Shown piece after piece: positions 1 through 64,000 of a DNA stretch of 64,000 nucleotides. Each line of letters starts with the position of its first letter. Positions within the stretch are counted from its first letter, which is position 1. The stretch lies in NCBI RefSeq assembly GCF_014647375.1, contig NZ_BMPB01000018.1:33904-97903 (forward strand). The letters are read 5' to 3'. Below the pieces are notes generated by a model, which worked only from the letters and a program-made list of their open reading frames with translations, was not told the DNA's origin and searched no databases. This DNA is from Parabacteroides faecis. Lineage in GTDB: Bacteria > Bacteroidota > Bacteroidia > Bacteroidales > Tannerellaceae. A program made the position numbers and the translations under genes.

Positions 1-2
1 AT

Positions 3-1022
3 GAAGTGTGGAATTGCATGGGTATTTATCAACGTAGCCTGTCTTCCTTTGAAGAATCACCAGTTTACGAAAACAACACGATGAGTCATTTTTGTGTGAA
101 TTGCCATACGGCTAATAAGGGAAATCCGGAAGAGTTTATTTTCCATCAACGTCCGAAACCCAGTGGTACGATATTGGTCAAAGGGGGAACTGTACAAAAA
201 TTAAATACTTGTTACAGTGAGAAAATACCGGCTTTAGTGTATCCGTCCTGGCACCCATCGGGTAATTATATTGCTTTTTCGGTTAATAAAACTGTGCAAA
301 GTATTCATTCGGCAGATGCGAATCGTATTGAAGTTTGGGATGCATATTCTGATATTGTGATAGTGGATATTAGAAACAATACATTGATTACTACTCCTTC
401 TTTGATGTCTGAAGAATCTTTTGAAACATTTCCGTCTTTTTCTCCGGATGGGAAGACTCTTTATTTTTGTTCGGCTCGTTCGATGCAATTGCCGGATTCT
501 CTTTTAAGGCTTAAATACGATCTTTGTTCGATTGAAGTCGATATGGATAATTTGATATTTGGGCAACGAGTAGATACTGTTATAAAAGCATCAGAGGATG
601 ATTATAGTATTTCTTTTCCCCGATTGTCTCCGGATGGTCGTTTTTTACTCTATACCTGGCATAAGTATGGAAACTTTTCCATTTGGCACAGAGAGGCCGA
701 TTTAAAAATGTATGATTTGGAAAAAAAACATCCTGTCGATATTGAAATTGTGAACTCCTCGGAAGCCGAAAGTTATCACTCCTGGTCTTCTAACGGCAGA
801 TGGATTATTTTTAGTAGCCGTAGAGGAGATGGATTATATACCCGTCCTTATATTGCTCATATCGATACGAATGGTATTGCCGGAAAGCCTTTTTTATTAC
901 CTCAGAAAAGCAGTTCTTATTATCTTTTCCAGGATCGGTCATATAATATTCCGGAGTTCATGACGGGAAAAATTAAAAACTGTAGAACAAGGATTGAAAA
1001 GGTTGTGGAAGGTAGAGATTAA
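3..1022 (+). CDS. PD40 beta-propeller protein with CxxCH motif, 5'-partial
   Basis: This is the 3' part of a gene that begins before the window, because the frame is open to base 3 and the first residues already align with the middle of the protein encoded at 51434-52903. Visible are a heme-c-type CVNCH motif (about residues 30-34 of the visible part), then TolB/PD40-like repeats carrying SPDGKTLYFC, SPDGRFLLYT and SSNGRWIIFSS. The conserved tail ends near the IPEFMTGK segment. By analogy with the full paralog it is probably an exported lipoprotein with a covalently bound heme or a metal site plus a beta-propeller; the function is unknown. The gene converges on trpA with a shared hairpin terminator. 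Confidence 0.8.
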   Translation, partial: EVWNCMGIYQRSLSSFEESPVYENNTMSHFCVNCHTANKGNPEEFIFHQRPKPSGTILVKGGTVQKLNTCYSEKIPALVYPSWHPSGNYIAFSVNKTVQSIHSADANRIEVWDAYSDIVIVDIRNNTLITTPSLMSEESFETFPSFSPDGKTLYFCSARSMQLPDSLLRLKYDLCSIEVDMDNLIFGQRVDTVIKASEDDYSISFPRLSPDGRFLLYTWHKYGNFSIWHREADLKMYDLEKKHPVDIEIVNSSEAESYHSWSSNGRWIIFSSRRGDGLYTRPYIAHIDTNGIAGKPFLLPQKSSSYYLFQDRSYNIPEFMTGKIKNCRTRIEKVVEGRD

Positions 1023-1040
1023 AATAACCGTAGAAGATAA

Positions 1041-1082
1041 AAACCGACAGATTATCGTTTATAAAGCGATTTCTGTCGGTTT
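1041..1082. terminator. Bidirectional hairpin terminator
   Basis: Perfect 11-bp arms AAACCGACAGA / TCTGTCGGTTT lie between the convergent PD40 gene and trpA. T residues follow the stem in either orientation, so it can serve both transcripts. Confidence 0.75.
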
Positions 1083-1102
1083 CATGTTTGGTGACTGTCT
1101 TA

Positions 1103-1876
1103 TCATTTCTTTAATGCTTCCAGCAATTTATCTACCGCGTCGGGAATAGTCTTTTCACTTTTCAGCAATTGAATAAACTTACTGCCGATGATGGCACCGG
1201 AAGAGTTGGAGGATGCTGCATCGAAAGTTGCTTTGTTGGAGATGCCGAAACCAACTAAACGGGGGTTCTGCAGGTTCATTGCGTTGATACGGCGGAAGTA
1301 TGCTTGCTTCTGATCGTCGAAACTCTGTTGTGCTCCGGTAGTGGCGGCACTCGATACCATATAAATAAAGCCGGAAGTATGTTCGTCGATCAGGCAGATA
1401 CGGTCTTCGGAAGTTTCCGGAGTGATCAGCATGATCAGTTTCAGGTCGTAGTGATCGGCTGTTTCTTTGTAGTCGGACATATAATCGGCGAATGGGAGGT
1501 CGGGGATGATCACACCGTCTATACCAACTTCCACACACTTCTTACAGAACGCCTCGAAGCCGAATTGCATAATAGGATTGAGGTATCCCATCAATACCAG
1601 TGGCATTTGAACTTCTTTCCGTATATCCTTCAACTGGTCGAACAGGCGGTGGAGTGACATGCCGTTGCACAAAGCCTGGGTTGCAGCTTCCTGGATCACA
1701 GGACCATCAGCCATCGGGTCGGAGAAGGGGATACCCACTTCAACCATATTAATGCCTTTTGCTTCCAACTCTTTCAGAATGGTTACCGTATCGTTCAACT
1801 GCGGATAACCGGCTGTAAAATAAACGGACAGGATGCCGTTCTTTTTTGTTTCGAATAAGTTTGTAATACGATTCAT
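1103..1876 (-). CDS. trpA: Tryptophan synthase alpha chain
   Basis: The 257-residue protein has the usual TrpA length. It cleaves indole-3-glycerol phosphate to indole and glyceraldehyde 3-phosphate, passing indole to TrpB. Visible family motifs are the N-terminal YFTAGYP strand, the catalytic Glu segment [16 protein letters not shown], the Asp segment [12 protein letters not shown], and the phosphate-binding GFGIS segment near residue 210. It is the last gene of the trp operon, 15 bp after trpF. It ends just before the shared hairpin at 1041-1082. Confidence 0.96.
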
Positions 1877-1891
1877 ATCCTTATCTTTTTA

Positions 1892-2572
1892 TTATTTCTT
1901 TATCTTATCTATAAACGTTTTTATCTTTTCTGCATCCTTCATGCCCGGTTCGGTCTCAAACCCACTGTTCAGGTCGATGCCTGCCAGTTGGGGATGCCGG
2001 AAATTCCTGACGGCATCTACACTGTCAGGAGCGATGCCACCGCTGAGCAGGAACGGTGTGTTTCCTTTGTAGGAAGCGAGTATCGACCAGTCGAATTGTT
2101 TACCGGAACCACCATAACTGTTGCATTTGGTATCGAACAGGAAATAGTCGGCACGTCCTTCATATTCGGTCGTGGAAGTCAGGTCATCGGCCGAAGCGAT
2201 AGAGAATGCTTTGATGATTGCATAACCCCGCTTTTGCAGTGCGTAACATGTGTCAGGTGATTCATTACCATGCAACTGTAAATAGTCGAGTTTATACAGA
2301 TTGGCTGTTTCCATCATGTATTCGGGAGTCGCATTGACGAAGACACCGACTCTTTTAAGTTGACGGTTGACAGTAGGCAGTTGACAGATGATAGTTGACA
2401 GATGACAGTTGGAGGGGCTGTCAGTTTTCTTTAAACTGTCCACTGTCCACTGTCTACTGTCAATTGAGCGAGCGGAGCGAGCGTAAAAGATGAATCCCAT
2501 CCAATCGATCCCTGTCATTGCCACCTGCCGGATATTTTCCGGATCCCTCATGCCACAGACTTTGATCAGCAT
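1892..2572 (-). CDS. trpF: Phosphoribosylanthranilate isomerase with in-frame repeat insert
   Basis: TrpF performs the Amadori rearrangement of phosphoribosylanthranilate. The N-terminal KVCGMRDPENI (catalytic Cys), the YLQLHGNE strand, the DYFLFDTK segment with the catalytic Asp, and the C-terminal LSGGIAPDSV and GIDLNSGFE phosphate-binding elements are all present. Between GFIFYARS (about residue 33) and KRVGVFVN (residue 73) lie about 40 residues where family members normally have roughly 16-18. The extra segment is encoded by the 7-bp-unit repeat at 2358-2466 and keeps the frame open. The ATG overlaps the trpC stop by 7 nt (ATGCTGA), which suggests translational coupling. Whether the enlarged loop is tolerated is not visible, but all catalytic residues remain. 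Confidence 0.93.
   Translation of the reverse strand: MLIKVCGMRDPENIRQVAMTGIDWMGFIFYARSARSIDSRQWTVDSLKKTDSPSNCHLSTIICQLPTVNRQLKRVGVFVNATPEYMMETANLYKLDYLQLHGNESPDTCYALQKRGYAIIKAFSIASADDLTSTTEYEGRADYFLFDTKCNSYGGSGKQFDWSILASYKGNTPFLLSGGIAPDSVDAVRNFRHPQLAGIDLNSGFETEPGMKDAEKIKTFIDKIKK
2358..2466. repeat. Palindromic 7-bp-unit repeat inside trpF
   Basis: On the minus strand about four GACAGTN units are followed by an AT-rich spacer and then about seven degenerate CTGTCAA units, so the transcript can fold into a long hairpin. It is the same family as the intergenic element at 16554-16639, but here it lies inside a coding sequence without breaking the frame. A GC-rich tract encoding ARSARS (2466-2483) abuts it. 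Confidence 0.8.
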
Positions 2573-3378
2573 GGCAGACCTCCGATAAAGGCAGCCAGGG
2601 TTTCGCCCGGTTGCTCGGTTTTCATAAATGTTTCGCCGATCAGGAAGCCTCGGAAACCGGCTTCACGTAATTGAGAGACTGTCTCTGTAGATGAAATACC
2701 ACTTTCTGAGACCAGAAGAGGAGCAAGGTCCTTTTCTTTGACTATCTCCTGCATTTTCTCTGCCAGGCGGAAAGAGTTCGCTACATCCGTGTGGAAGGTT
2801 CCGAGGTTACGGTTATTCACCCCCAGCATGTCGATATGCGGATTCAGATAATCCAACTCTGCTTCGCTGTGGATTTCCAGCAGGGTCTCCAGTTGCAGTG
2901 TGTGTGCCAGTTCTGCCAGCTCCAGACATTGGTCCGGTGTGAGGCAGGCGGCGATCAGCAGAACAGCATCGGCCCCCATGACGCGGGCTTGATAAAGCTG
3001 GTATTCATCGATGATAAAATCTTTCCGCAACAGTGGGATATCGACCAGTTTACGTGCCGCGCACAGGTCGCCCAGCGAACCGCCGAAGAACTGCGGGTCG
3101 GTGAGGATAGAACAGGCCGATGCCCCGGCTTCCTTATAGGCAGGGATTACCTCTGCAACGGCTGCATCAGGATGTAACCACCCCTTTGACGGACTTTTGC
3201 GTTTGAACTCGGCGATGATACCGGATGAGGAAGCCGCCAGTGACGCACGCATCGAGTAGGTGGTACGTTCCAGACGCTCACCGCCCAATGCCAGCAGAGT
3301 TTGAAGACGGACGGCTTGTTTCTGGCGGTCTACTTCAATACGTTTGTTGGCTATGATATCTTGTAATATATCTTTCAT
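2566..3378 (-). CDS. trpC: Indole-3-glycerol phosphate synthase
   Basis: The 270-residue TIM-barrel enzyme decarboxylates and cyclises carboxyphenylaminodeoxyribulose phosphate. Visible motifs are IIAEFKRKSPSKG (catalytic Glu and Lys near residues 55-60), the SILTDPQFFGGSLGDL segment, LLRKDFIIDEYQ (catalytic Lys), GVNNRNLGTF and VSESGIS. It is a separate gene rather than a TrpC-TrpF fusion, and overlaps trpF by 7 nt. trpD lies 2 bp upstream, so the trpD-C-F block is tightly coupled. Confidence 0.96.
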   Translation of the reverse strand: MKDILQDIIANKRIEVDRQKQAVRLQTLLALGGERLERTTYSMRASLAASSSGIIAEFKRKSPSKGWLHPDAAVAEVIPAYKEAGASACSILTDPQFFGGSLGDLCAARKLVDIPLLRKDFIIDEYQLYQARVMGADAVLLIAACLTPDQCLELAELAHTLQLETLLEIHSEAELDYLNPHIDMLGVNNRNLGTFHTDVANSFRLAEKMQEIVKEKDLAPLLVSESGISSTETVSQLREAGFRGFLIGETFMKTEQPGETLAAFIGGLPC

Positions 3379-3380
3379 AG

Positions 3381-4376
3381 TTAATTGTTTAATGAAATAA
3401 ACTTCTTTAATGTTGCTAGAGCCTTACCGCTTTCCAACGATTCGCGGGCTTCGTCGATACAGGTTTCTATCTTCTTTTCAGGGCAGATTACCTGGATGGC
3501 AAAAGCGGAATTAGCGATCACGCAATTCTTTTGTGCCGGGGTTGCCGTGTTGTGCATTACACTATCGAAAATGCGGGCGGCATCTTCGACAGTCTGGCCT
3601 CCGTCGAGGTCCGCTTCCGTACAACGGGTGAAGCCCAGCATTTCCGGTGTATAAAGCTTTTCTTTCTCCGGCATAGCAACCTTAAACTCTGTCGTCAGCG
3701 ATATTTCATCGAACCCGTCCAGGCTATGAACGACTGCAAAGCGTGTTCCGCTTTCCTGATAAGTATAGCTGTACAGGCGGAGTAACGGCAGGTTATATAC
3801 ACCTAGCAGCTGATAAGCAGGCATTACCGGATTTACCAGCGGGCCGAGCATATTGAAGAAACTACGTACTCCCAGGCTTTTACGTACCGGAGCTACAGCC
3901 TTTAATGCCGGGTTGAACAGCGGAGCATGCAGATAAGCGATATGGCAGGCGTCCATGCTCTGACGCAGTTTGTCGATATCGTTCGTGAACTTCACGCCAT
4001 GTTGCTCCATGACGTTACTTGCCCCACTGACGGAAGTTGCTCCGTAGTTACCATGTTTTACCACATTGTAACCCGCTCCCGCAACAACAAAGCAGGAGGC
4101 TGTACTTATATTGAACGTGTTTTTACCGTCGCCGCCTGTCCCGACAATGTCGATAGGCTTGTAATCCGACAGATCGACCGGAACCCGCATTTCGAGCAGT
4201 GCTTCGCGGAATCCGCTCAATTCCTCTACGGCGATGTTACGCATCAGATAGACGGTGATCAGGCTGGCAATCTGTGAATCGTTATATTGTCCGGCCGCCA
4301 TATTTTGAAGTATCTGCCGTGCTTCATCCCGTCCCAGATACTGATGTTCGAATAATCTGTATAATATATCTTTCAT
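3381..4376 (-). CDS. trpD: Anthranilate phosphoribosyltransferase
   Basis: TrpD joins anthranilate to PRPP. The PRPP loop DIVGTGGDGKNTFNIST, the KHGNYGATSVSGASN segment and the ADLDGGQTV region place it in the family. I use the internal ATG that gives MKDILYRLF (331 residues, family length). A longer open frame reaches 4424, but those 16 residues are lysine/arginine-rich and unlike the family, and they run into the repeat array that fills the trpG-trpD gap. It is 2 bp upstream of trpC. Confidence 0.93.
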   Translation of the reverse strand: MKDILYRLFEHQYLGRDEARQILQNMAAGQYNDSQIASLITVYLMRNIAVEELSGFREALLEMRVPVDLSDYKPIDIVGTGGDGKNTFNISTASCFVVAGAGYNVVKHGNYGATSVSGASNVMEQHGVKFTNDIDKLRQSMDACHIAYLHAPLFNPALKAVAPVRKSLGVRSFFNMLGPLVNPVMPAYQLLGVYNLPLLRLYSYTYQESGTRFAVVHSLDGFDEISLTTEFKVAMPEKEKLYTPEMLGFTRCTEADLDGGQTVEDAARIFDSVMHNTATPAQKNCVIANSAFAIQVICPEKKIETCIDEARESLESGKALATLKKFISLNN

Positions 4377-4408
4377 AACTCTTCTTCTTTTATAAATTAT
4401 CTCTAGAG

Positions 4409-4488
4409 GTGTTGTTTGTTTCACCTTAATGAAACAACTGTTTCATATTGTAGAAACAAGTGTTTCTTCATAGTGAAACAATTTGTTC
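4409..4488. promoter_or_regulatory. 22-bp-periodic palindromic array between trpG and trpD
   Basis: GAAACAACTGTTTC (4431-4444) and GAAACAAGTGTTTC (4453-4466) are 14-bp palindromes with a 2-bp centre. A third degenerate copy starts at 4475 (GAAACAATTTGTTC), and a right half-site TGTTTC occurs at 4417-4422. All lie exactly 22 bp apart, two helical turns. The 157-bp gap is the largest inside the operon. The array could be a tandem operator, RNA hairpins in the operon transcript, or a neutral tandem repeat; I cannot tell which. Confidence 0.65.
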
Positions 4489-4533
4489 TAGCATAGAAAA
4501 TGGGGGGAATACTTTATCCGTTGATTCCGTTTA

Positions 4534-5103
4534 TTATGTGTTCAACCAATTTTCTATAATAGTTTTTCCTTTGGGAGTCAGTACGGATTCCGGATGGAAC
4601 TGAATACCCCTTACGTCGTAAGTACGGTGGCGTAAAGCCATGATCTGTTTCTCTTCCATATCCTCGGCTGTTATTTCCAGGCAATCAGGGAAATTCTCGC
4701 GTGATACGACCCATGAGTGATAACGTCCGGCACGGAATCCGGGTTCCAGTCCGGCGAACAGCGGTTCTTTAGCTATTACTTTTATATCGGAACAAACACC
4801 GTGGTGTACGTCTGTCAGATTGATCAGGGTTGCTCCGAAAGCTTCGCCGATGGCTTGTTCACCCAGGCAAACACCCAGGATGCTTTTTGTCGGGGCATAT
4901 CTGCGGATCAGAGGAAGCAGGATACCTGCCTCTTCGGGAATGCCGGGACCGGGTGAAAGGAGTATCTTGTCGAAACGGTCCACTTCTTCCAGTGATATTT
5001 TATCATTGCGGTGTACTTCAACATCTGCACCTAGTTCCTTCAGAATGTGTAATAAATTATAAGTGAAGGAATCGTAATTATCGAATAATAATATCTTGCT
5101 CAT
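4534..5103 (-). CDS. trpG: Anthranilate synthase component II, glutamine amidotransferase
   Basis: This class-I amidotransferase supplies ammonia from glutamine to TrpE. Of 189 residues, the N-terminus MSKILLFDNYDSFTYNLL, the oxyanion region LLSPGPGIPEE, the nucleophile elbow ILGVCLGEQAIG (catalytic Cys) and the C-terminal GIQFHPES (catalytic His, Glu) are all intact. The frame is open upstream to 5322, but that extension overlaps trpE and is basic low-complexity sequence, so I start at 5103. It lies 14 bp after trpE. It may also serve p-aminobenzoate synthesis (PabA), which sequence alone does not exclude. Confidence 0.94.
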   Translation of the reverse strand: MSKILLFDNYDSFTYNLLHILKELGADVEVHRNDKISLEEVDRFDKILLSPGPGIPEEAGILLPLIRRYAPTKSILGVCLGEQAIGEAFGATLINLTDVHHGVCSDIKVIAKEPLFAGLEPGFRAGRYHSWVVSRENFPDCLEITAEDMEEKQIMALRHRTYDVRGIQFHPESVLTPKGKTIIENWLNT

Positions 5104-5117
5104 AATGTTGTTTGTTT

Positions 5118-6524
5118 TCAATTCTTCAGTTTTTCTGCCAGGTCGATTGCCTTTTTCAAAGCGCCCAGCTTGTTGTTCACTTCCTGCAATTCCCGTTCGT
5201 CGTTGCTTTTGGCTACGATACCGGCACCTGCCTGGTAATATAATACGTTGCCGCGGCTTACGAATGTACGGATGGTGATCGCCTGATTGAGATCGCCGTT
5301 CAGGCCGATAAATCCGATACAACCGCCGTAGGCTCCCCGGTTGTGTTTCTCGATATCCGTGATCAGTTGCATGGCACGTACTTTCGGGGCGCCGCTGAGG
5401 GTTCCTGCCGGAAAGGTGTCGATATATGTTTTCACCGGATTGCTGTCGATGTTTATTTCACCGCTGACACGGGAAACTAAATGGATCACATGGCTGTAGT
5501 ATTGTACTTCTTTATAGAAATCGACCTGTACGTTGTGAGCATTACGGCTCAGGTCGTTGCGGGCGAGGTCTACCAGCATCACATGTTCGGCATTCTCTTT
5601 CGGGTCTGCAAGCAGTGCTTCGGTACGCTGTTTATCCAGGGCTACATTTCCGGTACGGAAAGCTGTTCCGGCGATCGGGTCGATACTAGCATGACTATCC
5701 GTTACTTTGCAATGCGTTTCAGGAGAGGAACCAAAGATACGGAAGCCGCCGAAGTCGAAATAGAACAGGTAAGGCGAAGGGTTGATACTTCTCAATGCAC
5801 GATATACTTTGAAATCATCCCCTTTGAACGGTTGTTCGAAACGACGGCTGAGTACGATCTGGAAGACATCGCCGCGCAGGCAATGTTTGATCCCTTCGCG
5901 AACCGATGCTCTGTATTCTTCGTCGGTGATGGGAGACGTCTCCGGTCCGGAAGTCTGGAAGTTATAGGAGGCATAGTTACGGTTTTCGATCAGTGTCTCT
6001 ATTTCCTGCAGGTTGCTTTGTTCGTTTTCCTGCAACAGTTCGACCAGTGTCAGTTCGTTTTTGAAATGGTTGAATACGAGGATGTATTTATATAAAATGT
6101 ATAGCATATCGGGAGCATCGTTCTCTTCGTGGTGAGCTTCCATCACCGGGATATTTTCAAAGTAACGGACTGCATCGAATGCCGTGTAACCGAATAATCC
6201 GCAAACTTTTTTATCCGCCCCTTCAATGCTGTAACGGCTAAGGAAGGCATTCATCGCATCTGCCACATTGTAATTTTCGGTAAGAGGGGTAACCTCCCGG
6301 CTTCCGTCGGGGAAAACCGCTGTACTCTCACCGTTGTTGATACCGATACTGGCTAGCGGACAGAGAGCAATGAAAGAAAGGCTGTTCTCATTTCCATGAA
6401 AGTCGGAACTTTCCAGTAATGCCGACTCCGGGTAGATATCCCGTACTTTCAGATAAATACTTACGGGGGTATGCAGGTCGCCTAATACCTGCTTGCTTAT
6501 AGTTTTGAAATGATAATTTTTCAT
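5118..6524 (-). CDS. trpE: Anthranilate synthase component I
   Basis: The 468-residue chorismate-binding enzyme makes anthranilate from chorismate with TrpG. The C-terminal chorismate-binding half shows GDVFQIVLSRRFEQPF, SSPETHCKV, PIAGTAFRTG, LVDLARNDLSR, the FPAGTLSGAPKVRAM segment and GAYGGCIGF. The N-terminal half has a LLESSDFHGNENSLSF segment resembling the tryptophan-feedback LLES element. It is translated 3 bp after trpB and 14 bp before trpG. Confidence 0.95.
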   Translation of the reverse strand: MKNYHFKTISKQVLGDLHTPVSIYLKVRDIYPESALLESSDFHGNENSLSFIALCPLASIGINNGESTAVFPDGSREVTPLTENYNVADAMNAFLSRYSIEGADKKVCGLFGYTAFDAVRYFENIPVMEAHHEENDAPDMLYILYKYILVFNHFKNELTLVELLQENEQSNLQEIETLIENRNYASYNFQTSGPETSPITDEEYRASVREGIKHCLRGDVFQIVLSRRFEQPFKGDDFKVYRALRSINPSPYLFYFDFGGFRIFGSSPETHCKVTDSHASIDPIAGTAFRTGNVALDKQRTEALLADPKENAEHVMLVDLARNDLSRNAHNVQVDFYKEVQYYSHVIHLVSRVSGEINIDSNPVKTYIDTFPAGTLSGAPKVRAMQLITDIEKHNRGAYGGCIGFIGLNGDLNQAITIRTFVSRGNVLYYQAGAGIVAKSNDERELQEVNNKLGALKKAIDLAEKLKN

Positions 6525-6527
6525 CGG

Positions 6528-7715
6528 TTACTTTCTGTTTTTGTATTCAATATACGTATCCATATCCTTATCTCCACGTCCGGAAACGGTCAATACCACT
6601 ACGTCTTCCGGTTTGAAGTTCACCTTACTGAGCGCTCCCAGCGCATGCGCACTTTCCAATGCAGGAATGATCCCTTCCAGCCGTGTCAGCTCGAAAGCCG
6701 CTTCCAACGCTTCATCGTCGTCGACTGCCAGGATAGAAGCCCGGTGAGTAACGGAAAGATTCGCATGGATCGGACCGATGCCCGGATAATCCAGTCCGGC
6801 GGAGATCGAATAAGGTTCTTCTATCTGTCCGTCTTCGTTTTGCATCACCAGGGTCCGTGCCCCGTGGATAATACCTTTCTTTCCCAATTGGATGGTAGCA
6901 GCACTCTGACCCGAACAAATCCCTTTTCCTCCGGCTTCCGCCAGCACGAGCTTCACTCGTTCGTCATCGACAAAATGGTAAATAGTCCCGGCAGCATTAC
7001 TGCCTCCCCCTACACAAGCGATCAGATAATCCGGATGATCCCGTCCTTCTTTTTCCTGTAATTGTTTTTTTATCTCTTCGCTGATAACGGATTGCAGGCG
7101 TGCAACCATATCGGGATAAGGATGAGGACCTACGGTAGAACCGATGATATAATACGTATCGGAAGGATGACAACACCAGTCGCGGATCGCTTCGTTCGTC
7201 GCATCTTTCAGGGTCATGTTACCGGAAGTGACCGGAACGACCGTTGCACCGAGCATCTCCATCTTCTGTACATTGGCATGCTGGCGTTCCACGTCCGTTT
7301 TACCCATATAGACAATACACTCCATGTTCATCAGGGCGCAGACGGTAGCAGTTGCTACTCCATGCTGTCCGGCGCCTGTTTCTGCGATGATACGTGTTTT
7401 ACCCATGCGGCGTGCCAGCAAGATCTGCCCGATCGTGTTATTGATCTTATGGGCACCCGTATGATTCAGGTCTTCCCGTTTCAGATAGATCTTGCAGCCG
7501 TACTTTTCGCTTAACCGTTTGGCCAGGTAAAGGGGAGAGGGGCGGCCTACATAATCGCGGAGTAACAGATTGAACTCCTGTTTGAAACTTTCACTTTCCA
7601 GTACTTCCAGATATGTGTTCTGTAACTTTTCGACACACTGGTGAAGTATCTCGGGGATATACGCTCCGCCGAACTCTCCATAATAACCGTTTTTGTCAAC
7701 TTGATACGTTTTCAT
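6528..7715 (-). CDS. trpB: Tryptophan synthase beta chain
   Basis: TrpB condenses indole with serine using pyridoxal phosphate. The 395-residue protein starts at [19 protein letters not shown]. It has the PLP-lysine region [24 protein letters not shown], the phosphate-binding CVGGGSNA loop and the C-terminal [12 protein letters not shown] longer open frame to 7823 runs through the attenuator and is rejected. It is the first structural gene of the operon, directly after the leader and attenuator, an order (trpB first) common in Bacteroides-type operons. Confidence 0.96.
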
Positions 7716-7757
7716 CTTTTTGCTATGTTGTTTTAATTGTATTCCGTAAAATGCTTT

Positions 7758-7796
7758 AAAAGAAAAAAGGCCTGTCGCAAGTGCGACAGACCTTTC
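7758..7796 (-). terminator. trp operon attenuator (intrinsic terminator)
   Basis: On the minus strand the stem GGTCTGTCGC / GCGACAGGCC (one G-U pair) closes a 4-nt loop and is followed by TTTTTTCTTTT. It sits between the Trp-rich leader peptide (stop at 7837) and trpB (ATG at 7715), the position expected for a ribosome-mediated transcription attenuator. Confidence 0.88.
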
Positions 7797-7836
7797 TATG
7801 ATATCTTGATTTAGTATATACACAGGACTGCGTTCC

Positions 7837-7899
7837 TTACGACCGTTTGAGGAGTAAAGAGCGCCACCACCAAAATGTATTTACTATAAATGTTCTCAT
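7837..7899 (-). CDS. trpL: trp operon leader peptide, 20 residues with WWW
   Basis: A 20-codon frame starts 17-18 nt after the predicted transcription start and contains three consecutive Trp codons (TGG x3 at 7864-7872, within NTFWWWRS). Its TAA is about 40 nt before the attenuator stem. A tandem Trp run here is the signature of a ribosome-stalling leader: when charged tRNA-Trp is scarce the ribosome stalls, allowing an alternative RNA fold and readthrough into trpB. Segments after the stop (near CAGTCCTGTG) can pair partially with the terminator arms, but I did not model the antiterminator. A 'Bacteroid-trp' leader motif has been proposed from comparative genomics, as I recall, and this probably belongs to it. 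Confidence 0.88.
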
Positions 7900-7922
7900 T
7901 GCTTTTTTTGTTATTACGGCAG

Positions 7923-7953
7923 CAAATATAGATATTCTCTGACAAACTGCAAA
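7923..7953 (-). promoter_or_regulatory. trp operon promoter (Bacteroides type)
   Basis: On the minus strand TTTG (7950-7953), exactly 19 bp, then TATATTTG (7923-7930) matches the Bacteroides primary sigma consensus TTTG-N19-21-TAnnTTTG perfectly. The predicted start near 7916 leaves a 5' leader of about 17 nt before the leader-peptide ATG. It shares the intergenic region with the divergent methyltransferase gene. Confidence 0.82.
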
Positions 7954-8012
7954 TGATTCGCTACTTTTTTTTGAAAAAATCTACATACGGTAATTCTTCT
8001 TATCTTTGCGGA

Positions 8013-9200
8013 ATGAAACAGACTGAAGAGTTCCGGAAATTTGTAAAAGAGCATGCAGGGGATGATCTGACTCGTCTCTTGTTGAGTGCTTCCCGCTATC
8101 CCTCGATCGATGTTCCTTTTGCGGCAGACCAGATTGCTGCCCGCCGCCAGATCAGGGAGAAGTTGCCTTCATGGTATGCCAACGATGCCTTGTTGTTTCC
8201 TTCGAAGATATCCGCCGAACAGTGTTCGTCCGAGCAGACGGCTTTGTATAAACAACGGTTGGTTGCTGAAAGCGATACCTTATGCGATCTGACCGGCGGT
8301 TTGGGAATCGACAGTTATTATTTCTCCCGAAAAGCCCGCCAGATCACCTATATAGAACGTTTCCCTGCCTACTGTGATGCGGCTCGCAATAATTTTTCCG
8401 CCCTTGGGGTTGATAATATCACTGTTGTGGAAGGCGACAGTTCGGAATTGGCTTCCCGTTTACCCCGGGTCGATGCCTTTTATATTGATCCGGCCCGTCG
8501 CGGTGAAGGCAATAAGCGTGTTTATGCCTTGCAGGATTGCGAACCGGATTTACCGGCACTTTTACCCGAACTCTTCCGGCATGCTCCCAAAGTAATAGCG
8601 AAGTTATCCCCCATGGCCGATATTCAGCAAACCCTCGAATTGCTGCCTGGGACGACAGAGGTACATGTCCTGTCCGTAAAGAATGAATGTAAGGAACTTT
8701 TATTTGTTATGGAATGCGAGACTGCTGTTACGTTACCGGTTATCCATTGTATTAATTATGATAGCAGCGGGAGGGAAGAGGCTTTTGCTTTTACATTACA
8801 GGATGAACGTTCCGAGGTTTTACAGTTGGCGGATCAGATCGGTCGTTTCTTTTACGAACCCAATGCTTCTTTACTGAAAGCCGGAGCTTTTAAGAGTGTG
8901 GCTGTCCGTTTTGGATTGGCGAAACTGCATGTAAGCAGCCATCTCTACACCTCGGATACCGTGGTCGAAGACTTTCCCGGCAGATGTTTCGTTGTCGAGG
9001 AGGTCTATCCTTTTTCCGGAAAACTATGTAAAAGTTTATCCAAAGACATCCCTCAGGCGAATATGACTGTCCGCAATTTTCCGTTGTCCGTCGAAGAATT
9101 ACGCAAACGAACAAAGATAACGGATGGGGGAAATGTGTATCTTTTTGCTACGACACTAGCCGATAGCAGCAAAATTTTGGTTAAATGTAGCAAGTTGTAG
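8013..9200 (+). CDS. THUMP-like domain class I SAM-dependent methyltransferase
   Basis: The 395-residue protein has a Rossmann methyltransferase core: motif I DLTGGLGIDSYYFS, an acidic end of strand 2 (YIERFPAYCDAARNN), VVEGDSSEL, and DAFYIDPARRG at the catalytic position. The C-terminal part resembles the THUMP-like domain proteins of Bacteroidetes, so the substrate is probably an RNA, but this is inference. I start at MKQTEEFRKF. The open frame begins at 7953, but that extension overlaps the trp promoter. A TATCTTTG box (8001-8008) lies just upstream, implying an extremely short or absent leader if used. Confidence 0.8.
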   Translation: MKQTEEFRKFVKEHAGDDLTRLLLSASRYPSIDVPFAADQIAARRQIREKLPSWYANDALLFPSKISAEQCSSEQTALYKQRLVAESDTLCDLTGGLGIDSYYFSRKARQITYIERFPAYCDAARNNFSALGVDNITVVEGDSSELASRLPRVDAFYIDPARRGEGNKRVYALQDCEPDLPALLPELFRHAPKVIAKLSPMADIQQTLELLPGTTEVHVLSVKNECKELLFVMECETAVTLPVIHCINYDSSGREEAFAFTLQDERSEVLQLADQIGRFFYEPNASLLKAGAFKSVAVRFGLAKLHVSSHLYTSDTVVEDFPGRCFVVEEVYPFSGKLCKSLSKDIPQANMTVRNFPLSVEELRKRTKITDGGNVYLFATTLADSSKILVKCSKL

Positions 9201-9243
9201 TATCATAAATCTTTTCATTTCTTTTATCTCCGGATTTTATCCC

Positions 9244-9251
9244 TATATTTG
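9244..9251 (+). promoter_or_regulatory. Promoter -7 box for doxX-Gfo/Idh operon
   Basis: TATATTTG matches TAnnTTTG, 23 bp before the DoxX ATG. The only upstream match is an imperfect TTTC at 9218-9221, 22 bp away. Confidence 0.5.
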
Positions 9252-9274
9252 CGAGGTTAAATCAAATACATGAA

Positions 9275-9781
9275 ATGATACAGAAAGATTCTTACACTTC
9301 TGCGCAGCTGACCGCGATGGTTGTCCTGCGATTATTCATTGGCTGGCATTTTGCCTACGAAGGACTGGTGAAGATCCTGAATCCTAAATGGACATCGCTT
9401 CCTTACCTCCTGGATTCCAAAGGTTTTATGTCTGACTTTTTTGCTGGATTGGCTAGTGATCCGGCTATGATGAACATGGTTAATGCGCTGAACGAATGGG
9501 CGCTGCTGTTAATCGGTCTCGGACTGATAACAGGTGCTTTCAGCAAACTCTCTTCTATCGGAGCAATGATATTGCTTGCGTTTTATTACCTTTCCCACCC
9601 TTCTTTTATCGGTGCACAATATATGATGCCGTTTGAAGGTTCGTATCTGTGGATAGACAAGAATCTGGTCGAGATGGCTGCGCTGGCGGTACTGTTGGCT
9701 TTCCCCACCTCTCATATTATCGGGCTGGACCGTTACCTGAAAAAGGCGATCCCCTTATTGTCTAAACTCAAATTAATGTAA
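9275..9781 (+). CDS. DoxX family integral membrane protein
   Basis: The 168-residue protein has about four hydrophobic segments: MVVLRLFIGWHFAYEGLVK near the N-terminus, ALLLIGLGLITGAF, ILLAFYYLS and MAALAVLLAFPTSHIIG. The RLxxGWxFxYEGLxK pattern is typical of DoxX/quinol-oxidase-subunit-like proteins of Bacteroidetes. The biochemical role in this lineage is not established. It is 4 bp upstream of the Gfo/Idh/MocA gene and clearly co-transcribed, which suggests joint function at the membrane. Confidence 0.8.
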   Translation: MIQKDSYTSAQLTAMVVLRLFIGWHFAYEGLVKILNPKWTSLPYLLDSKGFMSDFFAGLASDPAMMNMVNALNEWALLLIGLGLITGAFSKLSSIGAMILLAFYYLSHPSFIGAQYMMPFEGSYLWIDKNLVEMAALAVLLAFPTSHIIGLDRYLKKAIPLLSKLKLM

Positions 9782-9785
9782 TATC

Positions 9786-11435
9786 ATGGCAACAGAGAAC
9801 AATAACAATACTCCGAAAGATAATAAAGGGCCTGAATCGGAAGGCCGTCGTAATGCCCTGAAAACATTGGCAACCATCCCTGTGCTGGGGGCGTTGGGTT
9901 ATGGCGTCTACAGGAAACAGAAACACGATAAGGAAGCGAAGAGCCTGGGTAGCGCTTTCCGTTTCGATCAGGAACATCGTATGATTCCCGCCCAGCCGGA
10001 TGGGAAAAAGATACGTATCGGGATGATCGGTTTCGGTATCCGCGGTAAACAGTTGATGCGTGCGGCAGGTTTTGCCGAACCTTCCTGGATCGACGGATTG
10101 ATCGAAGGGGCTAAAAATGATAGTAAAGATAAACGTTACGAGCAGTTCCTGGAACAGGACGACCTGAATATCGAAGTGACCGGCGTATGCGATATCTTCG
10201 ATGTGTATGGCGAAGCGGCTGCACTGACGGCTTCTAATATTCACAGGGAAGGTTCGAACGGCAAGTTCGGTAAACGTCCGACACGTTACAGAACCTATAA
10301 AGAATTGTTGGCGGCAGACGATATCGATGCCGTGATCATTGCTACTCCCGACCATTGGCACAGTACGATGGCGATGGAAGCAGCCAAAGCCGGTAAGCAT
10401 GTCTATGTAGAGAAACCGCTTTCATGGACGGTTCCTGAAACGTATGCGGTTCGTCAGGTGGTGAAGGAGACCGGTATCGTGTTCCAGTTAGGCCATCAGG
10501 GACGACAGACCGACAGTTATATCCGTGCCAAGGAGATCATCGACAAGGGGCTGATCGGTAAAGTTTCGTTGATCGAGGTTTGTACCAACCGTAACGATCC
10601 GAACGGAGCCTGGGTCTATCCGCTGATAGAAGGTGCTTCTCCCGATACGATCGACTGGAAACAGTTCGAGGGACCGGAAGAACGTATCAAGGAATATACC
10701 GACTATATGACATCGAACAACCTGCAGCGGTATATCGGTCCTGATCCCCGCGACAGGTTCAGCCTGGAACGTTTCTTCCGCTGGCGTTGCTGGTGGGATT
10801 ACAGTACGGGACTGAGCGGTGACTTGCTGACACACGAATATGATGCGATCAACCAGATATTCGGTGTAGGTATCCCTCATTCGGCTACCTCTTCCGGTGG
10901 TGTCTATTTCTTCAAGGACGGACGTACCGTGCCGGATGTATTGCAGACCACCTTTGAATTTCCCGACCGCGATATGACGATGTTGTATAGTGCCACGTTG
11001 GCAAGCAACCGTCCGCGTGGAAAAGTGATCATGGGACACGATGCCCAGATGGAATTGTCCAATACGATCACATTAAAGGCTGATCCTGCTTCCGAGATTT
11101 ATAAAGACAAGATCGACAAGGGGATCATCAAACCGAACGAACCGTTCTATACCTATATACCGGGACAAAATTCGGTGGATGCCATTACGTCGCCTACGGA
11201 GTTGTACTTCGCTCAACGCGGTCTGCTTTATACATATGTAAGCGGTAAGCGTTACGACACGACTCACCTCCATATCCGCGAATGGCTGGAATGTATCCGC
11301 CAGGGAAAACAACCCAGCTGTAACATCGATGCTGCATTCCAGGAAGCCATGACTGCCCACATGGGTACACATGCTTATCTGGAAGGACGTACGATGTACT
11401 GGGATAAGGAAAAAGAAGAGATCGTGAAAGGGTAA
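9786..11435 (+). CDS. Gfo/Idh/MocA family oxidoreductase, probably exported
   Basis: The 549-residue protein has an N-terminal NAD(P)-binding Rossmann domain (RIGMIGFGIRGKQLM near residue 80), the family motif HVYVEKPLSWTVPE, IIATPDHWHSTMA, and a C-terminal substrate domain with RWRCWWDYSTGLSGDLLTHEYD. Upstream of the dinucleotide fold is RRNALKTLATIPVLGALGYG, which resembles a twin-arginine export signal. Such exported members act on sugars or sugar derivatives; the substrate is unknown. The neighbour DoxX gene is in the same operon. A strong terminator follows. Confidence 0.87.
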   Translation: MATENNNNTPKDNKGPESEGRRNALKTLATIPVLGALGYGVYRKQKHDKEAKSLGSAFRFDQEHRMIPAQPDGKKIRIGMIGFGIRGKQLMRAAGFAEPSWIDGLIEGAKNDSKDKRYEQFLEQDDLNIEVTGVCDIFDVYGEAAALTASNIHREGSNGKFGKRPTRYRTYKELLAADDIDAVIIATPDHWHSTMAMEAAKAGKHVYVEKPLSWTVPETYAVRQVVKETGIVFQLGHQGRQTDSYIRAKEIIDKGLIGKVSLIEVCTNRNDPNGAWVYPLIEGASPDTIDWKQFEGPEERIKEYTDYMTSNNLQRYIGPDPRDRFSLERFFRWRCWWDYSTGLSGDLLTHEYDAINQIFGVGIPHSATSSGGVYFFKDGRTVPDVLQTTFEFPDRDMTMLYSATLASNRPRGKVIMGHDAQMELSNTITLKADPASEIYKDKIDKGIIKPNEPFYTYIPGQNSVDAITSPTELYFAQRGLLYTYVSGKRYDTTHLHIREWLECIRQGKQPSCNIDAAFQEAMTAHMGTHAYLEGRTMYWDKEKEEIVKG

Positions 11436-11456
11436 TCTGATAAAAACAGATAAAAT

Positions 11457-11494
11457 AAAAAGGGCAGCGTCTTTTATATGACACTGCCCTTTTT
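11457..11494 (+). terminator. Hairpin terminator after Gfo/Idh gene
   Basis: AAAAGGGCAG / CTGCCCTTTT arms around a 17-nt loop are followed by a T-rich tail. It lies between two convergent genes, so it may act on both strands. Confidence 0.8.
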
Positions 11495-11523
11495 ATTTTT
11501 TTATAGACGACCGGAAGTTGTCT

Positions 11524-12435
11524 TTAACGGATCAGCGTCCTGCGTAAACTACGCAAGGTTTTTTGTATTGTTTTGGAGAGGATGATCATCGTTACGGCGA
11601 TGATAATAAGCAGAATACCGGTAGCCAGATTGAATGTGAACGGCTCGCCGAACACCAGCACGCCGACGAAAACGGCGGTGACGGGCTCCATTGCCCCCAG
11701 TACGGCTGTGAGTGTCCCACCGATATTATGGACGGCGAGTACGAGTGTGATATTGGAGATGACGGTCGGGACAACGGCCAGCAATATCAGGTTGACGACC
11801 GACACGGCGTCGGGGATGGGCTGGATGCCTTCGTTGGTACTTGCTTTAACGGCAAACAGGAGGGTGCTGACAATGAATACATAGAATGTCAGTTTCCTCC
11901 CTGTCATATTGTGTACTCTCGATTTATTGACCGTAGTGATATAAAGGGCGTAACCGACAGCCGACAGCAGTACGATAAAGACCCCCAATGCGCTGAGCTT
12001 CATTTCCCCCTCGTTGATAGACAGGCGTGCGACCCCGCAGATCGCTAGGCAGATCGCCAGCAGCGTGACCCACGATGTCTTTTCGCGGAAAAACACCAGC
12101 ATGACAAGGGTGACGAATATCGGATAGGTGAAATGTAATGTTGTGGCTATCCCTGCCGACATGAAATTATATCCCCAGAAAAGGAACATGGCGGATGCCG
12201 TGTAAAAGAAGCCGAGCAGGATCAGTACGGGAATATCTCTTTTATCGATGCGCATGGATTCTTTTTTCACTGCCATAATACCGATAAGGGCTATCGACGC
12301 AAAAAGAAAACGATAGAACAGGATCGAATCGAACTGCATCCCCTTTGCCATAAGCGGCAAAGTAAATAATGGTATCAAACCGAATGTTGCCGAAGTGGCA
12401 ATGCCGTATACGAATCCTTTCAAATTATTGTTCAT
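11524..12435 (-). CDS. EamA/DMT-superfamily transporter
   Basis: The 303-residue protein starts at MNNNLKGFVYGIATSATFG and has about ten hydrophobic helices arranged as two EamA repeats. The second repeat shows AVLGAMEPVTAVFVGVLVFGEPFT, the usual C-terminal signature. The likely role is export of a small metabolite; the substrate is unknown. A 22-codon upstream extension is rejected because it covers the promoter region, where a TATGTTTG box (12462-12469, minus strand) lies 27 bp before the ATG. It is transcribed separately from the upstream DJ-1 gene, which ends at a terminator. Confidence 0.88.
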   Translation of the reverse strand: MNNNLKGFVYGIATSATFGLIPLFTLPLMAKGMQFDSILFYRFLFASIALIGIMAVKKESMRIDKRDIPVLILLGFFYTASAMFLFWGYNFMSAGIATTLHFTYPIFVTLVMLVFFREKTSWVTLLAICLAICGVARLSINEGEMKLSALGVFIVLLSAVGYALYITTVNKSRVHNMTGRKLTFYVFIVSTLLFAVKASTNEGIQPIPDAVSVVNLILLAVVPTVISNITLVLAVHNIGGTLTAVLGAMEPVTAVFVGVLVFGEPFTFNLATGILLIIIAVTMIILSKTIQKTLRSLRRTLIR

Positions 12436-12470
12436 CTTTTTACCTTTTGCTAAAACGGCTGCAAACATAC

Positions 12471-12505
12471 AAAAAAGCCGTGATATGTATAGAAATATCA
12501 CGGCT
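12471..12505 (-). terminator. Terminator after DJ-1 gene
   Basis: AGCCGTGATAT / ATATCACGGCT, an 11-bp stem with a T6 tail on the minus strand, closes the pdxJ-to-DJ-1 operon just before the EamA promoter box. Confidence 0.85.
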
Positions 12506-12526
12506 CTTAAATATTATTTCAGATGA

Positions 12527-13072
12527 TTAAATCAATAGTCCTGCGGCAACCTCTTCGGCTACGGCTTCTCCTTTGAGGGCTGTAACGATAGCCAGGGCAA
12601 AATCCATGACCAGTCCCGGGCCTTTGCCGGTGATGACGTTGTCGGAAACTTCCACGATCTCGCCGGTCGCATTGGCGCCGATCAGCTTCGGTTCGAATCC
12701 GGGGTAGCAGGTAGCGTTACGACCTTTCAACAGGCCCAGTCCACCCAGTACCATCGGAGCTGCACAGATGGCGGCTATGGTGCGGCCTTCACGGTATTGC
12801 TGCAATAAGGCTTCTTTTACCGGTTCCGAGTCGTTCAGGTTGGATGCTCCGGGCATGCCACCGGGCAGTACAAGTGCATCGGCTCCGGCCAGGTCTGCTT
12901 TTCCCAGCGTCGTATCGGCAGTAACCGGAACATTGTGTGCCCCCGTTACAACAGGATTGTCTGTGATGGAAACAGTTGTTACTTCGATACCTCCGCGGCG
13001 CAGGATATCGACTGTGCCCAGGGCTTCCATTTCTTCGAAGCCGTTGGCTAAAAATACAATTGCTTTCTTCAT
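12527..13072 (-). CDS. DJ-1/PfpI (ThiJ-like) family protein
   Basis: The 181-residue flavodoxin-like protein starts at MKKAIVFLANGFEEMEALG. It carries the conserved Glu of GFEEME and the nucleophilic Cys in the elbow AAICAAPMVLGGLG, the hallmarks of the DJ-1/ThiJ family. Members act in glyoxal/protein repair or stress defence; the specific activity here is unknown. The start is chosen from family alignment, since the open frame upstream enters tonB. The spacing of 10 bp to tonB puts it at the end of the exbBD-tonB transcript. Confidence 0.87.
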   Translation of the reverse strand: MKKAIVFLANGFEEMEALGTVDILRRGGIEVTTVSITDNPVVTGAHNVPVTADTTLGKADLAGADALVLPGGMPGASNLNDSEPVKEALLQQYREGRTIAAICAAPMVLGGLGLLKGRNATCYPGFEPKLIGANATGEIVEVSDNVITGKGPGLVMDFALAIVTALKGEAVAEEVAAGLLI

Positions 13073-13082
13073 ATTACTTCCT

Positions 13083-13919
13083 TTATTTAAGTTTATATAC
13101 ATAGGTGATCGTACCGCTCTGGTTGTTCGCTCCGCTGATGCTATTGAACTTCGCACGTTTGGCGGCATCCAGGGCACTCTTACGCATGGAAGCGTTGTCG
13201 ATGTTGGTACCTCTTCCTATTTCTGCAAATATCACATTCCCTTTCGGGTCTACCGTAATGTTGATCACGATCTTTCCTTCTTCCTGGATCGTGTAAGCGG
13301 GACGGGGCAAGCCTCCGGCTCCGATAGAACGACCGTTCAGGTTGAATGAACCGTAACCGCCTACGCCTTCGTTGGCTCCGTGGTCGGAGTTGCCGAACGG
13401 ACTTCCCTGGTTACCTGTACCGCTTTCTGCATCGCCCTGGCTGTTCCCTTCAGCGCCGCCGATGCCGAATGCTCCGGCTACACGGTTGCTGATGGCCTGC
13501 TCTTTCTTGCGACGTTCTTCTTCCAGGCGTTTCTTTTCGGCCTCTTCCCGTTTGCGGCGATCTTCTTCCTCTTTCCGTTTACGCTCTTCTTCTTTCTTGC
13601 GTTGCTCTTCTTTTTTCTTAGCGTCTGCTATGGCAACACTTTCTTCGATGTCCTGCGTGATCACTTCCTCTTTCGGTGTTTCTACCGGCGGAGTGGGTGG
13701 AGGTGGAGGAGTGGTCGTCTCCTGGGGCAGTTCCTGTCCGGTGTATTTCGGTTCGAAGGTACCGGCGGCGGAGTTTACATTCCCGAAGTTGACAAGGACA
13801 CCCCCGTCTTCTTCTGGAATTTCTGTACGTAGTACCGTGAACAACAGGATCAGGAAGATCGCCAGGTGGAATGCGACCGAACCGGTTATACTGTATATGT
13901 CATCTTTGTTGAATTTCAT
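13083..13919 (-). CDS. tonB: TonB-like energy transducer
   Basis: The 278-residue protein has the TonB layout. A single N-terminal membrane anchor (SITGSVAFHLAIFLILLFTVL) is followed by a periplasmic proline-rich piece (TTPPPPPTPP). Then comes a long charged helical stretch rich in K, E and R (about residues 95-145), a Gly/Ser/Asn-rich linker, and a C-terminal domain starting near residue 205 (GGLPRPAYTIQEEGKIVINITVDPKGNV) that ends in a YVYKLK strand. It transmits proton-motive energy from ExbB/ExbD to outer-membrane TonB-dependent receptors. The charged stretch is closer to TolA in style, but the exbBD context and C-terminal domain favour TonB. Confidence 0.87.
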   Translation of the reverse strand: MKFNKDDIYSITGSVAFHLAIFLILLFTVLRTEIPEEDGGVLVNFGNVNSAAGTFEPKYTGQELPQETTTPPPPPTPPVETPKEEVITQDIEESVAIADAKKKEEQRKKEEERKRKEEEDRRKREEAEKKRLEEERRKKEQAISNRVAGAFGIGGAEGNSQGDAESGTGNQGSPFGNSDHGANEGVGGYGSFNLNGRSIGAGGLPRPAYTIQEEGKIVINITVDPKGNVIFAEIGRGTNIDNASMRKSALDAAKRAKFNSISGANNQSGTITYVYKLK

Positions 13920-13924
13920 ATCTG

Positions 13925-14335
13925 TTATTTCTGCGCACGGGTGGCAAGCACCATCTTGAATTTATTTTCGTTCGCTATGTTCAGGATCTTTACGATTTCT
14001 TTATAAGGAACTGTCTCGTCTGCATAAAGGGCGACGAACATTTCGGGCTCTTTTGCGTAACTGTCTTGCAGGAACGGGGTGATCTCGTCGAACGTGACCT
14101 GCGTTTCCCGCTGGTTACCGAATGCTACGTAGTAATTCAGGTTGGCATCGATGGTAACCCGCGTGAGCGGTTTGGCTGCCGTCTGCTTCTTCGCCTGCGG
14201 CAATGTTACCTTGATGGCATTCGGAATGACTACCGTAGAGGTGACCATAAAGAAGATCAACAGCAGGAATATGACGTCGGTCATGGATGCCATGCTGAAG
14301 GCTTCGTTTACTTTTGTTCTTCGTTTTAGTGCCAT
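13925..14335 (-). CDS. exbD: Biopolymer transport protein ExbD
   Basis: The 136-residue protein has one N-terminal membrane helix (MASMTDVIFLLLIFFMVTST) containing the functionally essential Asp of the ExbD/TolR helix, followed by a periplasmic domain. It forms the proton-channel motor with ExbB. It is 8 bp downstream of exbB and 5 bp upstream of tonB in a tight operon. Confidence 0.93.
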   Translation of the reverse strand: MALKRRTKVNEAFSMASMTDVIFLLLIFFMVTSTVVIPNAIKVTLPQAKKQTAAKPLTRVTIDANLNYYVAFGNQRETQVTFDEITPFLQDSYAKEPEMFVALYADETVPYKEIVKILNIANENKFKMVLATRAQK

Positions 14336-14343
14336 TCGCTTTG

Positions 14344-15054
14344 TTAATTAGCCGGTTCGTTCAATAAATCCATAAATTCCATGGTGCGGGCTTCCATCTT
14401 GTTCACCACGTTGTCGACCTGAGAAACCAGGTAGTTGTAAGCGAACAGGGTGATGATACCGACTACCAGACCACCGACGGTTGTTACAAGTGCTTCATAA
14501 ATACCTCCTGACAGTAAGGAAACGTCTACGTTCGTTCCGGCATTCGCCATATCGAAGAAGGCACGTACCATACCGGTTACCGTTCCGAGGAAACCCAACA
14601 TAGGAGCTCCGGCAGCTGTCGTAGCGATCAGCGGGAAGCCTTTTTCGAGTTTCGCAATTTCCAGGTTACCCACGTTTTCGATAGCAACGAGTACATCGTT
14701 CATCGGGCGGCCCAGGCGGGTGATACCCTTTTCGATCATACGGGCGGAAGGGGTGTTGGTGCTGCGGCACAGATTCAGTGCCGAATCGACTTTCCCTTCG
14801 TGGATATAGTCTTTGATACGGTTCATGAAATTCTGATCTTCTTTACCCGCACGGCGGATAACTAATAAACGCTGGATAAAGATGTAACCTGCCATTAAGG
14901 ATAACAGCAATAGTACAATCATGATCCACCCTCCTTTGAACGCAAGGTCTATTACATTGATCTCTGCTTCAGTGGGGACTGTTACTGCCGTCAGATCCGG
15001 CATCTGCTCTGCTGTCTGTGCCCCTACTGCTTGTAGGGAAAGTAAAATGCTCAT
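14344..15054 (-). CDS. exbB: MotA/TolQ/ExbB proton channel protein
   Basis: The 236-residue protein has three membrane segments: one near residues 40-60 (GGWIMIVLLLLSLMAGYIF) and two around residues 135-215, including the family block GFPLIATTAAGAPMLGFLGTVTGM and GIYEALVTTVGGLVVGIITLFAYN. It is the cytoplasmic-membrane motor subunit powering TonB. The N-terminus (LLSLQAVGAQTAEQ) looks like a cleavable signal peptide, as in several Bacteroidetes ExbB proteins. It lies 36 bp after pdxJ. Confidence 0.93.
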   Translation of the reverse strand: MSILLSLQAVGAQTAEQMPDLTAVTVPTEAEINVIDLAFKGGWIMIVLLLLSLMAGYIFIQRLLVIRRAGKEDQNFMNRIKDYIHEGKVDSALNLCRSTNTPSARMIEKGITRLGRPMNDVLVAIENVGNLEIAKLEKGFPLIATTAAGAPMLGFLGTVTGMVRAFFDMANAGTNVDVSLLSGGIYEALVTTVGGLVVGIITLFAYNYLVSQVDNVVNKMEARTMEFMDLLNEPAN

Positions 15055-15090
15055 AGATTTGTATACTTATTCGTTAATATTAGTTCGTTA

Positions 15091-15807
15091 TTATTGTTGC
15101 AAGCATGCTTTGTATAATGAAATGGTTTCCTGTAATCCGTGATACAACGCATCGCAGATCAGGGCATGGCCGATGGATACTTCTTCCAGCCAAGGTATGT
15201 TCTGACTGAACCAGGCCAGATTTTCCAGGCTCAGGTCATGGCCTGCATTGACTCCCATTCCCAGATTCTTTGCCAGTTGTGCGGCAGCAACGAAAGGAGC
15301 GACGGCTTCTTCCTTGTTCACCGGGTAATTGGTTGCATAAGGCTCTGTATACAGCTCGATGCGGTCGGTGCCTGTTTTTGCCGCCAGTTCGATGTTGGCC
15401 AGGTCGGTTCCTACGAAGATAGAGGTGCGGATTCCCTGTGCGGTGAACGTATCGACCAGTTCACTCAGCAGGTCGAAGTTTGCCTTTACATCCCAGCCGG
15501 CATTGGAGGTGACGGCATCGGGTGCATCCGGAACCAGTGTTACCTGTGTCGGCTTCACCTTTAATACCAGGTCTATAAAATTGTTACAGGGATACCCTTC
15601 AATGTTAAATTCTGTCCTGATAAGAGGTTTCAACGCGTACACGTCACTGTATTTGATATGTCGTTCGTCCGGACGTGGATGGACCGTAATTCCTTGTGCA
15701 CCGAAATTTTCGCAATCCTGAGCTACTTTTAAAATGTCAGGCATGTTACCTCCGCGTGCGTTACGGATGGTTGCAACCTTGTTAATGTTTACACTTAAAT
15801 TTGTCAT
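15091..15807 (-). CDS. pdxJ: Pyridoxine 5'-phosphate synthase
   Basis: The 238-residue TIM-barrel enzyme makes pyridoxine 5'-phosphate from deoxyxylulose phosphate and 1-amino-acetone phosphate. The N-terminal [18 protein letters not shown], the [14 protein letters not shown] block, NIEGYP and the C-terminal GVNAGHDLS and EVSIGHALI segments identify it. It heads the transcript pdxJ-exbB-exbD-tonB-DJ-1. A TACTTTTG box (15847-15854, minus strand) lies 40 bp before the ATG, in the region shared with the divergent CBS gene. Confidence 0.95.
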
Positions 15808-15892
15808 CGTATATCGTTATATCTTTTTTCTTTCATTACATTTGCACAAAAGTATCGGCAAATTTAGCAGAATTAAGGGAATTAACAGAATA

Positions 15893-16552
15893 ATGTTGGT
15901 GAAAGATTTCATAACGAAGGAACTTCCCGTGTTAAAAAGTTTTGACACAGGGGAATACGCATTAGCATTGATGGATGATTTTAAGTTAAAACATCTGCCT
16001 TTGTTGAGCGAAGGGATATACCGTTGCCTGATCTCGGAAAAGGATCTGATGGCTATGCCTGATCTTGCGGCAACGATTGGCGAGCCGGTTCTGTTTGCTC
16101 CCAGTGTGATGGAGAATACACATATCCATGAGGCGCTTGCACTGATCGCCCGCTATCAGTTGAGCCTGCTGCCGGTGGTCAGTCCGGAGGGTGAATACCG
16201 GGGAGCGATTACGAGAGAGAAACTGATCGATATTCTTTCGGAATTGTGTAATGCCGAGACTTCAGGCAGTGTGTTTGTCCTCGAGGTGATGCCGCAGGAT
16301 TATTCGCTGACGGATATTGCGCGTTTGGTCGAATCGAACAATGCACATGTATTGAATCTGCTTTCGTACACGGATAAAGATACCGGAAGGTTGCATCTTA
16401 TTATTAAGATCGACCTGGAGGATGCTTCGCCGGTGATCCGTAGTTTCGAGCGTTTCAATTATACCGTCCTGTATTATTTTATGGAAAAAGGGATGGTGGA
16501 TGATCTGTTGCAGCAGCGGATGAACGAGTTGTTGCATTATATGAACATTTAA
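15893..16552 (+). CDS. CBS domain protein
   Basis: The 219-residue protein starts at MLVKDFITKELPVL. It contains a CBS pair in residues 1-120 (LKSFDTGEYALALMDDFKLKHLPL and HEALALIARYQLSLLPVVSPEG), followed by an ACT-like C-terminal half (SVFVLEVMPQDYSLTDIARLVE). It probably senses adenosine nucleotides; no catalytic domain is present. The longer frame to 15734 overlaps pdxJ and is rejected. nadK follows after the repeat at 16554-16639. A TACATTTG box lies at 15837-15844. Confidence 0.82.
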   Translation: MLVKDFITKELPVLKSFDTGEYALALMDDFKLKHLPLLSEGIYRCLISEKDLMAMPDLAATIGEPVLFAPSVMENTHIHEALALIARYQLSLLPVVSPEGEYRGAITREKLIDILSELCNAETSGSVFVLEVMPQDYSLTDIARLVESNNAHVLNLLSYTDKDTGRLHLIIKIDLEDASPVIRSFERFNYTVLYYFMEKGMVDDLLQQRMNELLHYMNI

Positions 16553-16553
16553 T

Positions 16554-16639
16554 CAGTTGACAGTTGACAAGTGACAGTTGACAGTTTATTAGAAGAACAA
16601 TATAAAACTGTCAACTGTCAACTGTCAACTGTCAACTTA
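16554..16639. repeat. Long palindromic 7-bp-unit repeat between CBS gene and nadK
   Basis: Left arm 16554-16587 is about four TTGACAG-type units. After a 17-bp AT-rich spacer, the right arm 16605-16638 is four CTGTCAA units. The arms are nearly perfect complements and would form a stem of about 33 bp in DNA or RNA. It is the same family as the element inside trpF (2358-2466), starts 2 bp after the CBS stop and ends 12 bp before the nadK start. Confidence 0.85.
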
Positions 16640-16651
16640 AAAGACTGTTTT

Positions 16652-17527
16652 ATGAAGGTAGGTATTTTTGGCAGCGAGTATCAGGTTGAGAAACAAAGCC
16701 AGATAAAACGGCTGTTTGAAAAGTTGATATCGCAGGAGGCGGAGATCTATGTGGATGTCCGTTTTTATAATTTTCTGGCTGATGGTCTGAATTATGAACC
16801 TCCCGTTGCGGGATTGCTGACGGACGATCATTTTGATCTCGATGTTGCCCTGAGTGTAGGTGGCGACGGTACGTTCCTGCGGACGGCTGCCCGTGTGAAC
16901 CGTCAGGATATCCCTATCCTGGGTATTAATACCGGACGGTTGGGGTTTCTTGCCGATGTGGGAGGAAATGACATCGAGGATACACTGGACGAATTGTTCA
17001 AGAACTATTATAAGATAGAAGAGCGCACCTTGTTGCGGCTTCATACGGAAGGGCGGGTGTTTCGCGGTTATAATTATGCCCTGAATGAGATTGCGATCTT
17101 AAAGCGCGATACCTCTTCGATGATCACGATCCATACTTCTCTGAATGATGAATACCTGGCTTCTTATCAGGCCGACGGTCTGCTGATCGCAACGCCGACT
17201 GGCTCGACGGCATATTCCATGAGTGTGAACGGCCCGATCATCATTCCTCAAAGCAAGAATCTGGTATTGAGTCCGGTCGCGCCTCATTCTCTGAATGTGC
17301 GCCCACTGATCATTCCGGATAATTATACGATCACGCTAGGGGTGGAAAGCCGGAACAAATCTTTTCTGATCTCCTTGGACGGCCGTTCGGAAATCTTTCC
17401 GACAGGCATCCAGTTGACGATAACGAAAGCCGATTATACCACGAAAGTGATAAAAAGATATAATCATACCTTCTATCAGACACTTCGCGAGAAGTTGATG
17501 TGGGGAGCCGATGCACGAATGAAATAG
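16652..17527 (+). CDS. nadK: NAD kinase
   Basis: NadK phosphorylates NAD to NADP. The 291-residue protein has the family ATP/phosphate motif SVGGDGTFLRTAARV (about residue 68), GRLGFLADV, the ALNEIAI segment and the conserved ATPTGSTAYSMSVNGPII block. I start at MKVGIFGSEYQ because the upstream frame consists only of translated repeat DNA (16571-16640). It is probably co-transcribed with the CBS protein, with the repeat lying between them. Confidence 0.94.
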   Translation: MKVGIFGSEYQVEKQSQIKRLFEKLISQEAEIYVDVRFYNFLADGLNYEPPVAGLLTDDHFDLDVALSVGGDGTFLRTAARVNRQDIPILGINTGRLGFLADVGGNDIEDTLDELFKNYYKIEERTLLRLHTEGRVFRGYNYALNEIAILKRDTSSMITIHTSLNDEYLASYQADGLLIATPTGSTAYSMSVNGPIIIPQSKNLVLSPVAPHSLNVRPLIIPDNYTITLGVESRNKSFLISLDGRSEIFPTGIQLTITKADYTTKVIKRYNHTFYQTLREKLMWGADARMK

Positions 17528-17560
17528 GGATATAGGGCGTAAGACTGCTCTAAAAAGATG

Positions 17561-17731
17561 TTTTACAGCATGTATTTGTTAAACGTGGTTAAATAAATGA
17601 GATTTCCAAGTGAAACGTTATGCTGCATAACATAAAACCTCTATATTTGCATCGTGTTTTTCATGGTATTAGATTTAAGGTTAACAATGAAGATTGGCTG
17701 TCCGTGATGGATAGCCTTTTTTGCGTTTATA
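17561..17731. repeat. Direct repeat copy 1: promoter, small transcribed unit and hairpin
   Basis: About 170 bp that recurs at 17775-17945, offset exactly 214 bp. The stretch from the TTATGCTGCATAA palindrome through the hairpin (about 17618-17726) is nearly identical in both, with differences only just after the -7 box. The part before the palindrome has diverged more, so the promoter-to-hairpin core is under constraint or was recently duplicated. Confidence 0.85.
17656..17722 (+). ncRNA. Candidate small RNA or mini-leader, copy 1
   Basis: TATATTTG at 17642-17649, with TATG 19 bp upstream (17619-17622), fits the Bacteroides promoter. A predicted start near 17656 and the terminator GGCTGTCC / GGATAGCC followed by T6 (17696-17722) give a transcript of about 67 nt. 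A 14-codon ATG frame (17663-17707) with peptide VLDLRLTMKIGCP ends in the hairpin loop, so it could be a tiny mRNA or leader rather than a non-coding RNA. No gene on this strand follows. Confidence 0.6.
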
Positions 17732-17774
17732 GGGTTCCTTGTCTTATGCTCATGCTTTATGCTTATAAAATATG

Positions 17775-17945
17775 TTTTGCAGCAGGTTTTTGTTAAACTG
17801 TATTAAATAGATGAGAAAAACAAGCAAAACATTATGCTGCATAACATAAAACCTCTATATTTGCACTGTGTTTTTCATGGTATTAGATTTAAGGTTAACA
17901 ATGAAGATTGGCTGTCCGTGATGGATAGCCTTTTTTGCGTTTTAT
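17775..17945. repeat. Direct repeat copy 2: promoter, small transcribed unit and hairpin
   Basis: Second copy of the unit described at 17561-17731. The TTATGCTGCATAA palindrome (17832-17844) again overlaps the -33 position. It ends 22 bp from the convergent histidine kinase gene. Confidence 0.85.
17870..17936 (+). ncRNA. Candidate small RNA or mini-leader, copy 2
   Basis: Same architecture as copy 1: TATATTTG at 17856-17863, TATG at 17833-17836, hairpin 17910-17936 with T6 tail, and the identical 14-codon frame. In this copy the hairpin could also help stop the convergent kinase transcript. Confidence 0.6.
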
Positions 17946-17967
17946 ACATACCGGTCTGACAGGCCGA

Positions 17968-20900
17968 TTACAGCAGGATCATTCTCGATTGTATGATATC
18001 GGATAGCTGTTCCTTTAATTTATTCGCTTGTACAGGTTTAGCCATATAGCCATCAAATCCGTTTGTCATGACTCTCTGTTCATCCGATGCATAGGCAAAG
18101 GCCGTAATAGCGATTATCGGGGCAAGAGGATCTATTTTTCGTATTTCCAAAGTGGCATCGTATCCATTCATGACAGGCATGTTCAAATCCATCAGTACGA
18201 TATCAGGAGATTCGTTTTTAAACATATCTACTGCTTCTTTTCCATTCCATGCGTGTATGAGGTAATAGTCATCTTTGAGTATAGTCTGGAATAATTTGTA
18301 GTTACTGTCATTATCCTCTGCTATAAGGATTGTAAGATGTTTTGTTTTGGATTTGACCTGTTTTTGTTTTTCTTCAATCTTTATTGTTTGCTTGACTGGT
18401 TCATAAGGTAATGTGAACCAGAAGATGGAACCTTTACCTTCCTCACTTTCAACACCTATCTGTCCGTTCATATTTTCTACGAGCATCCGGCAAATAGATA
18501 ATCCCAGTCCTGTTCCCTGAGCGAAACTGTTTAATTTAACAAATCGTTCGAAGATATCATTCTTTTTTTCTGCAGGAATTCCTATTCCAGTATCTTTGAT
18601 AAAGAAATACAGTCTTTTATCTCTGATCTCATAGCCAAAGCGGATATATCCCTCTTTTGTAAACTTGATTGCATTGTTTACCATATTAATCACTAACTGG
18701 GAAATTCTGTTTTTTTCTCCATGGATACAACATTGAGGATTTCCGGGTTCAAAAACCAGGTGTACTTTGTCGTTATGGAGTTTTAATCTTAAACTGTTCT
18801 CTAAATCCTGCATTAACTGGTTCAGTTCGAATTCTGTATAATTGAACTCCATAGTACCTGCCTCTATCTTTGATAGGTCAAGTATATCTCCGATAAGTTG
18901 TAGCAGCAGTGTATTATTGTTCTCGATAATGTTGATATATTCTTCTTGTTCGGAAGGTTCTTTGACCGAAGGGAGTAATGTGGAGAAACCTACGATCGCG
19001 TTTAACGGCGTACGGATTTCGTGGCTCATATTGGCTAAGAAGGCAGATTTCAATCTGTTTGATTCTTCGGCTTTGTTTTTCGCATCGAGCAGACTGTTCT
19101 CCATTTTTTTACGTTGGGTAATTACCAGGGACGATCCGACCAATGTAATAGGGAGTCCATTTTCATCGCGGCTGTCTACTGCAGCCTGAGCCTCGACCCA
19201 ATCCACTTGAATGCCCCGATCTGTGTGGCTGACTACACGATACTCTTCTTTTACCTTTGTGCATTTACCTTCTATCAGGTCATTGTAGGAATGTTGTACC
19301 CGCTGGCGGTCTTCTTTATATATCTTTGCGAAGTATTGCGACTCGGGAACAGACAACAGCTTTTCACTCTGTTCATTATCTGTAATCGCGAGTTCAACCT
19401 GGCGATTTACGTCACACAGGATCGTATGTTCACGCAGGTCCCATTTCCAGGGAACGATATTTGCAATGTCGAGTGCCATTGCAAGTTTATGGTTGATTGA
19501 ATCCAGTTTCACTTGCGTGTGATGAAGGTCGGTGCAATCGACACCAAAAATATCCACGTAGTCAGACTGGATAGAGAAAGTTAGTATTATGTTGAAATAG
19601 GTGGAAGATTGCTTGAGATAGTAAGTGAAACTGATTGTTTTTTTCTCTGTCTCCATGAGTTGAAAATAACGTATAAACATTGTCAACTCATCGTCGGGGA
19701 GATTGCTCATCTTTTGACCGATAATATCTTTGCCCTGGTGCATTGCATTCAGATATCGGTTGTTCACTTTATGAATGATGGCGTCAACCACTTCTCCTGT
19801 CTGATTACGTATCAAGCGTACTTTACAATAAAGTACCGGCATATTCTCAAAAAGATTGCTTAATTCCGCATTGGCTTCAATCTCTTTTTGCTGGGCAGTC
19901 TTCAACGCTTTAAGAGATTTTATGCGGCTGAACTGATATAGTGTATACAATATCAATATAATAAATAAGATACCGAGGGCTGCCAGGTGATACTTGTACT
20001 TTTCCAGTGCTGTTTTTGGAAGGTTCAGAAAAATAGAACCGGCAGGACACAAATATGTATTCACTTCTTTTTGCAAAAGTGCCGGATAATCAAATATAGG
20101 TTCTCCGTCGGGGATATAAAAAGGTATGTCTCTGGGTGCTTTGCCGGATAGGACAGCATTCAATGTCGCTTTTAACTGCTTGTTGAATGTTTGTTGCTGA
20201 TAAAAATAGCCGCCGATCATCCTGCTGTTGGGCATGATTGCATCTCCTAATGCAAAGATCGGAATGGTCGTATTGGAGATTACCTGAAATGTATTTGCCA
20301 TTAACAGGTCTCCTCCGGCAAAGGTTTGGCGGGTGAACCAGGAAGAAAAGAGGACTCCTGTAGTGTTTATATCAGCAGAGTTAAGCTTATGTAGCAAAGA
20401 ATCTGTCGTCATTTGTGCAGCAGAGAGGAATTCGTACTTTAAATCCGGATATGATTTTTTTAATAAAAGACGCAGATCGTGATCTAGTTGCTGATTGATA
20501 TAACGTCCGTCTCCGATAAAAGTCAATGTTTTCATACCGGGGATTATTTTTTGCATCAGGTCTACATTTTCAGGCAAGTAGTTTTTGGTTTCCAGCATTG
20601 TAAGGTTGTAACTTTCCGTTAATTGTTCCAATGGTACTTGCATGGTGATTTCTACCGGACGTTTTTTTATGTAGTTTTCGATTGGGCTTAAATAAGGCAA
20701 TTCAGCACACAGAACCAGAGGGATATCATCGCCCCAATGTTTTTTGCAATCGTCACACATTATGAACGAACTGTTTCCCAGCAGTAAAATGGCTTTGGGC
20801 GCATGTGTGTATCTGGGGAAAAAAGATTCTTTAAATTTATTCAGTTTAGTAGAATCATCGATCATTAACATGTTCATATTCTCGACATAAAAATCAAGAT

Positions 20901-21096
20901 TTGAACCTGCTACCAATTCCTGTTGTATAGGGGTAATGAGTGCATTACTCCAGGTAGCATCGGATGTGTAACTGTTCAGAACCAATAAATAATCTTTATT
21001 GGAATCTGAATTTTGGGCAACTAAATTTATAGCGCAGGCAAGCTGTAAGCCTGCAAAAATTGCTAAAATCGTGTTGAGGCGCATATTAGATTTCAT
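17968..21096 (-). CDS. Hybrid sensor histidine kinase with periplasmic binding-protein-like sensor
   Basis: The 1042-residue protein, started at [18 protein letters not shown], carries a signal peptide and a periplasmic sensor of about 330 residues resembling ABC substrate-binding domains ([18 protein letters not shown]). A membrane helix ([19 protein letters not shown]) follows, then two PAS-like regions and a histidine kinase core with H-box [19 protein letters not shown] and GTGLGLS. The C-terminal receiver has the phospho-acceptor Asp in IVLMDLNMP. No DNA-binding domain follows, unlike classical one-component hybrid regulators of Bacteroides, so output must go through a partner or stay within the protein. 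A TATATTTG box lies at 21130-21137 (minus strand). The ligand is unknown. Confidence 0.88.
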
Positions 21097-21356
21097 AACA
21101 ATACAATATGAAATTTTTAAAAAACTGGGCAAATATAATCTTTTTTTCGATCTGAGTTATTCCTTTTGATTTTTATTGCTTCTTTGGTCTTAAAAATGAT
21201 GTTTGTGTGTCGGTTTAGTTAATAAATGTTTCCTGATTTTGTTAATTGTCGCTTTGGTGTATGACAATAGAGAATAAGCCAAGCACAGATGCATGCCTGG
21301 CTCTTACTTTTTGAGTGTTTGTGATTTGTGGTGACTTTTTTAAGTTTATAAAACTC

Positions 21357-22505
21357 TTAAAAAGCTTCTGCGAAGTTGAATACAAATCCTCCTGTATCTT
21401 TCCCAAAACCGTAATCTATACGGGCATTTACATTATGTTTAAATTCGATTCGTAATCCCAGCCCGTAGTTGGGTAAGATATTCTTACAGTTGAATTTTTT
21501 CAGTTCAGGAAATACGCTGCCGGTTCCAATCCACGCCACACAACCCAGGCGATTGAATATGTGTTGGCGTAATTCCACTTGGGCAGTCAGCTGATTACAA
21601 TCGATGTAACGTCCCCCGTAATAACCACGCATACGGAAACCGCCGCTACCTAGTTCTTCCCGTAAAGGCCAGGGTGTGTTCTTTTTATTGAATTGTCCGT
21701 AAATATCTCCGGCTATTATACCTCCGGGCCATACTTTCTGATAGATATCGAATATAAAGTTGGTACTGAACAGTGTTTTATTGAAACTGCCTAAGAACTC
21801 AGGATATATCACTTCTTTGAACATGATATAAATGCCCCTTTTCGGATTTAGTATAAAATCGCGGGTATCATACTGAAGTGAAATACCCAGACCTGTGAAA
21901 AAATAACTCTGCTTTTGCCCTTCCAGGTAAGAGATGTCTTTTATATCGGATAAATCTGCATAATTGAGATTGAAGGCGGCTCCGATATAGAATTGTTTAC
22001 TTAGTTTATAAACATAATCGGATTCCCATCTTATCTGTTGCCGGGTATATTCGGATAAAGGATTCATGGCACACCCTTCATAAGAAACTCCCCAGAAGTT
22101 AAGCGTTTTACGGGCAAATTCAAGACTATAGGATAAGCGCGACCTGTTTCCTTTGAAATGGTTGTTGCCTGTCGCTGTAAGTGTATAGAAGCCGTTTATA
22201 GAAATATTGCCTGTCAGGGTAATGTCGGAAGGCTGCATGATCGAATCCTTACGGTCCAGACGATATAATCCGGTAGCCATTCCTCCGACTCCAAAGCTGC
22301 CTTCGCGGGTATAGGAGGGAGCTACGGCATAACTCATATCTATCTTTCTTTCAAAAGTGCGGTCTACATTACCATATATAAAGCTATTCCAGTATTTTTT
22401 CAAAGCGCCGTCCTTTTTCTCTATATAGATACTATCTTGTTGTGAATAAAGAGGCATGGCCATAGAAGCGGAGAAAATAAAAAGAAATAAAAACTTAAGT
22501 TTCAT
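21357..22505 (-). CDS. BamA/TamA-like outer membrane beta-barrel protein
   Basis: The 382-residue protein has a signal peptide (MKLKFLFLFIFSASMAMPLYSQ) and a barrel resembling the bacterial surface antigen domain. Visible are SLQYDTRDFILNPKRGIYI, the RMRGYYGGRYID loop related to the VRGF/Y lid motif, LTAQVELRQHIF and a terminal aromatic residue for Bam recognition. No POTRA domains are present, so it is a short barrel-only member, possibly a surface enzyme or adhesin scaffold. The upstream barrel gene is 29 bp away and probably co-transcribed. A weak hairpin lies at 21276-21304. Confidence 0.78.
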   Translation of the reverse strand: MKLKFLFLFIFSASMAMPLYSQQDSIYIEKKDGALKKYWNSFIYGNVDRTFERKIDMSYAVAPSYTREGSFGVGGMATGLYRLDRKDSIMQPSDITLTGNISINGFYTLTATGNNHFKGNRSRLSYSLEFARKTLNFWGVSYEGCAMNPLSEYTRQQIRWESDYVYKLSKQFYIGAAFNLNYADLSDIKDISYLEGQKQSYFFTGLGISLQYDTRDFILNPKRGIYIMFKEVIYPEFLGSFNKTLFSTNFIFDIYQKVWPGGIIAGDIYGQFNKKNTPWPLREELGSGGFRMRGYYGGRYIDCNQLTAQVELRQHIFNRLGCVAWIGTGSVFPELKKFNCKNILPNYGLGLRIEFKHNVNARIDYGFGKDTGGFVFNFAEAF

Positions 22506-22534
22506 CTTTTGTGTGTTTGGATGTTGGTTTACTT

Positions 22535-23227
22535 TTATTTCCGGAAACAGTAGGCGAAGCCCAGGCTAAATGTTTGTGGGTGCAATGCCGCAGAACTTTC
22601 ATTCGCATCCAGCAGATTGGATATGCTTATCTTGTAACTTACATTTATCAGAAGTCCGAAAGGAAACTCGTAACTGTTTATAATACCGAAGCCTGAGTTT
22701 GAATCCCGCATGACAGGTGTTCCGCTTTCTGTATTTTTTTCGTAGAGGTCGATTTTTTCCCCTTCTCTTTTTAATGAAGCGTCGAGGCCGAACTCCGTAT
22801 AAGGGCCAATCCCGATGTGGATGCGGTGCCCATTCTTTAATTTAGTGTGATACATCGCATAAATAGGAATTTCCATTCCCCAATAGCGATAAATGCCGTT
22901 TTGGTTGTTACGGTCGAATTCAGATTCTTTGTAGTGGAGTAAAAGTTCCGGTTGGATTGAGAAATGTTTGGAAATTCCCAGATTCAGAAATCCTCCTGTC
23001 GTTACGCCCGGCTTCATTACGCTTTTTCCACCCCCTATTCCGGAATGGACGAAGCTGGAATAGTTGCTTTCTACCAGGACTCCGCCGGATATTTCGATCT
23101 TTTTATTCTGTTTGCCTTCTTGTGTTCCCTCTTCAGGCTTTTGATTGTTCGTAGTTTGCGCACTGCCGGATATCATGTTTATTCCGGCCAGGAGTAACGC
23201 GAGCATTAACATTTTCTGTCTTCTCAT
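22535..23227 (-). CDS. Outer membrane beta-barrel protein (PorT/OmpA-barrel type)
   Basis: The 230-residue protein has a signal peptide (MLMLALLLAGINMISGSAQ), a linker (QKPEEGTQEGKQNKK), then alternating amphipathic strands such as GGVLVESNYSSFVHSG, HFSIQPELLLHY and TFSLGFAYCF. This matches the small 8-10-strand barrels common in Bacteroidetes. The function is unknown. It is first in a two-gene unit with the barrel at 21357-22505. A promoter-like CAAAAGTA (23260-23267, minus TACTTTTG) with TTTG 18 bp further upstream precedes it. Confidence 0.75.
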   Translation of the reverse strand: MRRQKMLMLALLLAGINMISGSAQTTNNQKPEEGTQEGKQNKKIEISGGVLVESNYSSFVHSGIGGGKSVMKPGVTTGGFLNLGISKHFSIQPELLLHYKESEFDRNNQNGIYRYWGMEIPIYAMYHTKLKNGHRIHIGIGPYTEFGLDASLKREGEKIDLYEKNTESGTPVMRDSNSGFGIINSYEFPFGLLINVSYKISISNLLDANESSAALHPQTFSLGFAYCFRK

Positions 23228-23259
23228 TTTTGTTTTATTTATTCGTTTTTAAACTTGTG

Positions 23260-23289
23260 CAAAAGTAGAGCGGGGGATAGGATGGCAAA
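23260..23289 (-). promoter_or_regulatory. Promoter for the two barrel-protein genes
   Basis: Minus-strand TTTG (23286-23289), 18 bp, TACTTTTG (23260-23267): near-consensus with a slightly short spacer, 33 bp before the ATG. It lies back-to-back with the AraC gene. Confidence 0.5.
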
Positions 23290-23378
23290 AGGTCTTTTAG
23301 ATTGAAAGTTGGACGAAAATGCCGATTTATGAATTTATGCAGTTGAAATATTTATCTTTGTTGTTCTAATTTACGGAT

Positions 23379-24239
23379 ATGGGAAATGTGACCTCTTTGG
23401 ATTGGCATGCTAAGCCTGGAGAAATAGAACAGGCTGATTTTATAAATGACGATTTTTATATGTATAAGAATACGTTGATAAATCCGCTCAACCATCCTTT
23501 CAAAGCAAATAAGACAATTTGTTGTATTTGTCTGAAAGGAGAAATAAGGGGAAGGATAGACTTGATGCCTTATTGTGTGAAAGCACCTGCTATTTCTATC
23601 ACTTTACCGGGGCAAATATTGGAATATGAATCCAATACATCTGATTTTGAAGCTGTATTCGTTCTTATGTCGGAGCAGTTTAACGATAGTCTGCATTTGC
23701 CGGATCGTTTTTCCACTTTTCTTTCGGTTCGTAATAATCCGGTTATTTCATTAGGCCCCGGTCAGTTAGAGGCTATACAAACTTATTGTACCATGATTCA
23801 ACGGGTGATTCGTGTGAAAGATAATCCTAACCGTATGGAAATTGTGAAGCATCTCACAATTGCATTCTTTTATGGTCTGGGATATTATTTCCATAAATCA
23901 TCGGAGATAGAAAAGATAACAAAAAGTGAAATGCTGGTGAGAGACTTCTTGAAGCAGGTACAGTTATTCCATAAAAAAGAAAGACGTATAGATTTTTATG
24001 CAGACAAGTTACAGCTGAGTTCTAAATATCTTTCTCAGGTAATCAAAAATTATAGTGGAAAGTCGGCAGCAGACTGGATCGATGAGTATGTCGTGCTGGA
24101 AGCGAAGGCTTTATTGAAATCTACCAATATGACTATACAACAAATCAGCGACGAGTTGAACTTTCCTTCCCAATCGTTTTTTGGAAAGTTCTTTAAAAGG
24201 ATTTCGGGAGTATCTCCCAAAACATATAGGGATCGGTAA
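23379..24239 (+). CDS. AraC-family transcriptional regulator
   Basis: The 286-residue protein has an N-terminal effector-like domain with no close motif. The C-terminal two-helix-turn-helix domain spans about residues 195-286 (IDFYADKLQLSSKYLSQVIKN and NMTIQQISDELNFPSQSFFGKFFKRISGVSPKTYR). It is divergent from the two barrel-protein genes, making that pair a plausible target. A TATCTTTG box at 23353-23360 ends 18 bp before the ATG. The inducer is unknown. Confidence 0.87.
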   Translation: MGNVTSLDWHAKPGEIEQADFINDDFYMYKNTLINPLNHPFKANKTICCICLKGEIRGRIDLMPYCVKAPAISITLPGQILEYESNTSDFEAVFVLMSEQFNDSLHLPDRFSTFLSVRNNPVISLGPGQLEAIQTYCTMIQRVIRVKDNPNRMEIVKHLTIAFFYGLGYYFHKSSEIEKITKSEMLVRDFLKQVQLFHKKERRIDFYADKLQLSSKYLSQVIKNYSGKSAADWIDEYVVLEAKALLKSTNMTIQQISDELNFPSQSFFGKFFKRISGVSPKTYRDR

Positions 24240-24344
24240 ATAGCTTCGGATCGTTTTTATATTTATAGGCGGATCGGTCTTTATATCCGTAGAAAAAAAC
24301 TTATCTTTGTACCCCTGTTAAACGTAAATGCTTCAAATAAAGAT

Positions 24345-24887
24345 ATGAAAAGAATATTCTGCCCCAAATGTGATAATCAGTTGTCGTTCGATGAAACCAA
24401 ATATCCGGATGGAAAGATACTGGCTTTTGTGTGTCCGCAATGCGGGTCGCAATTTAAGATAAAGCTGGGACGCAAGACCGTCCGTACGGAATCAGGCCAG
24501 GAAAAAGAGGTGAAGGAACCCGATTTCTCCTGCGGCCATATTACCGTGATCGAGAATACGTTCGGTTTTAAGCAGGAACTGCCGCTTGTGATGGGCGATA
24601 ATATGATAGGACGGAGGAATAAGGATACGGAAGGTGTGGATGTTCCTATCATTACGAGCGATCCGAGTGTGGGACGTAAACATTGTATTATTAATGTAAA
24701 GGAGGATAAGCAGGGGAAATTGGTTTATACCCTGCGTGATAACCAAAGTATGACCGGCACCTTCCTGCGCAGTGTGCTTTTAGGAAAAAAAGAACAGGTA
24801 CGTATCGGTGAGGGAGCTATTGTGACGATCGGTGCGACTACTTTTATACTTCATGTTCCGGAAGGGGAAGAAGAGGAGGATTTTTAA
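24345..24887 (+). CDS. Zinc-ribbon and FHA domain protein
   Basis: The 180-residue protein has an N-terminal zinc ribbon with two CPxC pairs (FCPKCDNQLSF and FVCPQCGSQFKI), then an FHA domain with the phosphothreonine-binding features NMIGRRN, DPSVGRKHCIINV and DNQSMTGTFL. Such proteins bind phosphorylated partners, but no kinase or phosphatase lies nearby. A TATCTTTG box at 24302-24309 is upstream, suggesting a separate transcript from the AraC gene. Confidence 0.83.
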   Translation: MKRIFCPKCDNQLSFDETKYPDGKILAFVCPQCGSQFKIKLGRKTVRTESGQEKEVKEPDFSCGHITVIENTFGFKQELPLVMGDNMIGRRNKDTEGVDVPIITSDPSVGRKHCIINVKEDKQGKLVYTLRDNQSMTGTFLRSVLLGKKEQVRIGEGAIVTIGATTFILHVPEGEEEEDF

Positions 24888-24888
24888 A

Positions 24889-25023
24889 TTAAACTTAGAA
24901 ACTGCTCCGGAGTGAATGATCTCTTACATCAGGGCGATAAGGGAGATAGGGGGAATTGGCGTAGGTTTCGGGAGAGATGGATACAAGATTACCTTTCATC
25001 TCCGGCGCAGTTCTAAAGTTTAA
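24889..25023. repeat. 135-bp element with 24-bp terminal inverted repeats
   Basis: The ends 24889-24912 (TTAAACTTAGAAAC...CCGGAG) and 25000-25023 are imperfect inverted complements, 24 bp each with few differences. The interior is purine-rich with no open frame of note. It begins 2 bp after the FHA stop. It could be a MITE-type element or a structured RNA whose closing stem is the repeat. The rest of the 469-bp gap (25024-25356) shows only a small stem (AGTTGTT / AACAACT near 25050-25072) and the promoter box of the next gene. Confidence 0.6.
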
Positions 25024-25321
25024 ATCTCATTATTCATGTTTTTTATTTAGTTGTTCAACGATAAAACAACTATAAGGCTATTTGGCTCACGGCAATTTAC
25101 GTAAAGAATCAAAAAGAACTGAAAGAAAAGTTTTGTTAAAAAGTGGCTAAACTGAAAGTCTGATTATGAGAAATAAGGCGTGCGGGAAATTTTTAGAAAC
25201 AAATGTAAATGTTAATTGATAGTTTTTTACAACTCGAAAAAACAAAGAAATACAGTATTTCCCGGTAAATTCATCTGTAAATAAAAAAGTGGCGATGTTA
25301 GTAATCCGTTGTTTTTATATG

Positions 25322-25329
25322 TAATTTTG
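25322..25329 (+). promoter_or_regulatory. Promoter -7 box for MFS gene
   Basis: TAATTTTG fits TAnnTTTG, 27 bp before the ATG. No good -33 element was found. Confidence 0.4.
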
Positions 25330-25356
25330 CGGTCCAATAGGCAATAAGGTTAACAA

Positions 25357-26574
25357 ATGGGACAAAATAGAGTAGAGCCGGTTAGTGGTATTACTTTCCG
25401 GATATTGGTGGCATTAAGCATTTCACATTGTATAAATGATTCGTTGCAGTCTGTTATCACAGCCGTTTATCCACTATTTAAGGATGATTTAGCGTTGACA
25501 TTTGCGCAGATCGGATTGATTACGCTGGTCTATCAATCGGCGGCATCCGTGTTTCAACCGCTTACCGGATTATATTTCGACAAACATCCGTCTCCGTGGT
25601 CGTTACCTATCGGGATGAGTTTTACGCTGATCGGTTTGCTTAGCCTGGCATTTGCAAATTCTTTACCCTGGGTTTTATGTTCTGTGGCTTTGATTGGTGT
25701 CGGTTCGTCGATATTCCATCCGGAGGCTTCGCGGTTGACTTCGTTGGCATCCGGAGGGAAAAGGGGACTGGCGCAATCTTTATTCCAGGTGGGGGGAAAC
25801 CTTGGAGGATCATTAGGGCCGTTGCTCGTAGCTATCCTGGTGGCTCCTTACGGGCGAAGCCATATTGCTTTTTTTTCTATCCTGGCTTTTATCGCGATTC
25901 TTATCATGACCTATGTGGGGCGTTGGTACAAAGGGTTGCTTCAGCGGTTTAAGCGGGAAGACATAGGAACATCCCAACGTCATGTAGAAATGCCTTTGTC
26001 GCTGGGGAAAACTGTTTTTTCCATCTCTATCCTGCTGATCCTGATCTTTTCCAAATACATTTATATGGCGAGCCTCAACAGTTACTACACTTTCTACCTG
26101 ATAGAGAAGTTCGGGGTGAGCGTGCAATCTTCGCAGTTGTTCTTATTTGTATTCCTGATCGCGACTGCTCTCGGCACATTGATGGGCGGTCCGATAGGTG
26201 ACAAGGTGGGACGTAAATATGTTATTTGGGCATCTATCCTGGGAGCGGCACCTTTTTCACTGATAATGCCGCATGTGGATAGTTTATATCTGACAGCTGT
26301 ATTGAGTTTTTGTGTCGGTCTGACATTATCCTCTGCATTTCCGGCTATTCTTGTGTATGCGCAGGAGTTGTTGCCTTATAAACTGGGACTTATTTCCGGC
26401 TTATTCTTCGGTTTTGCTTTTGGGGTGGCGGGGATCGCTTCGGCTGTGCTGGGGAATCTGGCGGATCATTACGGTATTGAGACTGTCTATAATGTCTGTG
26501 CCTATATGCCGCTGATCGGACTGGTCACCTGGTTCTTACCGGACTTAAAGAAAGCGACCCAAAAAGGAAGTTAG
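25357..26574 (+). CDS. MFS transporter, fosmidomycin-resistance (Fsr) type
   Basis: The 405-residue protein has about twelve membrane segments. The family-typical stretches are SISHCINDSLQSVITAVYPLF, PLTGLYFDKHPSP, the GVGSSIFHPEASR motif and GGNLGGSLGPLL in the N-terminal half, with GGPIGDKVGRKYVIW in the loop between helices 8 and 9. Fsr proteins export fosmidomycin and related compounds in proteobacteria; the natural substrate here is unknown. A separate promoter box precedes it and the TolC-type exporter operon begins 72 bp after it. Confidence 0.87.
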   Translation: MGQNRVEPVSGITFRILVALSISHCINDSLQSVITAVYPLFKDDLALTFAQIGLITLVYQSAASVFQPLTGLYFDKHPSPWSLPIGMSFTLIGLLSLAFANSLPWVLCSVALIGVGSSIFHPEASRLTSLASGGKRGLAQSLFQVGGNLGGSLGPLLVAILVAPYGRSHIAFFSILAFIAILIMTYVGRWYKGLLQRFKREDIGTSQRHVEMPLSLGKTVFSISILLILIFSKYIYMASLNSYYTFYLIEKFGVSVQSSQLFLFVFLIATALGTLMGGPIGDKVGRKYVIWASILGAAPFSLIMPHVDSLYLTAVLSFCVGLTLSSAFPAILVYAQELLPYKLGLISGLFFGFAFGVAGIASAVLGNLADHYGIETVYNVCAYMPLIGLVTWFLPDLKKATQKGS

Positions 26575-26646
26575 CCCGCTGAACAATCCCGGAGAAGGGG
26601 TTGTTATTAATCATAAATTTCGCTCAAACTAAATTTAAACGTATTT

Positions 26647-28080
26647 ATGATTAATAACTTAACGCATTTCAGTATTGGCTTGCTATTCCTTTTTCCTGCC
26701 ATAGCATCTGCTCAGACAACGAAGGTCGACCTGAGCCTGGAGCAGTCGATGGAGCTGCTTCAGAAAGGAAACCGGAGTATCCGGATGGCAGGGAAGGAGG
26801 TGGAACTGGCAAAGAACGAACATCAGAAACTCAACTCGTTCTGGTATCCGTCGGTGGGTGCAGCCGGTGCCTTTGTTCACATGTCGAACCCGGTCGAGGT
26901 CCGTCAACCGCTGGACCAGTTTACCGATCCTGCCAAGGATTTTGTTCATTCCATTTTACCCGACGACCAGTTTATTTCTTCTATCCTGGATAAAATCGGC
27001 CAGAATACGCTGACACTCCCGCTTATTTCACAGAATATTACTTCTATCGATGCCAGTGTGACCTGGCCTGTCTTCACCGGAGGGAAACGTATTTTCGCCA
27101 ATAAGATCGGGAAAACGATGGTCGGTATCGCCGAAGTAAACCGTGAGCAGGTCAACGCCGACCAGCAATCGAAATTGATCGAATGTTATTTCGGCCTGCG
27201 TCTTGGCCAGCGGGTCGTGACGGTGAGAGAAGCTACTTATAATTCGCTGAAAACCCATTATGACCAGGCTCTTAAACTGGAACATAACGGGATGATTAAC
27301 CGGGCGGAACGTCTTTTTGCCCAGGTGAGCATGGATGAGGCCAAACGCGAACTCGAATCGGCACGCAAAGACCTGGAGGTGGCGCAACAGGCATTGAAAA
27401 GTCTGATAGATGTCGATGCCGATAGCGAGATCAGTACGACTACCTCTCTTTTTATCAATGAAAATATTCCTTCAGCCGATTATTTCAAAGAATTGGTTCC
27501 GGTCAATAATTATCTGGTCAACCAGTTGAAACTACAGGAGAATATTGCCGGTAACGAATTGAAGATCGGACGTACCGGATACTTGCCTACCATTGCCTTG
27601 TTCGGCAAACAGACACTTTATTCGAATGGTGTGGATAAATATCTTATGCCCCGTACGATGATCGGGGTCGGTTTTACCTGGAATATCTTCGACGGTTTGA
27701 ACCGGGAGAAGAAAATCCGGCAGGCACGGCTGACCAGTCAGACATTGGCGATCGGAAAGGATAAAGCCGTTACCGAGTTGAAAGTCGGTGTTGATAAATA
27801 TTATACCCAGTTACAGAATGCCCTCGATAATGTAAAGGCGCTGAATACAACATTGGAAATGAGTGAGGAACTGGTTCGTATCCGTCAGAAATCCTTTCAG
27901 GAAGGGATGGCTACTTCTACGGAAGTGGTCGATGCCGAAGTCATGCTCTCAAAAGTAAAGACAGCTTTCCTGCTGGCCTATTACCAGTATGATGTGGCAC
28001 TGATCAACCTGCTGTCGATCTGCGGTATACCGGAATCGTTCCAGCAATATCGCCAGGAAGGAACAACGGAGATCATATAG
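26647..28080 (+). CDS. TolC-family outer membrane efflux protein
   Basis: The 477-residue protein has a signal peptide (FSIGLLFLFPAIASAQ) and two repeats of long helices typical of outer membrane efflux proteins (LSLEQSMELLQKGNRSIRMAGKEVELAKNE and LEMSEELVRIRQKSFQEGMATSTEVVDAEVML). It forms the trans-envelope tunnel of the exporter encoded by the next three genes, with 167 bp of repeat-containing spacer before the HlyD gene. Confidence 0.9.
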   Translation: MINNLTHFSIGLLFLFPAIASAQTTKVDLSLEQSMELLQKGNRSIRMAGKEVELAKNEHQKLNSFWYPSVGAAGAFVHMSNPVEVRQPLDQFTDPAKDFVHSILPDDQFISSILDKIGQNTLTLPLISQNITSIDASVTWPVFTGGKRIFANKIGKTMVGIAEVNREQVNADQQSKLIECYFGLRLGQRVVTVREATYNSLKTHYDQALKLEHNGMINRAERLFAQVSMDEAKRELESARKDLEVAQQALKSLIDVDADSEISTTTSLFINENIPSADYFKELVPVNNYLVNQLKLQENIAGNELKIGRTGYLPTIALFGKQTLYSNGVDKYLMPRTMIGVGFTWNIFDGLNREKKIRQARLTSQTLAIGKDKAVTELKVGVDKYYTQLQNALDNVKALNTTLEMSEELVRIRQKSFQEGMATSTEVVDAEVMLSKVKTAFLLAYYQYDVALINLLSICGIPESFQQYRQEGTTEII

Positions 28081-28108
28081 AAAATATTGAACCTAAATGA
28101 CAGGTTTT

Positions 28109-28186
28109 GTAGGGGCGGGGTTTACCCGCCCTTTGCGACAATAATATAACAACCGATGGAGAGGGGCGGGCAGACCCCGCCCCTAC
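28109..28186. repeat. GC-rich palindromic interspersed element
   Basis: Left arm 28109-28131 begins GTAGGGGCGGGGTTTACC, and right arm 28164-28186 ends CAGACCCCGCCCCTAC. They are inverted complements with two mismatches, around a 32-bp spacer. It is much richer in GC than its surroundings and sits inside the exporter operon between the TolC and HlyD genes. Family resemblance is to REP/MITE-type intergenic elements. Confidence 0.75.
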
Positions 28187-28247
28187 CAACGACACTACAT
28201 TCAATTCTGATAAATATTGAATTAACAATAAACACAAATAAATAATT

Positions 28248-29240
28248 ATGGACAAGACTAAGAAATATCTGACGATCTCTTTTATAGTGGTACTGATCGC
28301 CGTAATAATCATATCTGTCGTCGGGATGCTGTTGCTGAAAAAGAAACCGGTTGTCCTCCAGGGACAGATTGAAGCTACCGAAATACGCATCTCCGGTAAG
28401 TTGCCCGGTAGAATAGATACTTTCCTTGTGAAAGAAGGGCAAAACGTGAAAGCGGGTGACACACTCGTAGTTATCAACAGTCCCGAAGCGCAGGCTAAAT
28501 ACCAGCAGGTGAATGCCCTCGAAGATATTGCCAAATACCAGCACCAGAAGATTGACGACGGTACGCGTAAACAAATCATCGCCACTGTCGAACAGCTTTG
28601 GAACAAAGCAAAATCAGACCTGCAACTGGCTAAAACAACCTACGACCGTATCCAGGCCCTTTATAAGGACAGTGTAGTCACTTCACAGCGAAAAGATGAA
28701 GTAGAGGCTCTTTACAACGCTGCTGTAGCAAACGAACGTGCCTGCCACAGTCAATACCAGATGGCTCTCGACGGGGCACAGATACAGGATAAGGAAAGTG
28801 CCCGTTCATTGGTAACTGCCGCCCAGGGAACCGTCAACGAGGTGGAGGCCCTTTTGCAGGATGCCCGTCTGGTTGCTCCCGAATCCGGACAGATATCGAC
28901 TATTTTCCCGAAACGCGGTGAACTGGTCGGTGCAGGTATGCCGATCATGAACCTGGTGGTAATGGATGATGTGCATGTCGTATTGAATGTTCGCGAAGAC
29001 CGCTTACCCTTATTTAAGATGGGTGGAACTTTCCGTGCCGATGTTCCGGCGATTGCCACGAATGATATCGAATTCAAGATCAATTACGTTAGTCCGCTGG
29101 GTAGTTTCGCTACCTGGAAATCGACCAAACAGACAGGTAGCTACGATTTGAGAACGTTCGAGATCCATGCCCTCCCGGTAAAACCGGTCGACGGATTACG
29201 TCCGGGCATGTCGGTGCTGGTTAATTTAGGAGAACAGTAA
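28248..29240 (+). CDS. HlyD-family periplasmic adaptor (membrane fusion protein)
   Basis: The 330-residue protein has an N-terminal anchor (YLTISFIVVLIAVIIISVVGMLLL). The lipoyl-like half-motifs follow: GQIEATEIRISGKLPGRIDTFLVKEGQNVKAGDTLVVI, then a coiled-coil hairpin around residues 85-190, then LVAPESGQISTIFPKRGELV and a beta-barrel. It links inner-membrane permeases to TolC. It is the second gene of the exporter and 13 bp before the first permease. Confidence 0.9.
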   Translation: MDKTKKYLTISFIVVLIAVIIISVVGMLLLKKKPVVLQGQIEATEIRISGKLPGRIDTFLVKEGQNVKAGDTLVVINSPEAQAKYQQVNALEDIAKYQHQKIDDGTRKQIIATVEQLWNKAKSDLQLAKTTYDRIQALYKDSVVTSQRKDEVEALYNAAVANERACHSQYQMALDGAQIQDKESARSLVTAAQGTVNEVEALLQDARLVAPESGQISTIFPKRGELVGAGMPIMNLVVMDDVHVVLNVREDRLPLFKMGGTFRADVPAIATNDIEFKINYVSPLGSFATWKSTKQTGSYDLRTFEIHALPVKPVDGLRPGMSVLVNLGEQ

Positions 29241-29253
29241 TAGAGGATAGTCT

Positions 29254-30438
29254 ATGAGTACCAATAAACAACATAGTCCTTTTTACAATGTGCTTCAACG
29301 CGAACTACACCGGATGGTTTCACGCAGGCTCTATTTCGGGGTCTGTATCGTGTTGCCGCTGTTTTGTATCTTCTTTATGTCCACGATCTTCGGTAACGGA
29401 CAAATGGAAAATATTCCGGTAGCCATTGTCGATCAGGACCAGACTGCTTTATCCCGCGAATTGATCCGCCAGGTCGAAGCTGTCCCGACTTTCCGTGTCA
29501 CGCATCATTATGTAGATGCCGAAACTGCCCGGAAAGCGACGCAAGCCAAAGAAATATACGGTTATCTGGTGATTCCGAACCGTTTTGAAGAAGACGTGAC
29601 AGGTGGGAGACAAGCTACTTTATCCTATTATTACCATTATGCATTACTGAGTGTCGGAGGAGAGGTCAGGGGTGCTTTTGAAAGTTTGCTACGCACGTTT
29701 TCAATGGCTCCGATTGTGGTGCAGGCAACGGCTATGGGGATCAGTCAGAAAGAAGTATCCACCTTCCTGGTTCCCATCCGGGCACAGAACCATCCGTTGT
29801 TCAACCCGGATCTGGATTATTCCGTTTATCTGAGTAATCCGTTTTTCTTTATTTTCTTCCAGGTAATCATCTTGCTGACGACGGTCTATGCGGTAGGTAG
29901 TGAAATAAAGTTCCGTACCGGTGATGAATGGCTGGCAACGGCGAAGATGAATATGGTGACGGCGCTTTTCGGAAAATTATTACCTTATACCATTATCTTT
30001 TCCCTGATGAGCATTTTGGGAAATTATGTCATGTTCGGTATAATGAATATTCCTTTCTCGTGCGGATTCTGGCCTCTGAACCTGACTTCGATCCTGTTTG
30101 TGATCGCCTCGCAGGCATTGGCCGTATTCCTTTTCTCCATTTTTCCGGCAATCAGTATCATTATCAGTATCGTGTCGATGGTCGGGTCGTTGGGAGCAAC
30201 CTTGTCGGGTGTAACTTTTCCGGCCCCATCCATGTATGCTCCGGTCTATTACACTTCGTTCCTGTTTCCGGTACGTCATTTCGTGGAGATCAATCAGAAT
30301 CTTTTGTATGGTGATTATGGATTTGCCTATACCTGGTGGAATTTCAGTGCATTATTCTGTTTTATCCTGGTTGCATTCGGGATGGTACCGCATTTAAAAA
30401 GTGCAATTTTAAGTCATAAGTATGAAAATATCAAATAA
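29254..30438 (+). CDS. ABC-2 type permease 1
   Basis: The 394-residue protein has one N-terminal helix (LYFGVCIVLPLFCIFFMSTIF), a large extracytoplasmic domain (about residues 50-190) and a cluster of about five helices from residue 200 on (FFFIFFQVIILLTTVYAVGSE). This is the layout of YhgE/YbhR-type ABC-2 membrane proteins. It overlaps permease 2 by 17 nt, so the two are translationally coupled and probably form a heterodimer. No ATP-binding subunit is encoded in this operon. Confidence 0.85.
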   Translation: MSTNKQHSPFYNVLQRELHRMVSRRLYFGVCIVLPLFCIFFMSTIFGNGQMENIPVAIVDQDQTALSRELIRQVEAVPTFRVTHHYVDAETARKATQAKEIYGYLVIPNRFEEDVTGGRQATLSYYYHYALLSVGGEVRGAFESLLRTFSMAPIVVQATAMGISQKEVSTFLVPIRAQNHPLFNPDLDYSVYLSNPFFFIFFQVIILLTTVYAVGSEIKFRTGDEWLATAKMNMVTALFGKLLPYTIIFSLMSILGNYVMFGIMNIPFSCGFWPLNLTSILFVIASQALAVFLFSIFPAISIIISIVSMVGSLGATLSGVTFPAPSMYAPVYYTSFLFPVRHFVEINQNLLYGDYGFAYTWWNFSALFCFILVAFGMVPHLKSAILSHKYENIK

Positions 30439-31606
30439 CATAAAAGCAGGACTGAATAATATATCCTCCATTATCCTGAACGAATTCAAGACTATTTCGG
30501 GTAGTTTTGCCATTGTGCTGGTGTTGATGGGGGGGATATTTATGTACGGTCTGCTATATAATTATATGTATGCTCCCGACGTGGTCCGTAATGTTCCGGT
30601 CGTAGTGGTGGATAATTCAAAAACGGAGTTGAGCCGCGAGTATATCCGTTTGCTGAATGCTACACCGCAGGTCGATGTGATAGCTACCGGTGAGGATTTT
30701 CCCCAGGCACAGGAGTTGATGAAACGTGATGAGGCGGCCGGTATCTTGTATCTGCCGTATGACTTTACCGACCGGGTTTCACGCGGTGACGAATCGATTT
30801 TTATTATGTATGAGACGACGAGTGCTTTCCTTTATTATCTGTCGATACAGGAAGCATCGGCGGGTTCGATGCTGGCACTCAACGACCGTTTCCGTCCTGA
30901 AATGGTTGTCTTTCTTCCCAGTCAGGATGCGGCGCAGCTTTCGGTAGCAAAGCCGATCAGTGTGGCGGGGACGGCTTTGTACAATTATACGGAGGGGTAT
31001 GGGACTTACCTGATACCTGCCGTACTGATCGTCATTATGTTCCAGACATTATTGATGGTGATCGGAATGGTCAGCGGGGAAGAACGCCAATTCCGGTTGT
31101 TGCGGGGAAACCGTCCTTCGTTCGGGCAGGCGGCAAGACTGGTGACAGGGAAGACATTTGTTTATATGATGTTGTATGCAATCTTCTCGCTGTTCCTGTT
31201 GGGGCTGATCCCGTTGATCTTTGACCTGCCGGATATCGGGAATGTATGGAATATCATTATGTTGCTGATCCCGTTTCTGATGGCGAGCAGTTTCTTCGGC
31301 TTGTCGGTTTCCGTCTTCTTTACAGATTCGGATGCTCCTTTGCTGATGATCGCTTTTTTCTCTGTCGGGTTGATCTTCCTGTCGGGGGTATCTTATCCGC
31401 TGGAATTGATGCCCTGGTACTGGAAGATGTCGCATTTTCTGATCCCGGCTGCCCCGGCAACGTTGGCGTATGTCAAATTGAATTCGATGGGCGCTTCCAT
31501 AGCAGAGATCCATACGGAATATGTCACTTTATGGGTTCAGTGCGCCGTTTACTTTGTGCTGGCATGCCTGGCATACCGGTATAATATAAGGAAAGCGTAT
31601 CGTTGA
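30422..31606 (+). CDS. ABC-2 type permease 2
   Basis: The 394-residue protein has the same plan as permease 1 (N-terminal anchor FAIVLVLMGGIFMYGLLY, extracytoplasmic domain with VPVVVVDNSKTELSREYIRLLN, multiple C-terminal helices). The equal lengths and shared domain order suggest an ancient duplication. It is the last gene of the exporter, followed by a strong hairpin terminator at 31631-31660 that also serves tRNA-Trp on the opposite strand. Confidence 0.85.
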   Translation: MKISNNIKAGLNNISSIILNEFKTISGSFAIVLVLMGGIFMYGLLYNYMYAPDVVRNVPVVVVDNSKTELSREYIRLLNATPQVDVIATGEDFPQAQELMKRDEAAGILYLPYDFTDRVSRGDESIFIMYETTSAFLYYLSIQEASAGSMLALNDRFRPEMVVFLPSQDAAQLSVAKPISVAGTALYNYTEGYGTYLIPAVLIVIMFQTLLMVIGMVSGEERQFRLLRGNRPSFGQAARLVTGKTFVYMMLYAIFSLFLLGLIPLIFDLPDIGNVWNIIMLLIPFLMASSFFGLSVSVFFTDSDAPLLMIAFFSVGLIFLSGVSYPLELMPWYWKMSHFLIPAAPATLAYVKLNSMGASIAEIHTEYVTLWVQCAVYFVLACLAYRYNIRKAYR

Positions 31607-31630
31607 TGCTGTCAGGAAGAGTTGAAAAAC

Positions 31631-31660
31631 AAAAAAGCGATACAATTTGTATCGCTTTTG
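31631..31660. terminator. Bidirectional terminator between permease 2 and tRNA-Trp
   Basis: AAAAGCGATAC / GTATCGCTTTT arms with a 5-nt loop lie between converging transcription units. The minus-strand copy carries a T6 tail right after the tRNA. Confidence 0.85.
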
Positions 31661-31733
31661 CACGGAAGGAGAGGCTCGAACTCCCGACACCTGGTTTTGG
31701 AGACCAGTGCTCTACCGACTGAGCTACTTCCGT
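31661..31733 (-). tRNA. trnW: tRNA-Trp (anticodon CCA)
   Basis: 73 nt that fold as a cloverleaf: acceptor ACGGAAG / CTTCCGT with discriminator G, D-arm AGCTCAGTCGGTAGAGC, anticodon stem CTGGT with loop CTCCAAA (anticodon CCA), and T-arm GGGAGTTCGAGCCTCTC. The 3' CCA is not encoded. Upstream on the same strand, a TACCTTTG box (31744-31751) with CTTG 19 bp further out makes a plausible promoter. It is not near the trp operon. Confidence 0.95.
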
Positions 31734-31855
31734 ATTGCGGGTGCAAAGGTAGGTTTTTATTTTTAATATGCAAGACTTTCGGAAAAAAAGTACTTCAGTA
31801 TTTTTTCTTAGCCGATAAAATTGAAGGAAAACGAAGCTACCGTAATTTCTTTTTT

Positions 31856-31863
31856 TATCTTTG
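31856..31863 (+). promoter_or_regulatory. Promoter -7 box for glutamine synthetase
   Basis: TATCTTTG, 56 bp before the chosen ATG. The match lies inside the open frame upstream of that ATG, which supports the shorter protein. Confidence 0.45.
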
Positions 31864-31919
31864 AAAGCATTATAGAAAATGTATTTAAATCTATACTGTA
31901 CAAAAACAATCAACAGAAT

Positions 31920-33422
31920 ATGGAAAACGAATTAGAAATGAATTCGAATCTTTTGGTCGAATTCTTGCAAAAACCTTCATCTGAGTTTACAAAAGCGGAC
32001 ATTATTTCTTTCATCCGCGAAAAAGGAATCAAGATGGTCAATTTTATGTATCCGGCAGGAGACGGGCGTCTGAAAACATTGAATTTCGTTATTAATAATG
32101 CGGCTTACCTGAATGCAATCCTTACTTGCGGTGAGCGTGTCGACGGATCGAGCTTGTTCTCTTTCATCGAAGCTGGTAGCAGCGACTTGTATGTTATCCC
32201 CCGCTTCCGGACGGCTTTTGTCGATCCTTTTGCCGAATTACCGACCGTAACGATGCTTTGCTCTTTCTTCAACAAGGATGGCGAACCCCTGGAAAGCTCT
32301 CCCGAATATACCTTACACAAGGCCAGCAAGGCGTTTACGGAAGTGACGGGTATGGAATTTCAGGCAATGGGTGAACTGGAATATTACGTGATCGCTGAGG
32401 AAGAAGAATTGTTCCCGGCTACTGACCAGCGCGGATATCATGAATCCGGACCATTTGCCAAATTCAATGAATTCCGCACACAATGTATGCTGTATATAGC
32501 CCAGACCGGCGGACAGATCAAATATGGTCATTCCGAAGTCGGCAACTTTACATTGAACGGAAAGATATATGAGCAGAACGAGATCGAGTTTCTGCCGACC
32601 AAAGTAGAAGATGCCGCCGACCAGTTGATGGTCGCTAAATGGGTGATCCGTAATCTGGCTTACGATTATGGTTTGGATATCACCTTTGCCCCTAAGATCA
32701 CAGTTGGAAAGGCCGGATCAGGATTACATGTCCATATGCGTATAATGAAAGACGGTAAGAACCAGATGCTGGCGGGTGGTGTTTTGTCTGAAACAGCCCG
32801 TAAAGCGATTGCCGGTATGATGGAGTTGGCTCCGTCTATCACTGCATTTGGTAATACGAATCCGACTTCTTATTTCCGTCTGGTACCTCATCAGGAAGCT
32901 CCGACAAATGTCTGCTGGGGCGACCGGAACCGTTCGGTATTGGTCCGTGTACCTCTGGGATGGGCGGCAAAGAAGGATATGTGCGTGTTGGCTAACCCAC
33001 TGGAGTCGGAAAGCCATTATGATACGACACAGAAACAGACGGTCGAAATGCGTTCGCCGGACGGTTCAGCCGATCTGTACCAGTTATTAGCCGGTTTGGC
33101 TGTGGCCTGCCGTCATGGATTTGAGATTGACAATGCGTTGGATATTGCAGAAAAGACTTATGTAAATGTAAATATCCACCAGGAGGAAAATAGGGATCGT
33201 TTGCAGACATTGGATCAGCTTCCCGACAGTTGTGCTGCATCCGCTCAACGTCTGCAGAAGCAGCGTGCTGTCTATGAAAAATACAATGTGTTCAGTCCGA
33301 GCATGATCGATGGTATTATCAAAAAACTGACTTCGTATAACGACTTTACCCTTCGTGATGATTTGAAAAATGATCCTGAAGGAATGCTCCGGTTGGTGAA
33401 GACTTATTTCCATTGCGGATAA
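31920..33422 (+). CDS. glnA: Glutamine synthetase family protein
   Basis: Condenses glutamate and ammonia with ATP. The 500-residue protein, started at MENELEMNSNLLVEFL, has the beta-grasp N-terminal region (VNFMYPAGDGRLKTLNFVI), the metal/substrate segments GELEYYV and EVGNFTLNGKIYEQNEIEF, the ATP loop AGSGLHVHMRIMKDGKN and FRLVPHQEAPTNVCWGDRNRSVLVR. The length fits a type I-like enzyme rather than the roughly 700-residue type III enzyme also found in Bacteroides. The frame is open further upstream to 31821, but a promoter box lies in that stretch. It is a single-gene unit ended by a strong hairpin. Confidence 0.88.
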   Translation: MENELEMNSNLLVEFLQKPSSEFTKADIISFIREKGIKMVNFMYPAGDGRLKTLNFVINNAAYLNAILTCGERVDGSSLFSFIEAGSSDLYVIPRFRTAFVDPFAELPTVTMLCSFFNKDGEPLESSPEYTLHKASKAFTEVTGMEFQAMGELEYYVIAEEEELFPATDQRGYHESGPFAKFNEFRTQCMLYIAQTGGQIKYGHSEVGNFTLNGKIYEQNEIEFLPTKVEDAADQLMVAKWVIRNLAYDYGLDITFAPKITVGKAGSGLHVHMRIMKDGKNQMLAGGVLSETARKAIAGMMELAPSITAFGNTNPTSYFRLVPHQEAPTNVCWGDRNRSVLVRVPLGWAAKKDMCVLANPLESESHYDTTQKQTVEMRSPDGSADLYQLLAGLAVACRHGFEIDNALDIAEKTYVNVNIHQEENRDRLQTLDQLPDSCAASAQRLQKQRAVYEKYNVFSPSMIDGIIKKLTSYNDFTLRDDLKNDPEGMLRLVKTYFHCG

Positions 33423-33438
33423 GATAATTATTCCGAAA

Positions 33439-33487
33439 TGGCCGGTAGAGATCCTGTTGGTATGAAAGGATTCTATCGGCCATTTTT
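33439..33487 (+). terminator. Terminator after glutamine synthetase
   Basis: The arms GGCCGGTAGAGATCC and GGATTCTATCGGCC flank a 12-nt loop and are followed by ATTTTTG. Confidence 0.85.
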
Positions 33488-33559
33488 GTATAAATCTGTA
33501 CTGAAGTATTTCCTCTTAAAATATTTTTGCTACGTTTGCAGAAACAGAAAGGAGATGAG

Positions 33560-34156
33560 TTGAAGACGGGAGCAATAGATATAAAGACGCTTTTGAAAAT
33601 GGTGGCGGATGATAATCGGCTGGCATTTAATATGTTTTATGATCTGTATTATGATCAGATATTCCGTTTCTCATATTATTTTCTGAAAGATACCGAAGCT
33701 TGTCGTGAGGTTGTGGCTGAAACATTCTTTTCTATCTGGCAATCACGACTGAAACTAAAGGATATTGAGAATATTGAAACCTATCTGTTTGTCACAGTCC
33801 GCAATGAAGCAACCCGATACCTGAGCCGAAGTTCAAAGTCTCGTTTTGTCTTGTTGGAAGATACTACTCTTCAACTGACAGCCAGGGAGAATGAATCTCC
33901 TGAAGATAAGTTGTTGATGGAGGAAATGGAGAGGATATTGAACCGGGTGATCGATGAATTACCGGAAAAATGTCGTTTGATCTTTTTATTGGCGAGACAG
34001 GAAGGTTTGAAGCCTAAAGAGATAGCCGAAAGGCTTTCCATTAATGAAAGTACAGTCCGTGTACAGATGAAAATAGCTATCGATAAGATTGTTGCCAGTT
34101 TGAAACCTCATTTCCCGGATATTACATTTTCTTTGTTACTGATGTATATTGCTTAA
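33560..34156 (+). CDS. ECF RNA polymerase sigma factor
   Basis: The 198-residue sigma-70 family member has region 2 (FNMFYDLYYDQIFRFSYYFLKD...EVVAETFFSIWQSRLKL) and region 4 (LPEKCRLIFLLARQEGLKPKEIAERLSINESTVRVQMKIAIDKI). Start choice: AAAGGAG at 33548-33554 is five bases before an in-frame TTG at 33560, downstream of a TACGTTTG box (33531-33538); no ATG lies in frame before residue 13. So translation probably starts at TTG. The following FecR and SusC with an STN domain make this a surface-signalling regulator of the locus. Confidence 0.88.
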   Translation: MKTGAIDIKTLLKMVADDNRLAFNMFYDLYYDQIFRFSYYFLKDTEACREVVAETFFSIWQSRLKLKDIENIETYLFVTVRNEATRYLSRSSKSRFVLLEDTTLQLTARENESPEDKLLMEEMERILNRVIDELPEKCRLIFLLARQEGLKPKEIAERLSINESTVRVQMKIAIDKIVASLKPHFPDITFSLLLMYIA

Positions 34157-34259
34157 TGATAGCTATTTATCGCTTTTCTTGAGAAAATATCAAAAAAAGT
34201 CACTTTTCTTTTAAACGAAATCCGCTTATACCTCCTCCTTTAAGTAATAAGTGGAAAAT

Positions 34260-35243
34260 ATGGAAAAACAGAAGAACAGTATAGATCGTATAAGTGATGG
34301 ATTGATAAATGATTTATCGTCAGAAGACCGGAAATTACTGGAACAATGGTCGGCATCACATCCTGATCATGAGAAATTGCTCGGGCTACTAAACAGTATA
34401 GAACTATCTCCCCGCGTGATAGCCAAAGGAGAAGAGATGCGTAGCACGATCTTACTTCGTCTCAACAAGAAAATAGATAAGGCTATTCGCCGTAAAGTGT
34501 GGCTGAAAATTGTTTCTGTAGCTGCTTCAATAGCTATTTTAGTGGGAATGACCGGTTATTTATCTTTTCAGCAGGGGTATAAACAACTGAATAGCCAACC
34601 GATAGAATTATCGAATCCTTTGGGAATGAAATCGACCGTTACTTTGCCGGATGGGAGTAAGGTGATACTGAATGCAGGGACAACGTTGATATATCCGACG
34701 GCATTTGTTAAGTCCGAACGTGAGGTAAGAGTTCGCGGTGAAGCCTTTTTTGAGGTAGTCCACGATAGTAAACGTCCGTTCTATGTAAAAACGGGAGATG
34801 TTAAAGTGAAGGTACTGGGAACTAAATTCAATGTAAAGGCTTACGACGATGATAGATTTGTAGAAGTGACATTGGCGGAAGGATGCGTCGATGTCGGATG
34901 GAAGAAGGAAAAACAGAATATCCGTTTACAACCCGGGCAACTCGCCTGTTTTGATAAAGTAACTGAAACAAGCAACAAGCGGGAAGTGGATCTGAATTTC
35001 CATACGGCCTGGAAGGATGGAAAATTCTATTTCGACGGCCTGACTTTTGAGAGTATAGCCAAACAGTTGGAGAGAAATTTTAATGTACATATACATATTG
35101 CTTCAGATAAATTGAAGAATACCGTTTTTACGGGTGACTTTGTGCGGGGAGAGAATCTGGAACAAATATTACGCATCATGACTCTGGATAAACGTATACA
35201 TTATAAAATTGAAGGAAATCAGGTTTATATCAGTGAGAAATAA
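34260..35243 (+). CDS. FecR-family anti-sigma factor
   Basis: The 327-residue protein has an N-terminal cytoplasmic anti-sigma region (ISDGLINDLSSEDRKLLEQWSASHPDHEKL), one membrane helix (LKIVSVAASIAILVGMTGYLSF, about residues 80-102), and a periplasmic FecR domain (MKSTVTLPDGSKVILNAGTTLIYP, EVRVRGEAFFEVVHD). The C-terminal STN-like portion ends in GNQVYISEK. A GTG three codons upstream (34251) is an alternative start. It relays TonB-dependent receptor signals to the ECF sigma factor. A hairpin lies in the 142-bp gap before SusC (35291-35321). Confidence 0.88.
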   Translation: MEKQKNSIDRISDGLINDLSSEDRKLLEQWSASHPDHEKLLGLLNSIELSPRVIAKGEEMRSTILLRLNKKIDKAIRRKVWLKIVSVAASIAILVGMTGYLSFQQGYKQLNSQPIELSNPLGMKSTVTLPDGSKVILNAGTTLIYPTAFVKSEREVRVRGEAFFEVVHDSKRPFYVKTGDVKVKVLGTKFNVKAYDDDRFVEVTLAEGCVDVGWKKEKQNIRLQPGQLACFDKVTETSNKREVDLNFHTAWKDGKFYFDGLTFESIAKQLERNFNVHIHIASDKLKNTVFTGDFVRGENLEQILRIMTLDKRIHYKIEGNQVYISEK

Positions 35244-35385
35244 ATGAATAATAACTTTAATAATATGCCTATGAGAAATAGAATGTAAAAAAAATCGGAA
35301 GATGCTACCAACATCTCCCGATCAAAAGACTTTAGTCTGAAATCTTTAGCAACAAAATTACAAACCTAAAATCATTTACAAAAAT

Positions 35386-38300
35386 ATGAAATTATCTCCA
35401 AACCAAGGGCAGACTGTGCCTATTAGTCTGCTAAAAAAAGTATTTAATATCATGAAAGTAACCGTAGTACTATGTTTGTTGACCACTTTCTGCACATTTG
35501 CATCGGTTAGTTATTCCCAGACAGCGGAAATATCGCTTAATCTGCAAGGTGTCACTTTGCAGGAGGCTCTGGATGCAGTGAAGAAACAATCTGATTTTTC
35601 ATTTTGGTATCGGAATGAAGAGATTGATCTTTTCAAGAAAGTTTCAGTGAAGATCGATCACAAGAATATCCGGGAAGTAATGACTCAATTGTTGTACGGA
35701 CAGGATTTGGCTTATACCATTGATGAAAAACACATTATTATTTATAAAAAGGATAAGTCGGCGGAACCACAAAGGCAGGTACAGAAACAAAAGCGTATTA
35801 CCGGAATTGTGACAGATCCGAACGGAGACCCTATTATCGGTGCCAATGTTGTGGAGAAGGGGACGACTAATGGGACGATCACAGATCTGGATGGAAAATT
35901 TTCTTTGACCGTGGATGACCGGTCTTCGCTTCTGGTTTCTTATATCGGTTTTTTGTCGCAGGAATTGCAGATAAAAGGTGAATCGTATATAAAAATATCA
36001 TTGGAGGAAAGTAACAAGCAGTTGGATGAAGTGGTTGTTATCGGTTACGGAACTGTGAAGAAGTCGGACCTGACAGGCTCTGTCGCTTCTGTGAAAAGTA
36101 GTGCGATCATGGATCTTCCTACAAATAATATATCGCAGGCTTTGCAAGGTAGGATACCAGGAGTACAGATACAACAAAACTCCGGTGCTCCCGGAGCCAA
36201 TATGCAGATACGAATCAGAGGAGCCAATTCTATTTCCGGCAATAACGAACCGTTATGGATCATAAATGGCTTTCCCGGTGATCAGAGTATGATAAACTCT
36301 TCGGATATAGAAAGTGTCGAAGTCTTAAAAGATGCGTCGGCAACCGCTATTTACGGTTCCCGTGGAGCGAATGGTGTCATCATCGTGACAACTAAGCAGG
36401 CAAAAGAGGGGAGAGTCAGTGTCGACTATGAAGGTAGTTACAGCATACAGACCGTTAGAAAGAGACTGGAGCTGATGGATGCCACCGAATATGCTAATTA
36501 CTATAATCTCTTTTGGGAAAATACTAAAGGTGAAAAGTATTTCTCCCAAAACGATATCGCAGGTTTTGGGAAGGGAACGGACTGGCAGGATTTAATTTTC
36601 CGTTCTGCTCCCGTGCAAGATCATTCATTGACGGTGAACGGAGGAAATGAAAAGACTCAGTTTGCTGTAGGAGCCAGTTTCTATAATCAAGAGGGAGTTA
36701 TCAAAAATAATGATTACCAAAGGATCGTCTTAAGAGCGAACATTAATCACGAAATAAATAAAAAATTCTCAATATCATATAATTCAATATTAAGTAGAAC
36801 CGCACAATCGCTGACGGATGAGGAAAATATACTATTGTCGGCTCTTTCTGCAACCCCTACAGTCGGTCCTTATATGGAGGACGGGCAATACCGTTTGCTA
36901 AATGGAATTTATCCCTTTAGCCCGGATAATCTGATTAATCCGATCGCTTATTTCAATGAGGTCTCCAAAAAGCAGATCGATAATAAAGTAATGGCGAATA
37001 TCGCACTGACGTATAAACCGATCGAAGGTCTGTCGATAAAAATATCCGGAAACGTGTCGAATACCGATACCCGTCTGGATAATTACACAGGAGTGGAATA
37101 TCCTAATTCGTCTGGATCAGCGGGGATTTCGACCAGTAACGGTCTGACTATAAATAGCGATAACATCGTGACTTATAACAAAACGATCGATAAAGATCAT
37201 TCGATTACAGCAACAGGGGCTTTTACTTATGAAAAATATACCGGTAAGTCGTTGAGTGCATCCGGATCCGGTTTTTTGAGTGATGCGGCAGGTTCATATG
37301 ATCTGGGGTCTGCAACTACGATAAATACTCCGTCTTCTTCTTATACGGACTGGACTTTATTGTCCTGGCTGGGACGTTTCAATTATTCTTATAAAGGGAA
37401 ATATTTGGCAACGGTAAGTTTTAGGGCGGATGGCTCTTCCCGCTACAGCAAAGGAAATAAATGGGGATATTTTCCTTCCGGGGCATTGGCCTGGCGTTTC
37501 TCGGAGGAAGGTTTTATGAAAGATCTCCCTTTTATCTCTAACGGAAAGTTAAGGATCGGATACGGACAAACGGGTAGTACTGCCATTAATCCGTATTATA
37601 CACTGGATATGTTGTCTTCCGGAAAGGTGAGTTTTGATGATGCTTTATATACTTATTATGCCCCGGGAACCCGTTTGCCGAGTGATTTGAAATGGGAAAC
37701 AACCTCTCAGACGGATATTGGGTTAGATCTTGGTTTTTTCAATAACCGCTTGCGTTTGACCGCCGATTATTATCTGAAGAATACACGTGATTTGCTGAAT
37801 ACCGTTCAGTTACCGGCTTCTTTGGGATATACGACGACGGTTAAAAATATAGGGAAAATCAGGAATAAAGGTTTTGAATTTCAGGTAGATGCTGATATCC
37901 TGGACAATGACTTTAAGTGGAATGTGTCGGCAAATATATCCTTTAACCGTAATAAGGTTGTCAAACTGTATGAAGGGCAGGATGTGCAGGGTACGACATA
38001 TAACTTAATAGTAGCGAATGATTATGTGAATCTGCTTCGTGAAGGTTTGCCTATGAGTATTTTCTATGGGTATCAGACAGATGGTTTCGATGAGAAAGGG
38101 CATTTTGTGTATAAGGATAATAACAAGGATGGCAGTATCTCGGAAGATGATAAGACAATTATCGGTGATCCGAATCCTGATTTTATTTATGGGTTGACAT
38201 CTAACATGTCCTGGAAAAATTTTGAGTTGAGTTTCTTTATTCAGGGATCACAGGGAAATGATATTTATGGTTTTAGCATGATTACCCAGAATTATAAGAC

Positions 38301-38676
38301 TTATCTGGGATATAATGCATTGGAAGAAGTCTTTTATAATCACTGGACTCCTGATCATACGAATGCCAAATATCCGGCTGTAGATAATGTGATATCAACT
38401 AAAATGGCGGATAATTTCGTCTATAACGGTTCGTATCTCCGTTTGAAGAATATAAAATTAGCCTATAATATACCGGTCAATAAATTAGGTATAAACTGGT
38501 TGAAACGGGGACAGGTCTATATAAGCGGTCAGAATTTGTTAACCATAACAAAATATCCGTGGTGGGATCCGGAAGTAAACTCGAAAGGAGGAGGGGCTTC
38601 TATGAACCAGGGGATAGATTATTATTCATATCCTACAACAAAAGGATTTACTGTTGGAGCTAAGTTATCATTTTAA
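35386..38676 (+). CDS. SusC/RagA TonB-dependent receptor with STN domain
   Basis: The 1096-residue protein has a signal sequence (VTVVLCLLTTFCTFASVSYSQ) and an STN secretin/TonB N-terminal domain (ISLNLQGVTLQEALDAVKKQSDFSFWYRNEEI, residues about 50-115) that contacts the FecR protein. A CarboxypepD-reg-like domain (ITGIVTDPNGDPIIGANVVEKGT), the plug with a TonB box-like segment (DEVVVIGYGTVKK), and a barrel ending in FTVGAKLSF follow. It imports an oligosaccharide or other nutrient with SusD. Its N-terminal region lacks the 21-bp block shared by the other two susC genes here. Confidence 0.93.
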   Translation: MKLSPNQGQTVPISLLKKVFNIMKVTVVLCLLTTFCTFASVSYSQTAEISLNLQGVTLQEALDAVKKQSDFSFWYRNEEIDLFKKVSVKIDHKNIREVMTQLLYGQDLAYTIDEKHIIIYKKDKSAEPQRQVQKQKRITGIVTDPNGDPIIGANVVEKGTTNGTITDLDGKFSLTVDDRSSLLVSYIGFLSQELQIKGESYIKISLEESNKQLDEVVVIGYGTVKKSDLTGSVASVKSSAIMDLPTNNISQALQGRIPGVQIQQNSGAPGANMQIRIRGANSISGNNEPLWIINGFPGDQSMINSSDIESVEVLKDASATAIYGSRGANGVIIVTTKQAKEGRVSVDYEGSYSIQTVRKRLELMDATEYANYYNLFWENTKGEKYFSQNDIAGFGKGTDWQDLIFRSAPVQDHSLTVNGGNEKTQFAVGASFYNQEGVIKNNDYQRIVLRANINHEINKKFSISYNSILSRTAQSLTDEENILLSALSATPTVGPYMEDGQYRLLNGIYPFSPDNLINPIAYFNEVSKKQIDNKVMANIALTYKPIEGLSIKISGNVSNTDTRLDNYTGVEYPNSSGSAGISTSNGLTINSDNIVTYNKTIDKDHSITATGAFTYEKYTGKSLSASGSGFLSDAAGSYDLGSATTINTPSSSYTDWTLLSWLGRFNYSYKGKYLATVSFRADGSSRYSKGNKWGYFPSGALAWRFSEEGFMKDLPFISNGKLRIGYGQTGSTAINPYYTLDMLSSGKVSFDDALYTYYAPGTRLPSDLKWETTSQTDIGLDLGFFNNRLRLTADYYLKNTRDLLNTVQLPASLGYTTTVKNIGKIRNKGFEFQVDADILDNDFKWNVSANISFNRNKVVKLYEGQDVQGTTYNLIVANDYVNLLREGLPMSIFYGYQTDGFDEKGHFVYKDNNKDGSISEDDKTIIGDPNPDFIYGLTSNMSWKNFELSFFIQGSQGNDIYGFSMITQNYKTYLGYNALEEVFYNHWTPDHTNAKYPAVDNVISTKMADNFVYNGSYLRLKNIKLAYNIPVNKLGINWLKRGQVYISGQNLLTITKYPWWDPEVNSKGGGASMNQGIDYYSYPTTKGFTVGAKLSF

Positions 38677-38688
38677 ATATTTAATACG

Positions 38689-40116
38689 ATGAGAAATTTT
38701 ATATATACAATAATCGTTTTGATGTTTTTCTCCGGGTGCGATGATATGCTGGAGGAAAATCCCAAGGCAATCGCCAGTGAAACGTTTTATAATACGGCTG
38801 AAGAAATAGCTGCTGCCTTAAATGGAGTATATGAGCCGATACACGGTAGTAAATTTACATCTTATTTTACATTGCTGGAAGCGTGTCCGGATAATGTTTA
38901 CGGAAAAGGCAGTTTGGCAACTATCAGCGAGTACAAGGGTTTCAGTACTGCTAATATTACTAATATGGGGCATGTGTGGACTGCACTTTATTTATCGATC
39001 CGAAATGCAAATGTGGTTATCAAAAATACACCTGGCGGAACTAAAATATCGGAAGAAAAGAAAGCGCAGTTTATGGCTGAGGCAAAATTCCTGAGAGCTT
39101 TCGATTATTTTGCATTGGTACGTTTATGGGCTGGAGTACCTCTTCGTACAGAGGAAACGATGGATGTTATCGAGCTTCCCAGAGCATCGGTTGAAGATAT
39201 CTATGAGCTGATCCTTAGTGATCTGGAATATGCGGAAGAGCATTTACCGGATAATCCTCGCTTATTGGGGACTCCCTCCAAATGGACGGCAAAAACCTTG
39301 CTGGCTGATGTGTATCTGACATTAAAAAAATGGGAGAATGCCCGTGATAAGGCAAAAGAGGTTATTGATTCAGGTAAATATTCTTTGGTACAGGTTTCAG
39401 AACCGGATGATTTTGAAAAGATATATGGCGCCGATATCCTGACTACCTCAGAAGAAATTTTCTATTTTAAATATACGGATCAGAAGGGATGGGAACTGAT
39501 GAACTTTTTCCATATAAACGGAGATGGTTATAAGCCTTATGGTAATAACTGGTATTCTTTTTATTCGACAACCAATAATTATTTTTATAAAAATTGGGAT
39601 GATAGAGATTTGAGAAAACAGCATAATTTTTATCTCTGGGATATCGGTTTAGGAGATAATACGATGCTTTTCAAGAAATATATCGATCCGAACGGTACGA
39701 CCGGTTCCTCAAATGACTGGCCGATCTATCGTTATCCCGAAGTGTTGTTGATTTATGCGGAAGCTGCCAATTGGGCAAATGGCGGACCTACGGCAGAAGT
39801 AATGGAATGTGTGAATAAGGTACATCGCCGTGGATATGGTTATAACTCGGAAATAGAATCTCCGGTGGATTTCAAATTATCAGATTACAATGTTAACTCA
39901 TTTTCTGAACTGGTACTTCAGGAGAGAGGATATGAAATGATTCTGGAATGTAAAAGGTGGCTGGATCTGTTGCGGACAGAAAAAGCTGTTGAAACCATAA
40001 AGATGTCAGAAGGGATAGATTTGGATACCTCTATGCTTCTTTGGGCTATTCCGGTTATAGAGACTAACTATAATAAGGCTATTGATCCGGTGAAGGATCA
40101 GAATCCGGGTTATTAA
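38689..40116 (+). CDS. SusD/RagB-family nutrient-binding lipoprotein
   Basis: The 475-residue lipoprotein has the lipobox FFSGC near residue 16. It has typical SusD features: AAALNGVYEPIHGSKFTSYF near the N-terminus, the FLRAFDYFALVRLWAGVPLRTEE segment, TPSKWTAKTLLADVYLTLKKWENARDKAKEVIDSGKY tetratricopeptide-like helices, and QERGYEMILECKRWLDLLRT. It caps the SusC barrel at the cell surface and binds substrate. It is 12 bp after susC. Confidence 0.92.
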   Translation: MRNFIYTIIVLMFFSGCDDMLEENPKAIASETFYNTAEEIAAALNGVYEPIHGSKFTSYFTLLEACPDNVYGKGSLATISEYKGFSTANITNMGHVWTALYLSIRNANVVIKNTPGGTKISEEKKAQFMAEAKFLRAFDYFALVRLWAGVPLRTEETMDVIELPRASVEDIYELILSDLEYAEEHLPDNPRLLGTPSKWTAKTLLADVYLTLKKWENARDKAKEVIDSGKYSLVQVSEPDDFEKIYGADILTTSEEIFYFKYTDQKGWELMNFFHINGDGYKPYGNNWYSFYSTTNNYFYKNWDDRDLRKQHNFYLWDIGLGDNTMLFKKYIDPNGTTGSSNDWPIYRYPEVLLIYAEAANWANGGPTAEVMECVNKVHRRGYGYNSEIESPVDFKLSDYNVNSFSELVLQERGYEMILECKRWLDLLRTEKAVETIKMSEGIDLDTSMLLWAIPVIETNYNKAIDPVKDQNPGY

Positions 40117-40193
40117 CCTTGTTAAGGTATGCTGAATATCTTCTTTATCGTTTAGGTTAGAGTTTGGTATACCTTGATTATAAAAGAAATAGA

Positions 40194-41432
40194 ATGAGAA
40201 GCTTATTTTTAGTTGTTTTTTTCTTTTTACCACTGACAGTAAAAGGAGAAAAGGTACTTGATTATTCAGTTATTGAAGAGGCATGGGCGGCATCATGGAA
40301 ACGGTTTTATGATACCGGTACACATCTTTTTTATGACTATATAAGTAGTTATGAAAAAGGAAAGGAACTGTCTCATTTGCCGACCCGGGAGGAGGTTAAC
40401 CGGCAATATCCGAATCCGTGTGGATATGGAACGGGTATGGAAGATTGTGTGATTCTGACGGGAACTATGTTGGGGACACTGGCCGATATATACGGACAAA
40501 CAAAGGAAGAGGACCTGAAAGAACGTGCATCCCAATTATTGGATGGTCTGAAACGTTGTTCTTTAATACCGGGTTTTACAGGTTTTGTTGCTCGTGGTGT
40601 TTGTACGGAAGATGGTAAAAGTTTTTATTATAACTCTTCCAGAGATCAATATACCCATTGTGTACATGGATTATGGAAATATTATGACAGTCCGTTGGCC
40701 GATGAGGACGGGAAACAACTTGTCTGTTCTATTCTGGCAGATATTGCCGAAAGAATGCATAAGAATGTCGTATCGGATAATAATTATGACTTTTTGCGGG
40801 CCGATGGGAAACAATGTCCTTTAGGTATTTGTCGGATGTGGAATGTTGCCCCTCATGAAGCTGCGCGTTTACCGATGTTTTATGCTGCGGCATGGCATGT
40901 CACTCAAAACAGGAAATATTATGATCTGTATAGGAGTTATATACATGAGGCTATTGAACAATCGGAAAGGATAGGGAACAATTATTCTGCTTATGTATAT
41001 CTTCAAATGATGTATTCATTTGATTTGTTGTCAGATTTGGAAACAGAACCTTCGTTACAGCAACGATTGCATAAGCTTATTGAAAGAGTTGGTAAATTAG
41101 CTTTTGAGCGTTCTGTTTATTGCCTGAAAGAAATAAATAAAATTGATAAAACCGAATTGTCTATGCTGGGACCCGACTGGAGATTTGTAAAAGAATGGCA
41201 TACGCAAAATGGATACAGGATTCCTCGCTGGGGTGAATATCGGAATATCTGGCATATTGTGAGAGAAGCGGGAGAGTCTGCATTGGTTGTTTTTATGGCA
41301 AACGATCCTGTATTGGCAAATGATGAAAAAAGCATTTTACATGATGTCATGTCTGCTATGGATTATTCCCATTTATCTGGTTGTGGAATTATCTTTCATG
41401 TTGCTGCTTATTGGAAAGCCAGTGAACGTTGA
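40194..41432 (+). CDS. Exported protein of unknown function in the SusC/D locus
   Basis: I do not recognise this family. The 412-residue protein begins with a signal peptide (MRSLFLVVFFFLPLTVKG). The remainder is helix-rich with many aromatic and acidic residues (WAASWKRFYDTGTHLFYDYIS, NPCGYGTGMEDCVILTG, THCVHGLWKYYDSPL, WNVAPHEAARLPMFYAAAWH). The spacing of His, Trp and Tyr in helical repeats resembles alpha/alpha-barrel glycosidases or lyases. Given its position 77 bp after susD, a carbohydrate-active enzyme is the best guess, with no catalytic residues assigned. An ATG 10 codons upstream lies inside an untypical stretch, so I use 40194. Confidence 0.7.
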   Translation: MRSLFLVVFFFLPLTVKGEKVLDYSVIEEAWAASWKRFYDTGTHLFYDYISSYEKGKELSHLPTREEVNRQYPNPCGYGTGMEDCVILTGTMLGTLADIYGQTKEEDLKERASQLLDGLKRCSLIPGFTGFVARGVCTEDGKSFYYNSSRDQYTHCVHGLWKYYDSPLADEDGKQLVCSILADIAERMHKNVVSDNNYDFLRADGKQCPLGICRMWNVAPHEAARLPMFYAAAWHVTQNRKYYDLYRSYIHEAIEQSERIGNNYSAYVYLQMMYSFDLLSDLETEPSLQQRLHKLIERVGKLAFERSVYCLKEINKIDKTELSMLGPDWRFVKEWHTQNGYRIPRWGEYRNIWHIVREAGESALVVFMANDPVLANDEKSILHDVMSAMDYSHLSGCGIIFHVAAYWKASER

Positions 41433-41437
41433 AATCG

Positions 41438-41467
41438 ATGATCGTATCTCGCAAAAGATACGATCAT
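41438..41467. terminator. Hairpin between convergent genes
   Basis: ATGATCGTATCT / AGATACGATCAT, a perfect 12-bp stem with a 6-nt loop, lies between the SusC/D locus and the DNA glycosylase-like gene. The T tract is weak on either side. Confidence 0.6.
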
Positions 41468-41473
41468 TGTATT

Positions 41474-42049
41474 TTAAAGCATTTCAAGTTCCTCAAACAT
41501 ACCCCTGTAAACCGCCGCTTTCTCTTCCAGCGGTTTGGGATAAGCGCGTGAGGATGATGGCATCCGGTACAATCTGAATGTCCGGTCCAGTAAGGTGAAA
41601 GTCGAGTAGCTGCCGACTTTTGGCTCTTCTGTCGGAGGTAGAACCGACAGGAGTGTATCCATCGCTTTCTGTCCTGTAACGACAATCGCTTTGCATGCCG
41701 GTATTTGCGATAAGACTTCTTCCGGGTTAATCGGTTTGATGACTTGCAGGAAGTTGTCGGAAGCATTGTTCTTTAACCGGATGATCTCCATAGCCGTATC
41801 ACCGATACCGATCCCTTTTTCCAGACAGAACTGCTTGGCCTTTTCTTCGCTGAACGCTTTTCTGCTTTCCAGGAAGTATTCCTTGTCATTATAGAATAGC
41901 AATCCGAGAATACGCCACATGTCATTCTGGATATTCGGGTAGTAGAAATTCATGGACCAACGTGGCATGGGAGGTGGAAAACTACCCAGCATCAGCAGTT
42001 TGGTCTGCTCGGGAAGGAAGAAGCCTAACGGGTGTAATTCAGAAACCAT
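41474..42049 (-). CDS. Uracil-DNA glycosylase superfamily protein
   Basis: The 191-residue protein shows the UDG-fold motif LMLGSFPPPMPRW near residue 20 and a motif-2-like MPSSSRAYPKPLEEK near residue 165 where the catalytic His-containing loop sits in classical enzymes, plus CKAIVVTGQKAMDTL. It may remove a damaged base, but the motif-2 position has no His, so activity is uncertain. It is last in the minus-strand gene cluster starting at 43760. Confidence 0.75.
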   Translation of the reverse strand: MVSELHPLGFFLPEQTKLLMLGSFPPPMPRWSMNFYYPNIQNDMWRILGLLFYNDKEYFLESRKAFSEEKAKQFCLEKGIGIGDTAMEIIRLKNNASDNFLQVIKPINPEEVLSQIPACKAIVVTGQKAMDTLLSVLPPTEEPKVGSYSTFTLLDRTFRLYRMPSSSRAYPKPLEEKAAVYRGMFEELEML

Positions 42050-42061
42050 CGGGGTATAAAA

Positions 42062-42412
42062 TTATCGTTTTATAGTTTGTTGTTTTTTTGTATGCATCTC
42101 TTCTGCAAAGGCATCATAGCCTATTGCCTGTATTCTTCTGATGCAGGCCGAACGGTCGGAGCGGAAGAGGATAGAAAATATTTTTCCAATGAAGTTGTTG
42201 AACTTCTTGCATTCGTCGATCGAACTGATTGTGCAATCGGCACAACTCTTACAATTGTGTTCAATGTTGCAAGCCCGTATTTTGCACCATTCCGCTTTAT
42301 TATTCGCTTTGCATCCGGGACATTCTCCTTTTACAAATTTACGGCAGGCACCGCAATATAGTCCGCAAGCAGCAACATATTCCGCACTTGGTTGATACGT
42401 AAGGTTTTCCAT
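42062..42412 (-). CDS. DUF3795-type cysteine-rich protein
   Basis: The 116-residue protein has many Cys residues in pairs (CGLYCGACRKFVKGECPGC, WCKIRACNIEHNCKSCADC), the pattern of DUF3795 proteins that probably bind zinc. A C-terminal helix follows (FRSDRSACIRRIQAIGYDAFAEEMH). The function is unknown. It lies 21 bp after the cupin gene in the same direction. Confidence 0.8.
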   Translation of the reverse strand: MENLTYQPSAEYVAACGLYCGACRKFVKGECPGCKANNKAEWCKIRACNIEHNCKSCADCTISSIDECKKFNNFIGKIFSILFRSDRSACIRRIQAIGYDAFAEEMHTKKQQTIKR

Positions 42413-42433
42413 ATACTATGACAGATAAGATGA

Positions 42434-42748
42434 TTATTTAGCTTTTACAGAAATACCGATCATGACCGTCGTACCGTCGATATTATTCCATACCGAATGG
42501 GGAATATGGCCATTTACGAGAAACGATTCGTTTGCATCTACAATCCTGACCTCGCCATCGAGTTCAACTCTGGCTTGCCCGCTGACCACAATGAACAGAT
42601 GATTATGCTCGTGAGTATGTAAAGAAGCAGGTCCACCACCGCCTTTTTCCAGATAGGCAATAGAACCGTCGATAATTTCCCCGCAGTCTGCAAATAGCTT
42701 TTTTGCCAGGAAATGAATATGATCCGGAGGGGTGATGAACTCTTTCAT
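42434..42748 (-). CDS. Cupin-domain protein
   Basis: The 104-residue single-domain cupin has the metal-binding motif 1 SLHTHEHNHLFIVVSGQARVELDGE and motif 2 NESFLVNGHIPHSVWNN. The substrate is unknown. It is 8 bp after the ArsC-like gene and co-transcribed. Confidence 0.85.
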   Translation of the reverse strand: MKEFITPPDHIHFLAKKLFADCGEIIDGSIAYLEKGGGGPASLHTHEHNHLFIVVSGQARVELDGEVRIVDANESFLVNGHIPHSVWNNIDGTTVMIGISVKAK

Positions 42749-42756
42749 ATACTTTG

Positions 42757-43113
42757 CTATTTAACGGATTCTTCCCATTCCGCAACTTTAAAACCGACCA
42801 GAACCTGGTTTTCGCTCACCAGCAAAGGGCGTTTGATCAGTTTTCCATCGGAAGCCAGCAATTCGATCTGCTCTTTTTCGCTCATGGACGGCAATTTGTC
42901 TTTCAACTGCATTGCTTTATAGACCAATCCACTCGTATTAAAGAAATTCTTCAATGGTAATTGGCTGCGTTCTATCCATTCGGTCAATTCTTCGACAGAT
43001 GGATTCTGATCGATGATATGCCGGTCTTCGTAAGAAACCTTGTGTTCATCCAGCCATTTCTTTGCATTCCGGCAGGTTCCGCATTTAGGATATTCTAAAA
43101 ATAGATATTTCAT
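42757..43113 (-). CDS. ArsC/Spx-family thioredoxin-fold protein
   Basis: The 118-residue protein has the N-terminal YPKCGTCRNAKKWL with a CxxC pair, and the C-terminal LIKRPLLV element that supplies the conserved Arg-Pro (cis-Pro) of ArsC/Spx/YffB proteins. It could be an arsenate reductase-like oxidoreductase or an Spx-type regulator. No ars genes are nearby, so the biological role is open. Confidence 0.85.
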   Translation of the reverse strand: MKYLFLEYPKCGTCRNAKKWLDEHKVSYEDRHIIDQNPSVEELTEWIERSQLPLKNFFNTSGLVYKAMQLKDKLPSMSEKEQIELLASDGKLIKRPLLVSENQVLVGFKVAEWEESVK

Positions 43114-43124
43114 ATTTCTTGAAT

Positions 43125-43760
43125 TTATTTGTCTTTCTTACGCTGGTTCTTAGCATCTTCTTTGGCTAACAGGACGACATTGTAAACAAAATCCGTCATC
43201 CATTCTTCCGAATAGCCTAATGTTTCTTTGTATTTACGGATGCTCCATGCCGTTTTCTGAACGCTGACCTCTTTCCATTCCGAACGGGTTACGATCTCAT
43301 GAATCGTTTTCGCCGTTTGGTTGTATAACAGCTTTTTTACCAACATGGAGAAACGGAATTTCCATTGCATCAGATTGTCCAGCAAAGAGAACAGATCGTT
43401 ACAGAATCCCTGGAAAAGGAAAAAGTACGATTTGATATCGTTCTGCGACTTGCAGTTCTTTTTTACCGACGCATCTATTTCTTTGAAGAAACTTTCTTTC
43501 ATACCGTAGTCTTGCATCAGTATCTTACGGACCCGTGACTTTTCAGCAATACCTGGTTTGTTATTTTGTGTCGGGATTTTCAGCATCCGTTTAAAAAGGG
43601 CCATATCCGATAGCATATTGATATTGGTAATACCCAGTTGAACGGCCATTACGGCTTGATAATAAACGCGGATAAGCGATACAAATTCTTCTACGCTACC
43701 TTTTGACGATGCTTCTGTTTCCTCTTTTTCTTTCTTGAAAAGTTTAGAAATTATGTTCAT
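43125..43760 (-). CDS. Conserved hypothetical protein
   Basis: The 211-residue protein is predicted to be helical and lysine-rich, without a signal peptide or membrane segment. A low-complexity charged N-terminus (LFKKEKEETEASSKGSVEE) precedes a helical region (FVSLIRVYYQAVMAVQLG). I recognise no family. It heads the cluster with the ArsC-like, cupin, DUF3795 and glycosylase genes, spaced 8-21 bp. A TATATTTG box lies inside the adjacent hairpin (43783-43814, minus strand). Confidence 0.7.
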   Translation of the reverse strand: MNIISKLFKKEKEETEASSKGSVEEFVSLIRVYYQAVMAVQLGITNINMLSDMALFKRMLKIPTQNNKPGIAEKSRVRKILMQDYGMKESFFKEIDASVKKNCKSQNDIKSYFFLFQGFCNDLFSLLDNLMQWKFRFSMLVKKLLYNQTAKTIHEIVTRSEWKEVSVQKTAWSIRKYKETLGYSEEWMTDFVYNVVLLAKEDAKNQRKKDK

Positions 43761-43782
43761 GTGTATTTGTTATATAATGATT

Positions 43783-43814
43783 ACGGGGACAAATATACTA
43801 AAACTTGTCCCCGT
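43783..43814 (-). terminator. Hairpin after mgtC, overlapping a promoter box
   Basis: Stem ACGGGGACAA / TTGTCCCCGT encloses a 12-nt loop. On the minus strand the loop region includes TATATTTG, matching the -7 box for the next gene at 43760. Termination of the nhaD-mgtC unit and initiation of the next unit thus share one short sequence. Confidence 0.65.
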
Positions 43815-43824
43815 TTCAGCCATT

Positions 43825-44487
43825 CTATTCAATTCTCTCGATAGTTACTTCCGGAATTTCTTCCATAAAGAGCAATAATTGGTTATCATCCGTACTTTTC
43901 TTGGCTTTAATGACCAGTGTGACAATGAAAGTATCCACATCTGAATGACTGACTTTTTCCATTTGATAGGAGATAAGTAAATAGCCTTTGTCGTTCAGCA
44001 CATGCGTTACTTTGCTTATGATCTCTTTCTCATTGGTGGAGAAAATGATCATCGAGCTTTTCATTCCCAGACTTTTAAAGATGTAACTTAACAATTCTAA
44101 TCCCATTAACGTCAGGATAGTCGCTGCAACACCGATGCCATACATTCCGGCACCTATCGCAAGCCCGATCCCGGCTGTAGCCCATATTCCGGCAGCAGTG
44201 GTCAGACCGCGTACAAACTGTTTTTGTATGATAATCGTTCCGGCCCCGATGAAACCGATACCGCTTACCACCTGTGCTGCTACACGGCTCGGGTCGAGTG
44301 ATACGCTACTTTCCTGTATAATTTGCTGGAAACCATATTGAGACACGATCATGATCAGGGCACTTCCCAGCGATACGAGGAAGTGTGTACGATAGCCGGC
44401 CTCTTTAGCCCTGTATTCCCGGTCGAGACCAACTACGGCTCCGAGAATACCTGCAATGAATAATCTCAGAATAAAATCCCATAACAT
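43825..44487 (-). CDS. MgtC/SapB-family membrane protein
   Basis: The 220-residue protein has hydrophobic segments in residues 1-150 with family motifs LFIAGILGAVVGLDREYRAKEAGYRTH, QVVSGIGFIGAGTIII and LTTAAGIWATAGIGLAIGAG. A cytoplasmic ACT-like C-terminal domain follows. MgtC-type proteins modulate ATP synthase or magnesium homeostasis in other bacteria. It lies 18 bp downstream of nhaD in an operon. Confidence 0.88.
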   Translation of the reverse strand: MLWDFILRLFIAGILGAVVGLDREYRAKEAGYRTHFLVSLGSALIMIVSQYGFQQIIQESSVSLDPSRVAAQVVSGIGFIGAGTIIIQKQFVRGLTTAAGIWATAGIGLAIGAGMYGIGVAATILTLMGLELLSYIFKSLGMKSSMIIFSTNEKEIISKVTHVLNDKGYLLISYQMEKVSHSDVDTFIVTLVIKAKKSTDDNQLLLFMEEIPEVTIERIE

Positions 44488-44505
44488 ACTAGTGTCCTCC
44501 TTTTA

Positions 44506-45936
44506 TTATAATCCCAATATTACATGTTGAAGAATATAAACTCCTGCTCCTGCCAAATATCCGAGTAGTGCAAGTAACGAAATATTTTTGAGATACCAAA
44601 TAAAATTGATACGTTCGAGCCCCATAACAACGACACCGGCTGCCGAACCGATGATCAGCATGCTTCCACCGACACCGGCACAATAGGCCAGGAATTGCCA
44701 GAAAGTTCCGTCCATAACGAAGTTTGCCATGTAAGCCGGGTCTGCGGCCGTAGCGATCATAGCCTCATTCGCTACCGGGTACATACCGATCGCTCCGGCT
44801 ACCAGCGGTACGTTATCTACGACTGCCGATAATGTTCCGATGATCAGGTTAACTGCATATACATTTCCTACTGTTTCATCCAGCCAGAATGCAAAATCAG
44901 TCAGTACGCCACTGCAACGGAGGGCATCGACTGCCAGAAGGATTCCGAGGAAAAATAATAATGTAGCCCCGTCTATCCGGCGGACTATTTTGGACAGGCG
45001 TAACTTTATATCTTCATTTACGATATTCCGTCTATACATTAATTCTGTGTATACCCATAAAATACCGACTCCCATCAGGATCCCCATGAATGGAGGTAAA
45101 TGAGTGACTGTTTTAAATATAGGTACGAATATGAGACATAATATACCCAATACTAATATGGATAATTTTTCTTTTGTTCTTAATTCTTTCAGCAATTCGT
45201 TATTTTCATTATCGACGAATGCATTGGGGGGAGTGACTTTTCCGTGTAAAAAGCGCATCATGATCAATACGGGAACCAAAGCCGATACCAGACTCGGTAA
45301 AATCAGATGAGGAATGGTTGAGGAAGAAGATATATTTCCTCTTACCCAAAGCATGATCGTTGTCACGTCTCCGATAGGTGACCAGGCGCCGCCGCTGTTT
45401 GCTGCGATAATAATAACGCTGCCGAATACCCAGCGTTCTTTGTAGTTGCCAAGTAGTTTCCGCATTAGCATAACCATAACGATGGAGGTAGTCAGGTTAT
45501 CGAGTATGGCAGACATGAAGAAAGTGATACCTGCGATCAATAGTAATAATTTCTTTTTTTGATTGGTTGTAATGCGGTTTGTAATAAACATGAAACCTCC
45601 GTGGGCATCTATCAACTCGACAGTGATCATAGCACCGATCAGAAAGATCAATGTCTCTGCAATTTCTCCAATACTGTCCAGTACCTGATGTTCTACGACA
45701 AAACGGGTGCATTGTTCCACGAAGGGAAGTTCTGCTATGGCAGGATAAGCATTCAAAAACTCTTTGAACTCTTCCGCAGAAGCGAGTGGGATCAGATCTG
45801 GCGCTGCAAATGTGTATAAAACCCAAAGTATAGTGCCTGTTAATAAGGCTGTTCCGGCTTTGTTTACTTTTAATGGATGCTCTAAAGCGATACATAGATA
45901 TCCAATTAAAAAAACAAAAATCATTACTGTCAACAT
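44506..45936 (-). CDS. nhaD: NhaD-type sodium:proton antiporter
   Basis: The 476-residue protein has about 12 membrane helices, and conserved blocks KLLLLIAGITFFMSAILDNLTTSIVMVMLMRKLL and NSGGAWSPIGDVTTIMLWVRGNIS, characteristic of the NhaD branch of the IT superfamily. A C-terminal block ATLLFFLGILLAVDALRCSGVL follows. It exchanges Na+ for H+ at the inner membrane. A TACATTTG box (45977-45984, minus strand) precedes it, near a TCATTTGGAATGA palindrome (46007-46019). Confidence 0.88.
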   Translation of the reverse strand: MLTVMIFVFLIGYLCIALEHPLKVNKAGTALLTGTILWVLYTFAAPDLIPLASAEEFKEFLNAYPAIAELPFVEQCTRFVVEHQVLDSIGEIAETLIFLIGAMITVELIDAHGGFMFITNRITTNQKKKLLLLIAGITFFMSAILDNLTTSIVMVMLMRKLLGNYKERWVFGSVIIIAANSGGAWSPIGDVTTIMLWVRGNISSSSTIPHLILPSLVSALVPVLIMMRFLHGKVTPPNAFVDNENNELLKELRTKEKLSILVLGILCLIFVPIFKTVTHLPPFMGILMGVGILWVYTELMYRRNIVNEDIKLRLSKIVRRIDGATLLFFLGILLAVDALRCSGVLTDFAFWLDETVGNVYAVNLIIGTLSAVVDNVPLVAGAIGMYPVANEAMIATAADPAYMANFVMDGTFWQFLAYCAGVGGSMLIIGSAAGVVVMGLERINFIWYLKNISLLALLGYLAGAGVYILQHVILGL

Positions 45937-46109
45937 AGCAATTCTTCTTTTTCTTTTTAATTTTAGTTAACTGTTGCAAATGTAGGAATAATATACAACT
46001 AACACTCATTTGGAATGAATTGTTTTTATTGACCTGCGCTATTTGGAGATAGACTGTATTGAACGGATGGAATATTCGAATGCTTGTATTATGTCGGATG
46101 CTTACAAAA

Positions 46110-46145
46110 AAATAGGAGGAAAACAGCTTCGTTTTCCTCCTATTT
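46110..46145 (-). terminator. Terminator after tRNA-Gly
   Basis: AAATAGGAGGAAAAC / GTTTTCCTCCTATTT, a perfect 15-bp stem with a T-rich tail on the minus strand, directly downstream of the tRNA. Confidence 0.9.
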
Positions 46146-46152
46146 GATTGTG

Positions 46153-46225
46153 AGCGGTAAATGGGACTCGAACCCACGACCCTTAGCTTGGGAAGCTAAT
46201 GCTCTACCAACTGAGCTACTACCGC
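46153..46225 (-). tRNA. trnG: tRNA-Gly (anticodon CCC)
   Basis: 73-nt cloverleaf: acceptor GCGGTAG / TTACCGC, D-arm AGCTCAGTTGGTAGAGC, anticodon stem TTAGC with loop TTCCCAA (anticodon CCC), and T-arm GTGGGTTCGAGTCCCAT. The 3' CCA is not encoded. A TACTTTTG box (46237-46244, minus strand) is about 12 nt upstream. Confidence 0.94.
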
Positions 46226-46265
46226 GTTGAACGATGCAAAAGTATTAAATCTTTTCTTTTTTTAG

Positions 46266-46273
46266 TAACTTTG
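46266..46273 (+). promoter_or_regulatory. Promoter -7 box for argB
   Basis: TAACTTTG matches TAnnTTTG, 22 bp before the argB ATG. The -33 region is not clear. Confidence 0.45.
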
Positions 46274-46295
46274 ACGCAAAAATATTTTATCGAAT

Positions 46296-47069
46296 ATGAA
46301 GAAAGAAAAGCTTACGCTTATCAAGGTCGGCGGGAAAATTGTAGAAGAAGAAGAAACTTTGAAAAATTTGCTTCGTGATTTCTCTCAAATAGAAGGTTTT
46401 AAGGCGCTGGTACATGGTGGAGGACGCTCTGCAACTAAATTAGCCGGGCAGCTGGGTATCGAAAGTAAAATGGTGAATGGACGCAGAGTGACGGATGCCG
46501 AAACGCTGAAAGTCGTAACAATGGTGTACGGCGGTCTGGTTAATAAGAATATTGTTGCCGGTTTGCAGGCTTTAAATGTAAATGCACTGGGCTTGACCGG
46601 GGCCGATATGAATTTGATGCGTTCAGAGAAACGCCCGGTTGCTGAGGTCGACTATGGTTTCGTGGGAGATGTGAAAGAAGTGAATGCCGATTTACTGGCT
46701 TCTCTTATTCACCAGGGAATTGTTCCGGTGTTGGCTCCGTTAACCCATGACAAGCAAGGACATATGCTGAATACGAATGCCGATACGATTGCCGGAGAGG
46801 CTGCAAAAGCACTGGCAAAGCATTTTGATGTGACTTTGGTATTCTGTTTTGAGAAAAAAGGAGTGCTGAGAGATGAGAATGATGATGAGAGCGTTATCCC
46901 GGAATTAGACCGTGCTGCTTTTAAACAACTGGTAGAAGAGGGCGTGATACAGGGAGGTATGATCCCGAAACTGGAAAACTCTTTCCAGGCTATCGATGCC
47001 GGAGTGAAAGAAGTTATCATTACACAAGCATCAGAAATTCATCAGGGAAAAGGAACAAAGGTATATTGA
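46296..47069 (+). CDS. argB: Acetylglutamate kinase (possibly N-succinylglutamate kinase)
   Basis: The 257-residue amino-acid kinase has LIKVGGKIVEEEETL, ALVHGGGRSATKLA, the MVNGRRVTDAETLKVVTMVYGGLVNKNIV segment, and VPVLAPLTHDKQGHMLNTNADTIAGEAAKAL. It phosphorylates N-acylglutamate in arginine synthesis. Bacteroides is known to use N-succinyl rather than N-acetyl intermediates, so the acyl group is uncertain. It stands alone, not in an arg cluster, and ends at a hairpin. Confidence 0.92.
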   Translation: MKKEKLTLIKVGGKIVEEEETLKNLLRDFSQIEGFKALVHGGGRSATKLAGQLGIESKMVNGRRVTDAETLKVVTMVYGGLVNKNIVAGLQALNVNALGLTGADMNLMRSEKRPVAEVDYGFVGDVKEVNADLLASLIHQGIVPVLAPLTHDKQGHMLNTNADTIAGEAAKALAKHFDVTLVFCFEKKGVLRDENDDESVIPELDRAAFKQLVEEGVIQGGMIPKLENSFQAIDAGVKEVIITQASEIHQGKGTKVY

Positions 47070-47075
47070 AAATAA

Positions 47076-47107
47076 AAAGAGGAAAGCCGATTTAGCTTTC
47101 CTCTTTC
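47076..47107. terminator. Bidirectional terminator after argB
   Basis: AAAGAGGAAAGC / GCTTTCCTCTTT, a 12-bp stem with a 7-nt loop, lies between argB and the convergent DUF1080 gene. Confidence 0.85.
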
Positions 47108-47110
47108 TTA

Positions 47111-47776
47111 TTATAAACTTCTTACTTTTACATTGCGGAACCAGATCAGAGAGTCACCATGCTTTCCTTGTAATCCGATATATCCTTTTGTCGGAAGTTC
47201 AGCAAAAGGTTTGGGTAACCAACTCGGGATTTCGCTTCCATCCGGATTTACCGTTCCGGAAGTCCATTTACTCATATCCATTTCCGTTACCTTCTTACCA
47301 TTCAGTATTACATTTATGCGTTGTCCGACACATCTAATGCGCATGTGATTCCATACACCGGGTTTTTTTACCACTTTATCTTTCTTGGCACCTAAATGAC
47401 CGTAAATGGCTCCGCATTTTTCATACGGTTTTCCATTACCCCATTTTTCACAATGGTCGTCGGCAATCTGTATTTCTACGGAGTTGGGAATCCAGTCTTT
47501 GGTGTCTGTGCAATATATAACGACACCACTATTAGTTCCTACATCGGTTTTGAAATCCAGATCCAGTTCAAAATTTTCATATTCGGTCTTTGTCCAGATA
47601 GATTCGTCCTGAACGGCTGCAAGTACACCGTCTGTCATACTCCAGACCTCCGGGTTGTAGCTGGCATCGGAAAGGTTTTCGCCGAATAAAGGTTTCCATT
47701 TGTTGTCGGAAGCAGAAACACTGAGGGTACTGATGATACCCAGAAAGAGAATTGAGAAATAAAAAAGTCGTTTCAT
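47111..47776 (-). CDS. DUF1080 (3-keto-disaccharide hydrolase-like) exported protein
   Basis: The 221-residue protein starts at MKRLFYFSILFLGIISTLSVSA, a signal peptide. The mature part is a laminarinase-like jelly roll with WKPLFGENLSDASY, YENFELDLDFKTDVGTNSGVVIYC and GYIGLQGKHGDSLIWFRNVKVRSL, the DUF1080 pattern. Relatives hydrolyse 3-keto-glycosides. The upstream frame to 47833 is an untypical extension. It is a stand-alone gene. Confidence 0.87.
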   Translation of the reverse strand: MKRLFYFSILFLGIISTLSVSASDNKWKPLFGENLSDASYNPEVWSMTDGVLAAVQDESIWTKTEYENFELDLDFKTDVGTNSGVVIYCTDTKDWIPNSVEIQIADDHCEKWGNGKPYEKCGAIYGHLGAKKDKVVKKPGVWNHMRIRCVGQRINVILNGKKVTEMDMSKWTSGTVNPDGSEIPSWLPKPFAELPTKGYIGLQGKHGDSLIWFRNVKVRSL

Positions 47777-47941
47777 GTTATTGATTTTAATATAAAATAA
47801 ATTAGGATTCCAAAGATAGATAATCTGTTTCAATAAGTGAGAAAAAAGGTTGATATTTTAATCCGAGCTTTTGATTAATAGCAAACTAAGGGGGTAAAAG
47901 TAAAAAGTATAGTTTTCTATTGTCTTTTTCTTTTATTTTAT

Positions 47942-48142
47942 TACTTTTGTTTCGTAAAGGCTGGAGTCTACAGATTGAATTAAATGTGAAAAATCGTACA
48001 TACGATCAAGATATATTGAATTGATTTATAAAGTTGAGTAGGGAAATTACAGGCATTATAATAACTAATTTGTAAGAATTTCATAGACATACCAGGCCTG
48101 TATATATAATAAGGGATTGCTCGGGATGAGTGATCCCTTTTC
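47942..48142 (+). ncRNA. Candidate independent small RNA in the DUF1080-ABC ATPase gap
   Basis: TACTTTTG at 47942-47949 with ATTG 19 bp upstream (47919-47922) is a near-consensus promoter. A hairpin GGGATTGCTC / GAGTGATCCC (48113-48137) followed by TTTTC closes the unit, giving a predicted transcript of about 185 nt. No open frame of note lies within it. A CAGGC / GCCTG pairing near 48045-48100 hints at structure. The downstream gene has its own TACCTTTG box at 48194-48201, so this is unlikely to be just its leader. It could be 6S-like in size, but I see no diagnostic motif. Confidence 0.45.
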
Positions 48143-48193
48143 ATTTGGAGACTCCTTTTATTCCGGTATGTTTAATTTTATAAATAAACTATT

Positions 48194-48201
48194 TACCTTT
48201 G
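48194..48201 (+). promoter_or_regulatory. Promoter -7 box for ABC ATPase
   Basis: TACCTTTG, 19 bp before the ATG, with a TTTA (48171-48174) 19 bp upstream. Confidence 0.5.
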
Positions 48202-48220
48202 GGGGTACAAATTAAGAACA

Positions 48221-49666
48221 ATGGAAAAGAATAAAGCGATAGTTTATATAAATAATGTAGTAACCCGTTTGCCGGAGTTGCGTTTTGCTGAACCTTTCAG
48301 CTGGACGGTCAATGAAGGGGAACAGTGGGCAATAGTAGGACCCAACGGTTCGGGAAAAACCTTGATTGCCGACCTGATGCAACGTAAGTTTGCTTTGAAG
48401 GAGGGAGAAGTGACTTTCGGTTACGATGATAAAATCAGCAATTTGATCAAAAGTATAGCATTTAAGGATATCTATTCATTAGCAGATTGCCGGAATACTT
48501 ATTACCAGCAGCGTTGGCACTCGACAGAAACGGACGAAGTGCCGACTGTGGAAGAAATATTGAAGGATCATTCGGGTACGGATAATCTGCATCAGGTACT
48601 TTCTTTCTTCGGTATTGAAGACTTACTGCCTAAAAAACTTATTTTTCTTTCCAGTGGGGAGTTACGTAAATTCCTTATTGTCCGCTCTTTGCTGAATCAT
48701 CCGCGTATTTTGATCTTGGATAATCCTTTTATCGGTTTGGATGCTGCTTCTCGTGACGTATTAGTAAACCTGTTGCAACAAATGGCTAAACTGGATAATG
48801 TGCAGGTTATTCTGTTGTTGTCGAATCCTGATGATATTCCGGAGATGATAACCCACGTACTTCCCATACATAACCGGAAACCTTATCGACCGCAGACACG
48901 TGTTGATTTTATGGCGGATAAGGAATTGCAGGCACATTTGTTCCCCGGTCATCCTGATGATCTATCGTTGCCCGTATCGGAAAAAGCCCCGTCTGTACAT
49001 GAGGTTACGTTCCGTATGGAACATGTTTCTATAAAATATGGTAGTCGCACGATCCTGAAAGAACTGGATTGGGAAGTGAAGAACGGGGAGAAATGGGCTT
49101 TATTCGGCCCCAACGGAGCAGGAAAATCCACTTTATTAAGTTTGATCTATGCAGATAACCCGCAATCTTATGCAAATACTATATATTTGTTTGACCGGAA
49201 GCGGGGTTCTGGTGAAAGTATCTGGGATATAAAGAAAAGGATCGGGTATGTTTCTCCGGAGATGCATCTGTTTTATATGGAGAATGTTCCGACATTGAAT
49301 ATCGTCGGTTCCGGATTTTTTGATTCTATCGGTTTGTATCGCAAATGTACGGAAGAGCAACAGACTGTGGCTTTGACATGGATGCGTATTTTTGGAATTG
49401 AAGAGTTGAAAGACCGTTCGTTCCTGACGTTATCTTCCGGTGAACAGCGATTGGCTCTACTGGCACGGGCTTTTGTGAAAGACCCGGATTTGATCATCCT
49501 TGATGAACCGTTGCACGGACTGGATATCAGTAATAAGCGAAAAGCGGCACGTGTGATCGAGCAGTTCTGCACACGTCCGGGAAAGACATTGATTTATGTG
49601 ACCCATTATCCGCATGAGTTACCATCGTGTGTCGATAAACGCTTCGAATTGATTAAACATGCTTAA
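48221..49666 (+). CDS. Two-domain ABC ATPase (ModF-like)
   Basis: The 481-residue protein has two ABC ATPase domains in tandem: Walker A VGPNGSGKTLI near residue 45 and FGPNGAGKSTLLSL near residue 300, signatures FLSSGELRKFL and TLSSGEQRLALL, and Walker B ILILDNPFIGLD and LIILDEPLHGLD. There are no membrane segments. The arrangement resembles E. coli ModF/PhrA, of unclear function, sometimes linked to molybdate or DNA repair. No mod genes are here. It is 12 bp upstream of the membrane protein gene. Confidence 0.87.
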   Translation: MEKNKAIVYINNVVTRLPELRFAEPFSWTVNEGEQWAIVGPNGSGKTLIADLMQRKFALKEGEVTFGYDDKISNLIKSIAFKDIYSLADCRNTYYQQRWHSTETDEVPTVEEILKDHSGTDNLHQVLSFFGIEDLLPKKLIFLSSGELRKFLIVRSLLNHPRILILDNPFIGLDAASRDVLVNLLQQMAKLDNVQVILLLSNPDDIPEMITHVLPIHNRKPYRPQTRVDFMADKELQAHLFPGHPDDLSLPVSEKAPSVHEVTFRMEHVSIKYGSRTILKELDWEVKNGEKWALFGPNGAGKSTLLSLIYADNPQSYANTIYLFDRKRGSGESIWDIKKRIGYVSPEMHLFYMENVPTLNIVGSGFFDSIGLYRKCTEEQQTVALTWMRIFGIEELKDRSFLTLSSGEQRLALLARAFVKDPDLIILDEPLHGLDISNKRKAARVIEQFCTRPGKTLIYVTHYPHELPSCVDKRFELIKHA

Positions 49667-49678
49667 AATCATAAAACC

Positions 49679-51430
49679 ATGAAATTGAAAATCACAGCTT
49701 TCTGGTTGGTTATATTGGCTGCTTTGTTCATTTTCTTACAGGAATACAGTCGATTCCATTTCTTTTTTATTGAACAAAGCCAGTTGTTTCAGTTTACCGG
49801 TGACTATATCTGCGGTAAACTGGCTATGCCGGGCGGATTTGCGTTAACCTTATCTGAATTTTTAGTGCAGTTCTTTAGGTATCCGTATGCCGGAGCAGGG
49901 ATAACGGCTGCATTACTGTTATTAACGGGAATGGGTATGAGGGGAATTGTCCGCCGGATCGTTCCGGATACGGATTTCTTCTTGCTTTATCTGATTCCGG
50001 TCATTTTGCTCATGTTCCTGCATTTTGATTTTAATTATCTGGCTTTCGGAACAATAGCGTTCAATTTGATGCTTTTGGCCTTCTATTTGTGCTTGCGTAT
50101 ATCAAATGATAAATGGCGGATGATCGTGGAGATTGTTGCAACACCGTTGCTTTATGGGCTGGCGGGAGCTGTGGCATGTTTGTTCGCTTTATCTGTCTTG
50201 ATTTATGAGTTCCTGAATAAAACCCCGAAGTTCTATTGGTCTTCGTTGTCCGTTCTATTGGGACTTTTATGTGGTGTTTGCAGTGTCTATTTCGCTCTGT
50301 TGGGAGAGTATCGTTTTGCCTTTTTACCGGATGCTTATTATCATACGGCACTGGAACCCAAAACGGTTATCTATTATTCATGGATTTCGTTCCCTTTAAT
50401 TCTTATTCTGGCTTTTCTGCTGAGAAAAAGAAAGAAAGCGGCCGGCAAGAAAATATGGATAGCAGGAGGTGTTTTACAGCTAGCTCTTTTATGCGTATTA
50501 TGTTGGTGGGGAATACCGGAATACGGAGATAAGAAGTCGGCTAAAGTAAAAGAGTTGGATTATTACGCAAGAACGGAACAATGGGATAAAATTCTGGATG
50601 CTAACAAAGGTACGCTGACGAATTATCTGAATATGTGTTATCTGAATCTGGCTTTGGCACAGAAAGGGGAGTTGGCCGATCGTATGTTTAGTTTCGACCA
50701 GAGAGGTCCCCAGGGGCTGATGGTCGGCTGGAATAAAACAGAGCAGATATCTTCTTTGTTAAGTGATATTGCTTTTGCTATGGGTAATTCGGCGATGGCG
50801 CAGGAGATGGCTTTTGAAGCTTACGCGACTGCAATCGGAGAGGGTAACCCGCGAATGCTGAAAAGACTGGTCCAGACAAACCTTATTTATGGTGAATATC
50901 CGGTTGCGGAGAAGTATCTGAATATATTGGGGAATACGATTTATTATAAAAAATGGGCTGACGATCACCGGAAGTTTTTATATAACGATACCGCGGTGGA
51001 GCAAGACTCCGTGTTGGGTTCAATGCGTAAAAGCCTGCCGAAGGAAAATTATCTTTCCGAGATCAACTATATGGAAAAAGATCTGTGCATGGTAGCAGAG
51101 GCTAATCCGGAAAAGAAAGCGGCTATCGAGTATCTGGGAGCTCTTTATTTGTTGGCAAAAAATATGGACGGTTTCAAAAATATGCTGGAGACTTATTACG
51201 GAACGGATGTTCTTCCTTCATTGCCTAAGTCTTTCCAGGAAGCCGTGATCACTTTATCGGAAGCGGAACCGGATTACTGGAAACGTTTCGATATTTCTCC
51301 GTCTGTCATGCAACGTTTTGCTGAATATAAAAAACAGGTACTGGCAAACCGGAATAATAAAAATGCGTTGCCCGGACTGATGAGAAGGGCCTACGGAGAT
51401 ACTTACTGGTTTTATTTTATGTTCAAATAA
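49679..51430 (+). CDS. Multi-pass membrane protein with C-terminal soluble repeats (DUF6057-like)
   Basis: The 583-residue protein has an N-terminal half with about nine hydrophobic helices (ITAFWLVILAALFIFLQEY, YAGAGITAALLLLTGMGM, FLLYLIPVILLMFLHFDF, LLYGLAGAVACLFALSVLIYE). The C-terminal half is a soluble helical-repeat region (YYARTEQWDKILDANKGTL, MAQEMAFEAYATAIGEGNPRMLKRL) resembling TPR-like domains. I believe it belongs to the DUF6057 family, with moderate certainty. It is 12 bp after the ABC ATPase and 3 bp before the PD40 lipoprotein, so the three are likely one operon. Confidence 0.72.
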   Translation: MKLKITAFWLVILAALFIFLQEYSRFHFFFIEQSQLFQFTGDYICGKLAMPGGFALTLSEFLVQFFRYPYAGAGITAALLLLTGMGMRGIVRRIVPDTDFFLLYLIPVILLMFLHFDFNYLAFGTIAFNLMLLAFYLCLRISNDKWRMIVEIVATPLLYGLAGAVACLFALSVLIYEFLNKTPKFYWSSLSVLLGLLCGVCSVYFALLGEYRFAFLPDAYYHTALEPKTVIYYSWISFPLILILAFLLRKRKKAAGKKIWIAGGVLQLALLCVLCWWGIPEYGDKKSAKVKELDYYARTEQWDKILDANKGTLTNYLNMCYLNLALAQKGELADRMFSFDQRGPQGLMVGWNKTEQISSLLSDIAFAMGNSAMAQEMAFEAYATAIGEGNPRMLKRLVQTNLIYGEYPVAEKYLNILGNTIYYKKWADDHRKFLYNDTAVEQDSVLGSMRKSLPKENYLSEINYMEKDLCMVAEANPEKKAAIEYLGALYLLAKNMDGFKNMLETYYGTDVLPSLPKSFQEAVITLSEAEPDYWKRFDISPSVMQRFAEYKKQVLANRNNKNALPGLMRRAYGDTYWFYFMFK

Positions 51431-51433
51431 AAG

Positions 51434-52903
51434 ATGTGGGATATGAATGGAAATTATAAATATATAGCGTTGCTGGCCTTGTTTTTTTCATGTTCGGATT
51501 CGGTTCAGGTTAGTGAAACATTGGATAGAAAGCCTGCCATCGTTCCTGATTATGCCGATATAACAATACCTGCTAATATTGCTCCTTTGAATTTTTCTTT
51601 GAAGGATTCTATGGAGGATGCTCAGGTCGTTTTGTCATACTCTGACCAGCGGATTGAAGTGAAGTCAAAGGATAACCAATTTGTTTTCCCAACCTCTAAA
51701 TGGAAGAGGCTTTTATCGTCTGCTGCAGGAAATGAGGTTGAGGTGGTTGTCCGGGTGAAAGAAAAAGGGAAATGGCTGGAATATGCGCCTGTCAAATGGA
51801 GCGTGGCAGCAGAACCGGTCGATCCTTACATCGCTTACCGCCTGATTGCTCCGGGATATACTTTATGGAACAAGATGGGACTTTATCAGCGTGACCTGGA
51901 GAGCTATACGGAGACTCCGATCATCGAGAATAAAATGAGCGGCAGAAACTGTGTGAATTGTCATTCGTTCTGTATGCAAAATCCCGATAAGATGTTGTTC
52001 CATATGCGTGAAACATATCCGGGAACGATCCTGGTAGATGGGGATAAGATCGAGAAACTGAATACGAAAACGGAGCAAACGATTTCATCTTTGGTATATC
52101 CGTCCTGGCATCCTTCCGGAAAGTATGTGGCATTTTCCGTAAACAATACCAAACAGGGGTTCCATGCAAATGACAGGAACCGTATAGAAGTGTTCGATGA
52201 GGCTTCCGACGTGGTTGTATATGACGTGGTGAAACATGAAATTGTCACCACGGCCAAATTATTCTCGAAGGATGCTTTTGAAACTTTCCCGACGTTTTCT
52301 CCGGATGGAAAGACTCTTTATTTCTGTACGGCTGCCGCACGTCCTATTCCGAAAGAATATTCCGAGGTGAAATATAATTTGTGTTCTATCGGGTTTGATC
52401 CCGAAACCCGGAGTTTCGGTTCGGTAGTCGATACTTTATATAATGCGACTGTTTCAGGGCAAAGTGCTTCTTTCCCCCGTGTATCTCCGGATGGAAAACA
52501 TGTAATGTATACAGTATCCGGATATGGTAATTTTTCTATTTGGCATAAAGATGCCGATCTGTATATGGCAGATTTGTCAACCGGAGAAAGTGTACCGTTG
52601 GATATTTTGAATAGCGATGATGTAGAGAGTTATCATTCCTGGAGCAGTAACAGCCGTTGGGTTATCTTCAGCAGCCGCCGGATAGACGGATTATATACCC
52701 GCCCTTATATAGCTTATATAGATGAAAACGGAAAGGCTTGTAAACCTTTTCTGCTGCCTCAAAAAGATACCGGATTTTATGACCGTTTTATGATGTCCTA
52801 TAATATTCCGGAATTCATTACCGGAAAGGTGAAAGTAGGAGGGAGAGTCCTGGGATTAAAGGCTAAGGAAGATAAAGGTATCGATGTGAAGTTTGCGAAA
52901 TAA
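51434..52903 (+). CDS. PD40 beta-propeller lipoprotein with CxxCH motif
   Basis: The 489-residue protein begins with a lipoprotein signal (YIALLALFFSCSDS, lipid Cys near residue 19). An N-terminal fibronectin-like region (residues about 40-130) is followed by a CVNCH heme-c-like motif and then TolB/PD40 blades (YPSWHPSGKYVAFSV, FPTFSPDGKTLYFC, FPRVSPDGKHVMYTV, YHSWSSNSRWVIFSS). It is a close paralog of the partial gene at 3-1022. ATG 51434 is used; ATG 51443 is an alternative. A heme-binding or metal site on an exposed propeller is inference. Confidence 0.83.
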   Translation: MWDMNGNYKYIALLALFFSCSDSVQVSETLDRKPAIVPDYADITIPANIAPLNFSLKDSMEDAQVVLSYSDQRIEVKSKDNQFVFPTSKWKRLLSSAAGNEVEVVVRVKEKGKWLEYAPVKWSVAAEPVDPYIAYRLIAPGYTLWNKMGLYQRDLESYTETPIIENKMSGRNCVNCHSFCMQNPDKMLFHMRETYPGTILVDGDKIEKLNTKTEQTISSLVYPSWHPSGKYVAFSVNNTKQGFHANDRNRIEVFDEASDVVVYDVVKHEIVTTAKLFSKDAFETFPTFSPDGKTLYFCTAAARPIPKEYSEVKYNLCSIGFDPETRSFGSVVDTLYNATVSGQSASFPRVSPDGKHVMYTVSGYGNFSIWHKDADLYMADLSTGESVPLDILNSDDVESYHSWSSNSRWVIFSSRRIDGLYTRPYIAYIDENGKACKPFLLPQKDTGFYDRFMMSYNIPEFITGKVKVGGRVLGLKAKEDKGIDVKFAK

Positions 52904-52953
52904 AGATTTATTCCTGTAGAAGTAATTACTGAATATAAATAAGTCGGAAAAAT

Positions 52954-52996
52954 AAAACCGGTAAACCAGATGGTCAATCTGAAGTTTACCGGTTTT
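52954..52996. terminator. Bidirectional terminator after PD40 gene
   Basis: AAAACCGGTAAAC / GTTTACCGGTTTT arms, 13 bp, with inner CAGAT / ATCTG pairing, between convergent genes. Confidence 0.85.
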
Positions 52997-53029
52997 ATTT
53001 TTAGTGAATATATAATTTATGTTTTTACA

Positions 53030-54598
53030 TTATCTATTTCCGCCAGCCCACCAAACTTGTTCTGAGTAAATATATTGACCATCTCCATAGGCAGCTTTTA
53101 CTTCCGGGTTAGCAGATGTGTCACTATTTCCGTAAGGACAACGGATTGGGAATTTTTTTGTGTTCTTGAATGCATAGAAATCTTTACCTTCTGCTTTTAA
53201 ACGACGTACATCGTTGAAAGATTCTGTGGCTTCTCCGGAAGCTCCCCAGAAAGCGAAATATTTTTGCAACATAACTTCTTTTAAAGGATCGATAGCAAAC
53301 AGCGGTTTCACATTTGCTTCAAAATAACTGTTGGCTGCTTCTTCCGTCAAAGCTTGTGATGTAACAGTTATGTTTGAACCTAATGTAGTGATAGCCGAAG
53401 CTACACTGTTTTCCGTATTAAGAATAGCACTTGACACAGCTTCTTTTAATGCAGCTTCTGCTTCCGATGTACGGTTTAAGCGGCTAAGAGCTTCCGCTTC
53501 CAGGAATTTTATTTCATGGAAACTTAATAATAAAGTGGGAGCTGTTCCTGAATAAACAAATGCTGAAACACCATATTTTTGCATATTTTGTTCCGGAGTA
53601 CCATTAGGAGCAGGAACATAATTGGGATCGGAAGCTCCGGTAACCTGAATACGCTTTCCTCCTTGAGTCGGAGATAATATAACACGGGTAAAACGCGGGT
53701 CTTTGCGTTCGCTAAGTTTTGCACCTAAACTTTCACTGTTTGCAAAAGCTGCACGTGATGCAAAAAATCCGTAGAATGGGTTGATGTTGTTTACATCATA
53801 GACAGCAAAGGCTGCCTGGTCCGCTGCAGAAGAAAATGATTTAGCTGTGTATTCTAATACTTTTTTCAGATCTCCATCCTTGTCGGATGAGCGGTTGAGT
53901 AAACGCATTGTATAACGAGCTTTCAGACCATAAGCAAATTTCAACCATTTTCCGGCATCGCCACCGTAAAGTAAATCGTAGTTTCCTAATGGGGAGAGAT
54001 CTTCTTTTTGCAGGTTGACGATCGCATCATCCAATAATGTCATTATTGTTGCATAAATTTCTTCCTGTTTATCGATTTTAGGAGTCATGTACAGTGGAGA
54101 ACCGTTTTCGTCGACAACGGCAGCTTCACTATAAGGCGTATCACCAAACATATCAGTTAATAATGCAGAGTTATAAGCAGCCATAACTTCAGCAGCACCT
54201 TTAGTAATATAATTTCCTTCGTCGCGGCCACCTTCGTTACACTGATTGATAATTATACGTGCATTCTTCAAAGAGGTATATGTTCCACTCCAGATATTAT
54301 TGAATGTAGATGCGGCAGACGGTTCGTTTAGGCGAGTTTCTGCATTGTATAATTGGTTGTCGATACCTACTTCATATTCAATATAAGATGAGAAATAAGT
54401 ATTGAAGTCTCCTCCTACATTAGAAAAAGCTGTAGAAGTAATAACATCTGTCATGATGAATTTGCCTTCTACACTGTTTGTATGGCTGGTATCTTTGTTG
54501 ATATTATCCATGATATCTTCTGAACAGGCGGAAAATATCAGGGAGAAAGATACGACAGTCAAAGTTTTTAAGGAACCTATAATTGTTTTCATATTCAT
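53030..54598 (-). CDS. SusD/RagB-family lipoprotein (SusD_2 type)
   Basis: The 522-residue protein has a lipobox near SLIFSACSEDIMDN. Its body shows SusD_2-type blocks: SSYIEYEVGIDNQLYN, NARIIINQCNEGGR, MAAYNSALLTDMFGDTPYSEA, FAYGLKARYTMRLLNRS and EIKFLEAEALSRLNRTSEAEAALKEAV. It lies 11 bp downstream of the N-terminally truncated susC at 54610 and would be silent with it unless transcribed independently. No hydrolase gene accompanies the pair. Confidence 0.9.
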   Translation of the reverse strand: MNMKTIIGSLKTLTVVSFSLIFSACSEDIMDNINKDTSHTNSVEGKFIMTDVITSTAFSNVGGDFNTYFSSYIEYEVGIDNQLYNAETRLNEPSAASTFNNIWSGTYTSLKNARIIINQCNEGGRDEGNYITKGAAEVMAAYNSALLTDMFGDTPYSEAAVVDENGSPLYMTPKIDKQEEIYATIMTLLDDAIVNLQKEDLSPLGNYDLLYGGDAGKWLKFAYGLKARYTMRLLNRSSDKDGDLKKVLEYTAKSFSSAADQAAFAVYDVNNINPFYGFFASRAAFANSESLGAKLSERKDPRFTRVILSPTQGGKRIQVTGASDPNYVPAPNGTPEQNMQKYGVSAFVYSGTAPTLLLSFHEIKFLEAEALSRLNRTSEAEAALKEAVSSAILNTENSVASAITTLGSNITVTSQALTEEAANSYFEANVKPLFAIDPLKEVMLQKYFAFWGASGEATESFNDVRRLKAEGKDFYAFKNTKKFPIRCPYGNSDTSANPEVKAAYGDGQYIYSEQVWWAGGNR

Positions 54599-54609
54599 TT
54601 CTTTAACTA

Positions 54610-57600
54610 TTAGAATTTCACATTGACACCGAATCCGTAGCTGGAAGTTCCCGGAAGAGAGAAACGTTCAAATGCTCCGGCCATATTATTATTACCTAAT
54701 GTCGCTTCAGGATCGAATCCTTTTATTTCAGACCAAACAATGATATTACGTGCAAATACATTTACGTTTACATTCAGGTTATTCTTGTTATAAACCGGAT
54801 AACTTAATGCTATTTCGCGTAATTTCAGGAATGAGTTGTCATAAATATAAGCTTCGTCTATACCTCTTACCGTACGGAAATAAGTTTCTGCATTTTCTCC
54901 GGAAACATGGATATCATTCGGTGCATATCCGGTTACATTTCCACTAGCGTCTTTAACCTCTTTTACTGAGTTTTTTCCAAAAGTGAACCCGTTTTTACGA
55001 TAGTCGGCAGACAGTTGGCTAACGCCATAGAAGTTTTGCTCTCCGGCTGTACCGCTATACATCTGACCTCCCTGTTTCCAGTCGAATACTGCTGATAGAC
55101 GGAACTTATAAAGTTCTATGGTTGTACTGAAACCTAGACGGAAGTCTGGAGACACTTTTCCGATCACGGCTTCTTCACCAGCCTGCGGCATACCGTTTTC
55201 ATCGACTACAATTTGTCCGGCTTCGTTGCGTAAGTAACTTACACCATATACTACCGGGAACTTATCTTTGATACCGGCACGTACCTGTGGAGTTACGAAT
55301 CCGCCCAACATAATGCTTTCTACTCCAGGAGCCAGCTCGTCTACATAGTTGTCTATTTTGGAGAAGTTGAATGCAAAATCAAGTTTGAAGTCTTTTGTAT
55401 CAACAGGAGAAATTCCGAGTGTGAGTTCATGTACGTTTGAGTGCATTTTACCACCGTTCATCATCATACTGCTTGAACCGGTCGAACCGGCCAATGGAAC
55501 TTCAAATATCTGATCCGTTACATTTTGTCTGGAGAATGTATAATTCAAAGAGAATAAGCCATTCAGGAATGTAAGATCGGCACCGATTTCGTATGATTTT
55601 GTATTCTGAGGTTTCAGATTAGGATCATAAACGACATAATAAGGAATATACGACATGACACCATTCAAAGGATACATGATGGGAGTACCCTGGAAGAAAC
55701 CACCGCCATATCCGGGTGTGTAATAATATGTCGGCACATATTCACCTGCCATACCTACTTCTGCGTATGATGCACGTATTTTACCAAATGTCAGGATATC
55801 GTTTTTCAGCGGTTCTAGTTCTGTGAATACCCATCCTAAAGATACTGACGGATAGAAGAAAGAACGGTTGCCACGTGGCATAGACGATACGATATCATTA
55901 CGTCCTGTTACATTAAAATACAACATGTTTTTCCAGGCTAATGACAGGCTCGCAAAATTACCGACTGTACGTTTTCTGGAATAAGAAGCTGATGAGCTAT
56001 ATACAGAAGCATTGTTCAGATGATTCCATCCCGGAAAGTTGAAGTTATATCCTTCCGCCATCGTATCTTTGATGCGTTTGTCAACTAACTCATTACCCAG
56101 TAAGGCATCAAAATTGAAATCATCATTAATATGCCAGTTGTAGGTGAAAGTCAATAGAGAGTTCATTTCATTTACGGTAAAACCATAATCACGGGCATAG
56201 CCTAATCCCGTTCCTGTACCTGTACTTCCATAACCATAAATATCGAGATAGCTTGTTGTATAGGCATCGTCTCCAAGTTGGTATTTGATATCGAGTTTAT
56301 GATCCTCTGTATTGAATTTAGTTGAATATTTTAAGAATGCATTTCCGAAAAAGCGTTGTGAACGTTCGGTAAAAGAGTTGTTGTCGACGGCCCAGTTTGC
56401 ATCGTCAATCCAACCTTCGCGGAAAGTATTTTGTGTATATGGATCGCCTTCGATATGTGCAGGAATTCCGGCCATATTATAACTGATAGGTGCAGTATAT
56501 ACGGTTGCTGTGACACCATCGTTGGCTGTACCTTGTTTTTTTATTTTTGATGTTACAAAATTACCAGTGAAACCTGTTGTCCAGTTTTCGTGTAATTTGG
56601 CTTCACCTGATAATTTGGCATTGTAACGGTTCATGCCTGTTGATGGTACGATACCGTCTGAATGGGTATTACCTAACGAGAATGCGTAGTTTCCTTTATC
56701 GAAAGCCTGCGCAACGTTTACCGAGTTACTCCAGGTTACACCTGTATTATAAAAATCTTTTGCATTATTATATGCCTGAGGCGTTGCCCAGGGATCTAAA
56801 CCGGCGGCAGCACGTTGAGCCACATAATATTGACCTTGGTGTAAACCGTCTTTGGTGTATGCGTTCTGAACATTACCACCATAAACGGGATCGTTTGCTA
56901 AATCTGAAATTTTAGGTCCCCAACTGAAACCTGAATACGGATTGAAATTTCCTGTAGTACCTTGTGCAAATTCACTTTGTAATTCAGGTAATGTTGCGAT
57001 TTTATCAAAAGCTACATTTGTACTGAAGGAAACTTGCGGTTTACCTTTCTTTGCCCCTCTACCACTTTTTGTTGTGATGACGATCACACCATTGGAGGCA
57101 CGCATACCATACAATGCTGATGCTGCTTGTCCTTTCAGGATATTGATACTTTCAATATCATTCGGGTCTAGGTCGACTGCACGGTTTGCATAGTCAGTAC
57201 CGGCAACACTTCCTGTATTCATGTTATCTGTGTTCACATCGGATGTAGAGGCGATAGGCATACCATCTATGACATATAATGGAGTATTATCTCCGGTGAA
57301 AGAACGTGAACCACGAATAGTGATTTTGGATGATGCACCAGGCATACCGGAAGACGGTGCAATGTCAATACCTGAAACCTTTCCTTGTAAAGCTCCGGCT
57401 AAGTTTGTATTTGCTGCTTGAGTCAATTCTTCGGATTTCACGTCTTGCACAGCATATCCTAACGCTTTTTTCTCTTTGGAAATCCCCATCGCTGTAACAA
57501 CGATTTCAGAAAGGTTTTGAGTATCAGACGTTAGTCTGATGTTTAGAACTGGTTGAACAGCGACTTCCTGGCTTTTCATACCTACGTACGAAACTACCAG

Positions 57601-57615
57601 AGTCTTTGCAGAACT
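54610..57615 (-). pseudogene. 5'-truncated susC, probably a silent exchangeable cassette
   Basis: The reading frame gives plug and barrel of a SusC receptor (SEIVVTAMGISKEKKALGYAVQDV at the start, GVNVKF at the end) but no signal peptide and no complete carboxypeptidase-regulatory-like domain. Read upstream of the first ATG (57579), the frame continues through SSAKTLVVSYVG, like the other susC, then meets a stop a few codons later (TAA near 57624). Homology ends exactly at a codon boundary, 57615, at the end of a 21-bp block identical to the susC at 60950. No CAAAnnTA promoter is seen in the 250 bp upstream. It is probably a silent cassette that can gain an expressed 5' end by recombination, though a plain deletion is possible. 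Confidence 0.8.
57595..57615 (-). other. Putative recombination core, copy 1 (susC 5' junction)
   Basis: These 21 bp (minus-strand AGTTCTGCAAAGACTC... at its start) are identical to 63938-63958. On the susC side the next 18 bp match 15 of 18 and then diverge. On the other side similarity stops at once, with an acgcgcgct sequence in place of the coding sequence. A site-specific recombination site or homologous crossover point is the best explanation. Confidence 0.7.
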
Positions 57616-57778
57616 ACGCGCGCTGTTAAATTATTGATTAATAGCATGTTATGTGTTTATATATTATTTGTTTATTAATATGGAAAATACATTTGTTAGA
57701 GATTTATTATTAAACTGAAAGTGTATTTTCGTGTTGATTATCAGCGAATTGATATACTATTGAAATTAGATATAATAA

Positions 57779-57827
57779 ATCGGGTAGAATTTGATATTAA
57801 AATATAAACACTCAAATTCTACCCGAT
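57779..57827 (-). terminator. Terminator after AAA ATPase gene
   Basis: ATCGGGTAGAATTTGA / TCAAATTCTACCCGAT, a perfect 16-bp stem with a 17-nt loop and AT-rich tail on the minus strand, 38 bp after the ATPase stop. Another inverted repeat (GAAAATACA / TGTATTTTC, 57682-57730) and a plus-strand TACATTTG box (57688-57695) lie between it and the truncated susC. Confidence 0.75.
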
Positions 57828-57864
57828 ATACAAGGTTTTCTAACTGTTTAACAAAGTGGGAAAG

Positions 57865-59076
57865 TTATTTGAATTCCATCAAAAATTTGCGGATCGGGAT
57901 CTGTTTTATTCCTTCATATGAACTACCCTCTATTTCATCCATTGTAATAACCATCTTAGGATAATTGTCCTTTATTGCTAAGAGGTTTCCAAATTCACGC
58001 TCATAAGTTTTAGGATCCATTACAGAGTAGGCTACTTGTATATATATTTTTTCTCCATCTTTCACACCAACGAAGTCTATTTCTTTATCTCCATCCCTTC
58101 CTACCGATAAAGTGTAGCCGTTGACAAGAAGATGATGGCATACAATATTCTCTAAGACTTGTGCTATATCGTTTGCTCTGAAAGGACGGATCGCATGTCG
58201 AATCCCCAAATCTTCAAAATAATATTTTTCTCCGATTTGAAACTGACGTTTTCCCTGGATATCTGACGGACGTAACCTTTTTACAAAGTAAGCATTATTC
58301 AGATAATTCAAGTATTCTAATATGGTTTTAGGAGGCAAATCGACACGTTGAGATTTAAGGTACTCGCTTATCTTATTGGCTGAAAACAAATTACCAATCG
58401 TATCAGCCAAATATATTGTTAAATCCTGCAACTGTCTGACATTCCTTATACTATATCTATTTACTACATCCTTAAGTATAATTGTATCATAAATACTTCG
58501 TAAATAATCCGAAACCAGTAATTCATTAAAAGGTAGATTTATTAAATATGGTAAACCTCCAAACTTATAAAACTTAGTGAAAGAATCGGAACTATCTTCC
58601 AACTTATGAAACAGTAAGAACTCTTTATAAGTCAAACTATATATTTTAAATTCGATGTACCGACCGCTTAAATAGGTTGCCAATTCACTTGAAAGCATAT
58701 TAGCATTACTTCCAGTACAATATATATCATAACTTCCTTCTGCAAAGAAATGTCGCAGTGCTTTCTCAAAACTCGCAATATCCTGTACCTCATCAATAAA
58801 CAAAAAACATTTATTGTTCGGATCATTACGTTTCTGTGTTACATAATTTATCAGATCTGCATAGTCTTTTAAGCTGTCGAATTCAAACAATTCTTTATTA
58901 ATATAGATTATATCCGAAAGCGGGTATGAGATGCGTATATAATCCATTAATTGGAAAAGAAGAAAACTTTTTCCAACACGACGTTGGCCGGTCAGAACTT
59001 TTATCATCTGTGTATTGACAAATGGTTTGATACGATCAAGATATAAATCTCTATTATAGAACTCCGGAGTTTTCAT
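57865..59076 (-). CDS. AAA_14/DUF4143-type ATPase
   Basis: The 403-residue protein has an N-terminal AAA domain with Walker A LTGQRRVGKSFLLFQL and Walker B CFLFIDEVQDI, and a C-terminal DUF4143-like nuclease-fold part (QIGEKYYFEDLGIRHAI...DGDKEIDFVG). Such genes occur in many copies in Bacteroidetes and have no firm function. It is a lone gene between two SusC/SusD pairs, with its own promoter (CAAATATA 59106-59113) flanked by two palindromes and its own terminator. Confidence 0.87.
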   Translation of the reverse strand: MKTPEFYNRDLYLDRIKPFVNTQMIKVLTGQRRVGKSFLLFQLMDYIRISYPLSDIIYINKELFEFDSLKDYADLINYVTQKRNDPNNKCFLFIDEVQDIASFEKALRHFFAEGSYDIYCTGSNANMLSSELATYLSGRYIEFKIYSLTYKEFLLFHKLEDSSDSFTKFYKFGGLPYLINLPFNELLVSDYLRSIYDTIILKDVVNRYSIRNVRQLQDLTIYLADTIGNLFSANKISEYLKSQRVDLPPKTILEYLNYLNNAYFVKRLRPSDIQGKRQFQIGEKYYFEDLGIRHAIRPFRANDIAQVLENIVCHHLLVNGYTLSVGRDGDKEIDFVGVKDGEKIYIQVAYSVMDPKTYEREFGNLLAIKDNYPKMVITMDEIEGSSYEGIKQIPIRKFLMEFK

Positions 59077-59082
59077 TTTTTA

Positions 59083-59138
59083 TTACTTATAAGTAAAACC
59101 AAAAGCAAATATAGTGCTTTTATTTCTTATAAGAAATA
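59083..59138 (-). promoter_or_regulatory. ATPase promoter flanked by two palindromic operator-like sites
   Basis: TTACTTATAAGTAA (59083-59096) and TATTTCTTATAAGAAATA (59121-59138) are perfect palindromes sharing the core CTTATAAG, with centres 40 bp apart (about four helical turns). Between them is the minus-strand -7 box TATATTTG (59106-59113). One palindrome covers the region from the start site toward the ATG (59076), the other the -33 region, a typical arrangement for a repressor-bound loop. Confidence 0.7.
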
Positions 59139-59213
59139 GATACTACTTGTAATTAAAGTTATTTGGTTATCTGATATCCTTCACTGAGTAGGGGGAACAT
59201 GCTTGGGCGAACA

Positions 59214-59247
59214 AAAAAAGAAGGCATCCCGGAGGACACCTTCTTTT
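59214..59247 (-). terminator. Terminator after susD at 59269
   Basis: On the minus strand AAAAGAAGGTGTCC / GGATGCCTTCTTTTTTT with a short CCGG-containing loop: stem plus T run, immediately after the susD stop. Confidence 0.85.
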
Positions 59248-59268
59248 CTATAATATTGCAAATTCTAA

Positions 59269-60930
59269 TTAGTCAACAACTCCATCAGTCAGACCTGCAC
59301 CTTCACCACTCTGTGGTAATGTACCTTCATTATTATTGTCTGATTCCGAAATACCGTTGTTTGCATTAATTTCATTACGCGGGATACGCATCAGCAACCA
59401 ACCGTTGTTGGCAGCCAAATTAAATTTGAATCCATCCGGGAAGTTACTCTCGACACGATTGTTGAAACGAACAACATTTTTCTGAAGACGTAGGATATCA
59501 AATAAAGCAAATCCTTCTCCCCACAATTCAACACGGCGCTGCATCCATACTTCATCCTGGAATCCTGTAGCAGAAGTAGCTTTGCTTGTATAAGACGGAT
59601 CACGATAATTCTTTACGAAATCTTCCAGAATACGTTTTCCACCACCGAGATCTCCGCTCATAGCTTTGGCTTCAGCCTGGATCAGGATCATTTCTTCTGC
59701 ACGCATCATACACCAGTCACCGGCATTGATGTTATTCCCCAAAATACCCTGATAAGCACCAAACTTAACGTTTGTATAAGGAAGATATGCCATTTTTACA
59801 TCAGGAACTACCAACGGTCCGATAGGTTGTCCATCGTAGCCTCTCCAAGATACATTTTTCAGGTTCGGAGAATCCAGTTTTTCATCTACCCACCATCCTT
59901 TTCTTACATCCGTATCTGGTATCTTCGTATAAAGCAGCGTATTGATCATTTTATAACATCCAACACCACAAGAATATGAATCACCAGAGAAAGAAGAAAT
60001 CACAGAAGGCCATGAAGGATAAGCATCCGGCATATTGGTCGGAGTCAGAATCAATGCCCACATCCAGTTATGGTCATTAGAATCAACGAACCCCGGTTTG
60101 CTTACTTCATCACGGCTATAAGGTGTATATCCGCCTAATGCATTTGTTGCATCTTCATAAGCAGCAGCCCAGTTTTGCATAACCAGATTTGCACGAGCGC
60201 GAAGTCCATAAGCCACATTCTGATCGATCTCGTTTTTAGACTTTCTGTTGTATCCTTCCAACAAAGGAATTGCTGTATTCAGGTCGTCCATGATCAAGTC
60301 ATATACTTCTTGAACAGATGCACGCGGATTATTCAACAGATCACCTTCTACCTTATCTGTTACAATCGGAACAGCCGGCTTACTTTCATTTCCTTTATAA
60401 GTGAACTGATACTGCTGAACCAGTGTCAGATAATCAAATGCACGGGTTGCGATAGCTTGTGCCTTATAGTAATTAAGTGTTTTATCCGTATTATCTTCCG
60501 GGATAGTGGCGATAATATCGTTAGCCATTTTAATCTGGTTGTAAATCATAGCCCAACGCATATTCGGATTTGCATAATTATATATTCTATCCGCATATTC
60601 ACTGGCAACGGAGAACCAGTTATATCCACTGGCATCACTCACCATGTCCGCTCCATTCAAATCCAGCGACAAACAAGCTGCCGGATAACCGAAGTCGTCA
60701 TCACGTGGATTATCTTCACCATACACACAATACTGTTTACCGATTGAAAAGTACATACCGCTCAAATCGGCTGCTACACGTTCGGGAATTGCTTCCGCTA
60801 TTTCCTGTTTCTGGTCAGAAGTAGAATTTCCGCCTTCGGGTTGTGTATCCAGATCTGTACAAGAGGCAGTTGCCAAAACCAGTCCCGGAATTAATATCCA
60901 TGATTTATTTATAAATTTCATAATCTTCAT
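59269..60930 (-). CDS. SusD/RagB-family lipoprotein
   Basis: The 553-residue protein has a signal peptide with lipobox LVLATASC (Cys near residue 24). SusD features include ADLSGMYFSIGKQYCVYGEDN, MIYNQIKMANDIIATIPEDN, AQAIATRAFDYLTLVQQYQFTY and GLRARANLVMQNWAAAYEDATNAL, with a C-terminal RVELWGEGFALFDILRLQK. It pairs with the susC 19 bp upstream and would bind the nutrient at the surface. No associated hydrolase lies in the window. Confidence 0.92.
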   Translation of the reverse strand: MKIMKFINKSWILIPGLVLATASCTDLDTQPEGGNSTSDQKQEIAEAIPERVAADLSGMYFSIGKQYCVYGEDNPRDDDFGYPAACLSLDLNGADMVSDASGYNWFSVASEYADRIYNYANPNMRWAMIYNQIKMANDIIATIPEDNTDKTLNYYKAQAIATRAFDYLTLVQQYQFTYKGNESKPAVPIVTDKVEGDLLNNPRASVQEVYDLIMDDLNTAIPLLEGYNRKSKNEIDQNVAYGLRARANLVMQNWAAAYEDATNALGGYTPYSRDEVSKPGFVDSNDHNWMWALILTPTNMPDAYPSWPSVISSFSGDSYSCGVGCYKMINTLLYTKIPDTDVRKGWWVDEKLDSPNLKNVSWRGYDGQPIGPLVVPDVKMAYLPYTNVKFGAYQGILGNNINAGDWCMMRAEEMILIQAEAKAMSGDLGGGKRILEDFVKNYRDPSYTSKATSATGFQDEVWMQRRVELWGEGFALFDILRLQKNVVRFNNRVESNFPDGFKFNLAANNGWLLMRIPRNEINANNGISESDNNNEGTLPQSGEGAGLTDGVVD

Positions 60931-60949
60931 CTTTTTTGTTTACAATAAA

Positions 60950-63900
60950 TTAGAATGTAACACTGATACCTCCTGACAAACTACGGAGTGCAGAATATTT
61001 TGCACCTACGGCATCATCATTACCGAAGTATGCAACACCTAAGTTCTGGCGAGCATCAAGACCTTTTCTGGAAGCGATAAGTGCCACGTTATCTCCAGAG
61101 AAGAAGATACGCAAGTTATTTACCATAAATTTAGTTGTCCATTTTTTCGGGAATGTATATCCAACCATCACGCTATTCAAGCTCAAATAGTTAGAACTCT
61201 GAAGGAATCGCGAAGACAAATCCTGATTTCTCTTATCTGCACTGCTGATACGAGGGATATTGCTGCCTTTATTGGTTTCACTCCATGCATTCAAAATATC
61301 TTTGTGCCAGTTAGTACCTGCTGTATTTGCCTCACCACTGTGCATCAACTGTTGGTAAGAATAGTCATACACTTTACCACCCAATTGATAAGACAATCCT
61401 ACAGAAACGTCAAATCCGCGATATTGAACAGAAGTACCGAAACCTCCGTATATCTTAGGCAAAGTAGAACCTAAATCTGATTGCTTGGCAGCACTGAAAT
61501 CATCAGTAGTAGTCATGTCTCCATTATCCGGATCTACATAATATAAAGCCTTACCTGTTTCAGGATCAACGCCTGCATCTTTAACCAAATATGCGTTATA
61601 CAAAGAACCTCCGACATTACGGATAGTTACAGAACTCTTAATACCGCCATTATTCTTTGCTGTCTCTGCCAGATCAAGAATCTTGTTCTTATAATGAGTC
61701 ATGTTCAGATTGAATGACCATGTTAAATCTTTCGTTCTGATAATATCAGCATTCAAATCTAATTCAACACCTGCATTTCTCATAGAACCAACATTCATCG
61801 GGATCGTTGAATAACCTAATGAAATAGGCACCGGCTGGTTGTAAAGCAAATCGACTGTCTTACGGCTGAAATATTCGAAACTACCGCTCAATCTTTCTTT
61901 GAACAAGGTAAATTCAAGACCGGCATTAAAACTATATGAAGTTTCCCAGGTTATATCCTTATTACCTTTGTAAGTAAATGATGTTGCAAAATCACCAGCA
62001 CTGTTAGATACAGTATACTGATCTAAATAAGCATAATAGTTAGGAGTAATACCATCTGTAAGCAACAAGTTGTCATTACCTTGTACACCGTAACTGGCTT
62101 TTATCTTCAACAAGTCGATCCATGTAGCATCCAGATCCTTGAAGAACTCTTCCTTGTTCATCAACCACGCAGCACCAACACTACCGAAGTTACCCCAACG
62201 GTGATCCGGGTGGAAACGTGAAGAAGCATCGCGACGATAAGAAGCAGAAGCAAAATACTTTCCATCATAGTCATACTGAACACGAGCCAGAATACCGAGT
62301 GTAGAATAAGTATCCGTAGAGGAACTTACAGTCGGAGGTGTTTGGATAGCATTGCTAAGTTCACCAATGAACGGGTTATAAAGTTTTTTGTTTGAACCTT
62401 CCATTTTCTGGATTTTCAGATTATAAGATTCATAACCTACCAATGCGTCGATATTATGTGAACCGAAACTTTGCTTATAAGTAAGCAAATATTGCTGGTT
62501 CAAACCGATATTTCTTTCATTCTTAACATTTACATAACCTTCAGAACCAACAGCTCCGCCATAAAAAGGATTGTTCAGGATAGAACTTCTCTGGTTACTT
62601 GAATTTACACCGACATTTGCTGTAAACTGCAAGCCTTTATACAAATCAACGATTGCGTAAAATTTAGTATTCAATACATCTGTATATGCATGGAATTTAT
62701 CCAGTTCCAAAGTTACGCCCGGATTAGCCATAGGCATGAAAGGACGAACCTGACCTGTAGAGTTACCAAAGTCATAAACAGTATAACCGCGGTTATCCAC
62801 CTTTATGCTGCCGTCATTATTTCTTACATAGATCGGATAAACCGGAGCAATCAGGTCGGTAATATAGAAAAGGTTACCAGATGAACCCCATTTGTCCTGA
62901 GCATCCGGAGCCTTACTGTCATAATATGTATAAGCCATATTTGCACCAATCTTCAACCAGCTCTTTGCCTGGTAGTCTACTTTTGAACGGCCTGTATAAC
63001 GAGTAAAACCTGAACCGGAAATAATACCTGCATCATCCAGATAACCTAAAGAGAAATAATAATTGATCTTTTCAGAAGCACCTGATACTGTTGCGTTATA
63101 TTCCTGACGTAAATTTCCTTTATTAAAAGTATTATCATACCAGTCATCCGGTGTATAATAGTAAGAACCATCACTGTAACCTAATGTTGCATTAGGATTG
63201 ATACGACCGTCTGTACCGATAAAATCTTCCCCGTTAGGAGTAGTATAAACCTGATATCCTACTCCACCATTGTCTGAAGAGAAAATATTCTTCAATGCAT
63301 AAGCACGAGCATCCGCAGCACTTCCTCCGGCATAAGCTTTGCTGTTATACAGAGCCTTGTATGCTGTTTCATAATACATGGCAGGGTCTTTCATTACATT
63401 ATATTGAGGTACGGCACGTGAATTGCTACCCCATTTTGCATCGACAGTTACCACTGCTTCTCTGGCAGTACCTTTTTTAGTTGTAATCAATACAACACCA
63501 TTTGCACCACGTGCTCCGTAGATTGCACTGGCAGAAGCATCTTTCAGTACACTCATCGATTCGATATCGTTCGGGTTGATCGCTGCAATATCACCATCAT
63601 AAGGAACGCCGTCAACTACATATAAAGGAGAACTGCTAGAACTCATAGAACCAATACCACGGATACGGATAGTAGCTGCTTTTCCCGGTTGTCCGTTTGC
63701 ACTCACACCCTGTACACCGGCTACCTGACCAGCCAAAGCATTTGTAACGTTTGCAACCTGGCGTTCTGCAATCTTTTCTGCTTTCATTGTAGATGCAGAT
63801 CCTGTGAACGCTGATTTCTTTGCCGTACCGTAAGCTACGACCATTACTTCTTCCAAAGCCTGTGAACTGGACTCCAGTAGTACCCGCATTTTAGGCTTAA

Positions 63901-64000
63901 TTGCCAATTCTTGGGTTTCCATACCTACATATGAAATTACCAGAGTCTTTGCAGAACTTGGTACATCCAAAGAGAACGCACCATCAAAATCAGTAACTGT
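60950..64000 (-). CDS. SusC/RagA TonB-dependent receptor, 5'-partial (runs past window end)
   Basis: The frame is open to the last base. At the right edge it encodes TVTDFDGAFSLDVPSSAKTLVISYVG, the end of a carboxypeptidase-regulatory-like domain, so the N-terminus is intact at least here and continues beyond 64000. Downstream are the plug (ALEEVMVVAYGTAKKSAFTG...) and barrel ending GGISVTF. In contrast to the copy at 54610-57615, coding continues on both sides of the shared 21-bp block (63938-63958). It is followed by susD. Confidence 0.92.
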   Translation of the reverse strand, partial: TVTDFDGAFSLDVPSSAKTLVISYVGMETQELAIKPKMRVLLESSSQALEEVMVVAYGTAKKSAFTGSASTMKAEKIAERQVANVTNALAGQVAGVQGVSANGQPGKAATIRIRGIGSMSSSSSPLYVVDGVPYDGDIAAINPNDIESMSVLKDASASAIYGARGANGVVLITTKKGTAREAVVTVDAKWGSNSRAVPQYNVMKDPAMYYETAYKALYNSKAYAGGSAADARAYALKNIFSSDNGGVGYQVYTTPNGEDFIGTDGRINPNATLGYSDGSYYYTPDDWYDNTFNKGNLRQEYNATVSGASEKINYYFSLGYLDDAGIISGSGFTRYTGRSKVDYQAKSWLKIGANMAYTYYDSKAPDAQDKWGSSGNLFYITDLIAPVYPIYVRNNDGSIKVDNRGYTVYDFGNSTGQVRPFMPMANPGVTLELDKFHAYTDVLNTKFYAIVDLYKGLQFTANVGVNSSNQRSSILNNPFYGGAVGSEGYVNVKNERNIGLNQQYLLTYKQSFGSHNIDALVGYESYNLKIQKMEGSNKKLYNPFIGELSNAIQTPPTVSSSTDTYSTLGILARVQYDYDGKYFASASYRRDASSRFHPDHRWGNFGSVGAAWLMNKEEFFKDLDATWIDLLKIKASYGVQGNDNLLLTDGITPNYYAYLDQYTVSNSAGDFATSFTYKGNKDITWETSYSFNAGLEFTLFKERLSGSFEYFSRKTVDLLYNQPVPISLGYSTIPMNVGSMRNAGVELDLNADIIRTKDLTWSFNLNMTHYKNKILDLAETAKNNGGIKSSVTIRNVGGSLYNAYLVKDAGVDPETGKALYYVDPDNGDMTTTDDFSAAKQSDLGSTLPKIYGGFGTSVQYRGFDVSVGLSYQLGGKVYDYSYQQLMHSGEANTAGTNWHKDILNAWSETNKGSNIPRISSADKRNQDLSSRFLQSSNYLSLNSVMVGYTFPKKWTTKFMVNNLRIFFSGDNVALIASRKGLDARQNLGVAYFGNDDAVGAKYSALRSLSGGISVTF
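63938..63958 (-). other. Putative recombination core, copy 2 (inside susC)
   Basis: The 21 bp identical to 57595-57615, in the same orientation, coding SSAKTLV of the N-terminal domain. Same-orientation sites would delete or exchange about 6.3 kb. Inversion would need a partner in opposite orientation outside the window. Confidence 0.65.

Follow-up and report, generated by a model that had tools for sequence, protein, structure and literature searches.

The question raised by this locus is whether a susC gene that lacks its 5′ end is the remnant of a gene damaged long ago or a silent cassette in a system that exchanges SusC/SusD genes. The gene lies in the window, the whole 64,000-nt stretch of Parabacteroides faecis DNA analyzed here (C18:33904-97903), beside a second susC gene with which it shares a 21-bp block, AGTTCTGCAAAGACTCTGGTA. 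The initial annotation had described this block as identical at 57595-57615 and 63938-63958, and the match is indeed exact, with both copies on the minus strand. The same annotation proposed a SusC/SusD rearrangement system, and predicted additional copies of the block, a promoter, and a tyrosine recombinase gene nearby. That proposal is now well supported, because further cores, oppositely facing cassettes, a single promoter-bearing leader, and an adjacent tyrosine recombinase gene are all found outside the window, on contigs C25 and C3. We place the probability that the locus is a multi-cassette SusC/SusD shufflon at about 0.9. Most likely, C18, C25, and C3 together carry a shufflon of four cassettes with one expression site.

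The headless susC gene and its shared block

The start of susC1 (Table 1) falls within the N-terminal region, in-frame stop codons lie upstream of core 1, and the protein begins with MKSQEVAVQP, which by eye does not resemble a signal peptide; all of this agrees with the earlier description of the gene as decapitated. One explanation would be a decayed pseudogene whose 5′ end was lost once. No promoter for susC1 was identified, and the shared block encodes SSAKTLV, part of the SusC motif SSAKTLVxSYVG, so that the 21 bp taken by themselves might simply be conserved SusC coding sequence. However, the susC1 reading frame is intact over 989 aa, and the gene has company in the same genome: susC3 and susC4 are also headless at an assembled core, and a contig end interrupts susC5 at about the same point.

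Table 1. Features of the shufflon within the window, with coordinates numbered from its first nucleotide.
Feature	Coordinates	Strand	Description
susD1	53030..54598	-	
susC1	54610..57579	-	Headless; presumably silent in the present arrangement
Core 1	57595..57615	-	Predicted recombination site at the 5′ end of headless susC1; AGTTCTGCAAAGACTCTGGTA
Segment upstream of core 1	57616..57864	-	Unrelated to the leader; has a long hairpin (-28.7 kcal/mol) behind the ATPase gene
AAA_14/DUF4143 ATPase gene	57865..59076	-	Cassette passenger; matches PADLOC candidate family PDC-S01
Hairpin plus T run	59213..59243	-	Terminator-like; 3′ of susD2
susD2	59269..60930	-	Assigned by position and resemblance to relatives' susD genes; no match in NCBIfam
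susC2	60950..64000	-	TIGR04056; runs off the contig end; cassette joined to the expression site in the assembly
Core 2	63938..63958	-	Same site inside susC2, joined here to the leader
Shared leader, last 42 nt	63959..64000	-	TVTDFDGAFSLDVP; remainder on C25

The case that the block is a recombination site is instead built on third-codon positions that do not vary, on homology that stops abruptly at its edge, and on comparison across species. When the whole genome (6.66 Mb in 33 contigs) was scanned with up to two mismatches permitted, exact copies were confined to the two places in the window, and two further copies with two mismatches each were located at C5:83035 and C25:6119; a reversed control of the block gave no matches under the same settings. 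Across this genome and its relatives, 31 core sites were collected at two or fewer mismatches, and the 30 with full upstream sequence were used (8 leader-linked and 22 headless, the latter including the C5 site and one site in genome G038 that contains an N; a site at a contig end in G001 was dropped). The third-codon positions of the core are identical in all 30, a figure that is biased upward by the selection of sites for similarity to the core. Downstream of the core, third-codon positions are only 33-80% conserved, with the exception of an ATG codon. Upstream, conservation is strong among the leader-linked copies and much weaker among the headless ones, and this contrast is free of that selection bias, except that leaders were recognized by their own sequence.

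Homology also ends abruptly at the core, as the initial annotation had noted. The P. goldsteinii homologue of susC1 (70% aa identity), which occupies the same flank, shares 87% identity with susC1 over the 60 nt downstream of the core versus 26% over the 42 nt upstream, and it carries the leader. Conversely, our susC2 and the P. goldsteinii susC1 have the leader in common (98% over 42 nt) and differ downstream (63%). Judged from these alignments, the leader is attached to different susC genes in different species. Because the homologue of susC1 bears a leader in P. goldsteinii, a fixed deletion in this gene appears unlikely.

An array probably divided among three contigs

The window stops at the end of C18 (97903 bases), 42 nt upstream of core 2, and consequently susC2, which had been taken for an intact gene, is cut there and continues on C25. 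The minus strand of this second contig (6893 bp) carries an ATPase gene along with susD3 and a headless susC3, and a core marks the start of this susC3; a promoter-bearing susC leader on the plus strand runs off the right end. The remainder of the leader on C25 provides an ATG (position 6741 of locus L006), a signal-peptide-like start, and a promoter box. A sequence that we take to be the -7 promoter consensus is TAnnTTTG; the corresponding leader box, TACATTTG, lies 96-108 nt before the ATG in our genome and in six of the seven relatives examined, and the seventh has TACCTTTG in its place. The ends of C18 and C25 adjoin in P. goldsteinii (G013rc, 14232 and 14233) and in P. gordonii (G009rc, 9890 and 9891), with the last base of C25 extrapolated in both relatives, and the junction is in frame (GTMVG joined to TVTDFDG). 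In the third contig, C3, the end at 460550 falls within a headless susC5; next come susD5, a tyrosine recombinase gene, and genes resembling rarA, serC, and serA (names assigned by eye). Comparison across 15 loci yielded no close relative of susC5 (no aligned piece exceeds 37% aa identity).

We infer that C25 and C3 are adjacent, with about 105 nt including core 5 missing and no cassette between them, though further cassettes may exist on contigs trimmed of their cores. The left half of the array would then run from the left flank through left-facing susD1-susC1, core 1, the ATPase gene, left-facing susD2-susC2, and core 2 to the left-facing leader and promoter. The right half would comprise core 3, right-facing susC3-susD3 and an ATPase gene, the unassembled core 5, right-facing susC5-susD5, and the recombinase gene. 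Once ordered in this way, the short repeats in the susC 5′ regions occur in both orientations, minus on C18 and plus on C25. Among these several susC/susD pairs, all but one are without a promoter and start, with the start region of susC5 lost in the contig gap. The initial annotation had recognized a true shufflon from about half of the array.

This anatomy suggests a simple mechanism. A single expression site, consisting of a promoter, an ATG, a signal peptide, and an N-terminal extension, would be located between two groups of cassettes oriented outward from it. The susC of every cassette would begin at a 15-21 bp site within the coding sequence (codons SSAKTL), approximately 195 nt inside the susC gene, and a crossover between oppositely facing sites would create an in-frame fusion of the shared leader with a different susC. 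As assembled, the leader is joined to susC2 and not to susC1, susC3, or susC5. A model of the four cassettes, which assumes core 5 and the C25-C3 join, yields 12 arrangements by inversion between opposite cores, with susC2 and susC3 each on in four of them and susC1 and susC5 each on in two.

Cores 1 and 2 face the same way, which led to the earlier suggestion that the pair would permit deletion or multi-copy exchange. This part of the proposal is not supported, because both cores reside on one side of the expression site, the cassettes missing from the window face the other way, and inversion against the C25 and C3 cassettes is sufficient in the model to reach every one of its 12 arrangements. 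We therefore rejected the idea of a same-facing deletion system, given the opposite-facing cassettes and the polarity switch at the leader. A broader version of this idea, in which deletion or homologous gene conversion between same-facing copies does the exchanging, must be weighed against the arrangements seen in relatives (see below).

The positions at which the assembly breaks are also informative. The right end of C25 is 42 nt short of core 2, its left end is 42 nt short of core 5 (as placed by the G038 homologue, with 3 bases extrapolated), and the array resumes on C3 some 63 nt past the first base of core 5 (with 16 bases extrapolated from a G038 susC that is only 34% identical). A G001 contig terminates precisely on the first base of a core, and the G038 sequence has an N located 12 nt upstream of a core. 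With k near 63, a repeat of only 21 bp ought not to interrupt an assembly, but branching of the graph at the core would, at -(63-21) = -42 and at +63. It is therefore reasonable to suppose, with the assembler and k assumed, that the breaks near cores reflect alternative junctions in the sequenced DNA. By this indirect route, the contig ends suggest that inversion occurs in culture and that several arrangements might coexist in one culture.

We also considered whether the passenger ATPase, which matches a phage-defense candidate family, is switched together with its receptor. This idea is weakened by the strong terminator-like hairpin after susD2 (the folded stretch at 59208-59250 has an energy of -22 kcal/mol and a z score of -6.8) and by the gene's own TATATTTG box, which precedes it. 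A sigma-70 scan of 57580-59400 returned 13 promoter-like sites versus 9.6 expected and is uninformative; the terminator rule of that scan did not report the minus-strand hairpin in this interval. A megablast search of positions 52900-58000 of the window against phage records gave no match.

Related loci and the candidate recombinase

An 18-nt version of the core is present exactly in 10 of 39 Parabacteroides genomes, our own included, and absent from the other 29, with a control sequence found in none. We compared the loci of all nine other core-bearing genomes, two of which (G001 and G038) are broken by assembly boundaries. Both flanks and the array are on one contig in five of the nine (G009, G012, G013, G014, and G015), whereas G003 retains the recombinase side only and G026 has neither flank in the DNA examined. 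All seven contiguous loci contain two to four cores with both orientations represented, and in all seven there is exactly one leader, positioned where the cores switch from minus to plus. One leader at the polarity switch is what repeated inversion between opposite cores yields. The same rule is difficult to reconcile with susC1 as a gene that merely decayed; together with the intact frame and the leader-linked homologue in P. goldsteinii, it led us to reject that explanation as highly improbable.

The comparison likewise bears on deletion or gene conversion between same-facing copies. In keeping with such events, the orientation of cores 1 and 2 is shared, the number of cores varies among species within the range given above, and one of the three cores in G014 (L062, position 7626) has no susC body behind it. 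However, C25 and C3 contribute cassettes of the opposite orientation, every contiguous locus changes polarity at its leader as inversion alone produces, and a recombinase gene adjoins the array. A block of this size is also short for homologous recombination. We regard exchange by these means, in place of inversion, as very improbable.

Although the initial annotation was correct that the window lacks a recombinase gene, in that no PF00589 match is present on C18, C3 has such a match at the opposite end of the array (C3:454683-455846). This gene shows 93% identity to its P. goldsteinii orthologue, which has the domains PF17293, PF13102, and PF00589, and it adjoins the array in our genome and in eight of the nine relatives. 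Residues R244, H333, R336, H359, and Y368, which we presume to be the catalytic residues, are invariant in all nine sequences compared. A search of the PDB with the recombinase recovered 10 distinct sequences, general tyrosine recombinases and integrases. We infer that this enzyme probably drives the shufflon, and it would most likely perform the crossover described above.

It is also conceivable that the shufflon is real and driven by another recombinase. The genome has 22 PF00589 matches above the family cut-off, and B. fragilis is known to have invertases that work on distant sites (PMC4747536). When the recombinase alignment served as the query, 80 loci were retained, which are not equivalent to genomes (L103 and L104 come from one B. 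fragilis chromosome, L111 and L112 from one B. salyersiae contig), and in 30 of these no core in a SusC frame was found within the DNA examined. Against this possibility, the C3 gene adjoins the array as noted, and in 38 of the 80 loci, whose records all bear Bacteroidaceae-type titles, its relative has a minus core to its left and a plus core to its right, one of them leader-linked and the other headless, with exactly one leader per locus. Another eight loci have cores counted on one side only, including L089 of P. massiliensis, for which the fuller G014 stretch places the recombinase outside the array. It is also outside in four loci, from P. goldsteinii, P. gordonii, P. chinchillae, and P. 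acidifaciens. On balance, the involvement of a different enzyme seems unlikely.

Known shufflons and wider implications

SusC/SusD shufflons are already a known kind of system. Nakayama-Imaohji (2009) reportedly described those of Bacteroides fragilis that are controlled by Tsr0667. The consensus that we take to define Tsr0667-type repeats is AGTYYYN4GDACT, and the reverse complement of our core, AGTCTTTGCAGAACT, fits it. The B. fragilis Q1F2 locus has an identical 15-bp core (AGTTCTGCAAAGACT) placed in the same codons (SSAKTL). In the stretch examined, one of its susC genes is leader-linked and two are headless, and its recombinase is 57% identical to that encoded on C3. According to PMC4747536 and PMC11852207, Tsr0667 shuffles SusC/SusD genes in B. 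fragilis, acting on three clusters and nine other regions (PMC4747536); the likeness to our array extends to several susC/susD pairs, one tyrosine recombinase, and distant simple switches as well. In contrast to the 38 loci above, the recombinase here resides outside the array, beside the rarA-like gene. The cassettes of our array also carry AAA ATPase genes.

The intergenic shufflon EE of B. fragilis NCTC 9343, as outlined in PMC5729914 and PMC3090145, similarly has inverted repeats at the ragA/susC start, downstream of an invertible promoter. It belongs to a different genus, however, and its repeats are described as overlapping the start codon, whereas the site here is well inside the gene, so that promoter and leader would move together. 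Simple invertible promoters of Bacteroidales have a counterpart at C5:83041-83523, where a leader/promoter switch with two sites and a 25-bp arm (AGTCTGTGCAGAACTTGGTACATTT) lies in the off orientation; unlike the shufflon, this switch has two states only and serves one susC. In the open-license PMC literature, we found no description of a Parabacteroides SusC shufflon, of this recombinase position, or of ATPase passengers. This claim of absence is weak, because inversion sites have been recorded in P. distasonis (PMC5903667) and the species is included in an inversion survey (PMC10939037).

The Tsr0667-type repeat consensus occurs at 189 places in the genome, versus 111 for the reversed pattern. 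Many close inverted pairs are present among the first 100 of the 189, whereas among the first 100 of the 111 no two distinct places fall within 700 bp. Twenty stretches were examined, nearly all chosen because they looked paired, and 19 contain a pair with matching spacer bases; TAnnTTTG lies between the arms in 17 of these 19, and a SusC-like frame is within the 4.5-7 kb examined in 13. The genome is rich in SusC (224 matches). Perhaps a single recombinase in this Parabacteroides sets the array of four cassettes together with the C5 switch and 19 or more further promoter switches scattered in the genome, re-dealing much of the outer-membrane transporter repertoire, with the enzyme having moved from an invertible piece to a fixed flank where its own expression is freed from the shuffle. 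We consider this broad scheme rather doubtful at present.

Contig ends, headless genes, and a recombinase can now be joined into one testable map. The core, with variants in the same codons of Bacteroides, Phocaeicola, and Parabacteroides loci, offers a simple search key for others. Our findings also suggest that active sites can interrupt the short-read assemblies of such species, and that part of the repertoire may consequently pass for pseudogenes. SusC/SusD pairs are discussed as possible phage receptors (PMC12548429) and as T cell targets (PMC10939037). SusC/SusD pairs decide the nutrient uptake of a gut Bacteroidales cell, and which of its susC genes receives the shared leader is most likely set by inversion at this locus.

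Headless cassettes and their probable recombination cores

The susC/susD cassettes of Parabacteroides faecis carry AAA ATPase genes, as do those in six of the nine relatives compared. A PADLOC family search matched no family to the second such gene listed in the table below.

Several headless cores, which are probable recombination sites within the susC 5′ coding part that lack the promoter/start leader, have a TATTGATAATCA-like stretch approximately 20-30 nt upstream. These were found when core upstream sequences were compared by eye, and no such stretch was seen upstream of leader-linked cores. Perhaps it is an accessory site or a sign of shared origin. In P. massiliensis (G014), the core at position 7626 of fetched stretch L062 adjoins the recombinase gene but is not followed by the body of a susC, and might be the leftover of a lost cassette.

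In the relative G038, two opposite-facing copies of susC3 lie near a contig end (L067/L068; G038:C7 about 1803700-1807516), which is possibly an assembly artefact from mixed arrangements. In Bacteroides fragilis Q1F2, one shufflon arrangement appears twice, mirrored, near both ends of the linearised chromosome record, and either duplication or an assembly artefact could explain this pair.

Coordinates of features (C, contigs of the P. faecis genome, G000; L, fetched stretches)
Feature	Location	Detail
Cassette AAA ATPase gene 1	window 57865-59076	PADLOC candidate PDC-S01 match, E 1.4e-145
Cassette AAA ATPase gene 2	L006 168-1313	
Headless cores with upstream TATTGATAATCA-like stretch, examples	L058 9253; L059 3197; L064 13919	
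Mirrored shufflon copies, B. fragilis Q1F2 chromosome	L103 and L104	about 20-41 kb and 5163-5184 kb
Two-state leader/promoter switch	G000:C5:83041-83523 (= L005 8042-8524)	ahead of susC4
Inverted site pair, example	C1:41588-41831	AGTYYYN4GDACT-like sites
Inverted site pair, example	C5:362282-362547	AGTYYYN4GDACT-like sites
Inverted site pair, example	C8:132625-132925	AGTYYYN4GDACT-like sites

Probable invertible promoters across the genome

The switch ahead of susC4, assembled in the off orientation, uses site variant AGTCTGTGCAGAACT with an arm of 25 bp. Close inverted pairs of sites resembling AGTYYYN4GDACT, the B. fragilis consensus, occur at 19 P. faecis loci (L160-L179 minus L163), as determined by a consensus search with a reversed-pattern control and then from 20 fetched stretches, nearly all of which were picked because they looked paired. 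A TAnnTTTG box sits between the arms in 17 of these loci, and many lie near susC, or near genes that by eye resemble sigma/anti-sigma or surface-protein genes. Judging from sequence, the 19 loci probably constitute a genome-wide collection of invertible promoters.
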